A stretch of DNA of 64,000 nucleotides, from positions 263,321,921-263,385,920 of the forward strand of contig CM037879.1 of NCBI GenBank assembly GCA_021292165.1. The letters run 5' to 3'. The notes below the pieces were generated by a model, which saw only the letters and a list, made by a program, of their open reading frames with translations, did no database searches and was not told the DNA's origin. Shown here piece after piece: positions 1 to 64,000 of the stretch (position 1 is its first letter; every line of letters starts with the position of its first letter). The translations under genes were made by a program, and so were the position numbers. The DNA comes from Shinisaurus crocodilurus. Taxonomy: Eukaryota; Chordata; Lepidosauria; Squamata; Shinisauridae.

Positions 1-143
1 AGCACAGTTTGCCCTCGGAGAGTTGTTCATGCTGACTGGTGGCATATTTCCAAGGTCCCTGGCTGAAATTGTTCTCAGCTCTGTTAACATCCCCTTTAGC
101 TGAGAGGCCAGGGATTGAACCTTGGAACCTTCTACATGTAAAG

Positions 144-496
144 CAGTCTTCACCAACCTGGTGCCCTCCAGATGTTTTGGACTTTAACTCCCATCAGTCC
201 CAGCCAAGGTGGCCAATGGCCAGGAATGCTGGGAGCTGTGCAGGGGAGGCTGGTGACTCCTGTGTCCGTGGGGCTCCTCATCCATTGCTGCTTTTATCCT
301 GAGCTTTATAGGAGCAATCCATGGTTCTGTACTCCAACCCCAAAATAGGTTCACCACCATGGAGCACCATGGATAGCTCCTAATAGCTCCTAAAGCTCAG
401 AATAAAAGCTGCAACGGATAAGGAGCCCCACTGGCATAGGAGTCACCAGCTTCCCCTGCCAAAACATCTGGAGGGTGCCAGGTTAGCACATGCTGA
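144..496. mobile_element. Palindromic hAT-type MITE, outer member of a nest
   Basis: The left arm runs 'ccaacctggtgccctccagatgttttgg' then 'aactcccatcag'. The right arm gives the complement after position 458 ('ccaaaacatctggagggtgcc' then 'aggtt'). The same family recurs at 889-1022, 24805-24920 and 59740-59875. It is interrupted at 241 by a second palindromic element. Flanks are diverged ('taaagcag' against 'aaaagcat'), so the target duplication is only suggestive. Confidence 0.6.
241..458. mobile_element. Palindromic hAT-type MITE, GGCTGGTGACTCC family, copy 1
   Basis: Termini are CAGGGGAGGCTGGTGACTCC and its near complement ending CCAGCTTCCCCTG. The two halves pair through 'ggggctcct..atccattg' and 'caacggataaggagcccc', so the whole unit can fold on itself. 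Other copies are at 15981-16193, 25004-25223 and 55334-55546. The 25004 copy keeps a perfect 8-bp target duplication, which places the family in a superfamily with 8-bp duplications such as hAT. Confidence 0.7.
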
Positions 497-540
497 GGCA
501 GAAAAGCATATGTTCTGCTGCTGAGTTGTGATCCCTGCTT

Positions 541-888
541 TTGCCCAGATTGTTACAAGAGAAGGCCTTCACTTGGCCGGGATGATGAGATGTTGGCTTC
601 ACAATAGATGGAAAGTGAAGTCCATTCTGAATGTCAGAGTGATGTATTATTGCTGCTGTACATGCCTACCATTTTCCAGATATTTCAGCATTTAAAAACA
701 AATGAACAAACAAACAAACAACATTTGCCTTCCTCACCCTTATCCCTAACCAAGTGAAGTTCTCAGTCTTTCTGGATTTTGCATATTCAGATGAAGGGCA
801 ACGGCAAGTTCATTTGGTTCTCTCTCTTTATATACTGACTCATTTTTTATTAAAAACACATGATGTAGAAATTAAGATCCACCTAGCC
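541..888. other. Unassigned noncoding stretch
   Basis: No gene or recognised repeat was seen apart from a short AAAC-rich run near 695-722. Base composition is AT-rich and ordinary. Confidence 0.5.
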
Positions 889-1022
889 CAGGTGTAGGGA
901 AGCTGTGTCCCTCCAGATGTTGTTGGACTCCAATTCCTATCAGGCCCAGCCAGTATGGCCAGTGGTTAGGGACTATGAGAGCTGTAGTCCAACAACATCC
1001 CTACTGAGGTTCCTCACCCCTG
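889..1022. mobile_element. Palindromic hAT-type MITE
   Basis: It begins CAGGTGTAGGGAAGCTGTG and ends GGTTCCTCACCCCTG. The arms carry 'ccagatgttgttggactcca' and its complement 'agctgtagtccaacaacatc'. The flanking 8-mers are ACCTAGCC (881-888) and TTCTAGCC (1023-1030), with 6 of 8 matching. It belongs to the same broad family as 144-496 but has shorter arms. Confidence 0.7.
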
Positions 1023-1751
1023 TTCTAGCCCTAAATTGCCACCTGCCTAAAATCAGAACTGCTTTTTAAAATCTGAAATCTCCATTCAGCTTCCAAATAT
1101 ACCTAACAAAAGATCATAACCCAAATTAGAAAGTCTATAAACAGCTGCTTTCCAACTGCTGTATTCAGTTTTGTTTGCTTTTTAATCACTCACCTTACCC
1201 AATTGTCTATTGTTCACTCAGCCTCATTCCTGGCTCTCAAAATAAATATGCTGTCGACTCCATTATAATTAGGATTAATTGTTTTTATGAAATTGCTTAT
1301 TCTCATTTCATAATCAAGAGGTTGCACTTTCCCATTTACTATGATGATTAATGTATTCCATGCTATTATTATTATTTATTTATTTCTGGTCTCCACCTTT
1401 CTTCCAAGAAACGTATGGCAATGTATGTGGAGTTTTCCCATCTTTTCTTCACAACAAGCTTGTGAGGTAAATTAGGCTGAGAAATAGCGGATGGCCCCAG
1501 TTCATCCAGTAACTTTCACATGGTTAAGCAGGGGTTTCAAACAGAGCCAACTCCAGGTTTGAGGGGCCCCTCAGCAAAATATCTGCCTATGTCAGTGGAC
1601 CTCTGACAGACTTACCTGATAGCTGAGGTGAGCAGATACAAGAAACCATTAAAAAAAATTTCCATGATTATCCCAATGTAGCACCAGTCTGGGGCATTGT
1701 GGGAGATTTAAAATGGTGGCTGCAGGATAGAACTGCCTGGCACAGGAGATA
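1023..1751. other. AT-rich noncoding stretch with a diverged SINE remnant
   Basis: Positions 1031-1365 hold AT-rich unique sequence. About 1366-1560 resembles an old minus-strand Sauria-type SINE: 'atttatttatttctggtctccacc', 'ttcttcacaacaagcttgtgaggtaaattaggctgag' and 'agccaactccag' match the usual blocks with many changes. No coding signal was seen. Confidence 0.45.
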
Positions 1752-2189
1752 TAGGGTAGCCATGTGCCCTCCTTTACAGAGGACAGTCCTATGTTTGAAG
1801 GGATGTCCAAGGACTATCCTCTATTTTGAAGGCATCCTCTATTGAAAGGGCTGAGCCAGGGGTCTTCAAACTACGGCCCGCGGGCCGGATCCGGCCCGGC
1901 GTGCCCTTCCATCCGGCCCAGTGGCCGATCTAGGGTCCGTGTGGTAGGCCCGAACTGGGCCCGCCCGTGTCCGCGCGCCTCCCGGGTCGGACCAAAGAGC
2001 CTCTCCCCCCAGGCGCTCTCTCCTCCCAAGACAAGCAGACTGGGCGGCCGGTACAGGAGCCAAGGTGGGCCTCACCACCAGCCTTTCCTTTTCCGTGCCT
2101 CCAAGAGCTGCTGCTTCCGTGTCCTGTCCCCACACCCACCCCGTCCGCAGCCTCGCGGGCTTGCCAATAGTAGTTCTTTGCTCTCCGCT

Positions 2190-2237
2190 GGTCCCGTCGC
2201 GTCACTTCCGGTGCAGCGGAAGTGACGTGACGGGACC
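2190..2237. promoter_or_regulatory. ETS/CRE-like palindrome, module 1
   Basis: The left arm at 2190-2210 carries GTCGCGTCACTTCCG. The right arm at 2217-2237 is its complement with one change, separated by 6 bases. Each arm contains an ETS-type core (CGGAAGT) beside a CRE-like half site (TGACG). That such a site binds factors here is inference. Confidence 0.5.
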
Positions 2238-2307
2238 CTGCTCCGGCGCGTCCATCCTGGACCCCGCCCACACTGTTTTTCAAAACTGAGCACGGGCGGA
2301 GTCCAGG

Positions 2308-2363
2308 ATGGACGCGCTGGAGCAGCGCCGCCGCCAGCGGACTCGGGAGGTGGCGGAGGCCAG
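2308..2363 (+). pseudogene. Captured first-exon-like open stretch, module 1, host gene unknown
   Basis: An ATG in the context CCAGGATGG opens a short Arg/Glu-rich frame of 18 full codons (begins MDALEQRRRQ, ends EVAEA). It runs without a stop into a splice-donor-like CAG|GTAGGA at 2363/2364. The stretch directly upstream has GC-box and ETS-like sequence. This is the layout expected of a promoter plus first coding exon copied at DNA level. I do not recognise the source gene. It could be coincidence in GC-rich DNA, but the same arrangement repeats at 2625-2705. Confidence 0.35.
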
Positions 2364-2506
2364 GTAGGACGGCAGTGGAGATGAAGGCAGGAAGCGGTGG
2401 GTGGGTGGGTGGGTGGGCGGCAGGTTACGGTAGGTGGGTGGGTGGGCAGTGGGTTACGGGGGGGTGGGGGCGGGGGGGCTTTACCTCATCCGCCTCACCG
2501 CCCGCT

Positions 2507-2554
2507 GGTCCCGTCGCGTCACTTCCGGTGCGGCGGAAGTGACGCGACGGGACC
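2507..2554. promoter_or_regulatory. Perfect ETS/CRE-like palindrome, module 2
   Basis: The 21-bp arms 2507-2527 and 2534-2554 are exactly complementary around a 6-base spacer. They have the same core (GTCGCGTCACTTCCG) as module 1. Perfect pairing here, against one mismatch in module 1, suggests that this copy is younger or that the arms are being homogenised. Confidence 0.55.
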
Positions 2555-2624
2555 CTGCTCCGTTGTGTCTATCCTGGACCCCGCCCGCGCTGTTTTTCAA
2601 AACTGAGCGCGGGCGGAGTCCAGG

Positions 2625-2705
2625 ATGGATGTGACGGAGCGGCGGCGGCCTCGAGCGGAGGCTGTGGCGGAGGCACCGGCAGCAGCAGCAGCGTGCAGGG
2701 GACCA
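2625..2705 (+). pseudogene. Captured first-exon-like open stretch, module 2
   Basis: This is a second copy of the arrangement at 2308. The same upstream text ('gcgggcggagtccaggATGGA') leads to an ATG, an open frame that begins MDVTERRRPR, and a CAG|GTAGGA donor-like site at 2705/2706. It is longer than module 1 because of added Ala-rich codons. The protein is not recognised. It is probably non-functional. Confidence 0.3.
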
Positions 2706-3353
2706 GGTAGGATGGCGGCGGCGGGTGGTGTGGTGGTGGGGGTTATGGGGCGGGGGGGTCCTGCGGTGGCGGCAGCAGCAGGGGGTGGCGGGGCGGTCCT
2801 GCAGCGGGGGACGGCACGGGGGGTCCTGCGGCGGCAGCAGTGGGGGGCGGGGGATGGCGGCAGGGGGGGTCCTGCAGCAGGGGGGTCCTGCGGTGGCGGC
2901 AGCGGGGGGCGGCATGGTGGGTCCTGCGGCGGCAGCAGCGGGGGGGCAGCATGAAGGAGGCGGCACAGGGGAGTCCCAGTGAGTCCGGCCCCCAAACAGG
3001 CTGAGGGACAATGAACTGGCCCCCCGTGTAAAAAGTTTGAGGACCCCTGGGCTGAGCAGTCCAGTTTAAAGATAAAGAACCATCAGAAGGTAGAGTTGGG
3101 CCTTGAAGTTGCCCATCGACAGCATCTGGACAGCAGACTGAGCAAGGCACACAGGTCACCTGGTCACAGTCTTCCAGACTATGGTGAGATGGACTGCATT
3201 TGTATTTAAATTATAATAATTATTTCTATATTTGCACATATACATACAAATTAAAATGTGCACATTTCATGTAAATAGGTATTCTCTTTTGTCCTCTTCT
3301 TTTGGTGATAAATGTCCTCCTTTTTTTGGCTATTCACAAATGGGCACCCTACA

Positions 3354-4029
3354 GGAGACTCAGGGCAGGTACCAGTGGTGCCCAAACAGCTCCCCAAGAG
3401 AATTCAATAAATCAATTGATTTGTTTCAGTTAAAATCTTGAGTCTGTGTTGTCTTCAACACTGGTCATGTTTTACCCTTTGGGTTGCAAAGGAAAAATTT
3501 GAACACAGGTTAGACCACCGAATTAACAGCCAGCACTGATATGAACTAAGGTCTCCCCAATCCAACTCTATCGCTATTCCACATTGTTTATCAAAAGATT
3601 GTAAGGGCACAGGTCTTAGGTTCCTCTGAGCCAAGATTCAAATATGACTAAAGAAGCACAAATATGGCAAGAATTGTGGGCCTAAATCAATGTGGTTTGC
3701 TTTTCTGCGTTTCCTATGTAACTCTGTGTTACAAAAATTAGCAGGTTTGTCATGACATGTGTATATTGCTTATATACTGTTGTGCTTCCTAATGTAGAGG
3801 GAGCCATCCCTCTCTCAAGTGTGTGTTTGAGGAAGTAGGGCCTGGCCAATTGTGGTTCCTTGCACTGTGACCACATGGTCCAAAACTGTAAATTCTCCTT
3901 GCAATGATACAGATGCTGTAGACACAGCAAACCTGCTTGTTTTGTCAAATGTGAGTCTGCCCTCAGTAGTAGAGCTGAAACTTTGAAAATGATTGATCAA
4001 ATATTTCCCCCCAAAACAGATCAGATTCA
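3354..4029. other. Unassigned noncoding stretch
   Basis: No repeat family or coding signal was recognised. Composition is moderate to AT-rich. The short open frames here look random. Confidence 0.5.
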
Positions 4030-4860
4030 GGGCTTATATAATCCAAGATTTATTCTCTGAGTGTGTACTATTTTCTGCTGTGAAAATGTTATAGGAGGCA
4101 GTTGTAGACTGTGATTGGAAAAAAATATATAAATCTCCACTCCAAGCTCAATTCCAGGACATTTAACACAGCACAGACTCTGTTTGAATGCAATATTTCT
4201 GAATACACAAAAGAAGCCAAACTCCATTGGCTGCAGCTCCAGCTCTGGAGAAGATGCAAGCTTGAACTTGCTCAGAGCCGAGTAATGTTATCTTGTCATT
4301 AGGAATTGCCTTGAGTCTCTATCTGTTGGACCACTCTAATTAATGATCTTTTAACTGTACTGTCAGTCCTGTTTAAATTTGAGTGTTGCCAGTTGCTTCC
4401 TTCAGCTGACCAGCCAATGGGAGCAGGCTGAGTCATTCATGCATGCCACAGCCCCAGTGGCTCTGAGCCTATAGCAGCCCAGTTTAATAGGGCATTCAGA
4501 GCTCATTAGGGAGGAAACACATCAGGAGTGACCGCTCCAGTACCACACGTTGCAACTAATAGCCTCGGTGAACAGAATCGTTTCTGTTTCTGCTCACTTG
4601 TTGTTGAGTCCTTTCAGTGTCAACAAGTGGTCATGTCGGCAGGAGCCCGCCATTCTGCCTAACAGTTTTATCCTTTGCTCTCCCGAGCCAGGCTTGTGTC
4701 GCCCGCCATTGTTTGGCCCACAATGGAGCATGAACAATCACAAAGGCTTCACAGCCATTCATCATCAGCTCACGCATTCACCGAGCAAATCTTGCCTGCC
4801 AAACACTCAGGCCATCGTGTTGGCACAGTGAGTGAATACCCCATGAAATACAAATAGTTC
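4030..4860. other. Candidate conserved noncoding element
   Basis: This is a long non-repetitive block with balanced composition and several clustered transcription-factor-like words: 'actctaattaatgatc', 'gagctcattaggg', 'agctgaccagccaatggg' and the SOX-type group at 4706-4746. Lack of repeats over 800 bases stands out in this repeat-dense window. Conservation is inferred from texture only. Confidence 0.35.
4706..4746. promoter_or_regulatory. Cluster of SOX-type sites, including an inverted pair
   Basis: CCATTGT at 4706-4712 and ACAATGG at 4720-4726 form an inverted pair with a 7-base spacer. They are followed by AACAAT at 4733 and CACAAAGG at 4739-4746. Inverted ACAAT pairs with short spacers are typical of SOXE dimer sites, and AACAAT/ACAAAG are core HMG-box words. 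Binding is inferred. Confidence 0.45.
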
Positions 4861-4873
4861 TGTAGCTTACACT

Positions 4874-4920
4874 TTTTCCTCTTCTTCTTCCTCCTCCTCC
4901 TCTTCCTCTTCTTCTTCTTC
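4874..4920. repeat. CTT/CCT-rich microsatellite
   Basis: Mixed TTC and CCT triplets form a pure pyrimidine run on the plus strand. Confidence 0.9.
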
Positions 4921-4973
4921 ATTTCATTCCAAAGTCATGGCAAAGAGAGACTGAAACATAAGGAAGCTGTGAC

Positions 4974-5432
4974 TAGGGATGGGGGGGGGGAGAATCCATT
5001 TGGTATGCATTTTAATGTGAACGTGGAAGTTATTTTAATGTGGAAGTTCACATTTACCTAAGTTCGCATTTTAAATTGAATATGAACATATCTAATTTTG
5101 CACTTTTGAAACTCAGTTATCCTTCAAAATTTGCAGGTCTCTGAATTTTATCATGGAGTTCTCCGATCAATAAATGAATACAAAACTGCATATATTACAG
5201 GAAGTAATGTTAAAAAAAAATGCAGTATCTTAGGAAATTTGCTAACAAAAAGGACATATTAGGTAAAACTAGGTACAAAAATGCATGTATTGGGATAAAT
5301 ATGAACAAAAACACTTATGAATATTCATGCAAACCTTAAAAAGCATTATCTAAATTCAGGGCGAACCAAACTTAAGATTGGAAAAACTGAAAAACGGAGA
5401 GAAACCAAAATTGACAGATTCATCCATCCCTA
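4974..5432. mobile_element. AT-rich hAT-like MITE, TAGGGATG family, copy 1
   Basis: It starts TAGGGATGGGGG and ends TTCATCCATCCCTA. Target duplications are GCTGTGAC (4966-4973) and GCTATGAC (5433-5440), 7 of 8 matching. The interior has repeated 'aatgcatgtattaggaaaa'-type words and 'cttaagattggaaaa..tgagaaa' near the right end. Copy 2 at 23723-24111 shares these. Confidence 0.8.
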
Positions 5433-5440
5433 GCTATGAC

Positions 5441-5945
5441 TGTGTACTGCCCCAACATACTGAAAGAGAAGATAACATTCAGCAGGAGAGGGAAGTGACT
5501 ACAACAGAAAAGGGGGAAGATTTTGGAATGGAAACCACATTATAATGATAGGTGCCAAAGCTTAGCACTTTTTAAATCCCACTAATTTAAATATGCATTT
5601 AACTCTCTCCTGCTAAAATCAACTGCATTTCAAATGGCTGGGTTGTGCTCTATTGGGGCTGTCATCCAATTAAAGAAATCTTACACTGCACTCCTATGCC
5701 TGTTCACTTGGAAGTCAGTCCAATTCAGTGGAGCTTATTATTCCCAAGTAAGTGTGCAAAAGATCGCAACCTAAAGCTACAATCTGAGATACACTTACCT
5801 GGGAATAAGTCTTACTGACCTCCATGGGACTTACGTCTGAGTAGACATGCATATGATTGCACTGTAAGTGTATTAATCTTGTCAGTTTTAGTCAATTTGC
5901 AATCCCATACATGTTTACCTGGAAGTAAGCTTCACTGTATGACAG
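5441..5945. repeat. Unique stretch followed by 'aagtcccattgaactcaatggg' interspersed repeat
   Basis: Positions 5441-5680 show nothing recognisable. From about 5686 to 5945 are diverged copies of a repeat built from 'gcaatcctatgc', 'cttacctgggaataagtc' and 'gggacttacgtctgagtagacatgcat'. The same text recurs at 17150-17220, 51130-51230, 58320-58405, 63425-63600 and 63805-63985. Class is uncertain. Confidence 0.6.
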
Positions 5946-6716
5946 TGCCTACTCCAAGTTTTTGAGGGCCCTTCAGCAAGACATCCTCAATGGGCCCCCT
6001 ATGTCTACCTTCTCACCACCATTGTCACCAGGTGCAATTGCTCCTCATCCTCTTTCTCATCATTGCTACCACATGCTTGCTTGACAAGCAAGAAATGCAG
6101 TGAGCAAGTCGGCAGGGGCATCTGCTGCTACTCCTTCTTTCCACCGCTGTTGTCTGGAGCAGAGCAAGAGGCAGGTGAGCCAGAAAAGGCTCTCCACTTC
6201 CTCCCCCAGAGATGCACATGTGTGTGTGCACATGCATGTATTCGCATGTGCACAGGCCCTGTCCCAACATAATGTGGCCTTCAGGGCCAAAACGTTGTGC
6301 ACCCCTGGTATATAGGGATGAGAGTTTTCCCAATATCATAGCATGCGTCCCTCTGGCGCTAACACTCATCTCCAGGATTCTATGAATTGCCAATGGTTCA
6401 AGCAGCCCACCCCCTCTCCCTCGGTTATCCTCCTCCCCTGCACTCGACACCTTCAGCATTCTATTTTTGCTCCATGTCCTCATTCACGCACTCACTCGGA
6501 CTCAGTGTGGGTCTAAGGTGGCCTTTAACCAAAGAAAGATGTGGTGCGCACACAGCACATTTATGCACTGCACTTTAACAATGGGGAATAGTTACTTCTG
6601 AAATGAGGAAACCAGCTCAGACACTCATTAAAGGCCTAAAACAGAAGACTTTATTTTTACAGATTTTGTTCTTAACATGCCCACCCATTAAAGAAGAGAA
6701 AAATGACTTGGTCAGT
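5946..6716. other. Partial hAT-like remnant and unassigned sequence
   Basis: About 5946-6307 reads like a diverged hAT-type element ('gagggcccttcagcaagac' near the left, 'ggccaaaacgttgtgcacccctgg' at the right). Inside it, 6220-6255 is a small CA/TG-rich patch. The remainder to 6716 is unassigned, with no coding signal. Confidence 0.35.
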
Positions 6717-6717
6717 A

Positions 6718-6980
6718 CAGTAATACCTTGGATTGCAAGTAACTTGGTCTGAGAGCGTTTTGCAAGACAAGCAAATTTTTTAAAATAAATTTTGACTTGA
6801 TAAACAAGCGACATATTGCAATACAAGTAGTGTACGGATGTAACTGCTCGCTTCGAGCTGGTGTAGCGGGCCGAAATCGGCCCCGCTCACACCCGCCAGA
6901 GACTCGCTTTGATATAAGAGTGTTTTGGATTACAAGCACGGTTCCGGAACGAATTATGCTTGCAATCCAAGGTATTACTG
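6718..6980. mobile_element. Tc1/mariner-like (Tigger-type) MITE
   Basis: Terminal inverted repeats CAGTAATACCTTGGATTGCA and the complement ending GGTATTACTG are flanked by TA on both sides (6716-6717 and 6981-6982), the mariner-type target. Subterminal text 'aacttggtctgagagcg' pairs with 'cggttccggaacgaatt' only partly. No transposase is present, so the element is non-autonomous. Confidence 0.8.
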
Positions 6981-7084
6981 TATACCCATCCCCAGCACAT
7001 GGACCAGGATACTAGTTCTAATAGGCCTAACTAAGAGAGAGAGAGAGAGGGAGAGGGGGAAATTAGCATGAACCTAGTACACTA

Positions 7085-7490
7085 TATTCATCATCTAAGA
7101 CCCTCCTCCAGGTGCCTGCTCCGAGGGAGTCTCAGAAGGCGGCAATGAAGGACAGCCTTCTTGGTGGTGCCCCCCCTTTATGGAATAATCTCCCCAACGA
7201 GGCCCAGCAGGCACCAACAATGTTATATTTTCAGCACCAGGTTAAGACCTTCTTCTCTTAGACATTTGGCAGCATATGATGAGTTTTTAATCAGGTCTCA
7301 AATTTTCCTTTTTGTTGATTGTTTGACATTGTTTTTTAGATATATGTGTCTCTCTCTATGTGTTGTATGTTAATACATTTGTTTGTATGCATGTGGTTTT
7401 TATAATGTACTTTTTAAGGTTTTGATCTTTGTAAACCGCCTAGAGAGCTTCGGCTATTGGGCGGTAGAGAAATGTAAGAAAAGATGGTGG
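7085..7490 (+). mobile_element. 3' end of an L2/CR1-like LINE
   Basis: A decayed ORF2 C-terminus can be read around 7165-7260 (motif PLWNNLP, matching the WNSLP-type end of L2/CR1 proteins, then a VKTFFS-like tail). It is followed by a 3' UTR that ends 'gtaaaccgcctagagagcttcggctattgggcgg', the usual tail of this family in lizards. Only the last few hundred bases are present, as in typical 5'-truncated insertions. Confidence 0.7.
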
Positions 7491-8060
7491 TGATGATGCT
7501 GGTGATTTGCCAAATAAGGAAGGAGTGGAAGATGGCGCTATGGAAATGGCAAGGCGGGGGATTGGGAGGCTCTGCGACCAAGGAAGCTCAAGTGCTGGTG
7601 ACAATGGTGGGCCGTGGGGGCAGAAATGGAGAGGAGAGGAAACAGAGCATAAGCTGTTTACCTGGCGTCAGAATAGGGGAAGCCGAAGGGATGAACTTCT
7701 GAATTGGTTGCAAATAGTTAGAACAATGCTGTTGCTTGCTACCCTTTGGTTTCTCAACTTTTAGTTCCAAATGCAATCATGGGGTGTAGTCCTCAAGCCA
7801 CTTAGGCACTGCTGAGCACCAAGTTTTCAAGGTACAGCTGGATGGCTGATAGATCTAACTAGGACTAGTAGACCTTTGATCTCCTGGTACTTGTGGCAAG
7901 GATAGGGAAACCGAACTGAGGCTTAGCCATTATTGGGGACCCTGGAGCCAGCATAGTTAGGTTTAAAATAGAATTTGGATGAAGAGCCTTGAAAATGGGG
8001 CTTCTTCTTAGAATTCCTGAATGAGAATAAAAATTGTTACAGTCAGCTCAAGGCCAAGTA
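7491..8060. other. Unassigned noncoding stretch
   Basis: No repeat family or gene was recognised. Short open frames occur here in several phases but lack any recognisable protein. Confidence 0.45.
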
Positions 8061-8334
8061 GCTGTTTCCAGGGATGGGGACTCGGACTCGACGACTCGAC
8101 TCGCAAGTCCGACTGAGTCCCCCCTTTGACTCGAGTCCCACTCGAGTCCCAATTTTTTCAATGGGACTCGAGACTCGACTCGGGACTCGAGCCCAATGAC
8201 TCCGCCACCGCCGCCACTCACGTCACCGCCGTCGCTGTCTCCCTCGCCGCCACCCGCTCGCAGCTACCGCCGCCGCCATCGCACGCCATGCCGCCATCAC
8301 GCCGCCGCCGCCACCGCACGCAGCTGCCCGCGCC

Positions 8335-8665
8335 GGTCCTGTCATCACTTCCGGCGCGGCGGAAGTGACGCGCCGGGACCCTGCTCCGGCGCGCTTGGCC
8401 ACCGCCACTTTAAACAGAGCAGCGGCAGCCAAGCGCGCCGGAGCAGGGTCCCGGCGCGGCGGAGGTGACGCGCCGGGACCCTGCTCCGGCGCGCTTGGCC
8501 GCCGCTTTAAACAGAGCGGCGGCAGCCAAGCGCGCCGGAGCAGGGTCCCGGCGCGGCGGAGGTGACGCGCCGGGACCCTGCTCCGGCGCGCTTTGCCGCC
8601 GCCGCTTTAAAGCGCGGCAGCCAAGCGCGCCGGAGCAGGGTCCCGGCGCGGCGCCGCTTTAAACA
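8335..8665. repeat. Tandem GC-rich inverted repeats
   Basis: The unit 'ggaggtgacgcgccggg' followed by 'accctgctccggcgcgcttggc' alternates with its complement around 'gctttaaacagagc' three times. The first unit keeps the ETS core CGGAAGTGACG seen at 2217 and 2534. Later units have drifted to CGGAGGTGACG. The run can fold into several strong hairpins. Confidence 0.75.
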
Positions 8666-8970
8666 GAGGCATACAGTGGCATACGATGGCGGCGGCATAC
8701 GATGGCGGCTGCTGCGAGTGGCTGGCGGCAAGGGAGATGGCGGTGAGCGGGAGGCGGCGGTGGCAGCGAGGCGGCGGCGGCGGCAACTCGAGCGGCACGG
8801 AGAACACTCTCCGCGCCGCTCAGAAGAGCGAGATCGGGCCGCGCCGCCGCCGCGGAGAACTACAAACCCAGGGAGGGCTCGTAATGCGTCCCTGGTGTGG
8901 CAGCGGCGGCGGCAGGAGCAGGGACGAGGGAAGGACCCACCTATGGTAAGTGGGGGCGGCGGTGGCCCAT

Positions 8971-9042
8971 GGAGGGAGCGGGAGGGTCTCCGCGGGAGGA
9001 AGGGCAGCTCTTCTTCCTCTCGCGGAGACCCTCCCGCTCCCT
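8971..9042. repeat. Inverted repeat inside the GC-rich element
   Basis: Two arms of about 26 bases, reading 'gagcgggagggtctccgcgg' and its complement, lie on either side of 'gggcagctcttc'. They form a long hairpin just inside the right GACTCG array. Confidence 0.7.
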
Positions 9043-9202
9043 CAATAGGCCGCCGCTTTGGGAGTGACTCGGGACTCATGACTCGACTCGAGTCACCATT
9101 TTGGACCTTGGACTCGAGACTCGACTCGAGACTCGGGTCCAAAGACTCGTGACTCGACTCGTGACTCGAGGCCAAGGACTCTTCAACATCCCTGGCTGTT
9201 TC

Positions 9203-9923
9203 CCAATGTTCTGGGCTCTCTGCTTGACCACATCCCTTGGAGGCAAAGGAAGCAACTAATCCAGAAGTTGCAGGCTGCCTGCATGGCCTCACAGGTCAAA
9301 ATGAGTTCCCGCAATGTATGGACTCTGGCTCTGGACTCAGTGGAGCATTTTACCAGGGAGTAAGGCTTTCTCTCTGGGCATACACAGCAAATGGATCTCT
9401 CTGGGCAAATGTGGCAACGAGGTGGCTCACTAGGAGAGTGGGGGGGCCTTTGGCCCTGGAGATATGGGGGTTGTGCCGGAGTGGAACAAAGAATCACGCC
9501 AGGAAAGAATCATGAGGTGAGGCCCACAAGTGTGCAGCAGGATGCCCAAGCAGAAAAAAAAATGAACGACAGCTGCCTGAACTCCAGGGCAGTTACAGGG
9601 TTCAGAACAATGAGCACAAAAGGTTTGATGGTTGATAGGCTGGACCCAGGATGGGTCAAAACAAGGGGACAATAGTTTGGCCCATGCGGAATGAAAGAAA
9701 AGCACAGGGAAATTTCCTTACCCACTGATTGATTGATTGACATCTGGCTGGCTATATGGGGCTGTAGCCAGTACAGAAGAGGAGAATTAGCTATTGGTAT
9801 TCAAAACAAAAGTGGTACAGCTAGGTAATTTTCGACCCTGGACTTAATGATCTCATGGAGACCCCCCCCCCCCGCTTTAGATGGCCATGTGTATAACTTT
9901 AGTTATGAAGCACACATCTAACA
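9203..9923. other. Unassigned noncoding stretch
   Basis: No repeat family or coding signal was recognised. There is a poly-C tract at about 9861-9874. Confidence 0.45.
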
Positions 9924-9956
9924 TTTCTCTTCTCTTCTCTTCTCTTCTCTTCTCTT

Positions 9957-10020
<64 letters not shown>
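9924..10020. repeat. Compound microsatellite (TTCTC)n(TC)n(AC)n
   Basis: Three arrays are joined: TTCTC pentamers to about 9962, TC dimers to 9990 and AC dimers 9991-10020. Confidence 0.95.
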
Positions 10021-10022
<2 letters not shown>

Positions 10023-10747
10023 CTGCCATTTCATGCTTTATAACTGTTCTACATTTCTGGTATGTTAGTACAGCGCCAAACTGTTCATCAACCCTGATTT
10101 AAAACAAACAAACAAAAACTCTGAGCATGTGCAATTTTGCATTTTAAACTCACTTAAATGGCAACACCATCATGACTACAGGTACAAAAGAGAGTTAGCT
10201 TCTGATTTTGCCTCATCCCCTGCCACGCTCTGGGTAGCTATTGCCGTGGGGGAAGCTGTAGGGCCCTGGTCTTTGGCCATAACGTCCAGCCATGGCTGCA
10301 GCACTGAACAAAGGGTATCATTAAAGGCATCCAGGTGGTATCTGAACTTGTTGACGTGTCTAGGAGTTAGGGACACTTTAGGATTGGGCCATTTCCCCCA
10401 CCGAAGCTCAGGATTGGCCGATTCAAAGAGACCCTTGTGGATTCATTGGCTGGGTGGTGGCATAGCAATCAGGCAGGCATTTGCGTCACATGTTTCCATA
10501 GTTACTCCCTTTTATCTAGATGGATGAATGGACTGATACAGGTTAAGTAAGGATGCTCAAGGATTTTGTTTGGTCTGCACTTTTAAGTGAACCAACGTGA
10601 TTCATACTTCCCGGACGAACACATGGATTGGAACCCAGTTCTCCTTCAGTTGTCACGCTTCCCCAGGTTTTGTGAAAAGGTTCTCGGCTCAAAAACCACA
10701 ACAAAATGCATATAAAAATGTGCATTTTGACAAGAAAATACATTTAG
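10021..10747. other. Unassigned noncoding stretch
   Basis: Mostly unique. About 10540-10740 has AT-rich text like the TAGGGATG family interior but without clear ends. No gene was seen. Confidence 0.4.
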
Positions 10748-11035
10748 GGTGCAATCCTATGGCTGCCAGACACTGTCTAGACAGCCATAGGATAGAGCGG
10801 AGTCCCAGCTCAGACCTTGGAAATGCATTTCAAGGTCAGAGCTGGGACCCCGACTGCGGAGCACCCTCCCCCCGCCCTCACAGCTGGCACGGTTCTTTCT
10901 GTGCCAGCTGCAGCTCTGCAGTCGCAAGTGTGACTTTAGAGCTGGTGCTGGGGGGGACATTCTGGGGGAGGGGAGGAGTGAGGCTCTGGGAGCTGTAGTC
11001 CAGCAACATCTGGGGACCCAAGGTTGGAGAGCCCT
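10748..11035. repeat. MITE fragments with short hairpins
   Basis: 'cctatggctgccagacactg' with 'cagccatagg' forms a short inverted pair. At 10883-10912 CAGCTGGCAC and GTGCCAGCTG form a perfect 10-bp hairpin. The end (10985-11035) is half of the 'ccaacaacatctggggacccaaggttggagagccctg' element found whole at 33821-33956. Confidence 0.55.
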
Positions 11036-11317
11036 GGTCTACAGTATGTCTTTTGCAGGACGAGGGAAGCAGGGAGGCAATCCTTGCCTCCGTGCTCCTC
11101 CCGTGCTCGACTGGATGCCTAGGCTGTAATCCTCTGAGTTCGGAGGGTTATGGGCAGCCACAACTGCTTCTACATTCCTGATACCTTATAGAAAAAGAAC
11201 AAAACAAAACTTAAATCACAGCAGCATCATGACTACTGGAATGAAATGATGTTTGCTTCTGCTGCTCTGATGCTAAACCCATTTAGTTTGGAATAAGGAT
11301 CATTTTGTGGTAGAAAA

Positions 11318-11359
<42 letters not shown>

Positions 11360-11764
11360 ATAAAAATGAGCATCTGTTACAATGTATATGTTCAACCAGC
11401 CCCCAGCCCTGCCAACTATAAAATGCTTTTTAAAATAAGAAAGGATGCTGAGGCAAGCAGTGCCGGTCCTGGGGCGAGGCAGGGTGGGTGGGAGATAGCA
11501 CGCCCGGCCCGCATGGTTCAGGTGCTGACATTGGGTCTGTTTGCTACTGGTCCCCATCAAATGCTGCTCTCTGGGTGGTCGTTTGGCCTCCCCAGTGTGT
11601 GGGGCCCTAGATCTCAGCCCCACAGCCCTAGCTGTGTGGACTAGCCTACCAGGGATGAAATGAACTTGATTTTGTTTTCTCAAAAGGAATTTCACCTTAT
11701 CCGCTATAGCTGTAACTTTTAAAACTGAAACGTCATTTTGCAATCTGGGGGAGAAAGAACAAGT
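11036..11764. other. Unassigned sequence with a TA microsatellite
   Basis: A (TA)n run occupies 11320-11354. About 11455-11640 resembles a GC-richer interspersed repeat ('gcagtgccggtcctggggcgaggcaggg..') that I cannot classify. No gene was seen. Confidence 0.4.
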
Positions 11765-11874
11765 AAGGGCACAATCCTATGCATATTTAGACAGAAAAAA
11801 GCCCTACAACTCCCAGGACTTGGTAGGTCTCCCCCCCCCCCTTCTATCTAAACATGCAAAGGATTGTGCCCTGA
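11765..11874. mobile_element. Palindromic MITE, 'aatcctatgcat' family
   Basis: The left arm 'agggcacaatcctatgcat' with 'tcctacaactcccagg' pairs with the right arm 'ctaaacatgcaaaggattgtgccct'. The same family occurs at 19725-19852, 54920-55037, 55120-55232, 56265-56372 and 59519-59660, with a half copy at 14040-14070. Its superfamily was not settled. Confidence 0.7.
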
Positions 11875-12340
11875 ATCTCCCAGAACTTAGAGGGTTGACA
11901 CAGAAACCATCCATCAATCTCTACTGTGTTGATGACATCGGGGAATTTGATTCCATTATGCCCCCTTGGACAGCCATCCAGCTAAACTAGTGGGATTCGC
12001 TACACTAGTGGGGATATGTGAGTGTTAACAAGAGGAAAACATATATGAAAATACACTCGTGCCAATTGACTAATAATAGTGAACTCCAACAGTTGGTGAC
12101 TGTCCCACATTTCATAGGCAAATAACCTAAAGAATAGATGTCCCTTGTCAATCAGTCTGCCATTTAACCAACGGCATATGGTTTTTGTGTTGGGATCATG
12201 CAACATGTCACAAAGGAACAGACACTGGGCAGTTACTAGGGAGCCTTTGTATGCTTTGGAGGGCAAGGGAAGATGGTATTTTAATAGATTTCACTGGAGA
12301 CTTCTTAGAAAGGTAATCTAATTGCTTAAATCAAATTTGG
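11875..12340. other. Unassigned noncoding stretch
   Basis: No recognised repeat or coding signal. Confidence 0.4.
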
Positions 12341-12740
12341 GGGGCCCATCACAAATCATTACCGTGTCTTTTACCCATCCATCTTTGTGCTGTTCAAACA
12401 AACAGCATATGCGTGTAGACATCCATTAGCTTGGTTCCTTTCAGCGAATGGTGTGTATTTAACCTGCAACTCCTGCTAAGGATGGGCAAGTGACAAAGTG
12501 TATAAAAATGGTGGTTGTGGTGGGGAAATAGCAGGTTTACTTGCACATCTTTAAACATCAACACTGTTTGATCCTTCGGCTTAATAAGGGGGAGAACCTG
12601 AATGCGTTTATATTGTGTTTGATCAGTCTCTGATCATTTCTGCTGCTTTAGCTGCTGTGACATGAGCAGAGGCTTGCAATGGAATGGCTAAGCTGTCCCA
12701 GTAATTCTGCCTTGGTTGTCATTTCAAAGCCCTAATTGGT
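12341..12740. other. Candidate conserved noncoding element
   Basis: Non-repetitive, with words typical of developmental enhancers ('acatccattagcttgg', 'tgatcagtctctgatcatttctgctgctttagctgctg', 'cattataa'-like AT cores and 'ccctaattgg'). Conservation is inferred from texture alone. Confidence 0.3.
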
Positions 12741-13297
12741 AGCCATGGCCAGGCTGGCTCCAGAGGGCAGCAAGGTCAGACATTTGCTCAGGAACCAAGA
12801 CTGGCAAAGGGGCTACTGCCCCAACAGGGCCACCATTCCCACTTACATGGACCACCCCTGAAGGCCAGAGTCGGCACAGGGGGAAAAATCTCTGCCTATT
12901 TGAAGTTCATAGGGCCCACTGGATCCAAAGCCCTGTGGATTCCCAAGGGGCCTGATCTTTGGGCCCCTCAGCTGCACCAGCCTGGAGCTGACAGACATGG
13001 CAAAAAAGAAAGTAGTGGTCAAAAAGGTAGTGGCAGGGAGCCCTTGACTTATTTTCATGTAAGATTTATCCTTTTCGGCACCATGTTGCTGAATTTCCCG
13101 CTGCCTAAATCCAGCCCTCTGGGATTCTCCCAATGGCCATGCCTCTAGACCCGCCCCCTTCCCCCCCGACCACCAATTGTATGGTGGTTTTCCAGCTTTT
13201 GTTCGGTTCTTTCTCCATTCTGAATGGTTGAAATGCCTCTCCTATGACTTGGTTCCAGGCAGTAAGAGCTTTAAGCTAAAATATGCTGATATATCTG

Positions 13298-13328
<31 letters not shown>

Positions 13329-13500
13329 TTTGGTTCCACCCTTTTTGCCTTCAGCCCCACCCGCCACTGTGATGCAGCCCCCGAGAGCCTCTCCAAAATG
13401 GATTATTTATTTAGTTAGTTGTCACAATTCTATATTGCCCAAGAGCTGAAGCTCTCTGGGTGATTTGGCCCTCAGGTTGAAAGAGACTCCATACCCCTGA
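12741..13500. repeat. Unassigned sequence with a hAT-like remnant and (TG)n
   Basis: About 13150-13490 matches a remnant seen again at 16205-16490: shared 'atggttgaaatgcctctcc', 'agtaagagcttt..ctaaaatatgctg' and 'ccccgagagcctctccaaaatg'. A (TG)n run lies at 13298-13325. A short L2-like tail piece ('attgcccaagagctgaagctctctggg') is at 13415-13460. Confidence 0.5.
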
Positions 13501-14437
13501 GCTAGATCCCTGACATCTAGTACTTGCATAGTCCAAGATGCCCCAATTACTAGGGAGGGGGAAACCCTTAAAATGGGACATTTGGAGTGGAGTCTGTTGG
13601 CTCCAATGTCAGTGGGGCCATGTATCCACTCCAGGTTGTAGTCTGAACTTTAAAGGAGCTATCCACAGTGCTGAATGTATTTGGGGGAGGGGGCTGAGAT
13701 TCAGCACCATGGATAGATCCTTTAAAATTCAGAGTGAAGCCCGGAGTGGATATACCACCACACTGAAATTGGAGCCACCCGCTTGTTATTTGTGCTTCCC
13801 TCTCCCTCGTTCCTTCCCTCCCTCCCTCCCCCCCTCTCTCTCACTCTCACTCTCTCTCTCTCTCTCCGTCTCAATCTCAATCTCAATCTTAATCTCTCTC
13901 TCAACAGGGGACTCCAAATATATACTTCCAGTCTACCCAGAAGCCTGATATTTGGCACACACATAGCCCAAGATTACTAGGGCAGTCTTAAAGGCAGACA
14001 TGTATACCTTTATATGTATATAGGTATAGGCCTTTTTTCCTGTCTAAACATGGATAGGATTGCACCCTAAATGGTATACTACTAGAGCAGCGGTACAATA
14101 CCAGTCAATAAATGGGAGTTTCCAGTTGTCATGAATCAGGCTCAACTTTTCTTGAATTTAGTAAAGTGTTGTTGAAGTCGTGAGGTGCAAATAATTAAAT
14201 ATTGGGTTTTTAAAAATAAATAAATAAATATCAAGGTGAGCGCTCCATTTTCAAGCTTGCCTTTCCCTCAACCATGAAAAGTCCTTTTTAAAAAATAAAA
14301 ATAAATAAATAAAAGCTCAAACTTTCCCAGTTAGAGCTAACTAAAGCCTACAAATTGGGAAGGTGAAGTTATGGGATTTTCTCATTTTAAATTTATTTTA
14401 AAAACAACAACCCACCTTTTCATTTGTCTCTCTGATT
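13501..14437. repeat. CT-rich and AAAT-rich low-complexity DNA with a MITE half copy
   Basis: CT-rich low complexity spans 13797-13908. A half copy of the 'aatcctatgcat' MITE is at about 14040-14070. AAAT-type runs are at 14208-14230 and 14290-14312. Nothing coding was recognised. Confidence 0.6.
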
Positions 14438-14438
14438 T

Positions 14439-14548
14439 CTTCTTCTTCTTCTTCTTCTTCTTCTTCTTCTTCTTCTTCTTCTTCTTCTTCTTCTTCTTCT
14501 TCTTCTTCTTCTTCTTCTTCTTCTTCTTCTTCTTCTTCTCCTCCTCCT
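14439..14548. repeat. (TTC)n triplet array
   Basis: About 33 nearly perfect TTC triplets end in CTCCTCCTCC. The long homopurine-homopyrimidine mirror repeat can form triplex DNA. The apparent poly-Phe or poly-Lys frames across it are artefacts. Confidence 0.95.
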
Positions 14549-15060
14549 CTGTAGTAAAATCCAGTGAAATAGTATATCCTTTTATTACTATACAAGATAC
14601 CATAACATGAAATGGGCAAGGGGTGCAGTAAATTGGAGAGGATTTACTGTCATCTCGGCGGAAGTATTTGTTCTTGTATCTTTTCTTTCATTTAAAAAAA
14701 GTAGGGGTGAGCAGTGGGGTGGGGGGCGGCAGCGGAGGGAGAGACAACTTCACAGTGGAGTAAACCTGAGACATAAATTCAAGAGCCAGACAGTTGAATG
14801 AACAGGATAATCGGGGTATTTTTGACAGGTGCGGCAGCCTGCCTATAGCTTGCATATAATCATTACCATTTTAATAAGGCTCTAATAGGGGGGCTGATAA
14901 TTCAATAGGGTGTGAAGATCCTAATTCAACTCCCAATCCCACATGAATGTGCTAGAATTTGTGCTCTTTGTTTTCCTCCTTTATGCTCCTGAATGCCAAT
15001 AATTACTGGCTATAGATTAAAAAAAAAAAAAAATTCTTAGAACTGAAAGCTAAATTAGCT
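14549..15060. other. Candidate conserved noncoding element
   Basis: Around 14820-14960 the text 'cctgcctatagcttgcatataatcattacc' continuing into 'attttaataaggctctaatagg' is AT-rich, non-repetitive and dense in homeodomain-like TAAT cores. No coding frame. Conservation is inferred. Confidence 0.35.
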
Positions 15061-15889
15061 CTCCTAATACTGCACAAGAATGTCAATACTCATGAAAAAA
15101 AGAAGAAGCAAGTGGTGTGTGTGTGTGTGTGTCCTGTCCGTGAGTTGGTGTTTTTTGGGGGTGGGTGGGGTTGTGCGGTTCTTTTTGCATTTTTTTTCCA
15201 GTACACTTGTTGATAGTGGTACTGCAAAGGTCCTACAGCTGAAGAGGTGCGGCTTAGCGCATGAATAATACAACCACTGTTTCTAAAAACCATCAGGGGC
15301 TCCCTTTTCTTCTACCAGAAAACTGTTATACACAGATCAAAGTAGCTGAATTGTGCAATTGTCGACATCTTGTAAAAAAAGGAAAGAAAAAAGGCAACTT
15401 CAGATGTCCCCCAAATGCAGTTTTGTTTGTTCAGTATTGATTTGCCCTTCATTGATAGGGTGTAGCTGGCATCCCTAAACTTCACAGTCAATAACAAATC
15501 TATGTCAGACTTGATCAAAAAGTATTGAGATGCAGTTTAATAAGAAGCCAGCAATCAGCTGAGTGTGTGCAGTGACTAAAAAACAAAATCAGATTTGCAA
15601 AAGAAGCTATTTCTACCAAAGGATTATGATAAATTACTGAAGGAAAATTACATTTAAAAATTTCCTACTTTTTTGCCTCAGGGCCAGCCGAAGGTGGCTC
15701 AAAATGAAATTAATAAATAAAACAGCTGTAGTATATATATAAAAACACATACCATACAACTAAGAAAGTAATATAGCAACAAAATAGTCTTCCTTCTTAT
15801 TCACCAGCCATGTGAAAGCATTTTGATTCACCAGACAAAAGAGACTGTGCCAGATGAATCTTTCTAGGACTAACTAGATGGAGAATCTC
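15061..15889. other. Unassigned noncoding stretch
   Basis: Contains a short TG run (15115-15131) and otherwise AT-rich sequence without recognised repeats or genes. Confidence 0.4.
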
Positions 15890-16500
15890 AGTCCTGGGGC
15901 CACATCTGGCTCTTTTGGGGTCCCGGTTTGCCTCCCTAGGGTTCCCTAGATGGCCCCTCCCCCTGTCCCCACCCCCTTTCTCAGTGGAGGCTGGTGTGAC
16001 TGCTGTGTCAGTGGGGTTCCTTATCCATTGAAGTTTTTATTCTGAGCGTTATAGCAGCTATCCAGGGTGCTGTACTCCATCCCCAAAAATAGGTTCACCA
16101 CCATGGAGCACCATGGATCGCTCCTGTAAGGCTCAGAATAAAAGATGCAATGGATAAGGAGCCCCACTGCCATAGGAGTCGCCAGCCTCCCCCGCCCTCT
16201 CCCCCAACAGCCAATCATTTGCTGGTTTCCCAGCTTCTGTGCAGTTCCCCCCCCCCCCGATTCTAAAAGGTTGGAATGCCTCTCCGAAGGCTTAATTACT
16301 GGCGGTAAGAGCTTTCATCTACAATATGCTGGTATGTTTGTACATGGGGGGGGGGGTTGGCCCCACAGCCCCTTTCCTTTTGTCCCTGCCCCTTTGGCCT
16401 TCAGCCCGCACCTCCATTGGAATGTGCCCCCCGAGAACTCCTCCAAAATTGAGTTCAACCCTCGGACTGAAAGAGGTCCCCCACCCCTGCTGTAGGGAGA
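15890..16500. mobile_element. hAT-like remnant interrupted by a GGCTGG-family MITE
   Basis: Outer text 'cctggggccacatctggctc' on the left and 'gaaagaggtcccccacccctgctg' on the right belongs to the same remnant as 13150-13490. The palindromic GGCTGGTGACTCC-family MITE, copy 2, sits inside at 15981-16193 (TGGAGGCTGGTG through GTCGCCAGCCTCCC). Confidence 0.55.
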
Positions 16501-16658
16501 GTATTCCAAAAATGGGCTGCCCCATGCCAAGGAATGCCATCCCCAGTTCCCTCCTAACTTCTGAAGGTGGACTGGAGGCACCCAGAACAGGGCCCACGAT
16601 GAGGAAGATTTTAGCAAGCAGGCACATTCCTATGGGAGAAGGCTGTCCTTCAGATCCA

Positions 16659-16701
<43 letters not shown>

Positions 16702-17149
16702 GCTTTGGGGTGCTTGGCCCTTCCCTTAACAATGTCCCCAAGTGCAACACTTTACTTTTTTTTTCCATGGGAGAAAGTAAAGGGGTACACTTGCAGACAC
16801 CACTGGGGTAGGAACTAAACTTGATCTCCTGCTCTTTGACTCCAGCAACCCCAGGCATGGAGAATCGGGTCTATTCCTGTTTACAAAGTCCTATCCTGGG
16901 GACTGTTCATTGATCATGGTAGAATGTGAGGGAGGGGCCCATTGAGGGTGTCTTGCCCAAGGGCCCTCAAGAACCCGGAGCCGGCACCGCTCTCCACTGC
17001 AATGAGTGGGGGCTTTTGGGGGGGAGAGAACTTTGCACCCACACCATGGTTCCCATGTTTATAAAGAGCCCACTAGACATAAGTAATAATAGAGCAGAAA
17101 ATAAATAGCAATGGTGAACTCCTCCTAGAAAAAATATTGACCCATGCAA
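16501..17149. other. Unassigned sequence with (AC)n
   Basis: A (CA)n array lies at 16657-16699. The remainder has no recognised repeat or coding signal. Confidence 0.45.
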
Positions 17150-17560
17150 CCCAATCCTACGTATGTTTGCTGAAAAGTATACATTAAATGGGGCTTACTT
17201 AGGTTTGCACAGGTTTGACAGGCCATAAAAGTCTGTCATACTTAGCACCATTTTTGAATATTTGTTTTACCAGAATCACATTATTTTTCTTTTTTCTTCC
17301 ACTTGCATTTGCAATCTTCTGACCTGTGGCCTGGTTTCAGCTGAATCCAGAGCTAGAAGCCGCTAAATAACCTTTGAAGAAGCTATTCTTATTATTTTCA
17401 TCCCTGCCAGCTGGCCATAAGTCAGACCATAATAGCTCTCTTAGTATAAGAAAGGCTGTTCTCGGGAGATTTTTCCCCTACAGAGGTTCTGATAAGATGC
17501 CAAACCTTTAAATAATTATCCTAATTGAAGTGGATCTCTGAAGGTTTGCCCAACCATTGC
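17150..17560. other. Interspersed repeat fragment then candidate conserved element
   Basis: 17150-17220 is a fragment of the 'aatcctacgtatgtttgctg' repeat described at 5686. From 17225 to 17540 the sequence is non-repetitive, with 'aatcacattatttttc', 'ggccataagtcagaccataatagc' and 'aaataattatcctaattgaag', which reads like a developmental enhancer. Conservation is inferred. Confidence 0.35.
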
Positions 17561-19170
17561 AAGAAGCCCTCCCTTTTCCCAATGAAAGGCATATGTATAG
17601 ACAGAGAGCGTTGCCCATGCCCACCCTTGCTTTAAGGTGCCACACGCCTCTTTTTAGACATGTCTATACAGAAGAAATCCCACTGAGTCCAATGGGGCTT
17701 GCTCCCAGAAAAGTGGGTAGAGGACTGCAGCCTTATAGTTATTTTTTGCTGTAGCAGTCCAGCATGGCGACCCTTCTGGATATTTAATAGGGTTGCTGCA
17801 GCCTCAGATTTGCATTGCACGTATGTAGCAAAGCCCCAGGATGTTGCACCGGAGCAGCTGTAACACACAACGCCCTGAGTGAACCTGAAGTGCATGCTGG
17901 TTCTGTCCCCAATGTTCCTCACCTCCCCATGTTGAACAGGGAAGTCCACATGGGTGGGGTTTTTTTTTTTTACTTATGTTTACTTGAACACAAGTAGAAT
18001 CCTTTGCATGATTGGCAACCCTCATAAAGTGAACACAAGTAGAAACCACCTGCAGCCTTTCCTGCTCAACAACACAGGGAAGTCAGGGATGCTGGGGCAT
18101 GTGCAGACTTGTCTCTCTTACTTGTGTTCATGTACCCTGTTCAGGCATAACCTTTCCTTTGGAAGGAAAAAATGATGGTCAAGGGAAGGCACCATCTCCC
18201 CCATTATTTGTCTCCTCCAAATCATCCCCTCTGGAAGCAGTGTTTTTTCTCCTCACCCCCACCAACCCCCCACAATGGCCATCAGAGTTTTGCCACAAAT
18301 ATTTGTGTATAATATTTAGTTCAGGAATGGGGGGACTCTGGCCAGTGGGCCAGATATGACCTACGGGGGGATGGGGTGTCTCCATCTATCCTGCCAGCTT
18401 CTCCCTCAGGCACCATCATCCCCTCTCCCCCAGGCAAGGATATTCTCTTAATTATAGTTACATTTTAACCAATTTTTAGTTAGGACCCTTAGCATGGAAA
18501 GTGCTTAACATTCACAACAGATGTTACAGATTAAGGGTGTACACCTAGTGTAGACATGACATAAACCATCACATTTGTAAATGGCTTCATCATACATCTG
18601 GCTGAACACACCCCGGCGATCTTATGGAGTCTCACTTCCATATGTACATACAGTGGAATGTAACCACTTCAAATGAGATGGTGTGACCACCATGTATGTA
18701 CAGTGTATGCAGTACTTAATTCACAATGGCCTCCATCCAGAAGACACTTGTTCCTAAGTGCTTTTGTATTCAGTGGAATCTACTCACAAACAAGGGTGTT
18801 TTTAAGACACAAAACAAGGAACAGCGCAAAAAGTTTGACAACTCCAGCAGATACAAAGTGGATCAAAGCTAACAATTCCTCATTGTTTGCAACGCTAGCA
18901 GACGTGATGAATTTAGCTTATATGCAGAAGGTTTGGGGAAAACAATTCACCTTGAAGATTGGCAAAACGGTCATATCGGCCATGAGAAGTAGAACTGAAA
19001 GATGTGTTTTATCTGTGTTGTCCTTTGTAATTATGCCTTTGAATAAGAGAAGTATTATCACACCAGGGTCAGTGCCAGAGGATTACCCAAAGTTTTTCAG
19101 ATGGGATGCTAAAGTGGTACAAACAGGTGCACAGACAAAGAGCAAAAAGAGGGGGGGGGAATGAGTGAAA
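17561..19170. other. Mostly unassigned noncoding DNA
   Basis: 17690-18070 has diverged interspersed repeat text. 18320-18380 has a hAT-like fragment ('ggactctggccagtgggccagatatgacctacgggg'). A 163-codon open frame at 18673-19164 on the plus strand shows no recognisable domain and no codon bias; I treat it as chance. Confidence 0.4.
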
Positions 19171-19718
19171 GAAAGCCCTTCCACTTTCAACCACACAGTA
19201 AAATTAATGGTTTCTGTAAATGAATGGCATGGTTAGATTACCATTGAACTTGCAAAATTAGAGGAAGGAGTCAGATTCTTCATTACACTTCTATTTTAAT
19301 TTAAGCAAAAGAGGCCAACCTTAATTGTGCTTTACCTCAAAAAATCTTTTCACTGGCATAATTTTGCAGCAGGCAAAGTGACTCCTGCAAAGAACAGGGC
19401 TTTCTTAAATCTGTTTGTTCCCTTTTCAAACTGTATCCTGCCTGCAGAGAGTTCTCTTTGAATAAACCACGTGCACAGAGAGAAAAGGGAACCGGGCTGA
19501 TGGAGATTTCTAATACTTGATTTGAGGGAGGAGGGGTGAAAACTTTTTAAAAATTGAGAACCAAATGCATACTCAAAACTGGTCTTGATAATGCTTTTTG
19601 GGGCAGATTGGGGCTTAAATTTGTGGACACATTTCTAAAATCTTTTCCTAATCAGCAGCATTTGCCATAAGAACATTAAATCCATACATTGACATGATAC
19701 AGATCTCTCAGCTCTGGA
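19171..19718. other. Candidate conserved noncoding element
   Basis: Non-repetitive AT-rich sequence with 'cagtaaaattaatgg', 'ccaaccttaattgtgc' and 'ggcataattttgcagcaggc', dense in homeodomain-like cores. Conservation is inferred from texture only. Confidence 0.3.
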
Positions 19719-19724
19719 ATGGGT

Positions 19725-19852
19725 GCAATCCTATGCATGTTTAGGCAGAAGAAAGTCCTACAACTCCCAGGATGCCCCAGCCAGCCATGCTGAGAATTGT
19801 AGGAACTTTTTTTCTATCTAAACATGCATAGGATTGCGCCCTTAGAAGTTTA
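19725..19852. mobile_element. Palindromic MITE, 'aatcctatgcat' family
   Basis: 'gtgcaatcctatgcatgttt' pairs with 'aaacatgcataggattgcgcc'. Middle text 'tcctacaactcccaggatgc' pairs with 'gctgagaattgtagga'. See 11765 for the family. Confidence 0.75.
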
Positions 19853-19866
19853 GCATTATATATTCC

Positions 19867-20919
19867 TAGGGATCTCCAATTTGGTGCGCTTGGTGCCTGC
19901 CAGGGCTCCTTGGTGATTAGGGTTTTTTTCTTAAGATTTTAAAAAAATAATCTGGGAGGCTGGCTTGCTGCAAAGCAAAGGGCTGCCCTCCAGTGTCGTC
20001 TTTATTTGGGTTTATAAGAATGGTTTTGGAGCTTACAACCCACGTCTGCCTTGTTCTTAGATTCTTGGGCAACTTACTTTTCTTTTAGTCTCACCAGTTT
20101 CCCTTCTGGAAAATGAGTGTTTTGTGACTGGTCATGCCCACCACGGTGGCCATTTTATGTATGGCCAAGGTACCCCCGTGGCAGGCATTTTGTGAGAGCA
20201 TCTCTCTCAACATTCTAAATGTGCTCACCAACTCAAAAAGGTTGGAGACCCCCCCGATCAGGGCCAGCGCTACCGCTAGGCAAACTAAGCGGTTGCCTAG
20301 GGTACGTGGCTGAAGAGGGCGCAGAAACGCTACGCTCCTCTTCACTGCCGCCGCCGCGCCGCCCCCGCCGCGCCTCCCCCCGCCCGCCAAAGCTGCCGCC
20401 GCACCTCCCCCTACCTGCCCGCCGCCGCTGCCGCGCCTCCCCCGCCCCCGCCTGCCACGTCTCCCCTGCCCGCCCCCGCCGCCCCCGCTGCGCCTCCCCA
20501 CCTGCCGCTGCTGCGCCTCCCCGCCCGCCACCGCGCCTCCCCGCCCGCCTGCTGCCGCCGCCACCTCCCCTCCCCTCCCCTCCCACCCCCCCACCTACCT
20601 TCTCAGCGTCGCTTCCGGAGCCCCGCCCGCGTTGTTTTGGCGGGAGGAACCAGGGCAACAGGGCTTAAACAGCCCTGTTGCCCTGGTTTCCCCGGCAAAA
20701 AACAGAGCGCGGGGGTCCCGTCGCGTCACTTCCTCCTCGGAGGCGGAGGTGGTGGCAGCCAGGGCGGGGGGAAGGTAGGTAGGTAGGTGGTGGCGGCGCG
20801 GGGGGGGGTTGCAGAGCAGGGGTGCTTTGCTCCGGAGCCCCCCCACGGCACGAGAGGGGGGGCGCTAAATATAATTCCGCCTAGGGCGCCAAACTGCCCT
20901 GCACCGGTCCTGCCCCCGA
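19867..20919. mobile_element. Older hAT-like element hosting a GC-rich hAT
   Basis: The left end TAGGGATCTCCAATTTGG pairs with the right-hand text GGTTGGAGACCCCCC at about 20239-20256. The flanking 8-mer TATATTCC occurs at 19859-19866 and again at 20920-20927, beyond the inner element. Removing 20259-20912 and one inner target copy restores a single hAT of about 400 bp. This order of duplications shows that the GC-rich element arrived second. Confidence 0.7.
20259..20912. mobile_element. GC-rich hAT-like element, 'agggcgcagaaacgc' core
   Basis: It starts CAGGGCCAGCGCTACC and ends CTGCACCGGTCCTG. An exact target duplication CCCCCGAT lies on both sides (20251-20258 and 20913-20920). The core has a CCGCC-rich run, then GCTTCCGGAGCCCCGCCCGC, an E2F-like TTTTGGCGGG (20635-20644), a 19-bp-armed hairpin (20646-20690) and GTCCCGTCGCGTCACTTCC. 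The same core is found inside different termini at 46434-47104. No transposase is present. Confidence 0.85.
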
Positions 20920-20929
20920 TATATTCCAA

Positions 20930-21530
20930 CCAATCAATGCTGGCCAACCTTTTTTTTTTAGTAGTGATGGAGGGAAGATATGCTTTTGCACTCAGTGGCT
21001 CAGGTTCAGTTCATTAGCACTCTCTGACAGTGCTGCAGTATGGCTAATTTTAGACTCTGGACTTCATAGCCTTACAGGGATCCCCTTTGAGCCTAATGGT
21101 CTTATGGCTCTTCAGGTGGCACTGTACATCACTTCACTTACTTCAAAATGTGGTAAGCCAGCCCTGCTGTGCTTGGGGGGGCCTTGCTTGTGCTGGAGCC
21201 CTGGATGGTCTGGCCCAAAGTCCTGCCCTGAGAGCTCTGGGACATGGTGGGAAATTTAAATGGTGAGGCCTAGATTCAGCTGCCCAGAACACAGTGATGC
21301 CCATGTGCTGATGCTGGACCTGACTGGGACCCCTTGTGTTGTCTCTGCCAATAAATGAATGGTGACATTATGATCCCAAGGGAGTGAATAAGAAATCCTA
21401 GGCCCTAGGACCTAGGGGCATCACCATTGCCCCCAAAGCATGCTCACATCCCGGAAATTCTCTGGATCATTCATTCATTCATTCATTCTTTCGTTCCAAG
21501 CATTTTTTCCCCCTACTCTTCTGCCAAAAA
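20930..21530. other. Unassigned noncoding stretch
   Basis: No recognised gene. The sequence is moderately GC-rich with no clear repeat ends. Confidence 0.4.
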
Positions 21531-21650
21531 GGCCCCCAGAGCAGCTCACAAAGATAAGAAATAAGACAGTCCCTGCTCACAGGCCTACAATCTAAAAGAC
21601 GTGAAGCAAAAGGAAAGGGGATTGGGATGGAGGAAGGAAAAAGCAAATTC
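21531..21650 (-). repeat. LINE/SINE-tail type repeat, single copy
   Basis: 'cagagcagctcacaaagata', 'aataagacagtccctgctcacaggc' and 'acaatctaaaagac' are the same text that is present as an inverted duplicate at 57254-57604 and as a fragment at 51045-51130. Confidence 0.6.
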
Positions 21651-22949
21651 AGGCCCTAGATTCCTGGGGTGATTAGCTGGACAAAGGGGAGGATAGGACA
21701 TTGGGACGCAATATTATTAACTGGGCCATATGGGGTTTCCCCCCACCATTGCAAGGGGGGATGCCTGCCCATTGTAATGGAAGCTGATCAAGGGGGGAAA
21801 CCCCATATGTATATTTTTCAGTGTCAATGTCTGCTTCCAATTTTAATGCAGAAAAAAATAGCAGCTGTGCTGCATGTATCCAAGATTTGACAAACACTGT
21901 TTTAAGAAAAACTATGTGCACAAAAACCATGAACACATGCACAATATGAATCTGCGGTGGACTTCTGGTTCACCATATATGTCCAATGTTGATCTAATGG
22001 ACAAACAAGTCCTGAATCAGGGTGAATCTACCAGAGCAGTCAATGAAGTATATTTTAATCCACATCAGCCACACAATCTTGTACCCCTGCAGTGCCAGTT
22101 TCCTCATTGAGGCAAACTGGTGACCTCAGCCTCAACCTGGAGTGACCAGCTTCTGCATGGGTGAAAGGTCAGCGGAAGCCCTAGCTATGCTTGACCCTAC
22201 TTAGCCATGAGATCTTGCACTCCCTTCAGCATAACAGCCTCATCCATTTCACTTCCCTGTTGACAGACAAAACTGGAGCTGGTAGTGGAGAAGAGAGGTG
22301 GAGAAATGTGCATTCAGGCATGAGATCCATTTGCCTTTTGCTGTGGTCTTCACACAGCCAGAATTGTGGATTGGTTTTTAGAATTTTACATCTCTCCTTC
22401 TAAAAGGGTTACCTTTTCTTTCTTTCTTTTTGCCCTATTTTCACATTGAGGGTGGGTTTGCATGATTTATTTTACTGATCACTTTTTCACCCCATCCCAA
22501 TTTCCCTCCCAAGAAACTGGTAGCACCATTTTATTATTACAACAGCATTGTGAGGTAGGTAGGTAGGTAGGTAGGTAGGTAGGTAGATTGATTAACTGAC
22601 TGAAGTGATGTAGAAGATTTATATCCTGGCTTTTGGCTATGCAAGCCTCCAAGGACAGGCTTCATCCATGTTTGTAGCCACACCCCTCAAATTATCAATA
22701 AAGGGGGGGGTCCACCTTTACAGCCCGCTGTAACGGTAGTGCTGATATTTTGACTTTGTCCAAGTATTCACCATGTTGTAATGTCCTTGTCATGTCCAAA
22801 AATGTAGATGAATGTGGGAATCAGTTTTCAGGTTGCATTGTCAGGGAGGTATAGACCAGCTTTCATTTTGGGATGTCCTGGACTGGGAAACCCAGCTCTT
22901 TTCTCTGCTTCTTTGCAATATTTGACTTTGAGATGCCAAAAAAATGTGC
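21651..22949. other. Unassigned sequence with SINE fragment and (GGTA)n
   Basis: About 21710-21805 has a short inverted pair ('gccatatggggtttcccccc' against 'ggggggaaaccccatatg'). 22490-22555 is a Sauria-like fragment leading into (GGTA)n at 22553-22587. No gene was recognised. Confidence 0.45.
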
Positions 22950-23177
22950 TTATTTATTTATTATCACATTTATAGCCCACCGTTTCCCCTCTTGCAAGGA
23001 ACACAAGGACTGGTCTTCCTCCTCTCCATTTTATCTGCACAACAACCTTGTGTGGTAGGTTAGGCTGAGTGACTGGCCCAAAGTCACCCAGTGACCTTCA
23101 TGGCCGAGTGGGGACTAGAACCCAGATCTCCTGAATCCCCCAGTCCAACACTCTAACCACTATACCACACTGGCTCT
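22950..23177 (-). mobile_element. Sauria-type SINE
   Basis: Full-length minus-strand copy. The 3' tail (TTTATTTATTATCACATTTA on the plus strand) is at the left, then 'cacaacaaccttgtgtggtagg', and the tRNA-derived head is at the right ('ggactagaacccagatctcc' through 'accacactggctctt'). The head carries recognisable A- and B-box text on the minus strand. Confidence 0.85.
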
Positions 23178-23714
23178 TGATCACCATTCTATGTTAGCCA
23201 GGGGCTATGACTAGCTAGTGCACATTCAAGCATTCCTCCATGCTAAAGCTGTTTTGGGTCTTCCTTTACTCAGGTGAGAGGTAAAAGGTCCATGATGTTT
23301 GTTTTGCCTCCTATTCCTCCTTTTCTCTAGGAGTAGGGAATATAAGCCAAGGTGCACATCATACAGCAAGATGTGCAAAAGAAAAATAAAATCGGTATGA
23401 AAAAATAACCTCTGATGTTTCCCAGCAATTATTTTTGTGATATGTGAACTCTCAGACCAACTGCATCACCGCGGAGCAGGTTCTGGTAGAGCTGAAGGGA
23501 GGAAGGAGAAGCGAGGAGAAAGAAGAAGCGGTGCAAAGAGAACTGCAGCACATCCAAGAACTTGATCTTCCCGACTTCTTGACATACTTGCCACTCTATG
23601 TCCTAATTCACAACTCTGTCATGGCTTGGACGATTCTACACCTTGAATCTAACTCCTGGGCTGCCACTGGCAAAGGATGCAGATATTGCAGGATAGGTTT
23701 GATGGGAGGGGTGG
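23178..23714. other. Unassigned noncoding stretch
   Basis: The 93-codon open frame from 23444 has no recognisable motif, and no splice context was identified. Treated as noncoding. Confidence 0.4.
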
Positions 23715-23722
23715 GCATCAGC

Positions 23723-24111
23723 TAGGAATGGGGGATAAATCCATTCAATCCATGTTTTCATGCACATGTATTTAATTTTGCACTTTTGAACCACTCGATT
23801 TTGCAATGGAGTTCTCCAATCAAAAAAATTGTACAATAATGCATATATATTAGGGAAAATAACATTAAAATGCATTATATTAGGAAAATTGCTTGCAAAA
23901 ATGTGTATATGAGGCAAAAATGCATGTATTAAAAGAAATAAGTACAAAAATGCTTATGAATGTTCATGCAAAAAAAAAAAAGGAATTCTCGAAGTTCAGG
24001 ACAAACCGAATTCAGGAATGGATTCATTCACAAATTTTGAAATGAACCAAACTTAAGATTGGAAAAATGAGAAATTGAGAGAAGCTGAAATTTATAGATT
24101 CCCCATCCCTA
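23723..24111. mobile_element. AT-rich hAT-like MITE, TAGGGATG family, copy 2
   Basis: It starts TAGGAATGGGGG and ends ATTCCCCATCCCTA. An exact target duplication GCATCAGC lies on both sides (23715-23722 and 24112-24119). The interior matches the 4974 copy ('tttgcacttttgaa', 'ttaagattggaaaaatgag'). Confidence 0.85.
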
Positions 24112-24398
24112 GCATCAGCTCATTCTGGAAGGACAGGAGTTTGACTCATCTCCAGCAGATGTTTGGAGAACAATTGCTAACCATCCATTGTAAACGAAAA
24201 TGTGTTTCGAACAAGTAGAGGTAGTTTAATAGCAGGCAAATGCAGTAGGCGGGGCTAAAGCTGGAGCAACTATGAGGGTACATTCTGCCCCCCAGCCCCC
24301 CACTGCATTTATGCATGCACTCTCAAGTGCACCAGGAACACTCATGTTTGGCATCATTCAGCATCTCATCTCCTTTCCCCACTGCAGTTCATCTTAGC

Positions 24399-24795
24399 TA
24401 ATGGTGGGTGATCCGCCCACCACCCGACTCACTGGGTGCTCGGCAAGCACTGCTGCTATGCCTGCCGAGCCGAGCCAAAAGCGAGCGCCCCCCGAGCCAC
24501 TCACTGGACTTCCGGGTTCCCGGCAGTATGCTTTTTACGTAGAAAATGGTGGAAGATACGGTAAAACCAGCCGCAATTTGCGTAACTTGCGCAAATTGCG
24601 CCTTTTGGTGTATCTTACGCCATTTTCTACATAAATGGCGTACTGCCGGAAACCCGGAAGTCGCTTCCCTGGCTCAGCTTGGGAGAATGTGAGTCAAGCC
24701 AGGGAAACAGGTAGGAGGGGCAGAGTTTTGGGGGGGTCAAGCCCGGCGAGTTTGCCGGACTTCCACCCCCCAAATGAAATCCTCACACATCCCTA
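24399..24795. mobile_element. hAT-like palindromic element, 'gatccgccc' family, copy 1
   Basis: The left end 'taatggtgggtgatccgccc' and right end 'gaaatcctcacacatcccta' match the copy at 33408. A central palindrome pairs 'cttccgggttcccggcagta' with 'tactgccggaaacccggaag' around TACGTAGAAAATGG and its complement. Flanks ATCTTAGC and ACTTAGCC are similar but not exact. Confidence 0.7.
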
Positions 24796-24804
24796 ACTTA
24801 GCCC

Positions 24805-24920
24805 AGCCTTCTCAAACCTGGATCCCTCCAGATGTTATCATCCCCGAGCAGCAAGGCCAATGGTCAGGGAGGATGGGTGTTGTAGGCCAAAACATCTGGA
24901 GGAACTCAGGTCAGGGGAAA
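24805..24920. mobile_element. Diverged palindromic hAT-type MITE
   Basis: 'ctcaaacctggatccctcca' with 'gatgttatc' on the left and 'ccaaaacatctggaggaactcaggt' on the right are an eroded member of the family at 144-496. Confidence 0.5.
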
Positions 24921-25003
24921 CTGTCTTGCAACTGAGTCTACTATTTGTAGTAAGTGAGGAAAGGAAGTCAGAGGAAGGAAGACATGGAGAAATCAGGTAG
25001 TGG

Positions 25004-25223
25004 CAAGGGAGGCTGGTGGTAACTCCTATTTCGGTGGGGCTCCTTTTCCATTGCAGGTTTTGCTGGTTTTATTTGGAGCTTCATGGGAGCTCTCCATGGT
25101 GCTGAACTCCACCCCCAAACTAGCTTCACCACCATGGATAGCTCCTATGAAACTCCAAATAAAGTCTGCAAACCTGTAATGGAAAAGGAGCCCCGCCAAA
25201 ATAGGAGTCACCAGCCTCCCCTG
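25004..25223. mobile_element. GGCTGG-family palindromic MITE, copy 3, with exact TSD
   Basis: Termini CAAGGGAGGCTGGTGG and CCAGCCTCCCCTG. An exact target duplication GGTAGTGG is at 24996-25003 and 25224-25231. The arms pair through 'ttttccattgcaggtttt' and its near complement. This copy fixes the true ends of the family. Confidence 0.88.
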
Positions 25224-25296
25224 GGTAGTGGGGCCTAGCAATGGCCCGTGAGATTTCTCTAGTTCTCCTCCATCTTATCTAGGAAAAAGTGTCAGA

Positions 25297-25576
25297 CTGA
25301 AATAGGGATGTACAGATTTGATGAAAACCATTCCGTCTGGGTTTTTCGGATGGACAGGCGCCTTTCGTTCCATCATCCGCTCATTGACCGAATCGGATTT
25401 TTTTTGTTTGACAATTTTGTTTGTTTGCAAATGTGCATCTGTGCTAATGTTTGCACCATGAATCATTTGTTCATTTGCAAATAAACAGAATTGCACAAAC
25501 CACCCCCTCTGGAAATGGCTGGTCCACTGCAAGTCAGATTCATAGAAATCCAAACTCATTTGCATCCATTGCAGAT
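25297..25576. mobile_element. hAT-like AT-rich MITE, related to 32505-32700
   Basis: It begins TAGGGATGTACAGATTTGAT and ends near 'ttctccaacatctcta'. It shares 'ccgtctgggttttt' and 'tttcgttccatcatccgctcat' with 32530-32590. Flanks GACTGAAA and GGTAGAAA match at 5 of 8. Confidence 0.5.
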
Positions 25577-25839
25577 TTCTCCAACATCTCTAGGTAGAAA
25601 TATTGGTGGTATGGTGGTGGTGGTGGTTCAGCAGTCAATTCTGGTGCGATGTCCTGCATCTAAAAGCAAAGTGTAATGTATACTCTAGTGGGCATATGTT
25701 GTCAGCTACAACTGGAGTCCAGGGTTTGGGCAGGATGTGAAGTCCTCAGTTGAAGTTTGTAACACACATGCAATCCCCATAACCGACAGTAAGATAATAG
25801 GCGGGTACAAAGAAAGATGTTGGAGCCCCTTAATCATGT
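25577..25839. other. Unassigned noncoding stretch
   Basis: A small GGT-rich patch is at 25605-25627. Nothing else was recognised. Confidence 0.4.
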
Positions 25840-26350
25840 TGTGTTGATCATTCCAGAGTGAAAGCAGTTAAATCAATATTTTATTACATTACTGTAAGCT
25901 CTACTTGTGAGATATTAGATTACTGAAGGCTGTCGTGGAAATTCGGAAGCATGTAACTGAATCAAACAAGCGTTATTTGTGCAATATAGGGGCAGTTAAT
26001 AGCTGCCAATTGAGGTGATTTGTTTCTAATTATTATGACAGGTGTTATATATCAATCAGAGAGCCACATAAGATTAAAATGATACTAACTCACCAGGGTG
26101 TTCCGTCAAGAGCGCTTTGCGAAAAGCTATGTCACGGTGTACTCAAGGAAATTCATTATCTCTTTTTAACTGCACATATCCTTGCAAAACATTTCTTCTC
26201 TCTGCCTTTCTTCTCCTTTGGCCCCTTCCTACAAATACTAGGGAAGTTGTGAAAAGAGTTGCTCTGTTACTGCAGCTCAATATGTGATTCCTCACCTTGG
26301 CAACTTTCATCGCTACCCATTCTCTTTCCCAGTTTCCTGAATTAGTCAAT
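25840..26350. other. Candidate conserved noncoding element
   Basis: Repeat-free, with words such as 'agcagttaaatcaatatttt', 'agttaatagctgccaattgagg', 'ctaattattatgacaggtg' and 'atatatcaatcagagagcc'. Among the stretches here it is one of the more enhancer-like. The adjacent TGACAGG and TAATTA cores suggest TALE and homeodomain input, which is inference. Confidence 0.4.
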
Positions 26351-26963
26351 TAGGACATTCGACCTCAAGAAAACCTAGTAGAGAAGGAGACACACTCACT
26401 GGTATGGATTGTAAAATTAGCTGAAGAAGAAATGGGGGGGGGGTGAAGTGGTGAGCATTACAAGCAGCACACATTTATATTCCAAAGCAAGTAACTACAG
26501 ATTTTGGCAACATCAGTATGATACCTCACCCTGTGGGAGTGAGAGATCTATTGCTGGTATTAGCAGCCCACTGACACCACTTGAGGAATTTCCTTCCATT
26601 ACCCTGTACCCTCAAATATACACACACAACATGGCTGTTGTTGCTATGAAATCTGTTAACCTTTGGGATAACAATGTGGGGATGGAATTTGTCCAAGGAG
26701 CCGCACTAAATAATCAACAGTGAGTTGGATCCAGATTTATGGATCAACTGCATTGGCAGTAGCGGACTTCCCCCGCCCCATCCTTCCCACAGCAGCCTCT
26801 ACAGCTCCCTGAAAATGCTACACAGACAGTCAAGAGACTCTGCTCAACGGGGTGAGCTGTGGCGTGAGTGGGAAGGGGACCCGCAAAAATCAGCCAGAGG
26901 GACTTTCCAGCAGTGGAGCCCATCCTCTTGCAGAAGGCAGAATTTGGATCCAACCCAGTGTGC

Positions 26964-27001
<38 letters not shown>

Positions 27002-27138
27002 TAACAAGGAGTTAATATTCTGCACAATGTCATTCAAGTCAAGTAGGTAGTTAGAGAAAAAAAAATTCTGTCCTCTAGTTTATAGTAGCTATTCCTTCTG
27101 TTATTTCCCTGCCCCCTAAACTACAAGGCACGGACCTT

Positions 27139-27170
<32 letters not shown>
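26351..27170. repeat. Unassigned DNA with AT and TC microsatellites
   Basis: (AT)n lies at 26966-26996 and (TC)n at 27142-27170. The text 'tggatccagat..gcagtagcggacttccccc' at 26726-26950 recurs in diverged form at 50810-51000, so it is an interspersed repeat of unknown class. Confidence 0.5.
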
Positions 27171-27172
<2 letters not shown>

Positions 27173-27630
27173 CATGTTTGCACGACACGGGAACCGCGGG
27201 GGAGCAAAAGCCCCCGCAGTTCCCGTGTCATGCAAACGCCGACCGGGGGTGCCCCCACGGGACGGCTGCGTGCGGGATGCACGCAAAGTGACCATGGTCG
27301 GTAGAGGGGTAAGCCCCTACCGCATGTGGCCACCCTGCCGTGCGAACAGCAGCCGTCCGTCCCGCGGGGGCCGCACAGAGGCAGCAGCCCAGAGCAGCCG
27401 GAGCTCCGGCCGCTCCGGCCTGTAGGGGCAAACGGCCCCTCTGGGCATCCCGAGCCCCCACCCCCTAGCGCCGGGAAGCCCGCACTGTGGTGCGGGGACT
27501 GCCAGCTCCACCGGGGTCCGCCCACACGCGCGGGGCGCAGGTAGTCTGTGGCACCCCGCCGGACCCCGCGGACGGCCCCATGTTGCCTCCCCCGCTCACA
27601 GCCTGGGTCGTGCGAACCGGCCCTCCCCCC
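27171..27630. mobile_element. GC-rich hairpin element, probably a MITE
   Basis: The left part folds as a strong hairpin (27174-27243): 'gcatgtttgcacgacacggg' pairs with 'cccgtgtcatgcaaacgcc' and CCGCGGGGG pairs with CCCCCGC around AAAA. The right end 'ggtcgtgcgaaccggcc' is partly complementary to the left end, suggesting terminal inverted repeats. About 75% GC by eye, unlike its surroundings. A target duplication is hidden by flanking CT repeats. Confidence 0.5.
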
Positions 27631-28688
27631 CCTCTCTCACACACACACCCCGTTCCTCACTTTCAATTTTCTTCAACCCCCAACTTCCAATTGCCCTAAC
27701 TGAATCTTCTACCAGCCTCCAAGTGACCAACTGCTTTTAGAACCTCGCCGGCCCAGGGAAATCGGGATGCTAAGTCATGCAGAGAGCCTCCACCGACAGA
27801 GGGGGCTTGCCACTGCAGACACTTGACCTCTGCACATGGAGGGCAATGAGAACAGCGACATGGGCCAAAGCTAGTGTGTTTGTTCCCACCCCCCTCCTTG
27901 CATGTCGACCCTACAGGCTTTGTTAACACCTGCATTATAGGGTTATATTCGAAAAACCATCTCAGTTGTCTTCCATGCACAAGAGGAAGATGTCATCAGG
28001 CCAAGGGGAGCTATAAAGTTTGCAGAAGTATAAAAAAAGTCTTTAGGGGGGGAAAAGCCCTAAGTGGTGGTGGTGGAGGAGTGTTCCTAAAACAACCCAG
28101 TGAAGACTGAACATGCTCACTGGCTGTGAAATGCTAACCAAGGGCCAGATGATGCTAAACCCGTATTTGAAAAAGGCTGGTTAAATTTTGAAACAGATAG
28201 AACTGCAGATAAACACAGCACCCCTCTCTGTCCCCTCCAAAACCCCTACAGAGCTTGTTTAAAGAACAGGATATATTTAGTTCTGAAAGGGGGGATTATT
28301 TGGTGAAATATTACATAATATTATATAATAATATTTAAGTATTGTTAATAATAGTAAATGATTAAATATTATTTTAATTATTTATGTTATATAATATAGT
28401 AATATTATAAAAAGGGAAACATTATTTGGGCAAAGTATTCAGTATTTTAATTTTGAAGGAATCAAGTTGAAAAACTGCTTTGGAGTTGTGTTTTTCAATA
28501 ATTTTACATGCTCGTGTGTTAGACCAGCCTTGAAAATGGTCATGGAATTGCTTTCTCTCATTAAAAAAAATAAATAAATAAATAAATCCTTTTTGCATTT
28601 TATTTTCAGACTTCCATTTTAAAAACTATTGCGCTTAATATGATTCACAGAAAGAAAATTTCCTCTCATGCCATGGACAATGAACCAC
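27631..28688. other. Unassigned noncoding DNA, partly very AT-rich
   Basis: 28305-28425 is nearly pure AT (TATTATATAATA-type). 28560-28590 has AAAT runs. No gene or recognised element otherwise. Confidence 0.4.
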
Positions 28689-28857
28689 AGGCCTGTGGCT
28701 CACGCTGGCTCAGCTTATCTGAGCGTGGAAAGCTAAGCAGGGTCAGGCCTGGTTATTACTTGGATGGGAGACCCCTCCTCTAGTTTCCTGCATTGAGCAG
28801 GGGGTTGGACTCGATGGCCTTGTAGGCCCCTTCCAACTCTATGATCCTATGATCCTA
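28689..28857 (+). mobile_element. 5S-rRNA-headed SINE with CR1-like tail, copy 1
   Basis: The head contains 5S gene text: 'gagcgtggaaagctaagcag', 'ggtcaggcctggtta' and 'acttggatgggagacc', covering the box A to box C internal promoter region. The tail 'ggttggactcgatggccttg' with 'ccttccaactctatgatcctatgatcc' is the 3' end style of CR1, including its ATTCTATG-like octamer repeats. The two parts are joined by 'cctcctctagtttcctgcattgagcagg'. Copies are at 38545-38698 and 54462-54590. Confidence 0.75.
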
Positions 28858-30258
28858 AGTGTAACCCCTCCAAAAAAAAAATACAACCCCCCAACCCTCC
28901 TCAAGAATCCACCCCAAATAGAGATATCTTTTAATGTTCAGTGTGTTCACATCTCAACTGTGTCTTTTACTTTCTAATCCTGTGTTCCCTGGGAGGGTGT
29001 CCCAGGGGCCAGAGGATATGTTGGAATGCCCCCTCTAAGGGTACAGGAAGTGGTCTGCCTTTGGGGGGCAGATCCGACCTTGGAACACTCCACCCCGCCC
29101 CCTGCAAAGCTGCTGCAGAAACCTTTGAAGCTCGTTCTTCTCCAATGTCAGAACTTCAACATTTTAGAAGGGGGGAGAGGCATGATGGGGGTTTTCCAGG
29201 GGTATCCTGGGCCCCAGATTTCCCCCTCCCAACAAGATGCAAAACTATTTCAGCCCTAGATCTGGTGTAGATTAATTCCCTCCATTGAAACCAATGGGAG
29301 GGAACTGGTTTTCATTTGTTTTTTTAAAGGCTGGGGAAAGAAAAATAACAACACTGCTCCTCCCTCACTTCCACCCTGCTGATCTGAGCCCGGCAGGGCT
29401 TTGGGTTCTTTGGAGCCTCTGACACTGCAGCTCCCCACCTACCAAAGGTAGGATTGCTCTGTTAAAATGATCAATGAAGCCTGGTCAAAAGCCCAATGAA
29501 ACCCAATGGGAATGTTCCTCTTGATGTGGCTAGGAGCTAGGGTCCTCCCTTGGGACCCAAATTACAGGTGTATAAGATCTGCAGAGGCCACTTTAAGTTC
29601 AAACTTAAAAGTTCAACCACCATATACTAAGGGGAATCCAGAAAGGGCCGCCTTCGGTGATCAAATATTGATCTATTGACACAACCACCAATCTTGTTGT
29701 ACTGTGGCTCATTTATCAGTCTTGACTCAGGGGACACCTAAAGCTGAACTCACTCAGAACCTGAATTATCTCTTTTCCTGTAAGCAGGTGGCTTGTCTGT
29801 GGTAAGGTGGGGATTACAGCCTCTGCAGACACTGTCGGAAACCTTGCCGTGCACCTGCTTTGTCCTATCAAGCGTGTAGATTAAAAAAAAAAAAGTCTAG
29901 TGCCCTTCCTGGCACTGCCACCATTCTTTCAAAAGCAAACACTCAACTTGAGCTCTTAAATAAAATATAAAATAAGAGGTGCCACCACCCTGGATAGAGG
30001 CTGATTGAACTCCGCACAGGCATGTAAGTGAAAAGGAAAGATTAGAGATCAATTTCCATACAGGTGTTGCAAGCATTAAAAAAAAACTTATTACAAGTTT
30101 GAATCACTGAATACCTATGTTGTAGGTTTCTTTTTCCAAATGTGCTTAGTAAAGGGGTGGCATTACCTTACACGACACATTCAGTGGTGATTTGCATTCA
30201 CCTGTCTAGTATTTCTAAAATCAAAGGTTTAGTTCACACTTACCAGGATGGTGCAGGA

Positions 30259-30260
<2 letters not shown>
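28858..30260. other. Unassigned noncoding stretch
   Basis: No gene or clear element was recognised. 29030-29230 is GC-richer but lacks ends or motifs. Confidence 0.4.

Positions 30261-30304
<44 letters not shown>
30261..30304. repeat. (GT)n microsatellite
   Basis: An uninterrupted GT dinucleotide run of about 22 units. Confidence 0.95.
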
Positions 30305-30306
<2 letters not shown>

Positions 30307-30816
30307 AATTGGGACATCTGTGGTTTGAGAGGAAACAGAACTGTGGACCCTTGAAGCAAAATTAGTTCAGAATATCCTGAAACTCAGAAAAATAAGCAGA
30401 ATTAAAATTGCCAAGAGATAGGGAAACAGAGACCCTTACAACTAGAGGTGGTGTTAGGGGATGGCCCACTAGGGCTGGAGCCCCAAATCTTTCATTTGGA
30501 GACCCGAATCTCTGGGAGGCCCTCTGCCCCACCACCCTGCTGTCCAGGGGCACTTGCTGAAATGAAGGCACAGGGGCCCTGATGATCTCTGTTGCATCTG
30601 ATCCCCCTGGATTAGCTGGCTTTTTGCCCACATGTGCTTCCCCTCCTGCTGCCCCCCTGAATCTTTCTGCCTGAGATTTTTTTTTTCTTTTCTGAAACCA
30701 AATGCCCTCCTCTCCCCTGTCCATACATCCTTTTTTTACATATATATATTACAAATAGGGGTGTCCTTAGGAGACAGGGTCCTTTACAGACTTTAGAGCA
30801 TATGTAAATTGGCATA

Positions 30817-30849
<33 letters not shown>

Positions 30850-31205
30850 CCTGTGGGCCTGAGCCCTGGATCTTTTTGGTACATAGCATCGCCCCTACTT
30901 ACAACCAGTTTTTCAGGGTTTCTCCTCCACAACTAGCTTGACACTGAGAGCCTGAATGATAAGGAGGGATCCAGCCAACTGTAGGCCAGAGCCTAGTGGC
31001 TATAATAATGAGAGACATTCCTTTAGTCCAGCAGTAGAGAACATGGGGCCCTCCAGGTGTTTCATTTTTTCATTTATTACATCTCTATAACTGCCCAATA
31101 GCTGAAGCTCCCTGGGCAGTTTACAAAGATTAAAAACCTTAAAAATTCAATGATACATAATATAAAAACTGTTTACATACAAACATATAAACAGGCAGCA
31201 GGCTA
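30305..31205. repeat. Unassigned DNA with (GT)n and an L2-like tail
   Basis: (TG)n at 30822-30849. 31060-31200 reads as an inverted L2-like 3' tail ('tgcccaatagctgaagctccctgggcag'). No gene was seen. Confidence 0.45.
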
Positions 31206-31394
31206 GGGATGCATAACACACATACCCGCTGATCGCTCGGTCCACGCTCGCTGAAAATTCCGGGGAACTGGAAGTGACACGACAGGGTCGCATCGCGTCA
31301 CTTCCGGGTCCCTGGCGCTGCATTTTTAACGTAAATACCAGGGTAAACTACCTTAAAATCTTGCTAGGATGTTTAAAATTCAAAGAACCTCCAT
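31206..31394. mobile_element. hAT-like fragment with the ETS/CRE palindrome
   Basis: It starts TAGGGATGCATAACAC. At 31260-31310 'ggaactggaagtgacacgac' pairs with 'gtcgcatcgcgtcacttccgggt'. This is a drifted form of the palindrome at 2507. The right part may continue beyond the SINE and AT repeats that follow, ending near 31752, but this is uncertain. Confidence 0.45.
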
Positions 31395-31440
31395 CCATTT
31401 TTAAATTTGTTTATTTATTATTTATTATTATTATTACATT

Positions 31441-31509
<69 letters not shown>

Positions 31510-31694
31510 TATTTCTTCTTTTGCTCTTCCAAGGAACCCAAGTCAGCTTACAAGATCCTCCTCCTCTCCATTTTATCCTCACAACAACCCTGTGAGGTAG
31601 GTTAGGCTGAGAGTCAGTGAGCTTCATGGCCAAGTAGGGTCTAGAACCCAGAACTCCTGAGTCCCAGTCCAGCACTCTCACCACCACACCACAT
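31395..31694 (-). mobile_element. Sauria-type SINE with an expanded (AAT/ATT)n tail
   Basis: The tRNA-derived head is at the right ('tagggtctagaacccagaac' and 'accaccacaccacatcc'). The body has 'cacaacaaccctgtgaggtaggttaggctgag'. The tail has expanded into an ATT/AAT array at 31425-31511 that forms a perfect inverted pair. Orientation is minus. Confidence 0.8.
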
Positions 31695-31940
31695 CCATGT
31701 TCATTTAGTGCCCTTTGGTGCTTGGTGCTTAAAGAAACATGAATCCATCACTAGTTTAAAGATTGCAAGCTCGCACCACAGTGTTAGGGTTGCCTATAAA
31801 TGGTTGCTGGTTCTACTAACCCTTGCTGTAATTAAGCCTAGCTAACAACACTTCCTAACTAGCACCTTGTGGTCTGTTTGGGTTATGGGTGCAAAGTGTG
31901 GGTCTATTACAAACAATCCCCGACTCTGGGATTACTTATG
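31695..31940. other. Short unassigned stretch
   Basis: Nothing recognised apart from a possible right end of the 31206 element near 31752. Confidence 0.35.
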
Positions 31941-32174
31941 GTTTATTTATTTATTACATTTATACCCCGCCTTTTTTCCTGCAGGGAACTCAAGGCGGCT
32001 TACATAATCCTCATCCTCCTCTCCATTTGATCCTCACAACAGCCCTGTGAGGTAGGTTAGGCTGAGAGGCAGTGACTGGCCCAAAGTCACCCAGTGAGTT
32101 TCATGGCCGAGCAGGGACTAGAGGAACCCGGATCTCCCAAGTCCCAGTCCAATACTCTAACCACTACATCACAG
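31941..32174 (-). mobile_element. Sauria-type SINE
   Basis: Complete minus-strand copy: tail 'tttatttatttattacattt', 'ctcaaggcggcttacataat', 'acagccctgtgaggtaggttaggctgag', then the head 'ccaatactctaaccactacatcaca'. Confidence 0.88.
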
Positions 32175-32811
32175 TCTTTCCTCAGCACTGTCCTACCATA
32201 TTCCCTCTCTACCTATATCTGACTTGTACAAGCCCAGCCATGTCTTCTGGCACAATTGCACTACCCTAAGTGGCTGTACTACTACAACATCCTGGGTATT
32301 TTGCTCTACCTGTACAAGATTACCATGAATTGTGATCTTGCACTGGCCAAGGATCCTTTGTACATGATGTTGTTTACTATGTCATGCACAGCCGACCTCT
32401 TTTTTTCTTAAAGGCACAAAACACAAACTACCTTCTCTGGAGTTTAAGCTTTGAAGTCCATCAGGTGGTTCTTGAATAAGACAAGTAGCATGAGGAGCTG
32501 AAGTTAGGAATGTCCAGCTTTTGGTAATCCCAGTCCGTCTGTGTTTTTTGGATTGTTGGGAGTCTTTCGTTCCATTGTCCACTCATGGACAGAATTGGAT
32601 CCCCCCCCCAAAAAAAATCATTCTACTGGCACTAATTCACATTGGCGCTAAGGCACACTTGTGCAAATGCACTAATGTGCATTTGTTAATTCGAATTAGT
32701 AACTGTCTGATGTCCAAGTCCACTGAAGCTGATGGGACTATTATAGAACTATTTGAGTGTTATTTTGTTATGCTTTCTCTCTCTTTGAAAACCACCCTCT
32801 GTAATGTCCGA

Positions 32812-32872
<61 letters not shown>

Positions 32873-33399
32873 ACTCTCTCTCTGCAAAACTAGAGCACCA
32901 AGAAAGGTCTCTGTCCAGCGTGCTGTCTATGGTACTGAAAATTCCATGTTTTAAATGTTAGCCATTCCCCTTAGACCCAAAGTCTTTAACAAGGAGGAAT
33001 TTATATGGAAGGATGGCATTATTAGGGCAAGGCTGAAAGGCAGGGGAGGTTGGGGAATTAAACAAGTATGAAAAACAAGTATATGAAATGGTTTCAAGCA
33101 ACTTTTTATTGGCTGACCTGTTTGTTTAATAATATGTACAGGGAAGGGTAAGTGCGTGAATCTTTAATGATAAATGAGTACAACATAAAAGTTTATTCAA
33201 CAGATTTTTTAAAAATAGAATGGAAATGTTTTATTGTAGTAGAAGACTATATTGTCCTTTGAATGATCATGGCATGAATTATGGATACGAAATGGCAACA
33301 GAAATCTTCTGGGTTTTATTATTGTTTTTTGAATAAGAATGCAGCTCCAGCGGCAGTATTCAATATGACACTACCACTAATATAAATAACCTTGCGCTA
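32175..33399. other. Unassigned DNA, MITE fragment and CT/CA microsatellite
   Basis: 32505-32700 resembles the 25297 element ('gtccgtctgtgttttttgg', 'tttcgttccattgtccactcat'). (CT)n(CA)n(CT)n occupies 32815-32882. 33000-33390 is AT-rich with no recognised element. Confidence 0.45.
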
Positions 33400-33407
33400 G
33401 CATCAAC

Positions 33408-33801
33408 TAGGGGTAGGTGATCCGCCCGGGCCCTGAACCCAACCCACCTCCGGCTCAGCGGACACCGCTGCTGCGCCCGCCAAGCTGGGCCACTGCTCGC
33501 CAGACTTCTGAATTCCTGGCTGCATACGTAGAAAATGCCTTAAGATACATCAAAAGCAGCTGCAATTTGTGCAAGTTATGCAAATTGTGGCCACTTTGGG
33601 TGTATCTTATTCTTAAGGCATTTTCTACGTAAACAGCAGTTTGCCAGGAACCGGGAAGTTGCTTCTGCAGTTTGACTCCGGAGAACGCAAGTTGATGCCA
33701 GGGAATAGATAAGTGGCATGGAGTTGGGGGGTGGGGGAAGCCTGGCTAGTTCACCAGATTTCCACACACACACACCCGAATGAAATCCTCACACATCCCT
33801 A
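33408..33801. mobile_element. hAT-like palindromic element, 'gatccgccc' family, copy 2
   Basis: It starts TAGGGGTAGGTGATCCGCCC and ends TCCTCACACATCCCTA. An exact target duplication GCATCAAC lies on both sides (33400-33407 and 33802-33809). The centre pairs 'tacgtagaaaatgccttaag' with 'cttaaggcattttctacgta'. The 24399 and 34269 elements share the design. Confidence 0.88.
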
Positions 33802-33820
33802 GCATCAACTATCTCTATCA

Positions 33821-33956
33821 CAGGGCTCTGCAACCTTGGGTCCCCAGATGTTGCTGGCCTACAGCTCCCAGCATACCCAGACAGCATGGCTAATGGCAAG
33901 GGATTCTGGGAGCCGTAGTCCAGCAACATCTGGGGACCCAAGGTTGGAGAGTCCTG
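33821..33956. mobile_element. Palindromic hAT-type MITE
   Basis: It begins CAGGGCTCTGCAACCTTGGG and ends CCAAGGTTGGAGAGTCCTG. Target duplications CTCTATCA (33813-33820) and CTCTAGCA (33957-33964), 7 of 8 matching. Same family as 54083-54212. Confidence 0.82.
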
Positions 33957-34268
33957 CTCTAGCACAATGCCAATAGCACTTGTTGGTGTGATAGGTTTTC
34001 CATGAAAACCCACCACTTCAGCCAGCACTATTGGCATTGCACTAGAGATAGTTCATGCTAGTGTGTCACATTGGATACTGTCCCATGTAATATACATGGA
34101 GTCATCTCCATAGAACATATTTCAGTGTAATTGCTTTTAGAATACTTTATCCTTGCCCAGTCACAGCTGAATTGCCTTTCATGGACAGAGTACTATAGTT
34201 TGCTTATGAACACTTCACATATGAAGCATTCCCTGTAGTTTTCCCTATAGGGAGCAAAGGAGGGTTAA
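33957..34268. other. Unassigned noncoding stretch
   Basis: No recognised gene. A short inverted pair ('gcacaatgccaatagcactt' with 'agcactattggcattgc') lies at about 33962-34044. Confidence 0.4.
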
Positions 34269-34638
34269 TAGGGATGTGTGCGGAGCTCAATTGGGGGTGG
34301 GGGTGGAAGTCTGGTGAACTTGCTGGGCTCGACCCCCAGAGCTCCACTCACCCTACCTTTTCCCTGGCTCGACTCGCGTTCTCTCAAGCTGAGCTGGGGA
34401 AGTGAATTCCGAGTTCCCGGCGCTACATTGTTTACGTAGAAAATGGACTAATTTGTGCAAGTTAGGCCAGAATTTGTGCAAATTAGGCCGTTTTCTACAT
34501 AAACAATGTAGCGCCGGGAACCCGGAAGTCCGGAAAGCGCCTCAGCTGGTGCTTGCGCTCAGCTTGGCTTGGTTCGCACAGCGGGAGCACTCGGCTTGCA
34601 CGCTGCGAGTCAAGTGCCGGGCAGGTTGCCCATCCCTA
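34269..34638. mobile_element. hAT-like palindromic element, 'gatccgccc' relative, copy 3
   Basis: It starts TAGGGATGTGTGCGGAGCTC and ends GTTGCCCATCCCTA. The central palindrome pairs 'cccggcgctacattgtttac' with 'aaacaatgtagcgccggg'. It has the same TACGTAGAAAATGG arm as copies 1 and 2. The flanking 8-mers do not match well. Confidence 0.7.
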
Positions 34639-34830
34639 GGTGAGAACCCAGTTATTGAGAACCTATGGCCAACTATGGATTCCCAGTGTACACTTAGCAA
34701 AACAGACACTTCAGCAATCTTCATACACAACAGAGTTCATGAGACTTTCTTCCTCACACCACTACAGAAATGTACCTGTGATCCAGGTAACAGGAGCTGT
34801 GGAACAGTCAGTAGTCAGAACTGAAGAATA
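34639..34830. other. Short unassigned stretch
   Basis: No recognised feature; it leads into the minisatellite. Confidence 0.35.
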
Positions 34831-34985
34831 AGTCAGGACCAAAGGATAAACCAGGAGGCAGGGTCAAGAAGTGAGCCAGAAGTCAGGACCAAAGAGCAAG
34901 TCAGGAGGCATGGTCAAGAAGCAAGCCAACGGTCAGGACCAAAGAACTAGTCAAAACCAGAAAACAAACCAAGAGGCAAGACTGA
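34831..34985. repeat. 50-bp minisatellite, about three units
   Basis: The word GTCAGGACCAAAG recurs at 34832, 34882 and 34932, exactly 50 bases apart, with intervening 'caagtcaggaggcatggtca' and 'agaagcaagccaac'-type text. The units are diverged from one another. The apparent Gln/Lys-rich frame from 34871 follows the repeat and is not a gene. Confidence 0.8.
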
Positions 34986-36984
34986 GGAGCAGGCCCCAAA
35001 TCAGGATAAAGAACAACGACAGATACAGGAATCAGCCAGAGTTCAGGAATACCTCTTTGCCTGAGCAAGGCTTAACTGGAATAGGAAGCCTAGTTATGCT
35101 CCTTCCTGTCCAGGAGGCTCCAGCGGCCCGCCTGGATGTGTGCAGTCAGTCTGGGACCTGAAGGTATTTCACAGAGAAGCTGCCACCAACAGTTCAGTGG
35201 CTTATGACATGGGGTAACTGCTCACAGATCCCAGCAGGTCTTGATGCCATATCATGCATGAAGTGACTGTTAGTTAACCAGATCTTTGCACAATAAAGAA
35301 GGGATGGAGCTGCCATGTACATGTTGGCTCCAATCTACTCACATGGACCTAGTCACATTCAACAATGAATGGCCATGGCTTGAGATAGACATCCCCAGCC
35401 ACATCAAGGTACACATCTGGCCAGATCAATGGGGCCTGGATAAGTATGATGATGCAGATGCAGATGGAAATGTACATCTGCATTCGCTCCATGTGTAGTT
35501 GCCTACTTCCATGCATGGATTTTCCTTGCTGGAATGAGATTCAAATTAAATCATGAGTCCAAGCATGCACATGTGCATATATTGCCATAATTTATAGCAA
35601 AACAGTATAATATTACACCAGGAGCTGCCTCTTCTTGAACATAGATTGTCAGAGATTGACAACTGGACCCACTTTAGGTAGCTGAGGAAATAACCAAAAC
35701 AAATCATCCTTAATTAACTAGACCTCTGAAAGGGGCTGCATTCCAGCAGTTGGAGGGGCCAGAGAAAAAAGTGGGGGCACGGCCACCCCACACTCTCATG
35801 TATGCACCCCATTTTTATCTAGCCAACTCACACACACACAAGTATACCCAATTAATCCATCTTCCATTTATTCTCTTTCACTCACACACACACACACGCC
35901 TGAAATTTGCTTTGGGGTGTGCTAAGGGGGCAGCAGCAAGTAGGGGGAATACCCTTGTTTCCTCTGGCCTGTGGTTCCTCTCCTTGCCTCCTCCCTATGG
36001 TCCTGGTGGCCTCCAGGCCAGGAGCTTGGGGGAGGGAGTGGGCAGGGCCCACAGAGGTAGCCCAAGCCTCAACGGGGAACCCCTGTGGGCCATATTAGGC
36101 CCATGGACTGAATTCTGTGAACGATCTATCTATGATCATTATTAGCCACAATAGCTAAAAATGGAACTTCCATGTTCGGAGACATTATATCTCTGATTTC
36201 TATATTCTGGGGAATCTCATCCCCTGGTGGCCATCACCTTCAAGTCTTGCTTGTGAACTTCCCAGAGACAGCTGGTTGGCCACTGGACCAGTTCAGCAAG
36301 ACAATTTTCATGTCCTTATGAAAGGTCATTGCACTGGAGCCCATCATGTGAGGACCCCTTGCCTTGCGGCTTACATTCCAGTCCCCCTTATCCCTGGTCC
36401 AGTTGCTGTTTCCGTTCAAAGGAGCTCCAGTGGGAGCGCAAAACACCTCTGCATGCACTTTTCCACCTTGTTTTCCTCCCGTGGTGGTTCTGCACATTCA
36501 TTGCCATTGCCTGTGCTTCACTGTTTCCATCGCTGAAGTGTATAGGTTTGTTACATGGGAGGGAGACCTACCCATTTCAGTGGAGCTGACTCCCACCATC
36601 CCACAAGCACGCTTCGGATCTCAGCTGTCGGACTTGATGTCGGAGCCAAAATGTGAAATGCAGCTGAGCCACGAAGGCGAGAGGAGCCTCACTTTCCCCC
36701 AGACTAGCTTCTCTGCATGCTTTTCAGGAACAAGGAGTGAGGGCATTGGCAATGAATCCAAAAGCCCATCTTGGCATGCGTCTTTAGCTTCAGTACGGCC
36801 TCCTGTTCTTAGATGCTGTGTATTGCTATTTGTGTGTCTACTTTCACCATACAAATTCCAGGAGATGTCAATCTCTCCTTCCCTCTCTTTAGTCCTTTAC
36901 TAAATGAGTGTAATTTCCCTCCACCCCTTAATGCCTCCCTACTCCCCTCAAGCTTCCCTCTTCATCTATGAGCAGCATCACTAA
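34986..36984. other. Mostly unassigned noncoding DNA
   Basis: 35735-36110 reads as an eroded hAT-like remnant with CA runs at 35826-35840 and 35881-35897. 36240-36984 is non-repetitive, with a 179-codon open frame (36364-36903) that I do not recognise. Overlapping frames of similar length in other phases argue for low stop density, not a gene. Confidence 0.4.
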
Positions 36985-38386
36985 TTGCTTTTTAGAATCC
37001 CTTTTCTGCTCTCTGTTCAAAATTCACAGGGCATTCCCTGGCTCCTTTATGCTCCTGTTCTGAACCTTTTCAGCTTCTTTTACAAACTTCGCACTTTCTG
37101 GGCCTCCCTTAGTTCTTTGCAAAAAAAAAAAAAAAAAAAAAGTTTGATTTTTTTTTGGGGGGGGGCAAAAAAGCACCCAGCCTCATCAAGGCCTCCTCCT
37201 TTTTCGCCTCTCCAAAAAGCACACGCATTGTCCCGCCTCCCGTTGAATGGGGGGCTTTGTGTGTGGAATTTCCGGAACACAGCCTCAGTGCTGAAGGCTC
37301 AGTGTGAGTGGAGGGGCTTTGGGCAAGCAGCCTCCCTTAAGCCCACCCCATTACCACGGTCACTGTTTGCCCTGGACCTTCTAAAAGAACTATTGTTGCT
37401 TGTTGCCAGGTATTCCCTAGCAACATTTAAGCCAAACGGCCTTCTCTATTTATGACCCAAACTTTTCAATGGTTTCCAAAACATGGGCTTGTCAACTCCG
37501 GAGAATACGTTTCAAACAGACGCACAAGCGGTGGTGGGGGGGAGGAGAGCCCCTGGGCTTTTGCTTAGTGCAAATCTGTGTGTTGGGAGTGTTTTGTTTT
37601 TTTTAAAAAAAATTCTTGTCATTTACCTAGGATCAGCAGCCCAAACAATTGCAATTAAAGCTTTGCCTGCATTTCCCTTTCTCTCTACCACCCGTCCCTA
37701 GTCTGTAACTTAATAATGAATGCAGGGAACCCAGGATGAGGAGGGTGTGTAGTGAGAATAGGCGGGAGGGTGGCAGAATCTAATTCTTCACCGAGGCTTG
37801 ATTGCCATTCTTAGAAGGGTGGGTTCCCCCCCCCTTTGACAAAAAGAGATCCCTTCAAATGTTTCAAGTTCCCTGGTTTCAATTTGTGCATACCTGTCGG
37901 AATCATGCTATTTGCATGATGGAGAGTCAATGCATGGCCTCCAACATGGGACAGAGCATGGCAGGTACTCTCACATTAAGTACAGGAATGCAGAATATGG
38001 CGAAAAAACAAAACAAAACAAAAAGGCAGCTGGATGAATGAGCTGTTTTCATGTGGTCTGCCAACAAGCTCTGCCCAGGACTTTTCCATGTAAAAATATT
38101 ATGGTTGAGATAAATGTGTGTGTATTTTGCTACACACACACACACACCCATTCAAAGTAAGCAGAAATTTCCACCAATTATGCAGCCATCGTTTTTATTT
38201 TAAAAATCCATTTTGTTTGAAATGTTACATTATTGACTTATTTATTTTGTGCACACCAATTCTTAGAATATGCTAGGTTTCAACCACTGCAGGAATCCAC
38301 CTCTGTTGCCACGATGGAACTCTCTACACCTGGCAATGATTTTCATAAAGATTAGCACATGACATTGTGATGTTTAAATAATGTAT
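36985..38386. other. Unassigned noncoding DNA, partly non-repetitive
   Basis: Contains a poly-A run at 37121-37141 and a CA run at 38132-38148. 37240-37740 is repeat-free, with mixed composition, and may include a conserved element ('ggcttgtcaactccggagaatacg'). No coding exon was identified. Confidence 0.35.
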
Positions 38387-38395
38387 TTCTTATAG

Positions 38396-38908
38396 CAGGG
38401 GTGTCAACTTCAGAGAAGCTCTCAGGGGCTGCATTGCAATAGTGGGTGTGGGTGAAGGCCAGAGGGGCGGGGCCAAAGGCAAAAGGGCTGGGTCGTAAAT
38501 ATTGGCATACTTTAGTTCAAAGATAAGGTGGCGTTGAGAGCACATAATGCAGGTCACATGCTGAAGCTAAGCAGATGTGATCCGGGTCAGTGCTTGGATG
38601 GGTGACTGCGTGGGCTGCCCACATCTGTTCTCCTGCATTGAGGAGGGGGTTGGACTCGATGGCCTTATAGGCCCCTTCCAACTCTACTATTCTATAATTT
38701 TACTGCCAGTAACTAAGCCTCAGAGGGGTCATTTCAACCTTTTAGACTGGAAAAAATACTGCGCAAAAGCCACGAAACCCCTCCCTCCAATCATCAGCAG
38801 TTGGGGAAGAGGGGGTGGGGCCTGGGGAAGGGGGTGGGGCCAGCTGGAGAACCTGGGAGGGTCAGGTGAGCTAAATTTGGCCTGCAGGCCTAAGGTTCAA
38901 CACCCCTG
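38396..38908. mobile_element. hAT-like element interrupted by a 5S-headed SINE
   Basis: Termini CAGGGGTGTCAAC and GGTTCAACACCCCTG. Flanking 8-mers TCTTATAG (38388-38395) and TGTTATAC (38909-38916) match at 6 of 8. The inner unit at about 38545-38698 is the 5S-rRNA-headed SINE, copy 2: 'gaagctaagcag', 'gtcagtgcttggatgggtgac', then the CR1-like tail 'ggactcgatggccttatagg'. Confidence 0.75.
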
Positions 38909-38916
38909 TGTTATAC

Positions 38917-39881
38917 CAAAATATGCCAAAGAAATTCATCAACCCTGATTGCCTATCATAGTCAGCACAGATCCTAAGTAAAGTATGCCCAAAGAAGCTA
39001 GGACTGTAAACTAGACGGAGAGGCGGATAAGAAATAAATTGTTGTTGTTGTTGTTGTTATTAAACCAGTTTTGAACCAGAATTTGTTTTTGGTTGGTTTA
39101 TGAATCCTTATTTAGGGTGCAATCTTGTGGCAAACGCAGATTGCATTTGGGTTTGGGAAGAATCCTTATAATCCATAAGCCCCCCAACTTGGAGGCTTAT
39201 AGAATAATAGCCAGGTTCAGACATCTCACAAAACTATCTCTTCCTGCTTTAACCTGTGTTTAACCTGTTCATGCAATGGGAGCAGCAAAGCAGGAGCAAA
39301 TGGGATGCATGCACCAGCATGCAGTTTGTTCACATTGTGGACTTTTGGCTTAAAGAGACTTGCTAGTGCAGCCAATATAAAAAATATGCCCATTTGTTTA
39401 TGACCTATCCATACTTCCTTTCCCAATATTGGGGGGGGGGCATCTAAAGACCTCATATATTACCCTGATACTTCATTCTTCTGACTCCGTAATGCAACTT
39501 ATCTGTTAGCACGTGACACCATTGATAATAAAAGGTGCTGACACACCCAACATAATTATACCACTGACGTATATGGTAAGTAGTCATGTTGCTTAAGATG
39601 GCAAATCATGGAACAAGCAGATGCTGTGGCAAATGGCAAATGATTTCAGTGGCAAATGATTTCAGCACTAGGTTGCAAAGTGCAAGCACCAATTTTAAAT
39701 AAACATGAAGAAACATTTAAAGGCAAAGCCTCCTCAAAGGGGAAAAATCAGGAGTCAATTTTCACAGAATGTGAAAACTAATTTGAAAATGAATAAACGG
39801 TTTTGGTTCAGCCCGAATAACATTTTCCTGCAACTTGGAATATTCCTTTTTCATATTCACCTAACTGCTTAGAAGCTCACT
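38917..39881. other. Unassigned noncoding stretch
   Basis: A short (GTT)n lies at 39040-39057. AT-rich, no recognised gene. Confidence 0.4.
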
Positions 39882-40036
39882 GGGTGACTTTGGGCCAGTC
39901 GCTGACTCTCAGCTTAACCTACCTCACAGGGTTGTTGTGAGGATAAAATGGAGAGGAGGAGGAGGATTATATAAGCCGCCTTGGGTTCCTTGCAGGAAAA
40001 AAAGGTGGGGTATAAATATAATAAATAAATAAATAT
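39882..40036 (+). mobile_element. Sauria-type SINE, 5'-truncated
   Basis: 'cactgggtgactttgggccagtc', 'cctcacagggttgttgtgaggata', 'agccgccttgggttcctt' and the tail 'tataaatataataaataaat'. The tRNA head is missing. Confidence 0.85.
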
Positions 40037-40207
40037 TAACATATTGAATTGCTGTCTGTTGTTGTCGTTGTTGTTTAAAAAAATCATCATACATTGCCTA
40101 CTCCAAACAAGAACAATTTCAGGATTTCAAAATTTGGTATCCACTTGCAAAATTGTGAGAGCCACATTTCTGAGACATCTGTATTATGTGATTTATTACT
40201 TGTTTTA
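40037..40207. other. Short unassigned stretch
   Basis: AT-rich, nothing recognised. Confidence 0.35.
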
Positions 40208-40446
40208 TTTAATTTATATATGTTACATTTATATCCCACCTTCTCCTCGAAGGAGGCCAAGGTGGCATACATGATCCTCCTCCTCTCTATTTTTATCATC
40301 ACAACAACCCTGTGAGGTGGGCTGAGCTGAGAGTCAGTGACTGGCCCAAAGTCACCCTGTGAGCTTCATGGCTGAGTGGGGACTAGAACCCGGGTCTCCC
40401 GAGTCCCAGTCCAACACTCTCACCACCACGCCACACTGGCTCTCTG
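40208..40446 (-). mobile_element. Sauria-type SINE, full length
   Basis: Minus-strand copy with tail 'atttatatatgttacattta' and 'cacaacaaccctgtgaggtgg'. The intact-looking tRNA-derived head ('gggactagaacccgggtctc' through 'ccaccacgccacactggctct') is at the right. Confidence 0.9.
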
Positions 40447-41354
40447 AATTCTGAAATCACACCACACAAGCCACAAGGACTGAGGTGTCACCTCCATAGG
40501 GCTGCCTGAGCTTTTCCTCATTAAAAAAAACAAAACAAAAAACCTTTCATTTTTGTTGTAATACACAGGTTAGCAAAACTCACAGAAGGAAGTTCCACTG
40601 ATCTGTCCCAATCCGGAATAGAGAATTTCTGCTCATTTCTGGGGTTGTTTTTAGAAGCACAAAAGCCCTGTTGTGCGAGCGGTGGATCCCGTGAGCACAA
40701 CGGAACCAGTGCAGACAGAGCACTCAGAGCAGCACCATTGGATACTGCCCACAGGATGCACCGAACTGCTTAGAAAATCCCCGGGATTGGAAGCATGCAT
40801 CTAGTGAAAAACGGGCCTACGTATCTATAGCCATGAGCCTATAGAGCAGGAGTGGCAACTGCAGAGGGTCCAGGGAACAATTTCTGAACCCTGGAACCCA
40901 CCCTGGGCTGCCTCCTGCTGCAACTAAAATCTCGGCTGCCAAATTTCCACTCAAATTCCGTGTCAATTTGGCAACAGCAACAACAACAAAAGCCACATGA
41001 TTTTCACCTGGGGAGCATGCACCTTGCTTTAATGTGAGAATGCAGCTTCCAATCCAATCCTCCCAAAGGTAAGCTTATTTTCAGTGCGAGGGAGCAGTAA
41101 CAGGAAGGGTTGATGGGCTGTAAGGAAAGGATCAAACCCAACATTGACCGTGACCCACATTCAAAGAGTTCCTGGCCTGTCTAAAAAATAAGGTGTAGAT
41201 TTTTGAACTAGGGCAGTCCCTCTTGTGAATTCAGCAACAACATCCATGCTACCCAGCTTGAAAGAAACTGTTCCTGAGGAGTCCAAGACTGGTCTAGTCA
41301 TCATCAGGCCAGATAGCTCAATGGTTGGGCAGCTCCATGTATCTATCCCTCAGG
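40447..41354. other. Unassigned noncoding stretch
   Basis: No recognised gene or full element. 40845-40920 is a small hAT-like fragment ('gcaggagtggcaactgcag'). Confidence 0.4.
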
Positions 41355-42655
41355 TAAGAACATAAGAGAGCCATGCTGGATCAGACCAAAGGTCCATCCA
41401 CTCCAGCATTCTGTTCACACAGTGCCCACGGGATCCCACAATCAGGACATGAGTGCCACAGCACCTTCTTGCCCATCTTCCCCAGCAACTGGAGTACTTT
41501 GGCATACTGCCTCTGATACTGGGGGAAGCATATAGCCATCAGGACTAGTAGCCATTGATAGCCGTATCCCCCATGAATTTGTCCAATCCCCTTTTAAAAC
41601 CTTCCAAATTGGTAGCTGTGAAGGAAGGGGGGCTGGCTGACCCGCCACAACCCACCCTTTCCTACCCAAAGGCCCAAGACCCCCAGAGATCTCAAGGTGC
41701 CAGACTGCCAGCCTCAGCTCTTTACAATCCTACTTGAATCTCTGTTCAGGGACTTGCCTTTGTCCATACCCTGGATTTAGAGCTGAACCAAGCAGAGCAA
41801 CCACAAACACCATGTGGGGTAAAAACCAAGAAGGTTTATTCAGGTAGCATATTACAACAAAAATAGGGAAATGAGGGAAGGACACAAAAATAGAGAGACA
41901 CTTTGGTACACACAGTAAAGCTGCAAAATAACAAAACCTGATTCTTTATATCTCCCAGGCACACACTAGTTACCTGGGGCCCGGTTCTCTTCAGAGTTGG
42001 TTTCAGTACAGCCCTGCCACCCGAGGAGACTACCACACCTACCCTAAGGTCTGAGATGAGTAGCCCTCCTCTTGGGCTTGCCTTTGCCACAGCCCTCATT
42101 CAGCTAATTTCACCAGGAGCTACCTGGGGCCGGATCCTGAGGCCAGCCCGAAGGCTTGGACCTTCCGTAGCTTGCTGTCATGACCCACAGCAACAACGTG
42201 ACGACCCAAGACAAAAGACAAAAGCCACACCTTGGCAATATATCTTTTCCCCCTCCCCTCCTCCTTTCTGTAGCTCTGCTGCCTCTAGCCAATCAGGATG
42301 AACTTCACCTGGCCAGGCAGGGGAGGGATGACTCATGACTTACCGGGCCTGAACCACATTTGCATATGAAAGGCCTAGCAGACACTGAGGCACCATCCAG
42401 AGGAACTATGCACACCCCGCCCCCCCAGCCTCTAGCCAGTTCACACAAGAGGTGTGTGTGTGTGTGTGCAGGAACCCCCAGAGGCTCTTTTCTCCACAGT
42501 AGCCATCACTACATCTTATGGAAGTGAATTCCATAGTTAGGTATGTGCTGTGTGAAGACGTACTTCCTTTTATCTGTCCTGAATCTCCCACCAAGCAGCT
42601 TCATGGGATGACCCCAGGTACTAGTATTATGAGAGAGGGAGGGTCTTTGCATTAG
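41355..42655 (+). repeat. Interspersed repeat ('gctggatcagaccaaaggtccatc') split by a solo LTR
   Basis: The left half, 41355-41616, carries 'gccatgctggatcagaccaa', 'agtagccattgatagccgta' and 'aatccccttttaaaacc'. The right half, 42499-42655, carries 'gccatcactacatcttatgg', 'gtgaagacgtacttcctttt' and 'tattatgagagaggg'. Joined across the insert they give one continuous repeat that is common in reptile genomes. I cannot fix its class. A related minus-strand fragment occurs near 56810-56890. Confidence 0.7.
41617..42498 (-). mobile_element. Solo LTR of an LTR retroelement
   Basis: The insert starts TGTGAAGG and ends TCTCCACA, giving the TG..CA ends of an LTR. It is flanked by an exact 5-bp duplication GTAGC (41612-41616 and 42499-42503). 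On the minus strand it reads TGTGGAGA to CCTTCACA, with an AATAAA signal near 41836. No internal genes, primer site or second LTR are present, so it is the product of LTR-LTR recombination. At 882 bp it fits an endogenous retrovirus or a gypsy-type element; which one is not decided. Confidence 0.82.
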
Positions 42656-43122
42656 TTCTCAATGAAGGGCAAACTCCACTTTGTTTCCTTCTAGAAGTTT
42701 CTATAGCTTCTATCTCCAATAGGGGAGGTATGAGAAATTCATGCCAGGCCATTTCAGACAAGAATTTACCCGGTGTGCATCTCCCCAAACCCAAATGCAA
42801 TCTGCGGTCAAAGTCTGCACATTTCCAAGCATGCGATGATGCATGCAATTCACGGGAATGAATTTATTCAAGAACGAAAGGAACATGCGTGCAAAAATGT
42901 GTACATTTGAGCACATGAGAAAGGTTTGTATTTTTGAGAAATGTGCACAAACACACTTTAATCAATGAGCAAAAAATGCACACCAAAATACGCACAATTT
43001 TTTTGTGCGGATGAAGAAAAAAATAACTTGCAATCTGATAGGGGCATGGGTTGCAATGAGCTTTGAGGTGGAAATCAGAGAACCTCAATGAGCTCACCTT
43101 TTACAGATTTTCACATCCCTCA
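42656..43122. repeat. AT-rich MITE remnant
   Basis: 'aaaatgtgtacatttgagcac', 'ttgtatttttgagaaatg' and the end 'tttcacatccctcaatt' resemble the TAGGGATG family interior and end, but no duplication was found. Confidence 0.45.
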
Positions 43123-43479
43123 ATTCAGCCAACACTCACACTTACGATTGCCTGCCTTGCTCAACCCCATCCCTAAATTCTAAGTATCTTCCAGTGATGA
43201 TGTTGCATTTCTTTGGACAGCTGTAGACTAAGCAAAGGTGAGAGACACGTATTCCTTTTGACATATGATTTTAAAGAATATCTTATATTTTTAAACTTGA
43301 GAAGGCAGGTTGATATTTATATCAGGGAGGGCTAAAAAGGAAGGAAAGAAGGAGGGAGGGAGAAGGAAGGAGGGAAGGAAGGAATGAGTAATTCTGTCTG
43401 CACTTCCCCCCCTCTCTTTCAGCAAATATGGTTCCTCTTCCCTGAACATTATCTTCAAATCCCCAAACACTCTGACGGG
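43123..43479. repeat. Unassigned DNA with a GGAA-rich tract
   Basis: A GGAA/GGGA-rich run lies at 43336-43383. The rest is unique. The GGAA run could bind ETS factors, which is inference. Confidence 0.5.
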
Positions 43480-44320
43480 GAATGTAGTTATATTGCACAG
43501 TCCTGTGTCAGGATTCCAGTTTTTTTTTGTCTGTCTGTTTTAAGAACCAAATCATGCCAGCATTTAGCTCACTGCAAATCTATATATTTATATATTTAAA
43601 TAAGAGTTTTTAATGAAATTGTTACAATCTACTGAAGAATTACAAGCGAAGTTATACTACAGCCTCTGTGTTTTGAAATGTGCCAAGATTTTCGGATTCT
43701 GTTTGTGCCCTGGGCTTTGCAAGATTAACTTTTCTCTTTCAAATGGCATTAATAGCATTAGGCCTCAATTAATCAGATTTGAAATTTGGAAACAAAGAAA
43801 GTATTTTGTCGGCATAATCACTGAGGGGCCATACGCTGGGTTCTATTTTAACCAGCCTTTTTAAACAATTATTTCAAGTCCCAATTTTGTTGGGGGTGTG
43901 TGTGTGTTAGAGGGTGGGTGGGGGAGGGAGGGAGGGAGGGGAGCGAGAAAAAAAGTAAAAGAAAGAAACCGCTGAAATCCAAGGGCTTTGAATTTTGTAA
44001 ATGAGCTTGCTGCCCAACACACTCCTCAGCAAGATAAGGGAAGAATGGCATTTGCTGAAACGCTTCGCTATCTCTCCAACAATCCGTCTGTGTGGTGGGC
44101 CCCCTTGGTAACAGCTTGGCAAATCTGCAAAAGGAATGCGACTATATAGTTTGTGTGTGTGGATTGTCCAGCCATTATAGGCTCCAAATTGCACAGCAGA
44201 TCATTAATCATAGGCCAAGATAGGCAATCGCAGCAGAAACCTGATGAAAAGGCTCCCAGAATAATGCCTGCTAAATCATGTTTAACATGCAGACCCTGCC
44301 CGTGTAGATATGGAAAGGGA
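43480..44320. other. Strong candidate conserved noncoding element
   Basis: About 840 repeat-free bases except for a GGGA-rich run near 43915-43945. Words such as 'gccagcatttagctcactgc', 'atggcattaatagcattagg', 'cctcaattaatcagatttg', 'gcagatcattaatcatagg' and 'ctgctaaatcatgtttaac' give a dense series of homeodomain-type cores. Open frames are short and in conflicting phases. Sequence texture is that of ultraconserved developmental enhancers; conservation itself is not tested here. Confidence 0.45.
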
Positions 44321-46029
44321 ATGGAGGGGAGGTAAGAGGGACCAGGGTGCAGGGGGGGGGGGAATCATCCCTCCTTTAGGAAAGAAAACTTCTACTTATC
44401 TTTGATTTGCATTCAAGCCTTCCCTCAATAGTCTTTAAGCCTGCTATTTAATTCATTTTGGTGCCAAGTCCCATCACAAGCCAGAACCTATGAAGTCTAT
44501 GACCAGCAGCAGCACATCACACACACACACACACACACACACAAACTGTCTGTCTTTTCTTGTCAGTTCTATGTCATTTGTGCCATTGAACTCGACCAAT
44601 TTGAAATGCTGACCTCTTCCATAGGCAACCTTATTCTCCTTGAGTGAAAGAAAAGGGCCAAGGCCTACAAACCACTCAAGCGAGAGATAGCAAGAAAAGA
44701 GAAAAGTGGTTGACTCGTAAATCAATTTCCATAGGGCCACCCAAAACCCACATGTGCGTGGCGCTGGGTTTTTCAAGAGAGCAGAAAAAAACCTGTGTGA
44801 GATTTCATATACATATACATACATACATACATACATGAATGAAATGAAATGATAATTTGGAGAAGAAGCGGGGAAATGGAATAGAGAAAAGACAGAAACC
44901 CAATATGTTATACTCATCAATATGGGTGTGGGTGCCGGCAGCCTCCTTTTCCACCTGTTCTCAGGAATTGAAAAGGAAACAGTCACATACAAAATGCATG
45001 AATAAGATTGCGTCAGAAACTGCAAAGCTGCTGATAAAGAAAAGTTAAATCCCATGCACAAAAGTGGGACTCAGAAAGGAAGAGCCAGCTGAGGTATAAT
45101 ATGTGGATGGATGGATGGATGGAGAGGCAGACAACAACAACAGGCAGACAAGTGGGGCCTGCAACAAAATGTTGCAGCATAGAGTGCTGCAACATCATTC
45201 CAGCCAGCCATGCTCTCTTACAGGATATTCCATTCCATTCCCCGCTCCTGGTTTTCCATTCTTTTTCTGAGCAGTCAGTCAGCACTCTGTACCCTCTGAG
45301 CTTGCTCAGTCCTCTTTGGTTGGGTTGGGTTCCCCTTTCCCATTTAGGGCTTTTAAAAAAATTCTTTATTTATTTTTTTTTGTATTTCTGCAAACCTTGT
45401 GGTTCCTCCAAACCTGCTTATACCTCCCTCTTCTCTGCGGATAGTGCCATTTTGGCTATATAAGTATCCAGACTTGATGAAAGCGTTCATTGCTCATGCA
45501 TTTTCGCGCCTTTTGTATAACAACGCCCATTTAGATTACTGACAACAGGTGGAATAGGTGGGTGCAGGCATCGTTCTGAGGGCCGCACTGGAGGTGCCAG
45601 GAGGCTGCACATGCACACAGATACAAGTGCAAACACACAAGTGCAGCCATACAAACACACACCAATACACACACACACAAAGTCTGGGTAGTGCTGGAAA
45701 GAGAAACCCTTCCCATATCTCCTATCCCTCAGGCAAGATTGGAGATACGGGAAGGGATTCCCTTGCTAGCACTAGCAAGAGAAACCCCAGGCAGTGCTGC
45801 CATGATTTTTTTGGCAGGAACAGCGGGTGCGGGGGGTGGTGGTGGCAGGACAGCAGAAATGGCTTGGTGACCCACACACAGCCCATGGGCCGCACTTTTT
45901 TGAGCCCCTGATAAAGATACACTGATTAATATAAATGCTGCTGCTGCTGTTGTTGTTGTTGTTGTTGTTGTTGTTATTATTTACAGCATTTGTACTTCTC
46001 CATATCTTAGATAGATTTCGGAGCGGTGA
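44321..46029. repeat. Unassigned DNA with microsatellites and a hAT-like remnant
   Basis: (AC)n 44517-44543, (ATAC)n 44808-44836, (GGAT)n 45102-45122, CA-rich 45600-45680 and (GCT/GTT)n 45938-45976. 45550-45910 reads as a hAT-like remnant ending 'cgcacttttttgagcccctg'. No coding gene was recognised. Confidence 0.45.
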
Positions 46030-47205
46030 ACCATAACAAGATAAAGCAGACAAAAGAATAAAAACAATGCATTAAAAACAGGATAACATTAAAACTGTGG
46101 CTGGTCAGCAAGGCTTCCCGGAACAAAGACGACTTTGGCAGGTGCCGAAAACAACACAGTGCCGGAGCCTACCTGACCTCCAGAGGCAGGGAGGTCCATG
46201 GAAGTGGAGCCGCCACAAGGCTCTTCTCCTGGTGGACTCCAGTCGGGCCATAGGTCCATGTGGCACCACCAGGAGAATGTCCTCTGATGAACTCAGTGAC
46301 CGGGCAGGTTGGTAAGGGAGAAGGCGCTCTCTCAGGTATCCTGGTCCCAAGTTGTTTCGGGCTTTGTACACTTAAACCTGGCCAGGTAGTGAATAGGCAG
46401 CCAGTACAGTTCTTTCAGCAGAGGAGTTGCAGCCAGGGCCGGATTAAGAGCATTATGGGCCTGGTGCTGAGGAGGGCGCGCAGCTGAAGAGGGCGCAGAA
46501 ACGCTGCGCTCCTCTTCGCTGCCGCTGCACCGCCCCCGCCAGGCCTCTGCCTCCGCTGCGCCGCCCCCGCCAGGCCTCCGCCTCCCCACCCTCCCTCCCG
46601 CCCGCCGCCGCCGCGCCCTCCCGTCCCGCTCGCCACTGCGCCTCCCCCCGCCCTCCCGCTCGCTGCCGCTGTGCCTCCCGCCGCCGCCGCCGCCGCTGCC
46701 ATCACCCCCCCGACCCCCTCCCGCCACCTACCTTCTCCGTGTCGTGTCGCTTCCGGAGCCCCGCCCGCGTTGTTTTGGCGGGAGGAACCAGAGCAACAGG
46801 GCTTAAACAGCCCTGTTGCCATGGTTTCTGCGGCAAAAAACAGCGTGGGGGTCCCGTCGCGTCATGTCCTCCTCCTCGGCGGCGGCAGCCGCCGCCGCTG
46901 CCGCCAGGGCAGGGGGAAAGTAGGTTGGTGGTGGCGGCGCAGGGTTTTTTTTTTGCAGAGCAGGGCTGCTTTGGAGAGGGGGGGCGCTAAATATTATTTC
47001 GCCTGCGGCGCCAAACTGCCCTGCACCGGTCCTGATTGTGGGCCTATTTTGGGGTAGGGGCCTGGAGCTGCAGCTCCAATAGCCCCTATCTTAATCCGGC
47101 CCTGGTTGCAGCTGAAAAGGGGCAGCTCCTGACAACAGCGGAGCTGCTGCATTCTGCACTAGCTCCAGCTTCCAGAGCAACCCCACATAGAGTGCATTGC
47201 ACATA
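46030..47205 (-). mobile_element. L2/CR1-like LINE, 3' part, interrupted by a hAT
   Basis: On the minus strand, translation gives family hallmarks in order: VQNAAA (about 47150), LYWLPIHYLARFK (about 46380-46415), then WTSLPLEVR and FRHLPKSSLF (about 46130-46200). These match the conserved end of L2/CR1 reverse-transcriptase ORFs ('LHWLPV..R..FK' and 'WNSLP..R'). Several stops and frameshifts make it inactive. The GC-rich hAT at 46434-47104 separates the first hallmark from the rest. Confidence 0.75.
46434..47104. mobile_element. GC-rich hAT-like element, 'ggccggattaag' family with GC-rich core
   Basis: Perfect terminal repeats CAGGGCCGGATTAAGA and TCTTAATCCGGCCCTG. An exact target duplication GTTGCAGC (46426-46433 and 47105-47112). 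Inside lies the same core as 20259-20912: 'gaagagggcgcagaaacgct', a CCGCC-rich run, TTTGGCGGG at 46774, the 'cagggcttaaacagccctg' hairpin, GTCCCGTCGCGTCA and 'cgccaaactgccctgcaccggtcctg'. Its terminal 60-70 bases match the ends of the element at 55563-58310 in opposite orientation. No transposase is present. Confidence 0.88.
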
Positions 47206-47829
47206 TAGATGGATACATAGATATAACAAAGCTGCTTGTAACATACTGGATCTACGTATATCTATAGATATGGCTACCTTTCAGAAAGTCCCCACCCCCA
47301 ACCAATCAGTGACATTTATTTTATTGTATTACATTTATATCCCACATCTCCTCCAAGAAGCTCAAGGTGGTCTCCACCACGGTTTCCCCCATTTGTACCC
47401 TTTGCAGATCAGATGGCAAATTTGAGAAGGACACAACTCAACTCTCCTCCCACCCACCCACCCACCCACAGACACACACACCCACACCCACAGACACACA
47501 CACACACACATACACACACACACAGAGTCTCTCACACACATACACAAATATTTATAACCAACGTGGCACCCAAGGTTTGCTGAAGTGGCTTACAATTAAA
47601 ATCCCCCAAAGCTACAACATAATTAGGGATATATTAGTGGGGGGGCAGGGGGTGCTAGTCTCTTTTGGCCCCTGGCAATTGGCGATACAATCCAGGTTCC
47701 AGGCTCTTCACCCCACCCCACCCCACCCCGGAGGTTGGGGGAAGAAGGACCTGCAGAAGGACTCAAAAGCTGGCTGATAACCAAGATGCTGGCCACAGAA
47801 ACAGTCCCTCTGTTGATCTGCAGATATTT
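47206..47829. repeat. SINE-tail fragment and CA/CACCC-rich simple repeats
   Basis: 47315-47400 is a Sauria-like tail fragment. 47447-47543 is an ACCC/CA-rich tract. The rest is unassigned. Confidence 0.5.
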
Positions 47830-48410
47830 GTGGAATTATAGACTGTTTTCTTCTAGACCAAACAAGCCACAAAGATCACGGATGGATCTCCAGCTTTCTT
47901 AATGAAATCTGTTGTTTTTCCTTCTCCTCTGTTTTTCTTTTTGCATGTACAGTCAGATAGCCTCGTTTTTATTTTGAAATGTCATCACCTTTTAATTAGC
48001 ATTGCACTGTTAGTAGAAAGTGAAATCGTACAAATCAAGACCATCTGGCAGCATTTTAATCTGCCTGACAGAGGGCACAATTCCAACAAAATGGCTTCCC
48101 TTTTCAGTTTTGTGATTTAATGTTTTAACAATATACGGCCTTTTCTTTTTCATCCCAGAAGAAATATGGATCAACTGCGCAGCCAATGCAAATTAGGATG
48201 GCTCAAAGCTCTGATCAGCTACTCAGCGGGGAGGGAAAGTAAAGAAAAAGATTGGATAGGAATTGGGAGGGAGGCTGGGCCAAAGTGACCTTGGTACAGA
48301 TCTCTTTGTGTGCTTTTGAGGCCAAATTAATTTTGGTTAAGATTTCAAGAGAATGAGAGGGGGCTATAACCATGCCAGTCAGCAAAGAGTCTACCTCAGG
48401 GGTTTCACAT
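47830..48410. other. Candidate conserved noncoding element
   Basis: Repeat-free, with 'atcaccttttaattagcatt', 'catctggcagcattttaatc', 'gcagccaatgcaaattagga' (POU/octamer-like ATGCAAAT) and 'gctctgatcagctactc'. Reads like an enhancer core. Conservation is inferred. Confidence 0.4.
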
Positions 48411-48511
48411 CCCACAAACCTGCCTCAGGCCTAGTCTGTGTGAGAGGGGGGGGGGAGAGGGAGGGAAATCTTTAAACCCCAAGAAAAGAACTTAACATTG
48501 AAGAGAACACT

Positions 48512-48608
48512 GAGAGCCAGTGTGGCGCAGCAGCGAGAGTGTTGGACTGGGGGACTTGGGAGATCTGGGTTCTAGTCCCTACTCTGTTAGGAAGATCACT
48601 GGGTGACC
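48512..48608 (+). mobile_element. Sauria-type SINE, head only
   Basis: 'gagagccagtgtggcgcagc', 'gagtgttggactggggg' and 'tctgggttctagtccctactc' are the tRNA-derived head. It stops after 'actgggtgacc', where L1 sequence begins. Confidence 0.8.
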
Positions 48609-50276
48609 AAAAGACGTGCATGCAATTTACAGTAGATAAATTGCACCTCCAGCATTCATTGTTGATACTATTTGGATATAACCTGTTTAAATCTATATGC
48701 CCGGGGTAAGTTACCATTGCTAAATTATTTTGAAAAGGTTATCTTTCAAGTTAGTGCTTAATAACCTAGTACAGGCATTCTGAAATAACCATATCTATAC
48801 TTTTTTCAGAAATTTGTTGATTCATATCCTTATCCCATTTTTTTTATATATAAAAAGATAAAGCCATGTTTTCCACAGTCTAAGATCAGTGCATATCATT
48901 TATTTATAAGATCAGTTGAAGAATAATATGTAATTAATATTTCAAATTCAGATTTTGTTCCTAACTATGTGTATTTGAACATGAGTTGACTTACAATATG
49001 TCTTATCTGGAAATATTGGAATATTGGTGGTTTGTAGCCATTCATCCTATTCTTCACTTCCTCATAAGAAATGATACGATTGTCCACCACTAAATTTTGC
49101 AATTTTTAATTGTTTTTGTTCCAAGATACAGACATCCCCTAAATTCTGTCTTCTGATATTTTGTTCAGGGGAAGCACAATCCAATGTGGCTGCCCATGAC
49201 CCTCCGAACTTGGAGGATTACAGGCATCCAATCAAAGGCGGGAGGAGCACAGAGGTGAAGGTCGCCTCCAAGCTTATCCTGCCCTGCCAAAGATGTGGAC
49301 GGCTGATTTTGGCTGTCTAAGTCTTTTGCCCCTGCTTGTGTGAACAGGCTGGGGCATTGCCAATGCCTGTCTCCTTCCCTCCCCAGGCCCATCGCCTGCA
49401 ATGCCCAGCACGTGCTGGCTCCAAGGTTGGTCTTCTGACCTTTGAGATGCAGCCAGTGCCGTTCTTTCTGTGCCAGCTGAGAGGATGTACCATCCATATA
49501 TTGCTGCTGTACTTGAACTGTTTTATGAGTGGAGTACCAATCATGAATTGAAGTAAGTCTTGCTGCATAATAATAATTTCTTATATCTGGGACATCAGGA
49601 ATACCTTGGGGGGGGGAGTTGTGTTGCTTTTGAAAAAAGAATTTTAACTGCCATTCTTGGTGGTTTAATTGACCAAATGAAATGTATTATTTATTTTGCC
49701 AAGAATTGAGAATTAATGTTTTAATAGCTAATGGTGAATTAATAAACAAAAATAATATTTAGGCAATATGTTCATAACTATTACAGTCATTCTTGCCAGC
49801 CAAGTAAAACCTAATGAAGGCCAGCGTTCTAATTCTTTCTCAACTTTGTACTGTATGCTATGGCGATTATGTTTTGGTATTTCCTTTGTATCCTACTGTC
49901 ACCATATTCCTAAATAACTAATTGGAGTACATTTCCATGGTACTGAGCATTTCTGCGTCAATACATTTTTGAGTTCTTGAGGCATAGTTAAACCAATCCA
50001 TTTAGATTTAATCAAATTCATCTTAAAATTGGTTAGTAAGCTAACATTATTCAATACCAACAGAAGTTATATTATAGAACTTTCAGGAGATGTTTAAGTC
50101 AGTGCGCATGCATCTTAAACCTCTTTGGAGAAAAATTAATCTGATAAAGGATGGTTGATAAGAACCCTTATAGATGTATTAGAGTATATTAAAGATATCC
50201 ATTTTTTGAAATGGCCCCCTAAATTAAAATGTTTGATTATTTGATTTAAATAGTTCCACTCCACAAGATCGAAAGC

Positions 50277-50321
<45 letters not shown>

Positions 50322-50790
50322 ATTGTTGTGATGAGCAGTTTACTGTTTCAATAATGTCAGTCTATTAAGCATTTTATATTTGAGAGTATTTTCCTGGTTT
50401 TTTACAAGCCCAGTTTGATCAGCAACAATATATGATTCAATGCACGTATTAATGTCCAAATTTTGAAGTGTTGATAATTGATATAACAGTGATATTGGTT
50501 TGTATGAATTAGGCAGTGAGTAATCTTTCCCTGTTTTTAGAATCACATGATGTTAGCTTCTAGCCATAATTTAGGTAAGACGTTCTGTATTGATTTGTTG
50601 ATGGTTAACACAAGAGGATTAGAAACTGAGTCAATAAATGTTTTATAAAATTCAACAGCAAACTAATATGGCACAGATGATGTGTTGTTCATCAACAAGG
50701 AGTATCCAATATATCTAAATGAAAGAAGCTTCCAATATATCTAAATCAGATATTTTAAATTTGGGAATATCCAGTTCTTAACCAAAAAAC
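48595..50790 (-). mobile_element. Decayed L1 LINE, ORF2 fragment
   Basis: Minus-strand translation, read in several frames because of stops and indels, gives L1 ORF2 reverse-transcriptase landmarks in order: LKTGKD and SYKPISLL (about 50460-50530), QTGLVKN (about 50395), KAFDLVEWNYL (about 50240-50270), GHFKKWISLIYSNT (about 50180-50220), ELERWPSLGFTWLARM and MNILPKYYF (about 49760-49840), and the C-terminal CWRC (about 48640). It is a long, old and inactive copy. A block at 49150-49500 with GC-richer text probably inserted later. Confidence 0.8.
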
Positions 50791-51552
50791 CAAACAAACC
50801 CCAATGGGTTGGATCCAGATGTGGGCATGTACATTTGGGCTGACAGAGGCAGACTTCCCCACCCCTCTTCTCCACCCCAGACCCCACAGCTGCCAGAAAA
50901 TGCTACACAGGGAGGCAAAGGACCCTGCTGAATGGGGTGGGGCTGTGGTGTGGTGTGTGGGGGGGATCGCTGAAAATCATGCAGAGGCTCCTTTTGTGAT
51001 CGGGGGGGCACACAATGTTTTCCTCTGCCCTCTCCATCCCTTTTTCCTTTTGTAATGTTTTTGTTCTTTTAGAATGTAAGCCTGAGGGCAGGAACTTTCA
51101 TGTTTTTATTCATCTGTAAGCCATTCTGTGGAACAGTGTCACTTGGACATTCATGTTGACTTGGAAGTTAGAACCCATAGTGGAAGTTAAATCCCATAGT
51201 GCTACTCCCAATAGGATTGCAGCCTTAAATCTAATTCTTGCATGGGGTGTGTTTTGCCACAGGTTCCCCAAAAGGGATTGGCAAAGGTTCTTTAAAGGAT
51301 TTTCAGACCATAATAAATACTCCTCCAGGAAGTTGCAAAGCTGAGCATGAAATACAACAATGCTATGCCTTCCTCCAAGTTCCCTGGTGGAACTCCCACC
51401 CCTTAGCTACACAGTCACTGTATTATTTCCAACCAACCCTGCTAGTTCCAGCAGCTCTCTGCCTGGGTATCAGCTTTCAGCGTTAGGGCTTCTGCAGGGC
51501 TCTCTGAATAGCTTCCTCTGCTCCTCCTTGCTCCTTCCTATTCTCCACCACT
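50791..51552. repeat. Interspersed repeat fragments and unassigned DNA
   Basis: 50810-51000 matches the repeat at 26726-26950. 51045-51130 matches the tail repeat at 57254. 51130-51230 holds the 'cttggaagttagaacccatag' relative of the 5686 repeat. No gene was seen. Confidence 0.5.
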
Positions 51553-51673
51553 CCACCCCAACCCCAACCCCAACCCCAACCCCAACCCCAACCCCAACCC
51601 CAACCCCAACCCCAACCCCAACCCCAACCCCAACCCCAACCCCAACCCCAACCCCAACCCCAACCCCAACCCA
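51553..51673. repeat. (AACCCC)n array, TTGGGG telomere-like
   Basis: About 20 perfect tandem copies of AACCCC on the plus strand, equal to TTGGGG on the minus strand. Flanking sequence is ordinary, so this is an interstitial array. The G-rich strand should form G-quadruplexes. The vertebrate telomere unit is TTAGGG, so this is not simply a former chromosome end. Periodic poly-Gly-Val/Trp/Leu frames across it are artefacts. Confidence 0.95.
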
Positions 51674-52374
51674 CCAACCAACCACCACCACCTTAGCCTG
51701 CATTTGCTAGTCTTATATACTTTTCTAGCACCAAACTCCATGGACTGCAGACCTCATGCTTAATTGGTAGCACATGGGCTGTTGTGCAGTGTCATTCCTC
51801 TTGCTGAAGATTGCATCAGCCTGGCTAGCAGCCAACTCACCATTTAAGCAAGGTCATTGCTATTACAGAGCAAAATACAGGGTATAATACCATACAGAGC
51901 ATAATACAGAGCATAGTATCATACAAAGCATAATACAGGGCATTGAGGCAGGACTATTGTGCAACACTGCACTCCTCGCCATCTTCTGCAACTCCCATTA
52001 CAGGGTGGCAAACCTATGTCTGGACTGTATCACCAGACTACAGGGTTTTTTTTTTCCATAACTGAATGATCCTTGATAATAGTATTTTTTAAAAATATAT
52101 TATTATACAAAATTGGAATTTTATAGAAAATGCTAGGCTAGAAACCTTCTCCCTGATATGTAACTTTCTATGTGTGGGGTTTCTTCTTTTCTTTTTATGG
52201 AAAAGCATTCAGCTGAGTTCTCAGTGCAGCCTGCCATGTTAAGCTTTCTGTCTCACATGCTGTTTGAAATCAACCTATTCTATACTTTAGGGACTACTTA
52301 CTCCCATGTAAACCTTATTGGGCATTGTGAATGGGTTCGGATGCCCTGCTCTTGGTGCCATCTCAATATGTTTG
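51674..52374. other. Unassigned noncoding stretch
   Basis: Short direct repeats around 'gagcataatacag' occur at 51870-51945. AT-rich thereafter, with no gene recognised. Confidence 0.4.
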
Positions 52375-52640
52375 ATGGGCGACCACGAGGAACAGGGCCT
52401 CATCTATGGTGGTGGTGGTGAGGATCTGGAACACCCTCCTGGTCCATCAGAGGGTCTTCCTTCAGTAACTAAAGATACTCCTGTTTTGGGCAGGCTTTTA
52501 ATGTGTAGTTTTAAGCTGCTGCTTGTTTTTAATGTCAATTGTGTTTGATGCTTTTATATTACTGCTGCTGTTTGTTTTGATTTTTGAAATATTTTATGAA
52601 GATTGCATTGGTTTTTGTTTTCATCTGGAGCCATCTATAA
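52375..52640 (+). mobile_element. L2/CR1-like LINE 3' fragment
   Basis: Decayed C-terminus with RIWNTLL and FLQ..KILLFWAGF-like text (about 52420-52500). A T-rich 3' UTR ('tgctgcttgtttttaatgtc') follows. Confidence 0.5.
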
Positions 52641-53420
52641 TATAAAGGTCTGCCACTACTTGAATGAAATATAGATTACAGTAGGAATGAGAAAATCTAT
52701 CATCAGTTCCACTTTCTCCCACATTCTAATTTTTAAAATCCCAGTTTCTTTCCCTCCCAAATATGAAGAACTTTGAGAATTTGGGAAAATTCTTAATGAA
52801 ACCCAACTGAAATGTAATTCTCACCCATCCTAGATTATACCAGTTATACTTGTTATGTGGACAGATAACTCTCTTTGCTATCTATCTATCTATACAGACC
52901 CACATACTCAGTACTCCTCCTCCTTCTGCCCTTCCAGTATTTCCATAGGGGTGTGGAGGTGCGATTTGCTATGGCAGTTTTTATTTCCAGCACGCCTGAC
53001 AGGCAGGGAAAGGAAGGCGTTAATGTTTTCTGACAGGCGACCCCTAATTGTTGCAGCTTTTCTTCTCGGCCTTTTCTGTGAAATTCTGACTTAGGCGAGG
53101 AGCAGCATAACAAAATGCTCTGGCATTGAAATGGGTGCCACTGAGGGAAGGGGGACAGCATTATTCATGAAGATTTTTTTCAGCTGTTTTTTGTCTTTTA
53201 ACTAACCTTCGAGTTAGATCAGAAGACTAGCCAGGCTGCCTTTCTCTGTGAAGGCAGCGCTTCAAGTGGACAATGGGGCCAAACTGTTTTACCCTGTTAA
53301 AGAGATAACTATGCCATTGAGTTGAACATGAGGAAAATTCATCTTCTGGCCCATATCAGTGATGGTTTCACACCTTTGTCAGGGAATTGCCTGCATGGGA
53401 TTATTCATAATCTTGCATTG
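52641..53420. other. Candidate conserved noncoding element
   Basis: 52950-53240 is repeat-free, with 'ccagcacgcctgacaggcagg', 'ggcgttaatgttttctgacagg', 'cccctaattgttgcagc' and 'gcattgaaatgggtgcc'. Two TGACAGG (TALE-type) words lie close together. Conservation is inferred. Confidence 0.38.
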
Positions 53421-54057
53421 GAAAGTGGCAGTCAGTGCAAAATGGAGGGTGTAACTTAAAGTAAAATGTATTTATTTAAAATTATTTTTAGGCTGCCTTT
53501 AAGGGCAGAATCCTCTCAAGGCGGCACGCAAGATCAAAACAGTACAAAAATATGCACAGAGAAGCAATAAATATTCAAGAAAATACTATAGAAACCCTAT
53601 AAGAACAGATAACACCAATAAAACCTGCTGCCCACAGATTATGGAAAGGCCAGCAAAAGCAAGTGGGTCTTCAGAGCCTTCCTGAAGACCTGCAAAGAAG
53701 GGACCCGATGGAAGCCAGAGTTGCAGAAACAGAATCTGCATTGGAGGAAGGATCATAGTTTGTTCCTGTGTTCTTGGATATGCCAGCAATTTGTACTGCA
53801 TATTCTGGTTTGTTAACTATAATAACAGTCAAGATCAGCCACCAGCTAATTACATAGTACATTTCCAGTATCCAAAGCACTTCACATGTAAGCAATCCAT
53901 ACAACAGCCCTGCAAGGCAGGCTAGTCATAGGAGAAGTGAGAAGGCCAAAAACGGAAAGGAGTGAAGTGAGTGAGTGAGTCCTACTTTTGGCATGAGATG
54001 TCCTTTGTATCAGCCTCACCCTTTTTGTGATCTACCCATCTTCTTTCTTACATATAA
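53421..54057. repeat. LINE-like 3' tail fragment and unassigned DNA
   Basis: 53475-53720 resembles an inverted LINE tail ('taggctgcctttaagggcag', 'agtgggtcttcagagccttcc'). The remainder is unassigned. Confidence 0.4.
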
Positions 54058-54059
54058 AG

Positions 54060-54400
54060 TCAGTGTGGTGTAGTGATTAGAGCAGTGTTCTCCAACCTTG
54101 GGTCCCCAGATGTTTTTGGCCTACAACTCCCAGCATGCCCCAGCCAGCTTCACTGGGCATGCTGGGAGTTGTAGGCCGAAAACATATGGGGACCCAAGGT
54201 TGGAGAACACTGGATTAGAGATTCTGATTAGGACTGGAATGACCCAGGATCAGATCCACACTCAAGGAAGCTCACTGGGTGACCTTAGGCCAGTTACTAT
54301 CAGGGTATCCCACCTCACAGGGTTGTTGTGAGGATAAAATGCAGGGAGCCATGTACACTGCCTTAAACTCCCTGAAAGAAACGCAGGATACATGTATCTA
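54060..54400 (+). mobile_element. Sauria-type SINE interrupted by a hAT MITE
   Basis: The head 'cagtgtggtgtagtgattagag' is broken at 54082 and resumes at 54213 with 'gattagag', followed by 'aagctcactgggtgaccttagg' and 'ctcacagggttgttgtgaggat'. The break is exactly the 130-bp MITE. Confidence 0.85.
54083..54212. mobile_element. 130-bp palindromic hAT-type MITE in a SINE
   Basis: Termini CAGTGTTCTCCAACCTTGGG and CCAAGGTTGGAGAACACTG. An exact target duplication GATTAGAG (54075-54082 and 54213-54220). Almost fully self-complementary. Because the host SINE sequence is known, this gives a clean empty site and proves the ends of the family. Confidence 0.92.
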
Positions 54401-54461
54401 ATACAATAATGAAGTGAAGGGAGGGATGAGCCCAGGATCCTACAACCCATTTTATTGTTGA

Positions 54462-54590
54462 TGAGGCCTGGTTATTACTTGGATGGGAGACCCCTCCTCT
54501 AGTTTCCTGCATGCATTGAGCAGGGGGTTGGACTCGATAGCCTTGTAGGCTCCTTCCAACTCTATAATCTATGAAATCTATGTCCTCTGG
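54462..54590 (+). mobile_element. 5S-rRNA-headed SINE, copy 3, 5'-truncated
   Basis: 'gaggcctggttattacttggatgggagacc' keeps the 3' half of the 5S-like head. Then 'ggttggactcgatagccttg' and 'ccttccaactctataatc' give the CR1-like tail. Confidence 0.75.
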
Positions 54591-54919
54591 AAGGAATGGA
54601 TGAAATATGTCTTCACGAACAAGGGCATACAGAAAGAGAATCTAATTTCAGGCAAGTATCGTAGGGTTTTGCTGTACAGAGTTGGTGTAATACAGTGGCT
54701 ACCAAACTGACTTATGGATCACTAAATCCCTGGTTTGAATTATCCATAATCTCATTAGGTGGCCTTAAACAAGCTGCTTTTTCTCAATCTCGGCTCTCAC
54801 CCATCAGACCTACAGCAAACATGAGGGTATTGTTTGCTGATCTACCCTACAGAATTGTTGTAAGGCTTACAACAAAATCACACATGTGAAACAGTAATTG
54901 AAATAGTAAGGCCGCAATG
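54591..54919. other. Short unassigned stretch
   Basis: No recognised feature. Confidence 0.35.
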
Positions 54920-55232
54920 GCAATCCTATGCATGGTTAGACTGAAAAAAGTCCTACAACTCCCAGCATGGCTGGCTGGGGCATGCTGGGAGTTGTAGGAC
55001 TTTTTTTCAGTCTAAACATGCATAGGATTGTGCCCTAAGTGTTATTAGGCAGCTCTGCAAACAGCACTTGTAAGAGTAACAACAAGCAAGGCTTTCTTTA
55101 TACAACTAAAGGTGCAGACCTAACCTATGCACATTTACACATAGAGGGGCGGGGGGAGTCCTGCAACTCCCAGCATTCCCCAGCCAGCCATGCTGTAGGA
55201 CCTCTCCCCCTTCTACATGCATAGGATTATGC
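54920..55232. mobile_element. Two palindromic MITEs, 'aatcctatgcat' family
   Basis: Copy one, 54920-55037, is a near-perfect palindrome centred on 'ggctggctggggcatgctgg'. Copy two, about 55120-55232, is eroded ('gtcctgcaactcccagcatt' and 'ctacatgcataggattatgcc'). They are separated by about 80 bases of unique DNA. Confidence 0.7.
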
Positions 55233-55333
55233 CACAAGAGCTGCAGTCCTACACACACCAGAAATGGATGCAACTATTTCCGAATGTACACACGTGCCTA
55301 GGATCAGGCTGCTCTGTGCAGGTAGGCTGTTTC

Positions 55334-55546
55334 CAGGGGAGGCTGGTGGTGCCTCCTATTCCATTACAGGTTTTGCAGGTTTTATTTGGAGCTTCATAGG
55401 AGCTATCCACGGTGCTCCATGGTGGTGAACCTATTTCGGGGGTGGAGTTCAGCACCATGGGTAGCTCCTACGAAGCTCCAAGTGAAACCTGAAAAACCTG
55501 TAATGGGAAAGGAGCCCCACCGAAATAGGAGTCCCCAGCCGCTCCT
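55334..55546. mobile_element. GGCTGG-family palindromic MITE, copy 4
   Basis: It starts CAGGGGAGGCTGGTGGTGCC and pairs with 'aataggagtccccagcc' at the right. The outermost right end is changed ('gctcct'), and no duplication is visible. Confidence 0.7.
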
Positions 55547-55625
55547 AACAGGGTAATCCCATCAGGGCCGGATTAAGCTAGGGGCTGTTGGAGCGCCAGC
55601 TCCAGGCCCCTAACAGAAAATAGGC

Positions 55626-55856
55626 CTACACAATTATAGGGACACGCGGCGATTTCCCCCCCCCCTTCGGACGGCAGCAACGGCGCTTGCATTCGACTCG
55701 AGGATAACCAACAAGCCGCAAGCCTGCAGCTTTCGCGCTCTGTTGAACTATGTCCTCTCTAAGGCACCGTCTCTTCCTCCAGAAGCGGAAGCGGCGAGCC
55801 GAGGAGGCCGCGCCAGTGTGTGTGTGTGAGAGCGAGAGAGGAGCGCGTGAGAAAAG
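55626..55856 (+). promoter_or_regulatory. Captured EIF2B5-type promoter/5' UTR, GC-rich
   Basis: CpG-rich sequence runs from the hAT end to the exon-1 ATG. AAGATGGCGGCC at the start codon is a YY1-type word often found at housekeeping-gene starts. A (TG)n/(GA)n patch lies at 55816-55844. No TATA box. This is consistent with a CpG-island promoter moved together with exon 1. Confidence 0.5.
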
Positions 55857-56019
55857 ATGGCGGCCCGCGGCGCCTCTGCGAAGCGTGGAGCCGGGTCCGG
55901 GGGCTCTCAGGGGTCCGAGCCCCAAGAGGAGCCGCCTCCACCGCTCCAGGCCGTGCTGGTCGCCGACAGCTTCAACCGCCGCTTCTTCCCCATTTCCAAG
56001 GAGTCAGGACCGGCCCCGG
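55857..56019 (+). pseudogene. EIF2B5: EIF2B5 first exon, transposon-captured fragment
   Basis: The ATG at 55857 lies in strong context and opens a frame of 54 codons. After a Gly/Ser/Ala-rich start comes EEPPPP (residues 24-29), [10 protein letters not shown] (30-39) and FFPISK (43-48). This order and wording match the N-terminus of eIF2B epsilon, the catalytic guanine-nucleotide exchange subunit for eIF2, where the LVADSF motif begins the nucleotidyltransferase-like domain. After the FPISK motif the text departs from the usual DQPR (here ESGPAPG), consistent with decay by a small indel. The frame runs into a good splice donor, CCCCGG|GTGAGC at 56019/56020, with intron-like sequence beyond. 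That marks a genomic copy, not a retrocopy. No later EIF2B5 exons were found in the remaining 8 kb, and the full protein is about 700 residues. It is a truncated, probably non-coding copy; the donor could still be used in chimeric transcripts. Confidence 0.8.
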
Positions 56020-56264
56020 GTGAGCGATGGGCAGGCGGCAGAGGGGGATGCGGGCAGCTGCCGCCGAAGGCCTCGGCCTCCTCCCTTCGTTCTCCGCCGG
56101 GGAGGCGCTTTCGGTCTTCGGCGAGCGGGCAAGCTGTAGCGCTTCTGCAGAAATCGCACCCCGCAGATCAAGCAGGGGCCAGTTCTGGGCAGCATTTGAA
56201 TTGAAATCCACTCCTTCCTTGCCAGCCACCTCTTCGTGCCTTTTGCCTCCAGTTAGGCTTGCCA
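56020..56264 (+). other. Captured start of EIF2B5 intron 1
   Basis: GC-rich DNA follows directly from the GTGAGC donor and grades into lower GC by 56200. It ends at the first MITE, at 56265. This is continuous with the exon-1 copy and is probably part of the same captured block. Confidence 0.5.
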
Positions 56265-56372
56265 GGATATTCTACATGTTTAGACATGAAAAAAATCCTA
56301 CAACTCCCAGCATGATAGCTGGGGCATCCCGGGAGATGTAGGACTTTTTCCCTGTCTTAACATGCATTGCAC
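56265..56372. mobile_element. Palindromic MITE, 'aatcctatgcat' family
   Basis: 'tctacatgtttagacatgaa' and 'tcctacaactcccagcatga' pair with 'gggagatgtaggactttttc' and 'taacatgcattgcacccta'. It sits in the captured intron-like DNA. Confidence 0.65.
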
Positions 56373-56399
56373 CCTAAAAGGAGCAACTGGCAAAATTGA

Positions 56400-57052
56400 T
56401 TCATCATTGCATTTCTATCCCACCATCCCCTCCCTCCTCCTTGCAAGGAGCCCAGGGCGGCTTATATGGCCCTCCTCTTCTTTGTTTTATCCTTGCAACA
56501 ACCCTGTGTTTGTCAATATAACCCCAAGAGTCTCTGGTGCAGGACTAATTTTGTGATGTGTGTTAAGGCTGAAGCGCTTGGGACTCTTCATTTAGAAAAA
56601 AAGAGGCAACTGGGCAGTGGGGCAGGGTGGGGATATGGCAGAGGTTTCTAAAATTAATGTAAGATGTGGAGAAAGTAGATAATTTTTTTTCTCCCTCATA
56701 ATACTAAAATGTGGGATCATCCAAAGAAATGGATTGGTGGTAGAAAGTGCCTCTTCATACAATTCAGAATTCATAGAATTAACTGCCAGAAGATGTGATA
56801 GCCGCTAGGTTGGATAGCTTTAAATAGGCATTAGATAGCTTCATAGAGGAGAGGTGTCTATTGATGACTATCACTCATGATGGCTACATGGAGCATCCAG
56901 GTTTATTTATTATTACCATCATATCATGCCTTTTTTACTTCTTGCAAGGAACCCAAGGCGACTTACATAGTCCTCCTCCTCCTCCTCCTCCTCCATCATC
57001 TCCATTTTATCCTCACAACAACCCTGTGAGGTAGGTTAGGCTGAGAGTCAGG
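56400..57052 (-). repeat. Two Sauria-type SINE tails and a repeat fragment
   Basis: 56400-56515 ('cttgcaaggagcccagggcg', 'tgcaacaaccctgtg') and 56906-57052 ('caaggaacccaaggcgactt', 'cacaacaaccctgtgaggtagg') are headless minus-strand SINE parts. About 56810-56890 is an inverted fragment of the 41355 repeat. Confidence 0.65.
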
Positions 57053-57253
57053 GACTCTTTTATAATGTATTTCAGTTTACCCCACACAAAGCACTCACAC
57101 ACAGAGCAGCCAGACAAAAGCAAAACGCGCTTATAATTTGTAGGTAGCCTTTTATAATGTATTTCAATTTTAGACAGCAAAAAAGGTAGTACATTCTTAT
57201 TTTTTAAACCCACTTTTGCCATTGAAATAAAATTCCATCCTCCATTTAATCAT

Positions 57254-57604
57254 TATTTATTTATTGCATTTATACCCCGCTCTTCAGCCAGAAAAGGCTC
57301 TCAGAGCGGCTTACACAGATTAATAATAAGACATTCCCTGCCCTCAGGCTCACAATCTAAAAGACATGACACAAAAGGAAAAGGGATTGGGAGGGAGGAG
57401 GAAGAATGCCAAACTCAGGCACCAATATAATGTTTGGCATTCTTCCTCCTCCCCCCCAATCCCTTTTCCTTTTGTGTCACATCTTTTAGATTGTGAGCCT
57501 GAGGGTAGGGAATGTCTTATTATTACCGGTAATCTGTGTAAACCGCTCTGAGAGCCTTTTCTGGCTGAAGAGCGGGGTATAAATGGAATAAATAAATAAA
57601 TAAA
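57254..57604. repeat. Long near-perfect inverted repeat of a LINE/SINE tail
   Basis: The left arm 57254-57414 reads 'ccccgctcttcagccagaaa', 'ctcagagcggcttacac', 'gacattccctgccctcaggc' and 'ggaggaagaatgccaaac'. The right arm 57432-57604 is its complement, ending in AAAT repeats. The spacer is 17 bases. The same text occurs once, not inverted, at 21531-21650. Confidence 0.85.
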
Positions 57605-57794
57605 TCTTTAATTTCTACCCACTTTTGCCATCAAAATAACATTCCATCCTCCATTTAATCACTTGTTAACATTATAATTAATTTATAATAACTTTCCATT
57701 TAAGAAAAAAAAAATCACCCCTATCAAGTGAAAAAAAATGACCCAGGTCCTTTTTTTTTACTTGATCCATTCGTTCTTTTTTTTTTTTTTTAAA

Positions 57795-57866
57795 CTATAG
57801 TCCGGTCCCCCAACAGTCTGAGAGACAATGAACTGGCCCCCTGTTTAAAAAGTTTGAGGACCCCTG
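57795..57866. mobile_element. Right-end fragment of the 1857-type hAT
   Basis: 'agagacaatgaactggcccc' and 'aaaaagtttgaggacccctg' match the right terminus of 1857-3049. The left terminus is absent. Confidence 0.75.
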
Positions 57867-57999
57867 TTGTAATCCTTACATCAACCCTGTAAGGCAGGTC
57901 AATAGCATTCTCTCCATACAGCACGTGGGGGGGGGGGCAGCTGAGTAAGAGCTCGGTTCGTGTACATTGTTGCCTAACAGTCTGCATAATTCCCGAAGG

Positions 58000-58310
58000 G
58001 GTGGGCTGTGTTAGTCTATTGCAGCAAGAACAACAAGAGAGTCTTGTGGTACCCTAAAGACCAACACATTCATTCTGACATAAGCTTTCACAGGACACTG
58101 CCCACTTCCATCAGGTTTTACTTGAGTTAACAAGCTTATTGTTTACAAAAAAAGAAATATTTTCAATATGTTTCTGTTTTGGCACTTTAATGGTAATTAA
58201 AATATTTAATTTGTTTTAATATAAAATTGCGTCTTCATTTTATTTATTTCCATAAAAAGGCCCACCAAAATCCTCAGCACCAGGCCCATAATGCTCTTAA
58301 TCCGGCCCTG
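58000..58310. repeat. Interspersed repeat then hAT terminal region
   Basis: 58003-58130 ('gtgttagtctattgcagcaa', 'cttgtggtaccctaaagacc', 'cataagctttcacagg') is a repeat of a type widespread in reptile genomes, class not assigned. From about 58255 the right end of the Pack-type element begins ('ctcagcaccaggcccataat'). Confidence 0.5.
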
Positions 58311-58639
58311 AATCCCATGCCATGCATATCTCCTCGGAATTCAATCCCATTAAATTCAACGGGACTTACTGCCAGCTAAGTGTATAGGATTGCAGCCTGA
58401 ACCTTTCAGTTTTATTTTTTTTTAATGTGGCAGGTGAGATTGCTTACTCCCCCTTCATTGTGTGCCCCCCCCGCCATTCCTCCCACACACACCCCACCCC
58501 ATCCGTCCCACTCCAAGAAAACAAACACATCATAAAAGACCGGATAGGGCCCACTCGATCTTCTCCAAGTGTCGCGTCGAGCTATACTGTGACCTTCAAA
58601 GCTTGGCTCCGGGCTCCCCAGTGTCTGGTAGCCACGGCA

Positions 58640-59085
58640 AACGGCCAGTGCTGACACACAGACGCCTTTGCAAGCGACCGCTGCTGGCGCTGTGCTGCTG
58701 TCGTCGTTTACGATCTGCGCCTCCCCCTGTTGCAACCCTTCCTTACCCCGCGCCGCCGCCGCCGCGCCGCACCCACCACCTCATTTTTTCCCCCTCGTCG
58801 GCGGGCAAACGGAGCGCCCCTGAAGAGACCGCTGTTCTCTTAATGGCAGAGCGTGGCGCGGGAGGGGCCGAGGGCGCGCGCGGATGACAGTGGACGCATG
58901 CCTGCAGCCAATCAGCGCCGAGGACAAACTGGGATGGTATATAGCTTGAATGAATCATTAAGCTTGACACGCGCTCCTGAGTTTCCCTGGGCTGGGCGAT
59001 TCAACGCGTTTCTTCCTGCTAGGCTATTAAGCCGCGAAGTCCTTTCTGTACCGAGAGAATAATATTACGCGCGCGCACGCACGCA
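58640..59085 (+). promoter_or_regulatory. Orphan CpG-island promoter with CCAAT and TATA boxes
   Basis: A CpG-dense block (CCGCCGCCGCCGCGCCGC at about 58750, GGGCGCGCGCGG at about 58872) contains CCAAT in GCAGCCAATCAGCG at 58908-58912 and TATATA at 58938-58943. The TATA lies 26-31 bases downstream of CCAAT in the correct order for plus-strand transcription. The predicted start is near 58965-58975. No coding exon was recognised downstream. It could drive a long noncoding RNA, an upstream exon of a gene outside the window, or be an enhancer-like island. Confidence 0.5.
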
Positions 59086-60713
59086 CACACAAGGAAAGAG
59101 CGAACTGTCGCTTCCACCTGCGTCAAAGGAAAACGGGGTGTGGGGGTGGGGGTGAAAAAATAGGGTTCCAAAAAGTCGTTTCACCTCACAATTCTAACAG
59201 CCCGAGCTTATGTGGCTTTACTCAGAAGTCAGTTGCCCGACAGGTATAGGTTGTTAAAAATCTCTTGCATTCGATGACAATGAGGAATCTTTTCTTCCTT
59301 TTTTCAGTCATCTCACTTGGATAGTTGCTACTAGCAATCAGCCCCTCATCCCTCCAAAAATGCACGGAAGGGGAAAATCTCTCGGGTCGTTAGATGTACA
59401 ACTATTTTTAGAGACTGGATTTGGAGATGATCCATTTGGGGAAATATGGAGGGCAAAATATAACATACAAATCCGGATATATCAGACTCTTTCCTCCGCG
59501 CCTTGCCTTAGGGTGGACACGGCACAATCCTATGCATGTTTAGACGGGGGGCAGGGGGGGGAGCGGGAAGGTCCTACAATTCCCAGCATGGCTGGCTGGG
59601 GAATGCTGGGAATTGTAGGACTTTTTTCTGTCTAAACATGGATAGGATTTCGCCCTAAATGGAGAGTCCAGTCTCCATTGCCAGCCAGCAGTGGAAGCGA
59701 GAGTTGCAAATGAAGGCGAATACGTGACACTGTGTCACAGTCTTTCCCAACCTGGTGCTCACCGGATGTGTTGGACTACAACTCCCATAATTCCCATCCA
59801 ATTGCCATGCTGGCTAGGAATGATGGGAGTTGTAATCCGATACATCTGGAGGACCCCACATTGGGGAAAGGGTGCTGTATCGGATACATTGGATACTGAT
59901 GGCTCGTAATCGATAGACGATGTCGGTTAGATTCCAACTCCCATCTGCGCCTGCCAGCATGGCCAATGGTCAGGTATTATGGGAGTTGTAGTCCAACAAC
60001 ATGAGAAGGGCCACACGCTGCTGGCTTAAATCCTAGGCTGCCAGTGTTCATAATGGGGATTTTGAGGTGCGCATGGGAATCAGTGTGTAACAAGGGTCCC
60101 GGGAAGCAACTTGGGTCCCCCTTCCATTTACATGGAGTCGGAGGCCAAGCTTTTGTCCCTTTTGACGTTATGATCAGCTGCTCTTCATCCAGCCTCCTCT
60201 CCGTCGTAACTTACATCCGTTAAAGCTTGTTGTTATCGCTCCAGGATGTATAACCCCAAAGAAGAACTGAATCGAACTCCTTTTTTCGAGACCCAAAACG
60301 GTACCGAACAACAACTGGTCTTCTATGAAGCGGCTTGCGCGCATCTCTCTACACCGGATTCCTGTTGCCTCCCTTTCGCCATTGTGGCACAGACACGCAC
60401 ACAAGTTGCAACCAGACAGAGCTGGCGACAGACACAACAAACCATCGTGTTGTTTGGCTTTCCTTTAGAGGTTCTCTCCGAAGGAAACGCGCAGCCGCTG
60501 GCTCGGGGGTTGTGCGTCGGCGGTGGCTTTTGCCTATTTTATGTCATCGACTCCGAATCTAACCAACCGATCTACACATCCTCCACTCGCTTGTATGAAA
60601 CGCTGCAGCAGCTTCTGGGCCTGCCCAGGATCGTGTTTTTGTTCCTGCATTTCAAAGAGCATTTATTGAATTGTCCCAGCTTTGTTAGCACAGGCGTTCT
60701 TTAGAAAGGGCTA

Positions 60714-60715
<2 letters not shown>
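59086..60715. other. Non-repetitive DNA with two MITEs; possible noncoding transcript
   Basis: Within it lie an 'aatcctatgcat' palindrome (59519-59660) and palindromic hAT MITE arms (59740-59875 and half of one at 59935-60000). The remainder is repeat-free and moderately GC-rich. It includes a 152-codon open frame on the plus strand (60246-60704) that starts MYNPKEELNR. I recognise no domain in it and see no codon bias. It is best treated as possible transcript body downstream of the orphan promoter. Confidence 0.4.

Positions 60716-60785
<70 letters not shown>
60716..60785. repeat. (AAT)n(ATT)n inverted microsatellite
   Basis: AAT triplets switch to ATT triplets at about 60764, forming a perfect hairpin-capable repeat. 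Confidence 0.9.
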
Positions 60786-62750
60786 TTAAAAATAGCTGGG
60801 ATGTATTTGCAAATAGCTCGCTTTCTAGCATTCCCGCCCCCCTCCCACGCCGCCGCCGCCGCCGCCGCCGCCTTTAAAACACCTAACAATTTCCACCTGC
60901 ATTTCTGGTCCGTTTAACCCCCCAATCCCCCCTCCCCACTAGCCCCCAGCGCTGCCAGGGTAGCTTGAAAACTTATCGTGCGATAAAATAGATTCTCCTG
61001 ATTTATGGAGTTTACTAATGCTGAATTCGTCTTGCCAGAGAGCGGCTGAATAGTTTGCCTCCTAACACAAGAAAAGGCTTTGTGTTGCTAAGCGATTAGA
61101 GCAGATGTAATGAGATTTACCTCAATCCTGCTTTGCCCTTTCCTATCTGCAGTAAAATTGTGTGGGTGTGGGTGTTGGGGGGGGGCGGGGGAAACCGTTT
61201 GTGTGTCTCAGTCTTGTACTTTGTTACAAGGAGCGGCGTAACTTTGCTTCTAGTTTCGCGACTCTGATATTTACCATGCAGATGTGAGCACAAAGGAGAG
61301 GAGAGGGAGAGAGAACACCTGTCTAATAAGGAAGAGAAAATTTGGTCTTTAGAATGAAACAGTATCCCTAATGTTATATTCATAGCCATAAATTGCCTAC
61401 TAAACTTCCTTTGCATACCTTATCTCTGCACCCTTGTAAAAGTAGGTGAGCAAACAAAAAACGGAGCCGCCTTTTCAAAAAATGAGAGAGAGCGAGAGAG
61501 CGACGCAGAAGACAGATTATAACCGTTATTATTTTCATAATCAAACAGTAGTTCCAAGATCTGTTATAACAATGCGTGTTTGTACTGAAGTAATGGGCAA
61601 TCTAGTGATTTCTCGTTGGTTCCTCTCACCCCCCCAAGCATATTAATGGGAAAGGGGGTGAAGGCGGGGGGGGGGAGAGAAAGAGACAATGTATGGCAAT
61701 GCAATGCTGACAAATTAAATAAAATTCCGCTATAGTCTACGCGTGAAGAATTCCTGTATTAATGGATCGCGTAGAGCTCCTGTCCGGTTTGGCTTGTTTT
61801 TAAAACAACCTGGATTTTTAAGACACTTTGACTACCTCCTTTTATTTTATTTTTATTTTAGTAGATCGCGCGTGGGGGGGGGGGGTGTTGCGCTTTGCTT
61901 TCCGCTTGGCTTGGTGTACGCAAACTGAATTTGCAAGCAGCCCGGGAGGAGCTAAGCAAAGAGGGGGGGAGGGGGGACCGACCCCGAGGCGGATTCTAGT
62001 CACGTCTTTGCTAACTGACGACAAGGAGACTAGCCAGAGAGAGAGAGAGAGGGAGAGAGGGAGGGAGGGAGGCGGGCGGGCGGGCGGGGGGAGAGAGAGA
62101 AAAAGACCCAATTTCTTTTTGAATGTTGGTAATTGGGTACTTTTACACGCAGATCACGCTGTTGGGGGAACTTAAAAAATAAGCTAGATAGATCGGCGTC
62201 TTGCATCTAAGGCACATATCTCTGCTTCTTTGCTTGTTCTTTGCTGTCATTTTTCCATCCACCAGCAGTTATCTAACATGGTTTTATGTATATTGCCTGA
62301 TAAACACAGATTATATATTATAGGCAATTAAGCTGTTGAGTGAAACTACATGCTTCCCCTCTCTGCAGCAGTCCCTCAACCCCTTCTGATTCTCTTGTGT
62401 ACTGTACACCCTATTTTATGAGAAGGTAGACAGAGAGTCTGATGTAGGAAACAGCTCCCTCTCTGTTAGGAATCATTCTTTGAGGGAAATTATTTAAACG
62501 TGTAGCACTTACAGGAAGGACAATGAAGCAGGCAGGCTTCTTTTGGTTTAATACACATTTGCAAAACAGAAAGGCAAAAATATTAATAATACGACTGCAA
62601 TACCACTGTAGGTTTGCATATAAATCCTATACTTCCCTGTTAACACTTCTAGCCCCAGAAGCAACTCCCCCCCCCCAAACATTTGGCTTTTCTTATACAT
62701 TATTAAGAACCAAAGGCAGAAAATAATAGTACAAAATGCAGTAGAACCAG
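60786..62750. other. Non-repetitive, CpG-moderate regulatory-like block
   Basis: Almost free of interspersed repeats. It has a CCG run (60848-60871), a G-run (61168-61190), a GA/GGGA/GGGC tract (62036-62098) and AT-rich conserved-looking words ('gattataaccgttattattttcataatc', 'ctgatttatggagtttactaatgctg', 'gcctgataaacacagattat'). No coding exon was identified on either strand. Confidence 0.4.
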
Positions 62751-62754
62751 GAAG

Positions 62755-63415
62755 ACATCATTTTAATTGAAACAAAAGTTTTATTACCAAACTAGTTTGT
62801 ATAAAACATGGTTATACATGACTTTTGTAAGTTTGTAATAAAACAGCATGAAAAGGCAGTGGTAAAAACTTTTCTTTTTCTTCAAAAGGCAGCAGCTTAT
62901 AAAATAAATAGCTACCATTTTGCGTTTGGACAATAGCTGCATAAACTTTGTTCACTTTGAACATTGTTTAATAACATTATTAATACATTAGCAAAGTTTT
63001 CTATAAAAAGGTAAGACACATTGGTGCTAAAGTACATCTGGAGGCATTTCCAAGTCCTTTACAAAACCACATAACAAAAACATGGCAGTTGTAAGGTTAT
63101 GTTGACTACGCATCTAGATATGAAGAGGTAATAAGCATTACATATTTTTAAAAAGTTATCAAGATATACACATTTTAAACCATTTGTACAAAAAGTCTAT
63201 AAATTTCTCTCTCTCTTATATACAAAAATAGCTTAATATATTCCCACAATTGGTTAGGAAGATACAAATAGATTTTTTTAATATATATAATAAAAAGTTC
63301 ACAAGAAAACATAAATTGGAAGCATTTTATGATGGGAAAGTGGACAAAGGGGAGAGGGAGACACTTCAGAGGATTCTTTGAATACAGCATAGTTTTGATT
63401 TTCAAAATCTCCACA
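62755..63415 (-). other. Possible 3' end / 3' UTR of a minus-strand gene
   Basis: Repeat-free AT-rich DNA of about 660 bases. On the minus strand it has AATAAA at 62780-62785 and ATTAAA near 62764, placing a cleavage site near 62755. Many TTTTATA/TATTTAT and ATTTA words occur upstream on that strand, as in regulated 3' UTRs. The gene body would lie beyond the right edge. I do not recognise the gene. The 79-codon frame at 63175-63414 is AT-driven and not a convincing protein. Confidence 0.4.
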
Positions 63416-64000
63416 AGTATTAGGCAACTAGGGCTACAATCCTTTTCACACTTACTGAAGAGTCAGTCCCACTAAATTCAGTAAGCATAGGATCGTTCTG
63501 TGTACAGCTGCAATCCTAAAATCACTTACTAGGGAACAAGTCCCACTGAACTCAGTGGGACTTACTTCTGAGTAAACATGCTTGGGATTGTACTGCAATT
63601 TGGAACCATAAAGCAGTGAACAAACCAGTCTTTCAAAAGGGGGAATACTGTATTTATTTCAAGAAGAAGGGAAGCTCATTCTTCTGTGAAGATTTGTATA
63701 GAATAGGCAGTGTTGTTTTAACTTGTGGGTAGAGAATAGGCAGACAGATGCTCCATCACATCATGGCCCCCCTGTTGCTTCTAAACCCATGGTGCAGCCA
63801 GATTTTATCTATGTTTACTTGGAAGTAAGTCTCACTGCACTGTGTTCGATGAGGCTTACTTCCACATATGTGTGCGCAGGACTGAAGCCTTAGGCTGCAA
63901 TCCTATGCACACTTATTTGGGAATAGTAAGTCCCATTAAACCCAATGGGCTTTATTTTCAAGGAAACTTCCATAAGACTGAACAGCCTGGAGTGCAAAGG
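63416..64000. repeat. 'aagtcccactgaactcagtggg' interspersed repeats
   Basis: Two diverged copies: 63425-63600 ('cttactagggaacaagtccc', 'gtgggacttacttctgagta') and 63805-63985 ('tgtttacttggaagtaagtc', 'agtcccattaaacccaatgg'). Same family as 5686-5945. Between them is unassigned sequence. If the minus-strand transcript extends this far, the repeats lie within it. Confidence 0.6.

What the first reader, a model, noticed from the sequence alone, without database searches (positions are those of the whole stretch)
55563..58310. A hAT-like element carries the EIF2B5 promoter, exon 1 and splice donor
Seen: complementary termini (CAGGGCCGGATTAAG and its complement), an exact 8-bp duplication AATCCCAT at both edges, and inside them an ATG-started frame with [16 protein letters not shown] and FFPISK in order, ending at a GTGAGC donor. 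Known: this wording is the N-terminus of eIF2B epsilon. Inferred: a DNA-level capture of a housekeeping promoter and first exon by a non-autonomous transposon, as in plant Pack-MULEs, which would be unusual for a vertebrate hAT. If it moves or amplifies it would scatter a strong promoter with a ready splice donor.
Basis: partly seen in the sequence, partly recalled or inferred. Interest (0 to 1): 0.9.

Follow-up and report, generated by a model that had tools for sequence, protein, structure and literature searches.

The report
Jumping DNA carrying EIF2B5's first exon
A cut-and-paste jumping element in this reptile-like genome has copied the start of an essential gene (upstream region, first coding exon and splice signal) and scattered it to dozens of places, and a second kind of jumping element has since picked up the same piece.

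Summary
Window 55563-58310 is one complete non-autonomous hAT element: perfect 15-bp inverted ends, exact 8-bp target duplication, and inside it EIF2B5 exon 1 with its donor. It is not the resident gene, which lies on C3 (exon 1 at 11,784,271; exons 2-4 in order downstream). About 1.39 kb of that gene (252 bp upstream of the ATG, exon 1, ~980 bp of intron 1) was captured as DNA. The element is an amplified family: of 40 scored genome matches (a cap), 31 are this element (28 of 30 testable rows with exact 8-bp duplications; about 29 sites), 8 are a different hAT family holding the same cargo, 1 is the gene. Structure and tree favour gene -> hAT-A -> hAT-B. Against a working promoter: 24 of 31 rows, the window's included, lack an 81-bp upstream block; 21 of 31 carry a 7-nt insertion breaking the frame with exon 2; CpGs of the island as a whole decay as in methylated DNA, though not clearly in the short promoter slice. 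Kind: a multicopy Pack-TIR of hAT type, unusual in copy number, cargo and second-hand transfer. Promoter activity and splicing are untested.

The parts
55555..55562 (.). left target-site duplication AATCCCAT
   Evidence: (8/8 identical)
55563..55577 (+). hAT-A left terminal inverted repeat
   Evidence: I6, 100% complementary to 58296-58310
55563..55671 (+). hAT-A left end and subterminal stretch (first 68 bp shared at 88% with the sister element at 46434-47104)
55672..57039 (+). stretch homologous to the EIF2B5 gene: upstream region, exon 1, first part of intron 1; the right limit lies in a dispersed repeat and is approximate
   Evidence: native locus L032 ~820-2207; A1 copy L031 97.1% over 1333 columns
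55857..56019 (+). EIF2B5 coding exon 1, 163 nt (native 156 nt)
56003..56009 (+). 7-nt insertion GTCAGGA (alignment ambiguous by a few bases), in 21 of 31 hAT-A rows
56020..56025 (+). splice donor GTGAGC
   Evidence: same donor in 21 of 21 rows
57253..57599 (.). fold-back repeat inside the element (arms 70 nt at 97% and 94 nt at 96%)
   Evidence: I1, I2
57799..57866 (+). fragment like the right end of a third hAT (window 1857-3049)
   Evidence: 68 bp at 91%
58271..58310 (+). hAT-A right end, 40 bp identical to the sister element
58296..58310 (-). hAT-A right terminal inverted repeat
   Evidence: I6
58311..58318 (.). right target-site duplication AATCCCAT
46434..47104 (-). sister hAT-A element with different cargo (most of another hAT), TSD GTTGCAGC

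Best explanation
A non-autonomous hAT element (hAT-A, ends CAGGGCCGGATTAAG) acquired about 1.39 kb of the EIF2B5 gene as genomic DNA: 252 bp upstream of the ATG, coding exon 1 with its donor, and ~980 bp of intron 1 (shown). The composite then moved by cut-and-paste transposition, presumably by a trans-acting hAT transposase (inferred), to about 29 detected sites, with 8-bp duplications at those that could be tested (shown). An older form keeps the native upstream block and reading frame; a more numerous form lacks 81 bp of upstream sequence and mostly carries a 7-nt frame-breaking insertion (shown). Part of the composite, including interior sequence not found in the gene, is also present in a second hAT family (hAT-B, ends CAGGGGTCGGCAACC) (shown); passage from A to B is the favoured direction (structure and tree). 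Acquisition probably ran through break repair or template switching, as proposed for other Pack-TIRs (inferred). A copy landing upstream of, or in, a gene could supply a transcription start and a donor, but CpG decay suggests that most copies are methylated in the germ line, so most are probably silent passengers (inferred).
For: Genome search: 40 scored matches, all fetched at least in part. 31 rows are hAT-A; in the 30 rows where both ends were fetched the TSD is exact in 28 and 7/8 in 2. In the first 21 rows the flanks are unrelated apart from short dispersed repeats, except L023/L024; L031/L042 share a TSD and are probably one site (flanks not compared). Two paralogous empty sites overlap by exactly the 8-bp TSD (L018 v. 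L027 flank, L024 v. L009 flank). Parent gene: exon 1 in L032 without hAT-A ends, exons 2-4 in order in L035, exon 2 acceptor in phase 0. The captured stretch is 97.1% identical to an old copy over 1333 columns and includes upstream DNA and intron, so it was not retrocopied. B elements: 8 rows; exact TSD in L029, L046, L049; L034 holds A positions 283-2179, of which roughly 1500-2179 is not in the native region read (all of intron 1) apart from pieces of 32-34 bp. In the ML tree the two B rows used fall inside the A clade (supports 82 and 96).
Against: No autonomous partner was found or could be sought (genome search was busy). Copy number is a lower bound and rests on one assembly. The right capture limit falls in a dispersed repeat. 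In the tree only 2 of 8 B rows were used, they do not group with each other (supports 61 and 73), and their place rests on few sites, so one or two transfers are both possible. Five of 8 B rows lack an exact TSD: L034 7 bp, L047 degenerate, L048 none, L030 and L033 right end not seen. No RNA data: promoter activity and splicing are untested.
Confidence: 0.92

Rival explanations
1. The window holds the resident EIF2B5 gene and the two hAT ends are separate insertions that happen to flank exon 1.
For: Exon 1 is nearly intact, and the window ends about 8 kb after it, so the window alone could not exclude a long intron 1.
Against: Same junctions at both ends in the 20 copies first fetched, each flanked by a TSD; the gene with exons 2-4 is at C3:11.78 Mb, its intron 1 being 6.5 kb; the exon here is out of phase with exon 2.
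Confidence: 0.01
2. hAT-A and hAT-B captured EIF2B5 independently from the gene.
For: Different hAT ends and different left junctions.
Against: B copy L034 shares with A a stretch (roughly A 1500-2179) that is absent from the gene's intron 1 apart from pieces of 32-34 bp; the two B rows tested lie inside the A clade and share a derived base with the later A copies.
Confidence: 0.06
3. The copies arose by segmental duplication or retroposition, with hAT ends incidental.
For: Two pairs of rows look like the same site held twice in the assembly.
Against: Unrelated flanks, 8-bp TSDs, empty-site paralogues; upstream and intron DNA present, so no spliced mRNA intermediate.
Confidence: 0.02
4. Functional reading: the copies are working exon traps that start transcription and splice into neighbouring genes, as HelibatN3/NUBPL does in bats.
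For: ATG-to-donor frame kept in 37 of the 38 element rows printed (L026 is frameshifted); a CpG-island-like 5' part; in the 133-bp promoter slice CpG transitions are only 7 of 542 cells (1.3%), close to the non-CpG rate there (1.2%); the window copy lies about 130 bp from another CpG-rich stretch.
Against: Over the whole island CpG transitions are as frequent as elsewhere in the element (55/2582 v. 20/876 cells) and 4-6 times the non-CpG rate, as expected of methylated DNA; the 81-bp upstream block is absent from 24 of 31 A rows and all 8 B rows. No transcripts were examined.
Confidence: 0.2

Closest known systems
Pack-TIRs of animals, Pack-hAT (Tan et al. 2021, PMC8277862; abstract, sections 7, 9, 10, 14 and passages read)
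   Same: TIR transposon holding a copy of unrelated host sequence with the parent identifiable; hAT is the commonest carrier (208 of 370); multicopy cases carry distinct TSDs, e.g. CAPSL 5' UTR in frog hAT-N8_XT.
   Different: They report four multicopy cases in 100 reference genomes (three frog, one alligator), the one described having three copies and 291 bp of 5' UTR. Here: about 29 sites, ~1.39 kb spanning upstream region, coding exon 1, donor and intron, and the cargo also in a second hAT family.
HelibatN3 with NUBPL promoter (PMC4778049, passages read)
   Same: Promoter region, N-terminal codons and splice donor of a host gene amplified by a transposon in a vertebrate.
   Different: Helitron; six NUBPL codons; chimeric transcripts shown by experiment. 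Here hAT with TIR and TSD, 52 codons, activity unknown.
hAT with histone H3 in Pseudocercospora fijiensis (PMC6710886, abstract and outline read)
   Same: hAT captured and amplified a housekeeping gene to many copies.
   Different: Fungus; hundreds of copies, inactivated by RIP.
Pack-TYPE elements of plants (PMC8903248, start of abstract in the search listing only)
   Same: Non-autonomous DNA transposons that capture and shuffle coding DNA.
   Different: Plants.

Membership tests
hAT superfamily (non-autonomous) | 8-bp target-site duplication | tested here: met
   28 of 30 testable A rows exact, 2 at 7/8
hAT superfamily (non-autonomous) | short TIR of the CAGGG... type | tested here: met
   I6; one search ends (the type is recalled, not from a library)
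hAT superfamily (non-autonomous) | target preference nTnnnnAn (recalled) | tested here: inconclusive
   20 TSDs: no base above 10 of 20 at any position; T 5 of 20 at position 2, A 7 of 20 at position 7
hAT superfamily (non-autonomous) | mobilised by a hAT transposase | not tested
   requests for the A ends in the genome did not complete
Pack-TIR | both terminal ends of one TIR element around foreign sequence of 100-5000 bp | tested here: met
Pack-TIR | identifiable parent at 90% or more, parent not inside the same TE | tested here: met
   L032 97.1% to A1 over 1333 columns; no A ends matched in L032/L035
Pack-TIR | interior 80-120% as long as the parental stretch (Tan et al. filter) | tested here: not met
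   interior ~2.6 kb against ~1.39 kb homologous to the gene; a search filter rather than a biological definition, so filed as Pack-hAT in the wider sense
Helitron with captured promoter (HelibatN3 type) | no TIR, no TSD (recalled) | tested here: not met
   it may work like HelibatN3 but is not one
Retrocopy | introns spliced out, no upstream DNA | tested here: not met

The most novel reading that the evidence does not exclude
Different hAT families in this genome pass gene starts and CpG-rich modules between one another, so that a captured housekeeping upstream region + exon + donor becomes a shared cartridge; the families carrying it spread an exon-trap module, and hAT-B multiplies the donor in tandem arrays (8 x 208 bp in one copy).
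Probability: 0.25. Interest if true: 0.88.

Novelty: new variant of a known kind. Interest (0 to 1): 0.68.

Why it matters
It is a vertebrate TIR counterpart of the bat Helitron/NUBPL case with parent gene, older and younger copies, and recipients of the cargo all in one genome, so the steps of capture, trimming, amplification and hand-over can be ordered. It makes it testable whether cut-and-paste elements, like Helitrons, seed new transcription starts and first exons, and whether cargo passes between TE families. Practically, some 40 near-identical copies of EIF2B5 exon 1 could mislead gene annotation and read mapping for this gene.

Tried and rejected
Resident-gene reading: rejected after finding exons 2-4 on C3. 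Retrocopy and segmental duplication: rejected. Predicted proteins: 76 relatives of the read-through frame; of 14 opened, 13 read KDRPR and one KDQPR where the window has KESGPAP; none of the 76 contains KESGP. Literature: nine searches. One search (EIF2B5, transposon, exon 1) listed 2 papers, neither on this by title and start of abstract; one search gave 0 and one search gave 1; some searches gave the precedents cited and nothing on EIF2B5 in a hAT among the rows shown (20 of 65, 6 of 6, 20 of 258, 15 of 101, 7 of 7, 1 of 1). Many papers are not held in that library. Not answered: the total number of hAT-A elements and other genome copies of the 46434 composite.

Full report
OBSERVATION. The element is as described. 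The ends are 100% complementary over 15 bp (16 with one base of each duplication), the 8-bp AATCCCAT repeats flank them, and a scan of the whole window for such structures found six candidates against none in five windows shuffled in 5-base blocks. The frame 55857-56018 matches eIF2B epsilon. No organism is named for the window; the best named relative of the read-through frame is a sea snake protein, and the genome has 2.19 Gb.

THE GENE. One of the 40 scored genome matches carried no hAT ends. Reading it (L032) and the next 8 kb (L035) gave EIF2B5 exon 1 and exons 2-4 in order on one strand. Exon 1 is 156 nt in phase 0 (MAARG...FFPISKDRPR), intron 1 is 6,465 bp and was read whole, and exon 2 starts ALIPLANVAM after an AG acceptor. 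The gene is on C3; the window lies on C4.

WHAT WAS CAPTURED. Alignment of the gene with old copies shows homology from CGGCAGCAACGG, 252 bp before the ATG, to about 980 bp into intron 1 (L032 ~820-2207; 97.1% over 1333 columns from L032 842). Upstream and intron DNA rule out an mRNA intermediate. The rest of the element's interior (roughly 1500-2700) is not in the native stretch read, apart from short dispersed repeats.

COPIES. All were fetched at least in part. In 30 A rows both ends were in the fetched stretch: 28 exact TSDs and 2 with one mismatch (L013, L021). L040's right end was not in its stretch. L023/L024 share flanks; L031/L042 share the TSD TTGCTGTA and are 99.1% alike, probably one site (flanks not compared); so about 29 sites. 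Two insertions went into repeats whose uninterrupted relatives flank other copies, and left and right flanks overlap there by exactly 8 bp. In the first 21 rows, divergence from the majority is 0.2-1.1% at non-CpG sites.

SUBFAMILIES. Seven A rows (L031, L040-L045) keep 70-81 bp of an 81-bp native block that lies 141-221 bp before the ATG; 24 A rows lack it, and so do the 8 B rows, whose cargo starts further right. The 7-nt insertion is in 21 of 31 A rows: 20 read and L039. L027, L028, L037, the seven old rows, the 8 B rows and the gene lack it. The ATG-to-donor frame is intact in 37 of 38 element rows printed; L026 is frameshifted. L039 did not match the start motif and was not read further.

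SECOND FAMILY. hAT-B begins CAGGGGTCGGCAACC and ends GGTTGCAGACCC(A/C)TG. TSDs are exact in 3 of 8 rows: L029, L049 and L046. L034 has a 7-bp match, L047 is degenerate, L048 has none, and right ends were not seen for L030 and L033. L029 holds 8 units of 208 bp made from the exon-1 end, donor and intron start; L046-L049 show one or two extra units. In a tree rooted on the gene, without L023, L024 and L031 and with only 2 of the 8 B rows (L030, L034), both B rows fall inside the A clade (supports 82 and 96) but not together (61 and 73), so one or two transfers are possible. L034 also carries A-only interior. The simplest order is gene, A, B.

FUNCTION. In 20 rows (L024 dropped), CpG transitions occur in 55 of 2582 island cells and 20 of 876 cells elsewhere, against 0.39-0.55% at non-CpG positions. 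Island CpGs as a whole thus decay like methylated CpGs. By slice this holds for exon 1 (18/860, non-CpG 0.24%) and the start of the intron (18/740, 0.19%), but in the promoter slice the CpG rate is lower (7/542, 1.3%) and close to a raised non-CpG rate (1.2%), so that slice does not by itself show methylation. Cells are not independent events. Motifs such as ETS, YY1 or NRF1 were not tested. No RNA was available.

CARGO TRAFFIC MORE WIDELY. The sister element at 46434-47104 has A ends around most of another hAT (20259-20912, its positions 51 to its last base, 73%), best read as nested insertion followed by deletion (inference). Elements at 1857-3049, 8069-9194 and 20259-20912 are GC-rich (69-73%) against 44% for the window outside the six candidates and share short modules.

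PRECEDENT. Tan et al. (PMC8277862; abstract, sections 7, 9, 10, 14 and passages) found 370 Pack-TIRs in 100 animal genomes, 208 of them hAT, with only four multicopy. HelibatN3 in bats carries a NUBPL promoter, six codons and a donor and makes chimeric transcripts (PMC4778049, passages). The present case joins the two: a TIR element with HelibatN3-like cargo and a history of passing it on.

Noticed in passing
window 46434-47104: hAT-A element whose cargo is most of another hAT (like 20259-20912) including that element's terminal bases; looks like nested insertion plus deletion.
   Followed up: partly
window 1857-3049, 8069-9194, 20259-20912: Three further hAT-like elements with 8-bp TSDs and very GC-rich interiors (69-73% GC) with inverted modules of the type CGTCACTTCC, some shared between families.
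   Followed up: partly
window 26821-28128: TSD-flanked candidate with CACAG-type ends and TSD AAATGCTA, perhaps another kind of element or chance.
   Followed up: no
L029, oriented to the exon, 2720-4391: Tandem array of 8 x 208 bp units holding the exon-1 end and a splice donor, inside a hAT-B element.
   Followed up: partly
window 58441-59060: CpG-rich stretch about 130 bp right of the element with CCAAT and TATA-like strings; possible host promoter next to the insertion.
   Followed up: no
P0014: Predicted 91-aa protein of the gecko Sphaerodactylus townsendi: EIF2B5 exon-1 wording ending KDRPR, then unrelated residues; may be a chimera or a mis-prediction.
   Followed up: no
window 56003-56009: The 7-nt insertion is flanked by AGGA on both sides (AGGA-GTC-AGGA), perhaps a repair or excision scar.
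   Followed up: no
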